The position numbers and the translations under genes were made by a program. This document shows positions 1 through 11,308 of a stretch of DNA of 11,308 bases, in pieces. Positions within the stretch are counted from its first letter, which is position 1. Each line of letters opens with the position of its first letter. Source of the stretch: Prevotellaceae bacterium. Its GTDB lineage: Bacteria > Bacteroidota > Bacteroidia > Bacteroidales > UBA932. The DNA is taken from assembly GCA_031278135.1 (NCBI GenBank), contig JAITKY010000132.1, positions 1 through 11,308 on the forward strand, written 5' to 3'. A model generated the notes under the pieces. The model ran no database searches. It was not told the DNA's origin and saw only the letters and a program-made list of their open reading frames with translations.

Positions 1-335
1 CCGATGCTGTTATTACACAAGTAACCGACGTGAAAACAGGGAGCATAAACGACCTGCTAACGCCAAACCGTAACCTGAAAATCGCCGGACACAAAATCAA
101 AATCGCTGGCGACAATGCAGCTAACGGTATCTATTTCGTGAATCAAGCCACTGCCGAACGTACAAAAGTGGACGATTCGGATATCGCAATCAACAACCCT
201 TCGGAGTTGATTGTGATTATCCCGCAACTGCCGGCAGGTACGTATCAGGTAGAAGTGACGACGCAGTATTCGGCTGGTATTTTCTTAAAAGAGCCTCGCG
301 TAACGCTGTTCGACAAGGCTCTGACAGTGCAATGA
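1..335 (+). CDS. 3' end of a DUF4469-type protein (C-terminal Ig-like domain)
   Basis: The frame is open from the left edge and ends at TGA 333-335, so the true start lies outside the window; the GTG at 30 is merely the first start-like codon. The roughly 110 visible residues read as a beta-rich domain with the segments PNRNLKIAGHKIKI, GIYFVNQ, SELIVIIPQLPAGTYQVEV and a terminal DKALTVQ. From memory this matches DUF4469, an Ig-like domain found at the C-terminus of Bacteroidota proteins whose N-terminal half is often an HU-like DNA-binding domain. The N-terminal half is not visible, so DNA binding here is only an expectation from the family. A non-coding stretch of about 300 bp follows, and no link to the ATPase/kinase locus can be shown. 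No membrane segment or signal is visible in this part. Confidence 0.8.
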   Translation, partial: DAVITQVTDVKTGSINDLLTPNRNLKIAGHKIKIAGDNAANGIYFVNQATAERTKVDDSDIAINNPSELIVIIPQLPAGTYQVEVTTQYSAGIFLKEPRVTLFDKALTVQ

Positions 336-345
336 GCTTTGAGAG

Positions 346-437
346 GTCAAAGACCATTTGGTCGAGTAGTCAAAGACCATTTGGTCGAGTAGTCAAAGAC
401 CATTTGGCCGGGTAGTCAAAGACCATTTGGTCGGACG
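346..437. repeat. Four tandem 23-bp units with an internal dyad
   Basis: Four consecutive units start at 346, 369, 392 and 415. The first two are identical (GTCAAAGACCATTTGGTCG plus AGTA); the third differs at two positions and the fourth near its end. Each contains GACCA-TT-TGGTC, a 5-bp inverted repeat around two bases (the third unit has TGGCC). The 23-bp period is not a multiple of three and no reading frame runs through it, so it is non-coding. It lies directly after the DUF4469-type stop codon. It could be an array of protein-binding sites or a run of small RNA hairpins. The sequence does not decide between them. Confidence 0.92.
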
Positions 438-478
438 GACAAAAAGTGCAGGTTTGTAATGCGCCAAAATGTCCGAAA

Positions 479-551
479 CCTGATTAACAGGATTAAAGGG
501 TTCTTTAATATTCGTAATTGAAAAAGATTATCCTTTAATCCTTTAGTCAGG
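479..551. repeat. Long imperfect inverted repeat (hairpin), intergenic
   Basis: The left arm 479-499 pairs with the right arm 532-551. The inner 11 bp (AGGATTAAAGG / CCTTTAATCCT) are perfect, and the outer part (CCTGATTAAC / TTAGTCAGG) pairs with one bulge and one mismatch. The loop is about 32 bases and AT-rich. No clean U-tract follows, so it is not a typical intrinsic terminator. The sequence resembles AT-rich 'AATCCTTTAATC'-type intergenic repeats that I recall from Bacteroidota genomes; that resemblance is unchecked. It could act in mRNA processing or be a repeat remnant. Confidence 0.7.
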
Positions 552-638
552 CGAATTGAGTAAAAAAAACAAACGGCGTAACCCGAAAAGCCTTTAACAG
601 AGTAGGGAAGAATTTTTAATTAAATAAATGTAGTTTTT

Positions 639-830
639 ATGAAAAAGTATTTAATAGATTTAGCACAGCACGCTAACCTTAGTAGGGGAGCAATGGAGAC
701 CGGCGACCATTCAAAAAACGGGGCGAATCTGCAAAACCTTAGTAGCGCAAAAGCAATGGAGTCCAGAGACCATTTCAAAAACGGGGTAAATCTGCAAAAC
801 CTTAGTAGCAGAGGAAGTAATTTAATGTAA
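639..830 (+). CDS. Repeat-peptide ORF, copy A (63 aa, two in-frame repeat units)
   Basis: This is a short ORF beginning MKKYLIDLAQHA and followed by two in-frame units of 20 and 21 residues: NLSRGAMETGDHSKNGANLQ, then NLSSAKAMESRDHFKNGVNL plus Q. A partial third unit ends at NLM. The corresponding DNA units start at 675, 735 and 798, so the period is 60 then 63 bp. The length difference is exactly one codon, which mildly favours translation. The 34-bp A/T-rich leader from 605 recurs, with 32 of 34 bases the same, in front of copy C. The stop codon is 6 bp before the start of the 215-aa membrane protein. There is no signal peptide, membrane segment or recognised family. It may be a translated small peptide, a leader ORF, or a non-coding repeat that happens to be open. 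Confidence 0.45.
   Translation: MKKYLIDLAQHANLSRGAMETGDHSKNGANLQNLSSAKAMESRDHFKNGVNLQNLSSRGSNLM
675..807 (+). repeat. Internal 60/63-bp direct repeat in copy A
   Basis: Each unit starts at AACCTTAGTAG and runs through a segment like GACCATTTCAAAAACGGGG to the next AACCTTAGTAG. Starts are at 675, 735 and 798 (last unit partial). The same 63-bp spacing between AACCTT boxes occurs in the two later copies (1595 to 1658 and 1743 to 1806), so the element is one dispersed repeat family. Confidence 0.85.
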
Positions 831-836
831 AGTAGA

Positions 837-1484
837 ATGAAAGACTATATAAAACACATTATTTTGAAGAATTTCTTTGTGATTTTGATTCTATCCGGAC
901 TATCGATCTATTACTGTTTTGACAGGATAAAAGGAAATCACAGATTAAAGACATTCAGTCTGAATGAAATCAAGGAGAACGGTATTGGCGACAATCGCTA
1001 TCTTGAAGTTACCAACTGTTATACATTGGGAAGTTTTGTTTATCACTATAATCCTGACAATCCCGATTATACAAGCGGTATCATATTCCCGGCAGTAACG
1101 GAAGACGAATACTTCGCTTGCTTAAATGAAGGAGCAAATATTGAATTGAATACCGTTTTGCTTATAAAGAGAAGTACAAATAAGTTTAACCCGAATTGCA
1201 TGCAGGGCGAGGAACATACCTGTTTGGACGATTTGTGCGCCGATTTTACAATCAGGGGCATGGTACTGTTAGGTCTTGATGATATCGACGACGATGATAA
1301 AGAATTAATACAGAGCCTGAATTACAACATTTCCTCCAATGTAATATTTCTTGAAGAGGATAAAACGCCCCGAGGAATACTGCTATCCGTTCTTATGCTG
1401 GCAGCCGGTATATTTGCTGCCATAATTGCACTGTATATATTTATCAAGCATCAAAAAGAAACGAATCCGACAAGGAATGCGTAG
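837..1484 (+). CDS. Hypothetical membrane protein, two membrane segments, Cys-containing outer domain
   Basis: This 215-aa protein has a hydrophobic segment near the N-terminus (about residues 10-27, FFVILILSGLSIYYC) and a second near the C-terminus (about 180-203, LLSVLMLAAGIFAAIIALYI) followed by a basic KHQK tail. The roughly 150 residues between are probably extracytoplasmic. They carry Cys 61, 95, 121, 129 and 134, the last three close together (NCMQGEEHTCLDDLC), which suggests disulfide bonds or metal binding. An acidic run, DDIDDDDKE, lies at 148-156. I do not recognise a family. The start ATG at 837 is 6 bp after the copy A stop codon, so the two could be translated together. Repeat copies A and B flank it on both sides, so gene plus repeat may have been inserted or duplicated as a block. 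Whether it belongs to the ATPase operon is unproven. Confidence 0.75.
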   Translation: MKDYIKHIILKNFFVILILSGLSIYYCFDRIKGNHRLKTFSLNEIKENGIGDNRYLEVTNCYTLGSFVYHYNPDNPDYTSGIIFPAVTEDEYFACLNEGANIELNTVLLIKRSTNKFNPNCMQGEEHTCLDDLCADFTIRGMVLLGLDDIDDDDKELIQSLNYNISSNVIFLEEDKTPRGILLSVLMLAAGIFAAIIALYIFIKHQKETNPTRNA

Positions 1485-1558
1485 GGAAATCATAAAAATA
1501 TGAAGAATATGAATTGATAGAAATAACAGATTCGATAATTCCACTTTTGAATAGTTTT

Positions 1559-1687
1559 ATGAAAAAGTATTTTAGAGATTTAGCACAGCACGCTAACCTT
1601 AGTAGCGCAAGAACAATGGAGTTCAGAGACCATTTCAAAAACGGGGTAAATCTGCAAAACCTTAGTAGCGCAGGGAAGAATTTTTAA
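1559..1687 (+). CDS. Repeat-peptide ORF, copy B (42 aa)
   Basis: The ORF reads MKKYFRDLAQHANLSSARTM, then EFRDHFKNGVNLQNLSSAGK and NF, then stop. It has one repeat unit (AACCTT boxes at 1595 and 1658, 63 bp apart). The leader before its ATG keeps only ATAGTTTT and lacks the longer A/T-rich block seen in front of copies A and C. Its 3' end overlaps the leader of copy C (GGGAAG at 1673), giving a B-to-C start-to-start period of 148 bp. Copies B and C differ at few bases across about 110, mostly amino-acid changing (R/G, T/A, D/N, F/Y), with one silent change in a Ser codon. No known family is recognised. Translation is uncertain. Confidence 0.4.
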   Translation: MKKYFRDLAQHANLSSARTMEFRDHFKNGVNLQNLSSAGKNF

Positions 1688-1706
1688 TTAAATAGATATA
1701 GTTTTT

Positions 1707-1835
1707 ATGAAAAAGTATTTTAGAGATTTAGCACAGCACGCTAACCTTAGTAGTGCAGGAGCAATGGAGTTCAGAAACCATTACAAAAACGGGGTAAATC
1801 TGCAAAACCTTAGTATTACGACACATAAAATTTAA
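1707..1835 (+). CDS. Repeat-peptide ORF, copy C (42 aa)
   Basis: The ORF reads MKKYFRDLAQHANLSSAGAM, then EFRNHYKNGVNLQNLS and a divergent tail ITTHKI. Repeat identity ends inside the last LS codons, right where the sequence changes into the leader of the 119-aa membrane protein, whose ATG follows 7 bp after the stop. Copy A relates to the 215-aa membrane protein in the same way. The A/T-rich leader at 1673-1706 is nearly identical to that of copy A. No signal sequence, membrane segment or recognised domain is visible. Confidence 0.4.
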   Translation: MKKYFRDLAQHANLSSAGAMEFRNHYKNGVNLQNLSITTHKI

Positions 1836-1842
1836 TAAGATT

Positions 1843-2202
1843 ATGGCAAATAATGATTTTAGTAAAACAACAGAACAACGCAAAGAAAACTTGCGGAAAA
1901 TTTTAACTCCGATTATTGCCACCGTAGTTACAATGATTGGATGTGCGATTATAGTAGGGACATTAATAATAATCGTGAGTGATTATTATGATAGGCAGAA
2001 AGGTCTATTCTATTTTTTATTAGTTTGCTCGGCAGTTGTTTTCAGTATTATATTTTTATTAATTTCCGCCATTTTGCTGATACGGAAAATTGATTTGGAT
2101 AATACGGGAAAATATAGAACTGTTGTCCATTACTTGTACATAGCTATTTTTATCCTTTGTATAATCGGACTGTTTGCAGTGATTTTATCTTCTATTAATT
2201 AG
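1843..2202 (+). CDS. Small hypothetical membrane protein, three membrane segments
   Basis: This 119-aa protein has a charged N-terminal tail of about 20 residues (MANNDFSKTTEQRKENLRK) and three hydrophobic segments at about 22-47, 54-80 and 94-116. A basic RKIDLDNTGKYR loop separates the last two. I recognise no family. The tail probably lies in the cytoplasm by the positive-inside rule. The stop is 13 bp before the ATPase gene, so co-transcription is likely and it may be a membrane partner of the ATPase, which has no membrane segment of its own. The first seven residues (MANNDFS) and their DNA nearly match the start of the VWA gene (MAKNDFS). Confidence 0.75.
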   Translation: MANNDFSKTTEQRKENLRKILTPIIATVVTMIGCAIIVGTLIIIVSDYYDRQKGLFYFLLVCSAVVFSIIFLLISAILLIRKIDLDNTGKYRTVVHYLYIAIFILCIIGLFAVILSSIN

Positions 2203-2215
2203 TGGTATCTTTAAT

Positions 2216-4972
2216 ATGAGCAAGTTATTAACAGAAATAGAGCATTTCAGGCAGAGAGCCACCATTTGTTTACAGGACAGGTTTAAGGGCGCATTCAATC
2301 AGATTGCACGAGAGAATGGTAATTACGAAAAATTTATTGCCGGCGTTGATGCTTTTGCCGCAATGGGAGATTTGAACAAATTGACGGATATAAAAAGTTC
2401 TGCCGGTACAACCATTCCGCCTTATCTGAATTATGGACATTTGATTGCTTATACCAGAGGCGGGCATCCGATGGAAAACATACATATTCCCTTGCTTTTG
2501 CCCTGTACGGATAACAACGCCGTTTTGTTCGAAATTGAAGACGCAAAACCGGTGGACATCTCCGTTTTCTTTCAGATTGTAGCATTGCGTTATTTGCTGT
2601 CCATGAAGATGAAGGTTTGCAAATTTTATATGATAGATTCCAATTTTGGCAACAGTTTCGCTTTTTTTGCGAATATCAACAATAGCCAACTCCAAAAGGA
2701 ATTGATTTACAAATCGGAAGATATAAATAAACTGATGACGGATTTGGCAAAGACCGTCAGTCAGGCTAATCAGAGTTATTTGGGCAGTTTCCCCAGTCTG
2801 ACTGCCTACAACGAACAGGCAGGCATAATGGCTCAACCCTATCATTTTGTATTTATATCCGATTTTCCGAACGGTTTTTCCGGTAGCGCACTGGACAATT
2901 TATATAATCTGATAAACAATAACAATGCCAACAAGGCAGGAATTCAGATTTTCATCAATTACAATAAAAGCAGCTATCTGCCACGCGATTTCGATATAAA
3001 TAAATACAGGAATATCTGTTCATGTATTTCTACGCGGAGCGGTAGCGGAGAAACGAGTATCCGAAACTGGAATATCAACATTCCAATACCAAAATACAGG
3101 ATGATTATTGATACGGCGCTTCCTGCCAATGCCAACAAATTAGTCGCTTTTATCAATCAGATACAGGAAGAAAAGGTGACATTTACTTTGGATAACTGGA
3201 TTGAAGAACTGAAACAAAACAAAAAAGTATGGAGCGAAACGACCGTAGACGGCGTCAATGTTCCAATCGGATACACTTCGCCGACACAAACATTCAATTT
3301 TTATCTGGCAAACGACAATGACAGCAGTTGCAACGACTATTTCTCATTAGTAACCGGAAGACCGGGTTATGGGAAAACCGTATTTTTAGACAATATTATT
3401 GTTAATGCCTGTTTCAAATATTCTCCCGAAGAATTGAATCTTTATTTGGCAGATTTCAAAAACGGCATTAGTTTCAGCAAATACAGAGGTTTGCCACATG
3501 TCAAGGCTCTGATGCTTGCAAATAACCGTGAATATGCTTTACGAATACTAAACTATATTTTGGACGAAACCGAACGACGGGGAAAACTGTACAAAAAAGC
3601 AGAAATGCAATCAGGACAAGTGATCGATAAATTATCGGTATATCGAAAAATCACCAGAGACCCAATGCCTCGTATTTTACTAATCATGGATGAGTTTCAA
3701 AATCTATACCAGTCGGTTGATATGGTATCTGTTAACGCCAGAACAAAGTTGGTTAAGGGTATCAGGGAATGGCGAGCGTTTGGTATCAGCGTAATATTGT
3801 GTACTCAAACTTTGTCCGGCGTGAATTTCGGCGAAGCAAATGATTTAATAACATATCGTTTCGCTCTTAATTCGTTAGAGATGGACAGTAAAGCCGTATT
3901 ACGCAACAATGCCGCAAAATTTTTGACCCGCAAGGGACAAATGATTATGAACAACACCGCCGACGGCAACGAGCAGATGAACATTGAGTTTCAATGCGCA
4001 TTTACACCCCATTACCTTAAACATGTCAAATATCTGGCACAAACTTATCAGCAGCAGCATCATGGCGCATTGCCTGTAAAATATATCTGCGAATCGGGTA
4101 CGGGCGCAAATATTGCAGACAATAAGGAATTATCACAACAGTTTATACATGACAATTTTGCGATCAATCACCAGTATTGCGACGTCTTTATCGGCAAACC
4201 CGACCTCTTGCGCAATTCTCATACGCGTATCCGGTATCGTCGTCAGCAAAATTCCAATACACTGATAATCGGCGAAGATTTTGCAACCGCTATCAATACC
4301 ATAGCCATCAGTTTGGTGCAGTTATATAAACAAAGTTCGCCCGACAGCAAGTTCTATGTGATTGACTGTTTCAATGTTGGCGATGAATATCAGGGAGCGT
4401 TAAACGGGATAACCTCCTGTTCTACGGATTTCGTTACAGGTAATTCTCAATCGGTCGTTACTCAGATAGACAGCATCGCAACCGAGTTGGAAAAACGAAA
4501 ACAGACGGCTGCACAGGGACAATTTACAAAAGAACGGCTTGTGTTGGCGGTTTTGAATACGCAGAACTGTTACGAACTCAAGCCTCAACAATCGGGCATG
4601 ATACCCATGCCTTCGGCTACGGCGACTAAACTTGTGAAAATTCTCAACGAGGGACCGCCTTTGGGGATTCACTGTATCATTCATTCGCTGAATTATACTT
4701 CACTTTTCGGAACAGGAGCAATATTTCAGTCGTCGGTATTTAATCACTTTGAAAATAAAATATTTCTGAAAGGCGCCGATATTCAAAACATATTGCTTGG
4801 CGGTATTAAGTTGAGCGCCGTAGATGAAAACGGGCAAATGATAGCGTTGAATGCAAAGTTGGACAAGGAAGATTATGAGCAATGCAACGCTTATTCCGAG
4901 ATAACCGGAAACGGAAATAATACGACCATTGATTTTATTTCACAACTATTTAAACAAAACAGCTATGCATAA
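2216..4972 (+). CDS. FtsK/SpoIIIE-type ATPase, three ATPase-like regions with only the middle one intact
   Basis: This 918-aa protein contains a full FtsK/SpoIIIE-type P-loop domain at about residues 350-610. It has Walker A GRPGYGKT (381-388), the family strand LYLADFKNG (409-417), Walker B ILLIMDEFQ (487-495, D492/E493) and a sensor-like ILCTQTLSG (527-535). The region at about 90-300 looks like a decayed copy (KFYMIDSNFG at 137-146, HFVFISDFPNG at 210-220, no P-loop). The region at about 655-900 looks like another (LIIGEDFATA at 683-692 in the P-loop position, KFYVIDCFNVGD, LVLAVLNTQN, GIHCIIHSLN). Serial FtsK-like domains of mixed activity are characteristic of the EssC/EccC motor of type VII secretion. 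Chromosome-partitioning FtsK instead has an N-terminal membrane domain and a gamma domain, both absent here. No membrane segment is seen, so it probably docks on a membrane partner. Its stop overlaps the next start by 8 bp. The ATPase call is sure; the transport role is inferred. Confidence 0.9.
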   Translation: MSKLLTEIEHFRQRATICLQDRFKGAFNQIARENGNYEKFIAGVDAFAAMGDLNKLTDIKSSAGTTIPPYLNYGHLIAYTRGGHPMENIHIPLLLPCTDNNAVLFEIEDAKPVDISVFFQIVALRYLLSMKMKVCKFYMIDSNFGNSFAFFANINNSQLQKELIYKSEDINKLMTDLAKTVSQANQSYLGSFPSLTAYNEQAGIMAQPYHFVFISDFPNGFSGSALDNLYNLINNNNANKAGIQIFINYNKSSYLPRDFDINKYRNICSCISTRSGSGETSIRNWNINIPIPKYRMIIDTALPANANKLVAFINQIQEEKVTFTLDNWIEELKQNKKVWSETTVDGVNVPIGYTSPTQTFNFYLANDNDSSCNDYFSLVTGRPGYGKTVFLDNIIVNACFKYSPEELNLYLADFKNGISFSKYRGLPHVKALMLANNREYALRILNYILDETERRGKLYKKAEMQSGQVIDKLSVYRKITRDPMPRILLIMDEFQNLYQSVDMVSVNARTKLVKGIREWRAFGISVILCTQTLSGVNFGEANDLITYRFALNSLEMDSKAVLRNNAAKFLTRKGQMIMNNTADGNEQMNIEFQCAFTPHYLKHVKYLAQTYQQQHHGALPVKYICESGTGANIADNKELSQQFIHDNFAINHQYCDVFIGKPDLLRNSHTRIRYRRQQNSNTLIIGEDFATAINTIAISLVQLYKQSSPDSKFYVIDCFNVGDEYQGALNGITSCSTDFVTGNSQSVVTQIDSIATELEKRKQTAAQGQFTKERLVLAVLNTQNCYELKPQQSGMIPMPSATATKLVKILNEGPPLGIHCIIHSLNYTSLFGTGAIFQSSVFNHFENKIFLKGADIQNILLGGIKLSAVDENGQMIALNAKLDKEDYEQCNAYSEITGNGNNTTIDFISQLFKQNSYA

Positions 4973-6305
4973 TATTATTAACGAAAATACGAAAATCTTC
5001 TCCTCGATCATGCAATCGGTTCAGACATTGCACGAAACAGAGATATTCATCGAAGATGAAACGAAAATGTTCAGAACGTTTATGGATTTTTTGACAAAAA
5101 ATGCAGATGAAATCGGCAAATTTCATGCGGTAGAAGAAGAGATGGTCGATTATCTCAGGCAATATTCTTTTAACGGTAAAGCCGATTTTTCATCCGTAAA
5201 GGACAAACTGCAACCGTTGACCGGCATCAAGCAACTTTTGGCAACAATGGGCAGCGCCGCCAAAGAGTTAGTCGGTTATCCCAACCGGTATGGTTGTCAT
5301 AAAAAGATAGAAGAATGTAAAACTCTGACAGATTTTTGTATTAATCGCATGAAAAGCGTTAATTACGACAAAACTGTTACCGAGTTGAAAGTCTACATCA
5401 GTGATTTGAAAGACATTAAAAAGGAATTGGAAACGGATGCCAAAATTCTTGCCGACATTAAAAATATCATAAACAGCAATAATGCGCTATTGAATAAATA
5501 TACCGCTTTCAAAACAGAAACAGAGCAATTTGTTTCCGGTTTCCCGAATGACCGCGACAATGATTTGGCAACCATAAAACAATGGATTCACACTTTAAGC
5601 GAAGTGGATAAACTGCTTGATAAGGTTGGCGCAATTTCTACTCAAATACAGCATTATGCAAACAGATATCAAAAAGATGCCGTATGGAAACAAGCCGATC
5701 AAATAATTTCATTTGCTCATACACAAATGAAACGCTGTGACATGAGCAAAACAAAAAGCGACTTGCAAAACATTATTCCCAAACTCAATCAGGTAATCAG
5801 CGATTTTGACAAAGAATACGATACGATTGTACAATTAATCGGTAAATTGAAACAACGTACCCCCGACCATTGGGAAGAAGACAATGAAAATTTGATTTAC
5901 GAATTGTCGGCAATAATTAAAAATGACACAAGAAAACAGAATTTTGTTTTGCAGGATTTTTACACACGCGAACAGGATGCTTGTGATAAAAAGAAACATG
6001 ATATTTCCGGTTTTGAGCGGCAACATGCCGATTTGATGAAACGGTATGCAAACAGGCTATACTCTGCAATCAGGGACAAGTATGTCAGTTATTCCTGTTT
6101 CCAACAATGGATTACCGATATATTGGAAGAAGAACGAAAACGGATTAACAGATTGCGCTGGAAAATCGCAAAAATTGTCGGTGCAACATTAGGAATAGGG
6201 AGCGTCGTTGGCGTACTTATTTGGGTGTTCGTAGCATATACAGTTTGGGCTATTGTAATAACTGTAATATTAATTATAATCGCATTTCTAACTTTTAGAG
6301 AATGA
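4965..6305 (+). CDS. Helical repeat protein with C-terminal membrane anchor
   Basis: I chose the ATG at 4965 (446 aa). It overlaps the ATPase stop in ATGCATAA, whereas the upstream TTG at 4929 would add 12 unsupported residues. Residues 1-400 are almost entirely predicted alpha-helix, rich in K, E, D, N and Q. An internal duplication is visible: YPNRYGCHKKIEECKTLTDF at 105-124 followed by NRMK...ELK matches YANRYQKDAVWKQADQIISF at 231-250 followed by TQMK...LQ. A third, weaker RYANRLYS occurs at 360-367. Two hydrophobic segments at about 402-424 and 426-443 end the protein, leaving only FREstop, so it is a tail-anchored or hairpin-anchored protein with a large cytoplasmic helical part. Position between ATPase and small helical proteins, with overlapping start and stop codons on both sides, points to one complex. 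No family recognised. Confidence 0.85.
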   Translation: MHNIINENTKIFSSIMQSVQTLHETEIFIEDETKMFRTFMDFLTKNADEIGKFHAVEEEMVDYLRQYSFNGKADFSSVKDKLQPLTGIKQLLATMGSAAKELVGYPNRYGCHKKIEECKTLTDFCINRMKSVNYDKTVTELKVYISDLKDIKKELETDAKILADIKNIINSNNALLNKYTAFKTETEQFVSGFPNDRDNDLATIKQWIHTLSEVDKLLDKVGAISTQIQHYANRYQKDAVWKQADQIISFAHTQMKRCDMSKTKSDLQNIIPKLNQVISDFDKEYDTIVQLIGKLKQRTPDHWEEDNENLIYELSAIIKNDTRKQNFVLQDFYTREQDACDKKKHDISGFERQHADLMKRYANRLYSAIRDKYVSYSCFQQWITDILEEERKRINRLRWKIAKIVGATLGIGSVVGVLIWVFVAYTVWAIVITVILIIIAFLTFRE

Positions 6306-6886
6306 AAAAGAAAAACTTTGACATATTAAACAGTAACGAATACAAGCGGGGTTTTGAGGAAGGAAAAGCAGCCGCCGAAAAAGGAAAGGATAAAAACTAT
6401 CTGGGTATGATTTCGCTGAAATCGTTTATCTGGGGCAATGCTTCTATGGATACTTACACGCAGGGTTATAACGAAGGTTATGCTTTTGCTTTAAAACAGA
6501 AATCGCTGGTCTCGGAGATAACAGACGCTGTAACCACCACAACCCGAAACAGTAATAACAGAAATAACAATTTTAATAATAATTTAAATACCACGAATAT
6601 GGCAGAAATGAATTTAGAAGTCCAGAAACAAAAAATGCTGGAAATGAGAAGTTTCTTGGGAGACTTCAGTACGCTCCTGAATAGCAGGATGCAGGGTTTA
6701 TCCGACAAGTTGAATGAATATGTTGTACAAGGTTTTCCTTCGGACATTGCGGCGCATTACGGTCAAATGTATTATGCGACGGAAAAGCAGGAAATCGACG
6801 CTTTGATACAGACAATTCAGACAGCGCACTACGAGTATATAGATAACGTAGTAGCCGATATACAGGCAGCTATAGACAGACAATAG
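6302..6886 (+). CDS. Two-part small protein: Gly/Glu motif repeat domain plus two-helix domain
   Basis: The start overlaps the previous stop in ATGA, which suggests translational coupling. The 194-aa product has three parts. Residues 1-70 contain two copies of a Y-x2-G-[FY]-x-E-G-x-A-x-A motif (YKRGFEEGKAAAEK at 14-27, YTQGYNEGYAFALK at 52-65). Residues 79-99 are a Thr/Asn-rich linker (TTTRNSNNRNNNFNNNLN). Residues 100-194 form a helix-hairpin-helix-like domain with QGFPSDI at 143-149 in the turn. That last domain starts with an internal Met (ATG at 6599) and is paralogous to the whole of the next gene (MAEMNLEV versus MAEMILEV). A shorter product from Met100 is therefore possible. The domain's size and hairpin form resemble WXG100 proteins, but there is no W-x-G. 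No signal peptide or membrane segment. Confidence 0.85.
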   Translation: MKKKNFDILNSNEYKRGFEEGKAAAEKGKDKNYLGMISLKSFIWGNASMDTYTQGYNEGYAFALKQKSLVSEITDAVTTTTRNSNNRNNNFNNNLNTTNMAEMNLEVQKQKMLEMRSFLGDFSTLLNSRMQGLSDKLNEYVVQGFPSDIAAHYGQMYYATEKQEIDALIQTIQTAHYEYIDNVVADIQAAIDRQ

Positions 6887-6913
6887 TTTTTAAACAATTA
6901 AAAAAAATAGATT

Positions 6914-7198
6914 ATGGCAGAAATGATATTGGAGGTTCAAATCCAAAAATTAGAAGAAATGAAGAGCTTTTTAGGCGAGTTCTGTATGTTGATGAACGAT
7001 CAGATGGAAGAGTTACGCAATAATTTGCATAACTACAGAGCGCAGGGATTTCCTACGGAAATTTCCGACAAATACGAAGAAAGGCATTATGCTCCGGCGC
7101 GTTCGACCGTCGAGCAAATGATCACACGTATCCACACACTTCATTACAATTATATTGATGGCGTGATTGAGGATTTAACAAGAGCGATAAACAGATAA
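6914..7198 (+). CDS. Small two-helix protein (94 aa), paralogue of the preceding C-terminal domain
   Basis: The product matches residues 100-194 of the preceding protein without gaps; I counted about 44 identities in 94 positions by hand. The most conserved stretches are the N-terminus MAEM-LEVQ-QK, EM-SFLG, the central QGFP[ST][DE]I, and HY-YID near the end. Prediction by eye is two long amphipathic helices joined at QGFPTEI. Length (~95 aa), hairpin shape, pairing with a paralogue and proximity to an EssC-like ATPase all resemble WXG100/ESAT-6 pairs of type VII secretion. The W-x-G motif is absent and no C-terminal YxxxD/E export motif is obvious, though YIDGVIED is present near the end. 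It could equally be a structural subunit. The A-rich stretch before the ATG is typical of Bacteroidota starts. Confidence 0.82.
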   Translation: MAEMILEVQIQKLEEMKSFLGEFCMLMNDQMEELRNNLHNYRAQGFPTEISDKYEERHYAPARSTVEQMITRIHTLHYNYIDGVIEDLTRAINR

Positions 7199-7229
7199 TT
7201 TTATGTATAATTGAAAAAGTATTAAAAAA

Positions 7230-7922
7230 ATGGCAAAAAATGATTTTTCGGCAGAAGCCGCAGTAAATTTTGAGCAGAAATGCTTGTGTGTATTAGTCCT
7301 TGATGTTTCAGGCTCTATGTTTGGGACGCCTATTAAGGAATTGAACGAGGGATTGGCTGATTTCTATAATGAAATTACAAACGATGAAAGTACAAGCCAA
7401 AAACTGGAAGTCTCGGTGATTACATTCAACCACATTGTAAAAACAGTGGTTGAACCTTCGCTGGTAGAAAATTTCACCCTGCCGAAATTGTCGGCTGACG
7501 GCTCCACGGCTATGGTCAAGGCAGTGAACGAAGCGATAGACAAGGTCGAAGCTCGTAAAACATGGTACAAACAGACCAATCAAAACTATTATCGTCCATG
7601 GATTATCCTTATAACAGATGGAGAACCCGACGATGACCAGAATGTAGACGCCCTGTCTCGCCGCGTCAAAAATGACATGGCAAACAAAAAGTATGTCTTT
7701 CTCCCTATTGGCGTCGAAAATGCGAATATGGGAATCTTAGACCAAATTGCAGGAACGGTAAACGACAAGAAAATGGGTCCACTGAAATTAAAAGGGACTA
7801 ATTTCAAGTCGTTTTTCCAATGGCTGAGCGCAAGCATGGGAACGGTTGTCAATACCGAAGAAGGGCAAACGGTCAATTTAAGTGGCGGTGATACAACATG
7901 GATGGATTCTTTTGTTATTTGA
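7230..7922 (+). CDS. VWA-domain protein, TerY-like
   Basis: The 230-aa protein is essentially a single von Willebrand factor A domain. The MIDAS metal site is complete: DVSGS (D25, S27, S29), GST (T93) and ILITDGEPDD (D130). The length and the LDVSGSM-ITDGEP pattern fit TerY-type cytoplasmic VWA proteins. There is no signal peptide or membrane segment. In the TerY-P triad known from comparative genomics, such a protein accompanies a PP2C phosphatase and a Ser/Thr kinase, as it does here. The VWA protein is thought to act as a metal-dependent scaffold or adaptor, possibly a phosphorylation target. A C-terminal stretch after 205 (TEEGQTVNLSGGDTTWMDSF) may be flexible. It is the last gene before a strong terminator. 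tery-like naming is by domain and context only, so I give no symbol. Confidence 0.92.
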   Translation: MAKNDFSAEAAVNFEQKCLCVLVLDVSGSMFGTPIKELNEGLADFYNEITNDESTSQKLEVSVITFNHIVKTVVEPSLVENFTLPKLSADGSTAMVKAVNEAIDKVEARKTWYKQTNQNYYRPWIILITDGEPDDDQNVDALSRRVKNDMANKKYVFLPIGVENANMGILDQIAGTVNDKKMGPLKLKGTNFKSFFQWLSASMGTVVNTEEGQTVNLSGGDTTWMDSFVI

Positions 7923-7932
7923 AATGGAAGTT

Positions 7933-7973
7933 ACCGCATATTGGTTGTTTTTCGACCGGTATGCGGTTTTTTT
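7933..7973 (+). terminator. Rho-independent terminator after the VWA gene
   Basis: The stem ACCGCATATTGGT (7933-7945) pairs with ACCGGTATGCGGT (7955-7967), 13 bp including two G-U pairs. It has a 9-base loop, and a run of seven T follows (7967-7973). It starts 11 bp after the VWA stop. The next gene's ATG is only about 23 bp beyond the T-run, so transcription of the phosphatase and kinase genes either reads through or restarts in a very short space. I see no promoter there. Confidence 0.88.
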
Positions 7974-7995
7974 AACTTATTAAAAAAGATTGTAA

Positions 7996-9759
7996 ATGAA
8001 AAGAATTTTATGTGTATTAATATTCTTTTGTTCCTGTCTGTCCACATTCGGACAGGTTACAGAGGAAAAACTGTTGTCCATATTTGGCAAAATACGGGCA
8101 GATATGGTCAAAGAAGCTTGTAAAACAGCCAAATTTAACGATTCGGCTGTTGTAAATAAAATTGAAATAAAGAGTCTGAAAAATTTTCTTGATACAGTTA
8201 AGAAAAAGGACCAACAGTTGTATGATATTATTAATAAAGCTAATCGTCTATTATTCGGCACAGATATATACGATTATAAGCACAAAATGTCATTATTTGC
8301 GGATACTTTGTTTTTTAAATTGAGCTTAACATATCCGGACAAAGAGCAGGATATCACAAAAATGAAATTACTCTATACAGCTGAAATTCAAAAAGCATTA
8401 GCAGAGGCACAAAAACTGGCACAACAACAATATAGAGAAAACATGCAGGCAATAACCCTTGAATATCAGAAAGCGTTGGACTCAATTGAAAAATTGAACA
8501 TGGATAATATACAAAAAAAACAAGAATTAGATAAATTAAAGACCGAGTACGAACAAAAACGGGACGAAGAGAAGAACAGGTATCTTAAACTGCAAGGACA
8601 AATTGGACCACAGAAAACCAATTATACTGTATTAATAACTGTCTTCGCAGTCGCCGTTGCAGTTTCAATCGTGATATTGTTTATTATCGCAAGAAAAAGG
8701 AAGTTTATTCAAAAAAAACATTCATCGATGGTTGTATCTACTCTCAATGAAAATGCAGAACAGACAATTCACACTAATCCTTTGGCAAGTAAACCGGTAA
8801 AAACGCCTGCAAATAATTCTCCATTATCAGAACATCCAAAACCCGAAACTCCAAAACAACCGGTAAAAACGCCTGTAACAAACGACATGGCAACTTTTGC
8901 AATTGATGCAGACGAATGGATTGTAGTCGGCGCATCTGTTACCGGAAACGGACATGTGAGATCTAATCTACCTTGTCAGGATAGCAACAAATATGAATAT
9001 TGGGGTGACGGATGGGGTATTGCTATTGTGTCGGATGGAGCAGGATCGGCGCAAAATTCGCATATCGGGTCCAAATTAGTAACACATCGCGGAATTGTGC
9101 ATTTCAAAGCGCTCGTCGAACGGGAAAAATGGATACAAAACAATGAATTACCCAAAGACATCGATTGGTTTCGACATTCTTATTCCACACTCAAACTAAT
9201 CAGGAACGATATGGAACAGTTCGCCAATAAAGAGAATTATCCTCTAAAATCGCTTAATGCTACGGCCATTGTGCTTATCCACAGTCCGTATGGAATTTTG
9301 GCCGCTCATGTAGGCGATGGCAGAGCCGGATATAAAAACGAAAAGGGTGAATGGAAAGCATTGATAACTCCACACAAGGGTGAAGAAGCCAACCAAACCA
9401 TTTTTCTGCCGTCCGAATTTTGGAGCATACCCAATTACATGATGTCGGGCGTATTAGTTCCCGAAAGTATGGTCGTCAGGGAAAAACCGTTTGCCTTTAC
9501 ATTAATGAGCGACGGTTGTGAAAATACGGCATGGCAATATTATCAGATGGATACTAATACTGGACATTACTATGATCCGAATAAACCGCATCTGCCGTTT
9601 TTTAATCCGCTCGAAGAGACATTACAGTCTTTCAGAAACGATAATGTTGATTTGGAAGAACGAAAGCAACGGTGGAAAAGTTTTATCGAATCCGGTAGCC
9701 GGTCGTTTATAAAAGAACAGGATGATAAAACAATGATATTAGGAGTATTATATCTTTAA
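7996..9759 (+). CDS. Membrane-spanning PP2C-type Ser/Thr protein phosphatase
   Basis: This 587-aa protein has an N-terminal signal sequence (MKRILCVLIFFCSCLSTFGQ, likely cut before or near Q20). A helical, coiled-coil-rich region at about 120-205 follows (repeated E/K/Q, for example EIQKALAEAQKLAQQQ). A membrane segment lies at about 210-232, followed by RKRK, so the first part is periplasmic and the rest cytoplasmic. A Pro-rich linker (about 260-297) repeats PVKTP. Residues 305-587 are a PP2C domain of the PP2C_2 type. Metal-site motifs are GNGHVRSNLPCQDS (D329), VSDGAGS (D347), ATAIVLI (422-428), AHVGDGRAG (437-445), LMSDGCEN (503-510) and DDKTMI (576-581). The catalytic set appears complete. 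It should dephosphorylate Ser/Thr proteins, plausibly the targets of the adjacent kinase. The outer coiled coil could sense envelope state. It lies 10 bp before the kinase start. Confidence 0.93.
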   Translation: MKRILCVLIFFCSCLSTFGQVTEEKLLSIFGKIRADMVKEACKTAKFNDSAVVNKIEIKSLKNFLDTVKKKDQQLYDIINKANRLLFGTDIYDYKHKMSLFADTLFFKLSLTYPDKEQDITKMKLLYTAEIQKALAEAQKLAQQQYRENMQAITLEYQKALDSIEKLNMDNIQKKQELDKLKTEYEQKRDEEKNRYLKLQGQIGPQKTNYTVLITVFAVAVAVSIVILFIIARKRKFIQKKHSSMVVSTLNENAEQTIHTNPLASKPVKTPANNSPLSEHPKPETPKQPVKTPVTNDMATFAIDADEWIVVGASVTGNGHVRSNLPCQDSNKYEYWGDGWGIAIVSDGAGSAQNSHIGSKLVTHRGIVHFKALVEREKWIQNNELPKDIDWFRHSYSTLKLIRNDMEQFANKENYPLKSLNATAIVLIHSPYGILAAHVGDGRAGYKNEKGEWKALITPHKGEEANQTIFLPSEFWSIPNYMMSGVLVPESMVVREKPFAFTLMSDGCENTAWQYYQMDTNTGHYYDPNKPHLPFFNPLEETLQSFRNDNVDLEERKQRWKSFIESGSRSFIKEQDDKTMILGVLYL

Positions 9760-9769
9760 TTGACAGAAA

Positions 9770-11173
9770 ATGGGATACGAGGTATTAAATTCAAATGGCG
9801 AGAAAATAATTCTTGACGACAAAGCATTTTCATCGGGAGGCGAAGGAGAGGTTCGTCGTGTTGTGTCGCCGGCATGTTATAAAAATCATTGTGTGAAAAT
9901 ATACTACAAACAGAAACGAACACAAATGCAAGCCGACAAAATACAGTTTATGGTAGATAATCCGCCGGCGAAAATTCAAACCGACAGATTTATGATAGGG
10001 TGGCCTATTCAAACTATTTATCATCTCAACAGGGAATTTGTCGGTTTCATGATGCCGCTGGCTTTTTCCGGCAGTATAACATTAATCTATTTAACATCGT
10101 TGCATTTGAGTAAGAAATTGAATGCCGATTGGCAAAAATATTCAAGGTACAATGGTCGAGATGGATTGGTCGCCCGATTTAAATTGATGAATAATATTGC
10201 TATTCCCGTTTTTTTGCTGCACAATACGGGAAAATATGTATTGAAAGATTTTAAGCCGGAAAATGTGTTAGTTACTCATTCCGGCGAAATAACTATTGTG
10301 GATATGGATTCCATACAAATAACCAATGGTCAGAAAGTACTTTTTCCGGGTACGGCTGCAACACAGGATTATATACCACCGGAATTTTACAACGGAATCG
10401 CAGGTAGAACCGCAGGCGTTCCATTAGAAAGGTCATGGGATAATTTCGCATTAAGCGTGGTGTTTTACAAATTGTTGTTCGGACTTCATCCCTATGCCGT
10501 AACTCCTAAAAATCAAAAAGACGATAGCAGTAGCGATATATCGGATAATATTTCAGACGATTTATTCCCATTTGGCAATAATACGCATAAAATAGCAGGA
10601 TTCCCTCCTCCACACGACAAATTTCATATTTTGCCGGAGCCTCTGCAAAATTTCTTTAAACGCGCTTTCTCGTTAAATGCTGTAGATCGTCCAAATGCCG
10701 ATGAATGGGGAAAATTGTTACATGATATCGTCAAAAATGCAGAGAAACTGAAACCGTCGAAGCCGTCGAAGCCGTCGAAACCGTCGAAACCGTCGAAACC
10801 GTCGACGCCGTCGGAGCCGTCGAAACCGTCGAAGCCGTCGAACCCGCCTAAGCCGCCTAAGCCGCCTAAGCCGTCGAAGCCGCCGAAACCGCCGAAATCG
10901 AAATCGCTTGTGAAACGAGTCCTTTTAAGTATTGTCGGGATTGTCGGGATACTCTTTATTATAAGCAGACTATTTGCGCCGCCGAGTGAAGAACAGTTAA
11001 AGGATTTTGAAAAGTATAAAAATGCTGCCATCACAAATTATAACTTTGCAAAAAAAAATGGAGACAAATTTGCCTATAAAGAGTTTCTGAAAAATTGCAA
11101 TAAGGCTTTATCTATCAAAAAGGATGATGAACTGAAAAGGATGAAAAAAGAAATTGACAAAGAAACAAAGTAA
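9770..11173 (+). CDS. Ser/Thr-type protein kinase with KPS-rich linker, membrane segment and exported tail
   Basis: Of 467 aa, residues about 15-322 are a protein kinase domain. It has a Gly-rich loop SGGEGEV (22-28), a likely ATP-binding Lys K43 (CVKIYY), catalytic loop LKDFKPENVL (D160, K162, N165), metal-binding IVDMDS (D178), RSWDNFALSV (D224) and DRP (306-308). The HRD is LKD and the DFG is DMD. The 'D-x-DS-x-Q' form is one I associate with YegI/TerY-P-type kinases and does not itself indicate inactivity. Residues 328-375 are sixteen three-residue units, mostly KPS or KPP. A membrane segment lies at about 383-402, followed by a ~65-aa helical tail (EKYKNAAITNYNFAKKNGDK) resembling a TPR-like unit outside the membrane. 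The stop overlaps the next start by one base (TAATG). It probably opposes the phosphatase encoded just upstream. Confidence 0.92.
   Translation: MGYEVLNSNGEKIILDDKAFSSGGEGEVRRVVSPACYKNHCVKIYYKQKRTQMQADKIQFMVDNPPAKIQTDRFMIGWPIQTIYHLNREFVGFMMPLAFSGSITLIYLTSLHLSKKLNADWQKYSRYNGRDGLVARFKLMNNIAIPVFLLHNTGKYVLKDFKPENVLVTHSGEITIVDMDSIQITNGQKVLFPGTAATQDYIPPEFYNGIAGRTAGVPLERSWDNFALSVVFYKLLFGLHPYAVTPKNQKDDSSSDISDNISDDLFPFGNNTHKIAGFPPPHDKFHILPEPLQNFFKRAFSLNAVDRPNADEWGKLLHDIVKNAEKLKPSKPSKPSKPSKPSKPSTPSEPSKPSKPSNPPKPPKPPKPSKPPKPPKSKSLVKRVLLSIVGIVGILFIISRLFAPPSEEQLKDFEKYKNAAITNYNFAKKNGDKFAYKEFLKNCNKALSIKKDDELKRMKKEIDKETK
10751..10900 (+). repeat. 9-bp tandem repeat encoding a KP[S/P] tract
   Basis: About sixteen near-perfect 9-bp units (AARCCGTCG, later AAGCCGCCT/AAGCCGCCG) encode KPS then KPP triplets between the kinase domain and the membrane segment. 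Single-base variants give TPS, EPS and NPP. Such an array is prone to slippage, and changes in units of 9 bp would keep the frame. On the opposite strand it creates a spurious Gly/Asp/Phe-rich ORF. Confidence 0.93.
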
Positions 11174-11308
11174 TGAAAAAGAGTTTACAGATATTAATTT
11201 TCGCGTTGATGTTTTCCAGCGTTTACGGGCAGGACAGTCAGGGTTGTTACAATTATTACCGCAGCAAAGGCGTTGCCGCCTACAATGAAAGCAAGTACGA
11301 AGAAGCAA
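11173..11308 (+). CDS. Exported protein, 5' end only (TPR-like)
   Basis: The ATG overlaps the kinase stop by one base. The 45 visible residues begin with a signal peptide (MKKSLQILIFALMFSSVYGQ), followed by GCYNYYRSKGVAAYNESKYE, which resembles the start of a tetratricopeptide repeat (A-Y-x-x-x-K-Y-E-E-A). The gene runs off the right edge, so length and domain content are unknown. Tight coupling to the kinase, and the kinase's own TPR-like outer tail, suggest a periplasmic or cell-surface partner of the kinase/phosphatase pair. Confidence 0.72.
   Translation, partial: MKKSLQILIFALMFSSVYGQDSQGCYNYYRSKGVAAYNESKYEEA

Follow-up and report, generated by a model that had tools for sequence, protein, structure and literature searches.

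On balance, the gene run analyzed here is best explained as a stand-alone T7-like protein-handling machine of the solo or mobile type with a membrane-embedded TerY-P-type phospho-switch, and the host is probably diderm. The set very likely belongs to the solo T7-like class; control of the machine by phosphorylation through its VWA, PP2C and kinase triad is likely, and export across the inner membrane is considered somewhat better than an even chance. The protein domains, the hairpin fold, the topology from hydropathy and the conserved gene set were established by computation.

The window, i.e. the whole stretch of 11,308 nucleotides that was analyzed, is one entire contig (G000:C28) of a 2.05-Mb assembly with a completeness of 74%, probably from the Bacteroidota, the phylum given in the earlier note. 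From position 1843 to the contig end, all described genes lie on the forward strand with short gaps or overlaps between them; the spacings from the gene at 1843 onward are 13, -8, -4, 27, 31, 73, 10 and -1 bases. The gene of the ATPase and that of the following 446-aa protein share 8 bases (ATGCATAA, 4965-4972), the latter overlaps the gene of a 194-aa protein by ATGA (6302-6305), and the kinase gene overlaps the last reading frame by TAATG (11171-11175). This last gene (11173..11308), whose product the earlier note had called TPR-like, is cut by the contig end, and only the first 45 aa, with a signal-peptide-like start, are present. The named genes, their order and the start/stop overlaps agree with the earlier note. 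Four of the nine window proteins scanned exceeded the Pfam cut-offs (FtsK_SpoIIIE, VWA, PP2C_2 and protein kinase), and none of the nine exceeded the curated cut-offs of NCBIfam.

The EssC/EccC-like ATPase (918 aa, 2216..4972) was classified by means of Pfam, NCBIfam, PDB chains, a tree and profile comparison. Its middle domain matches PF01580 (FtsK_SpoIIIE, 4.6e-20) and contains a Walker A motif (GRPGYGKT at residue 381) and a Walker B-like motif (LLIMDE at 488). The C-terminal 280 residues or so matched domain 2 of EssC/EccC with 93.7% and FtsK with 2.2% when three close sequences were used, and with 97.4% and 80.3%, respectively, with a wider set; a degenerate domain most like EssC/EccC domain 2 is therefore supported by the profiles. 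Of the triple ATPase that had been proposed, the middle domain is certain and the degenerate third is supported by this comparison, whereas the N-terminal third (about residues 1-335) reached at most 12%. A transmembrane (TM) helix was not detected in the window ATPase by hydropathy, and the same applies to 14 of the 16 ATPase loci, the fragment in L040 included; L041 and L042 have one segment each. The predicted structure of the ATPase has a pLDDT of 29.8.

In the NCBIfam comparison, the models ranked EssC (98.6 bits), EccCa (90 bits), EccCb and, far behind, FtsK (28.8 bits), with all scores under the curated cut-offs; the ATPases of L050 and L051 gave the same ranking. Among the PDB chains, YukB and EccC came first, and FtsK chains also matched the middle domain. 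In a tree of the active domain with 47 rows, the window protein belongs to a T7-like set of 15 rows (support 95/94), whose ATPases are mostly linked to WXG100 proteins and which includes Caballeronia, Helicobacter, two Rhodococcus and Deinococcus plasmid relatives. A separate set of 25 rows (100/100) contains the 24 FtsK rows and Blautia L003, and the three classical EssC/EccC domain-1 rows form a third one (99/95). The T7-like clade was placed nearer to FtsK than to EssC domain 1 with weak support (86/72); since the bootstrap is unsettled and long branches are present, no relative order of the three clades is claimed. All 15 T7-like ATPases have a single Walker A motif, in comparison to two, two and three in the controls (EssC, EssC and EccC); because the FtsK rows also have one, this feature separates the set from the classical T7SS only. 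NCBIfam scores, tree and domain-2 match bear out the earlier view that the ATPase is EssC/EccC-like rather than FtsK-like, and it did not cluster with the DNA-translocating FtsK proteins in the tree. The identity as a housekeeping FtsK was rejected on the basis of its clade, the degenerate C-terminal domain of the domain-2 type and the lack of a TM helix.

The protein encoded behind the ATPase (4965..6305) is helical and coiled and, as assumed before, probably membrane-anchored by a predicted TM tail, a hydrophobic C-terminal stretch at about residues 400-446; its length had to be corrected to 446 aa, counted from the ATG at 4965. The orthologue in L040 possesses this TM tail and that in L050 lacks it. 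A gene ending in a TM stretch adjoins the ATPase gene in six of the 16 loci (window, L040, L043, L044, L036 and L037), of which L036 is counted on the basis of a frame longer than the annotated gene. From its hydropathy and position, the coiled protein is a candidate membrane tether for the ATPase. The first gene (1843..2202) codes for a protein of 119 aa with three predicted TM helices (3-TM protein), whose L050 orthologue is 29% identical. It starts with MANNDFS, and the VWA protein starts with MAKNDFS. The DNA pattern for such a MAxNDF-type start occurs exactly twice in the assembly, namely at these two genes, and was absent from a reversed control. In L050, both small TM proteins start with MAxNDFL and both VWA proteins also share their start, the VWA protein of L040 starts with MGKNDFS, and those of G227 start with MATNDFY. 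As a guess, the start peptide may serve as a docking tag.

The 94-aa protein (6914..7198) was predicted by AF2 to be a two-helix hairpin (pLDDT 93.8), and has thus, in the predicted structure, the helical hairpin of about 100 residues that is a feature of the WXG100 superfamily. All 17 best PDB rows obtained with Foldseek were type VII WXG100/Lap proteins or HP0062, with a best E-value of 0.24, which is not significant alone; with VIA-align, unrelated helical hairpins nearly equaled the score of this hairpin. HP0062 of Helicobacter pylori (PMC3397514) was also counted, together with the TerY-P island of that species, among the closest known systems. Profile comparison with WXG100-type proteins encoded beside family ATPases yielded 83%, in comparison to 0.4% for a coiled control. 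The WXG100 fold that the earlier note had suspected agrees with the AF2 model, the Foldseek and VIA-align matches and the profile comparison. Of the two WXG100-sized paralogues described there, two related hairpins (47% identical) were indeed found, but the second is only the C-terminal part of the 194-aa protein (6302..6886): it comprises the last 95 residues or so (6599-6883), preceded by a Gly/Tyr-repeat domain, and the same two-domain layout occurs in L040 and L054. A further profile comparison, against three proteins of the WXG100 type, gave a weak result (15%).

Both window hairpins lack Trp, and the 94-aa protein has QGFP (residues 44-47) in place of WxG at the turn; the C-terminal HxxxD/ExxhxxxH pattern is likewise absent from both. 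The Pfam model for WXG100 matched neither these two nor the three hairpins scanned from L050 and L040. Of seven proteins encoded beside other family ATPases, that of L034 and one of L041 passed PF06013, that of L044 passed WXG100_2, and that of L039 was just below the cut-off. The lack of Trp, of the C-terminal pattern and of a Pfam match in the hairpins, the weak further profile comparison, the Foldseek and VIA-align scores and the low pLDDT of the ATPase were counted against the best explanation, as was the lack of a match to EssA, EssB, EsaA, EccB-E, YukD or toxins among the operon proteins in Pfam and NCBIfam.

The next three genes encode a TerY-like VWA protein (7230..7922), a PP2C protein (587 aa, 7996..9759) and a Ser/Thr kinase (467 aa, 9770..11173). 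The VWA protein contains the MIDAS-type motifs DVSGS, GST and TDGEP and has a weak PADLOC match to TerY (4.5e-4). The PP2C protein has a signal-peptide-like start, followed by a helical, extracytoplasmic part and a single TM stretch (about residues 207-238) ahead of the PP2C domain, in which the Asp-Gly motifs are kept. The kinase has retained the glycine loop, DFKPEN and DMD, followed by a linker of Lys/Pro/Ser repeats, one TM stretch (about 378-406) and a tail of about 60 residues; the kinase domain itself contains another, weakly hydrophobic stretch (90-108). All three proteins retain the key motifs of their families. The L050 kinase ends at its TM stretch without a tail and has a zinc-ribbon-like Cx3H...CxxC where the window kinase has the repeats; in the latter, only one Cys follows residue 300 and no zinc ribbon was found, nor was an OB fold detected at its C-terminus with Pfam. 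The kinase also matches defense kinases of PADLOC with modest scores. The row of VWA protein, PP2C and Ser/Thr kinase corresponds to the TerY-P triad, which supports by Pfam domains, topology and motifs what had been proposed for these genes. The likeness to the type VI threonine phosphorylation pathway holds as an analogy only; none of the operon proteins matched FHA in Pfam.

Between the VWA and PP2C genes, a terminator-like hairpin of 15 pairs followed by a T-run is located on the forward strand (7933..7967), so that PP2C and kinase may be transcribed separately, as a second transcript. A terminator-like site of 15 pairs is also present at the same position in L040, which makes two transcripts more likely without raising the odds that the two parts are functionally independent. 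The corresponding gap in L050 (30 bases) was scanned and contained no such site, and the PP2C and kinase genes there are 26 bases apart. With such a site in the window and L040, though not in L050, switch and machine may be expressed separately.

The triad is, as far as gene neighborhoods indicate, a reusable regulatory module that was recruited in this operon, since relatives of the VWA protein occur in other gene sets without the ATPase. At 1e-15, the VWA profile matched 12 of the 393 genomes of the order, the genome under study included. The next-closest relatives are located in G135 (VWA, PP2C, kinase) and G263 (kinase, VWA, PP2C), and G227 has a kinase gene with a VWA gene and a second VWA gene at the end of another contig; the window-type ATPase is absent within the stretches read in these three genomes. 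Operons that look like the Ter type, with neighbors that presumably are TerD-like, were found at the matches in G133, G303, G392, G239 and G036, and on contig C273 of the same genome as the window; the neighborhoods of G255 and G352 are outside this count. Free variation of neighbors around an isolated triad was thus seen in part, in G135, G227 and G263, but all three contigs with the coiled protein and hairpins also encode the ATPase, VWA and PP2C.

The full set is rare among the genomes searched and yet kept together. At 1e-3, the ATPase matched 359 of the 393 genomes of the order, nearly all matches listed being weak and confined to the middle domain; the 23 weak-match loci that were opened (L010-L032) all group with FtsK in the tree. 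At E ≤ 1e-16, matches were obtained in three of 395 genomes of the phylum and five of 199 genomes of the same family (both including the genome under study), as well as in one of three genomes of the family of G264. The coiled protein was found in two of 398 family genomes, again including this one. In L050, which derives from another genus of the same family (G846), the full eight-gene set recurs in the same order, with identities of 29% (3-TM protein), 63% (ATPase), 42% (coiled protein), 71% and 65% (two VWA proteins), 46% (PP2C) and 56% (kinase). L040, from another family (G264), matches as far as its contig reaches, with the end of the ATPase gene, the coiled protein (23%), hairpin proteins, VWA (57%) and PP2C (33%). 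The conserved co-occurrence expected for a functional unit was therefore found, and the same ordered set in L050 and, between the contig ends, in L040 indicates that the arrangement is more than chance. Hairpins, ATPase, VWA and PP2C accompany the coiled protein on all three contigs that encode it. The number of hairpin proteins varies from two in the window to three in L040 (one of 186 aa, two of about 97 aa) and four in L050. The hairpin relatives in G845 and G133, the missing TM tail of the coiled protein and the kinase without a tail in L050, the terminator-like sites in two of the three operons and the different mechanism proposed for TM-less ATPases by the CoCoNuT authors were also counted against the best explanation.

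The earlier note did not know this combination as a described system. This no longer holds: WXG proteins, an FtsK/EssC-like ATPase and TerY-P occur together according to the available parts of PMC4978471 and PMC11090510, and a class with a solo WXG protein and an ATPase according to that of PMC3482391. In the latter, Zhang et al. 2012 described solo WXG proteins with a three-domain YueA-like ATPase as 'mobile versions of T7SS', in which only the middle ATPase domain is active and Bacteroidetes are among the reported hosts. The window resembles this class in the WXG-type partner, the one active middle domain and the lack of other T7SS genes; it has the single central Walker A motif and the degenerate third domain, and its N-terminal third gave no more than the 12% stated above. 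In contrast to it, the window hairpins are W-less and candidate membrane tethers are present, and the available part of the source names no kinase/phosphatase triad.

Type III-A CoCoNuT systems, reported in 2024, combine TerY-P with an EssC-like ATPase, which lacks TM helices, has a single active domain and bears a long N-terminal coiled coil, and with two proteins of the WXG100 fold, of which one has no WxG (PMC11090510, available part); the authors assume that EssC-like ATPases lacking TM helices work by another mechanism. The first extension of these systems shares the ATPase type, the WXG100-fold pair, VWA, PP2C and kinase with the window, in which, however, phosphatase and kinase are membrane proteins and one VWA protein is encoded (two in L050). 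Up to the contig end at 11308, the nine window proteins scanned gave no match above the cut-off to a CARF-nuclease, a coiled-coil nuclease, McrBC, CnuB/CnuC, HEPN or a helicase. The H. pylori island described in 2016 combines TerY-P, WxG and FtsK and, unlike the window, also has helicase, LHH nuclease and ParA/McrBC-like genes (PMC4978471, available part). Compared to the T7SSb of Bacillota (EssC/EsxA/Lap), ATPase domain types 1-2, tandem small hairpins and Lap-like fold matches are alike, but the window ATPase has neither TM helices nor FHA, and EssA, EssB, EsaA, EsaB, EccB-E, YukD and toxin models had no match among the operon proteins in Pfam and NCBIfam. Of the features of classical T7SSa/b ATPases, the tandem FtsK-like EssC/EccC domains are found (with scores far below the cut-offs), and the TM helices are not.

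For TerY-P kinases, a C-terminal zinc ribbon is a named feature (PMC11090510, available part). Besides the row of three genes, such a stretch on the L050 kinase agrees with described triads, whereas the repeat linker of the window kinase, the TM stretch also in PP2C and the EssC-like ATPase as partner set the window apart. A TM-fused triad kinase is not new by itself, because triad kinases fused to TM helices occur in actinobacterial GAP1-N2 GTPase systems (PMC7159879, available part). Among the papers covered, most of them by title and opening of the abstract and with subscription papers and preprints mostly aside, none was seen to describe W-less hairpins beside an EssC-like ATPase plus transmembrane TerY-P. 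To this extent, four features appear to be new: the W-less hairpins, the predicted TM stretches of both PP2C and kinase within an operon of this kind, the encoding of a candidate membrane tether apart from the TM-less ATPase, and the shared MAxNDF start.

The machine would most likely operate as follows. The hairpins (94-aa protein and tail of the 194-aa protein) would form pairs among themselves or with a substrate, which they would present to the soluble, presumably hexameric ATPase. The tail-anchored coiled protein, perhaps together with the 3-TM protein, would hold the ATPase at the inner membrane, where its one active domain would drive unfolding or export. By analogy to EccC, the degenerate C-terminal domain is likely a hairpin-binding or regulatory module. 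The extracytoplasmic part of PP2C might read the envelope, and PP2C and the TM-anchored kinase could then set the phosphorylation of the VWA protein, the hairpins or the ATPase, which would limit the machine to running on a signal. In a more specific and rather doubtful version, the operon would encode a phospho-gated Gram-negative inner-membrane T7-like exporter: a soluble EssC-type motor would be docked on the tail-anchored protein, fed by two to four W-less hairpin paralogues and switched by an envelope-sensing TM phosphatase/kinase, with the shared N-terminal MAxNDF as a docking tag by which the VWA adaptor and the small membrane protein would both be tied to a common partner.

Alternatively, though this is rather doubtful, the operon may encode a conflict or stress module that works inside the cell, in which the ATPase remodels or assembles cytoplasmic complexes, the hairpins act as adaptors and TerY-P is the switch, with no export; CoCoNuT-linked versions may likewise have an intracellular role. 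Described TerY-P relatives sit in defense-type islands (PMC4978471 and PMC11090510, available parts), and the different mechanism expected for TM-less EssC homologues (PMC11090510, available part) points the same way. On the Caballeronia plasmid in L034, genes for VWA, WXG100, ATPase, a CARF protein, VWA, PP2C, kinase and an AAA-domain protein form one run, and the modest PADLOC matches of the kinase also fit this alternative. However, no nuclease, helicase, CARF or McrBC match above the Pfam cut-off was found among the operon proteins, and the 3-TM protein, the tail-anchored protein, the TM phosphatase and the TM kinase make the operon rich in membrane parts. More genes could follow, since little of the contig is left behind the kinase gene.

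It is improbable that the operon consists of two functionally separate units, one with ATPase, hairpins and VWA up to the site at 7933-7967 and the other with PP2C and kinase. The 15-pair hairpins in the window and L040 and the triad parts in other gene sets would suit such a division, but L050 keeps the order of VWA, PP2C and kinase with gaps of only 30 and 26 bases and without a terminator-like site between VWA and PP2C, and the order of VWA and PP2C is also kept in L040. A function of the ATPase as a DNA pump like FtsK, TraB or HerA is very improbable. The Pfam name, the FtsK chains matching the middle domain and the clade position nearer to FtsK, which lacks firm support (86/72), might suggest it, but EssC, EccC and YukB rank highest among the curated models and PDB chains, the degenerate second domain is of the domain-2 type, hairpin genes are the neighbors, and relaxase or integrase models were unmatched among the operon proteins in Pfam and NCBIfam.

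WXG100/EssC-like cassettes outside Gram-positive bacteria have been listed since 2012, and in the available texts of the literature covered no tested function was found for them. It is a puzzle named in print how anything could be exported by an EssC-type motor that lacks membrane helices. The stand-alone T7-like machine proposed here offers a testable answer, in which each membrane part is encoded on its own and phosphorylation may switch the machine on and off. As the hairpin family is undetected by Pfam, such cassettes may be under-counted.

Some relatives were found in other surroundings. In G845, an 11-kb contig encodes a hairpin relative but not the ATPase, and a further relative adjoins a Ter-type operon in G133. 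On the Helicobacter plasmid in L035, a predicted HNH-type nuclease gene and an SMI1/KNR4 gene lie between the WXG100-type gene and the ATPase gene. This arrangement, like the FHA or kinase genes that adjoin other ATPases of the family, was counted in favor of the best explanation. In L051 (G839), whose ATPase is 32% identical to that of the window, the 1.3 kb remaining on the contig contained neither hairpin nor triad, and an FHA protein is encoded before the ATPase. An FHA gene or fusion also occurs at the ATPase in L052.

In one further locus, the T7-like (EssC/EccC-like) ATPase was fused to an FHA domain (L052; contig 18 of genome G829). The same gene set contains a WXG100-type gene, an FHA-CD225 protein and a fusion of a kinase with an FGE-sulfatase domain; the set is a further phospho-linked layout around this class of ATPases. 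On a Helicobacter plasmid (L035, 9158-13560), a WXG100-type gene is followed by genes for a predicted HNH-type nuclease and an SMI1/KNR4 protein, a small gene and the T7-like ATPase. This order suggests a toxin as substrate of the T7-like ATPase class. On a Rhodococcus plasmid (L036, 8256-15126), genes annotated as Hsp70, TPR and GrpE adjoin the T7-like ATPase set. In contig 5 of genome G405 (L054, 6095-10238), a broken T7-like ATPase is adjoined by a 204-aa protein whose two-domain layout matches that of the window's 194-aa protein.

Relatives of the tryptophan-less hairpin were also detected beyond the ATPase operon, one close to a Ter-type operon (L085, 16515-16796) and one amid lipoprotein-like genes (L106, 8570-8884). 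In addition, the window's own genome possesses a second operon, of the Ter type, with two VWA genes on contig C273.

Among the genes of the proposed phospho-switch, a terminator-like hairpin of 15 pairs was found in the gap between the VWA and PP2C genes in two of the three orthologous operons (window 7933-7967; L040, from another family, 3927-3959); both hairpins occupy the same place, and their stems look unrelated. The linker of the window's kinase carries Lys-Pro-Ser/Lys-Pro-Pro repeats (10750-10900), whereas the kinase of L050, the orthologous operon from another genus, shows a zinc-ribbon-like stretch at this position. In L050, the orthologue of the coiled protein (4052-5266) lacks the C-terminal transmembrane stretch that the window and L040 versions carry.

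A near-identical MAxNDFS peptide forms the N-terminus of two operon proteins that are not otherwise related (1843-1863 and 7230-7250), and a pattern search of the window's own assembly revealed no further copy of this start pattern.

Upstream of the operon lies a gene for a 215-aa protein with hydrophobic stretches at its N- and C-terminal ends (837-1484), for which Pfam and NCBIfam scans gave no family above the cut-off. A direct repeat of 113 bases (571-807, 1555-1667 and 1703-1815) is also located upstream of the operon; its copies are 73-100% alike and span short open frames, and a single weak copy occurs elsewhere in the assembly, on contig C164. A tandem 23-base repeat with the core CAAAGACCATTTGGTC is located 3' of the first gene fragment (341-455).
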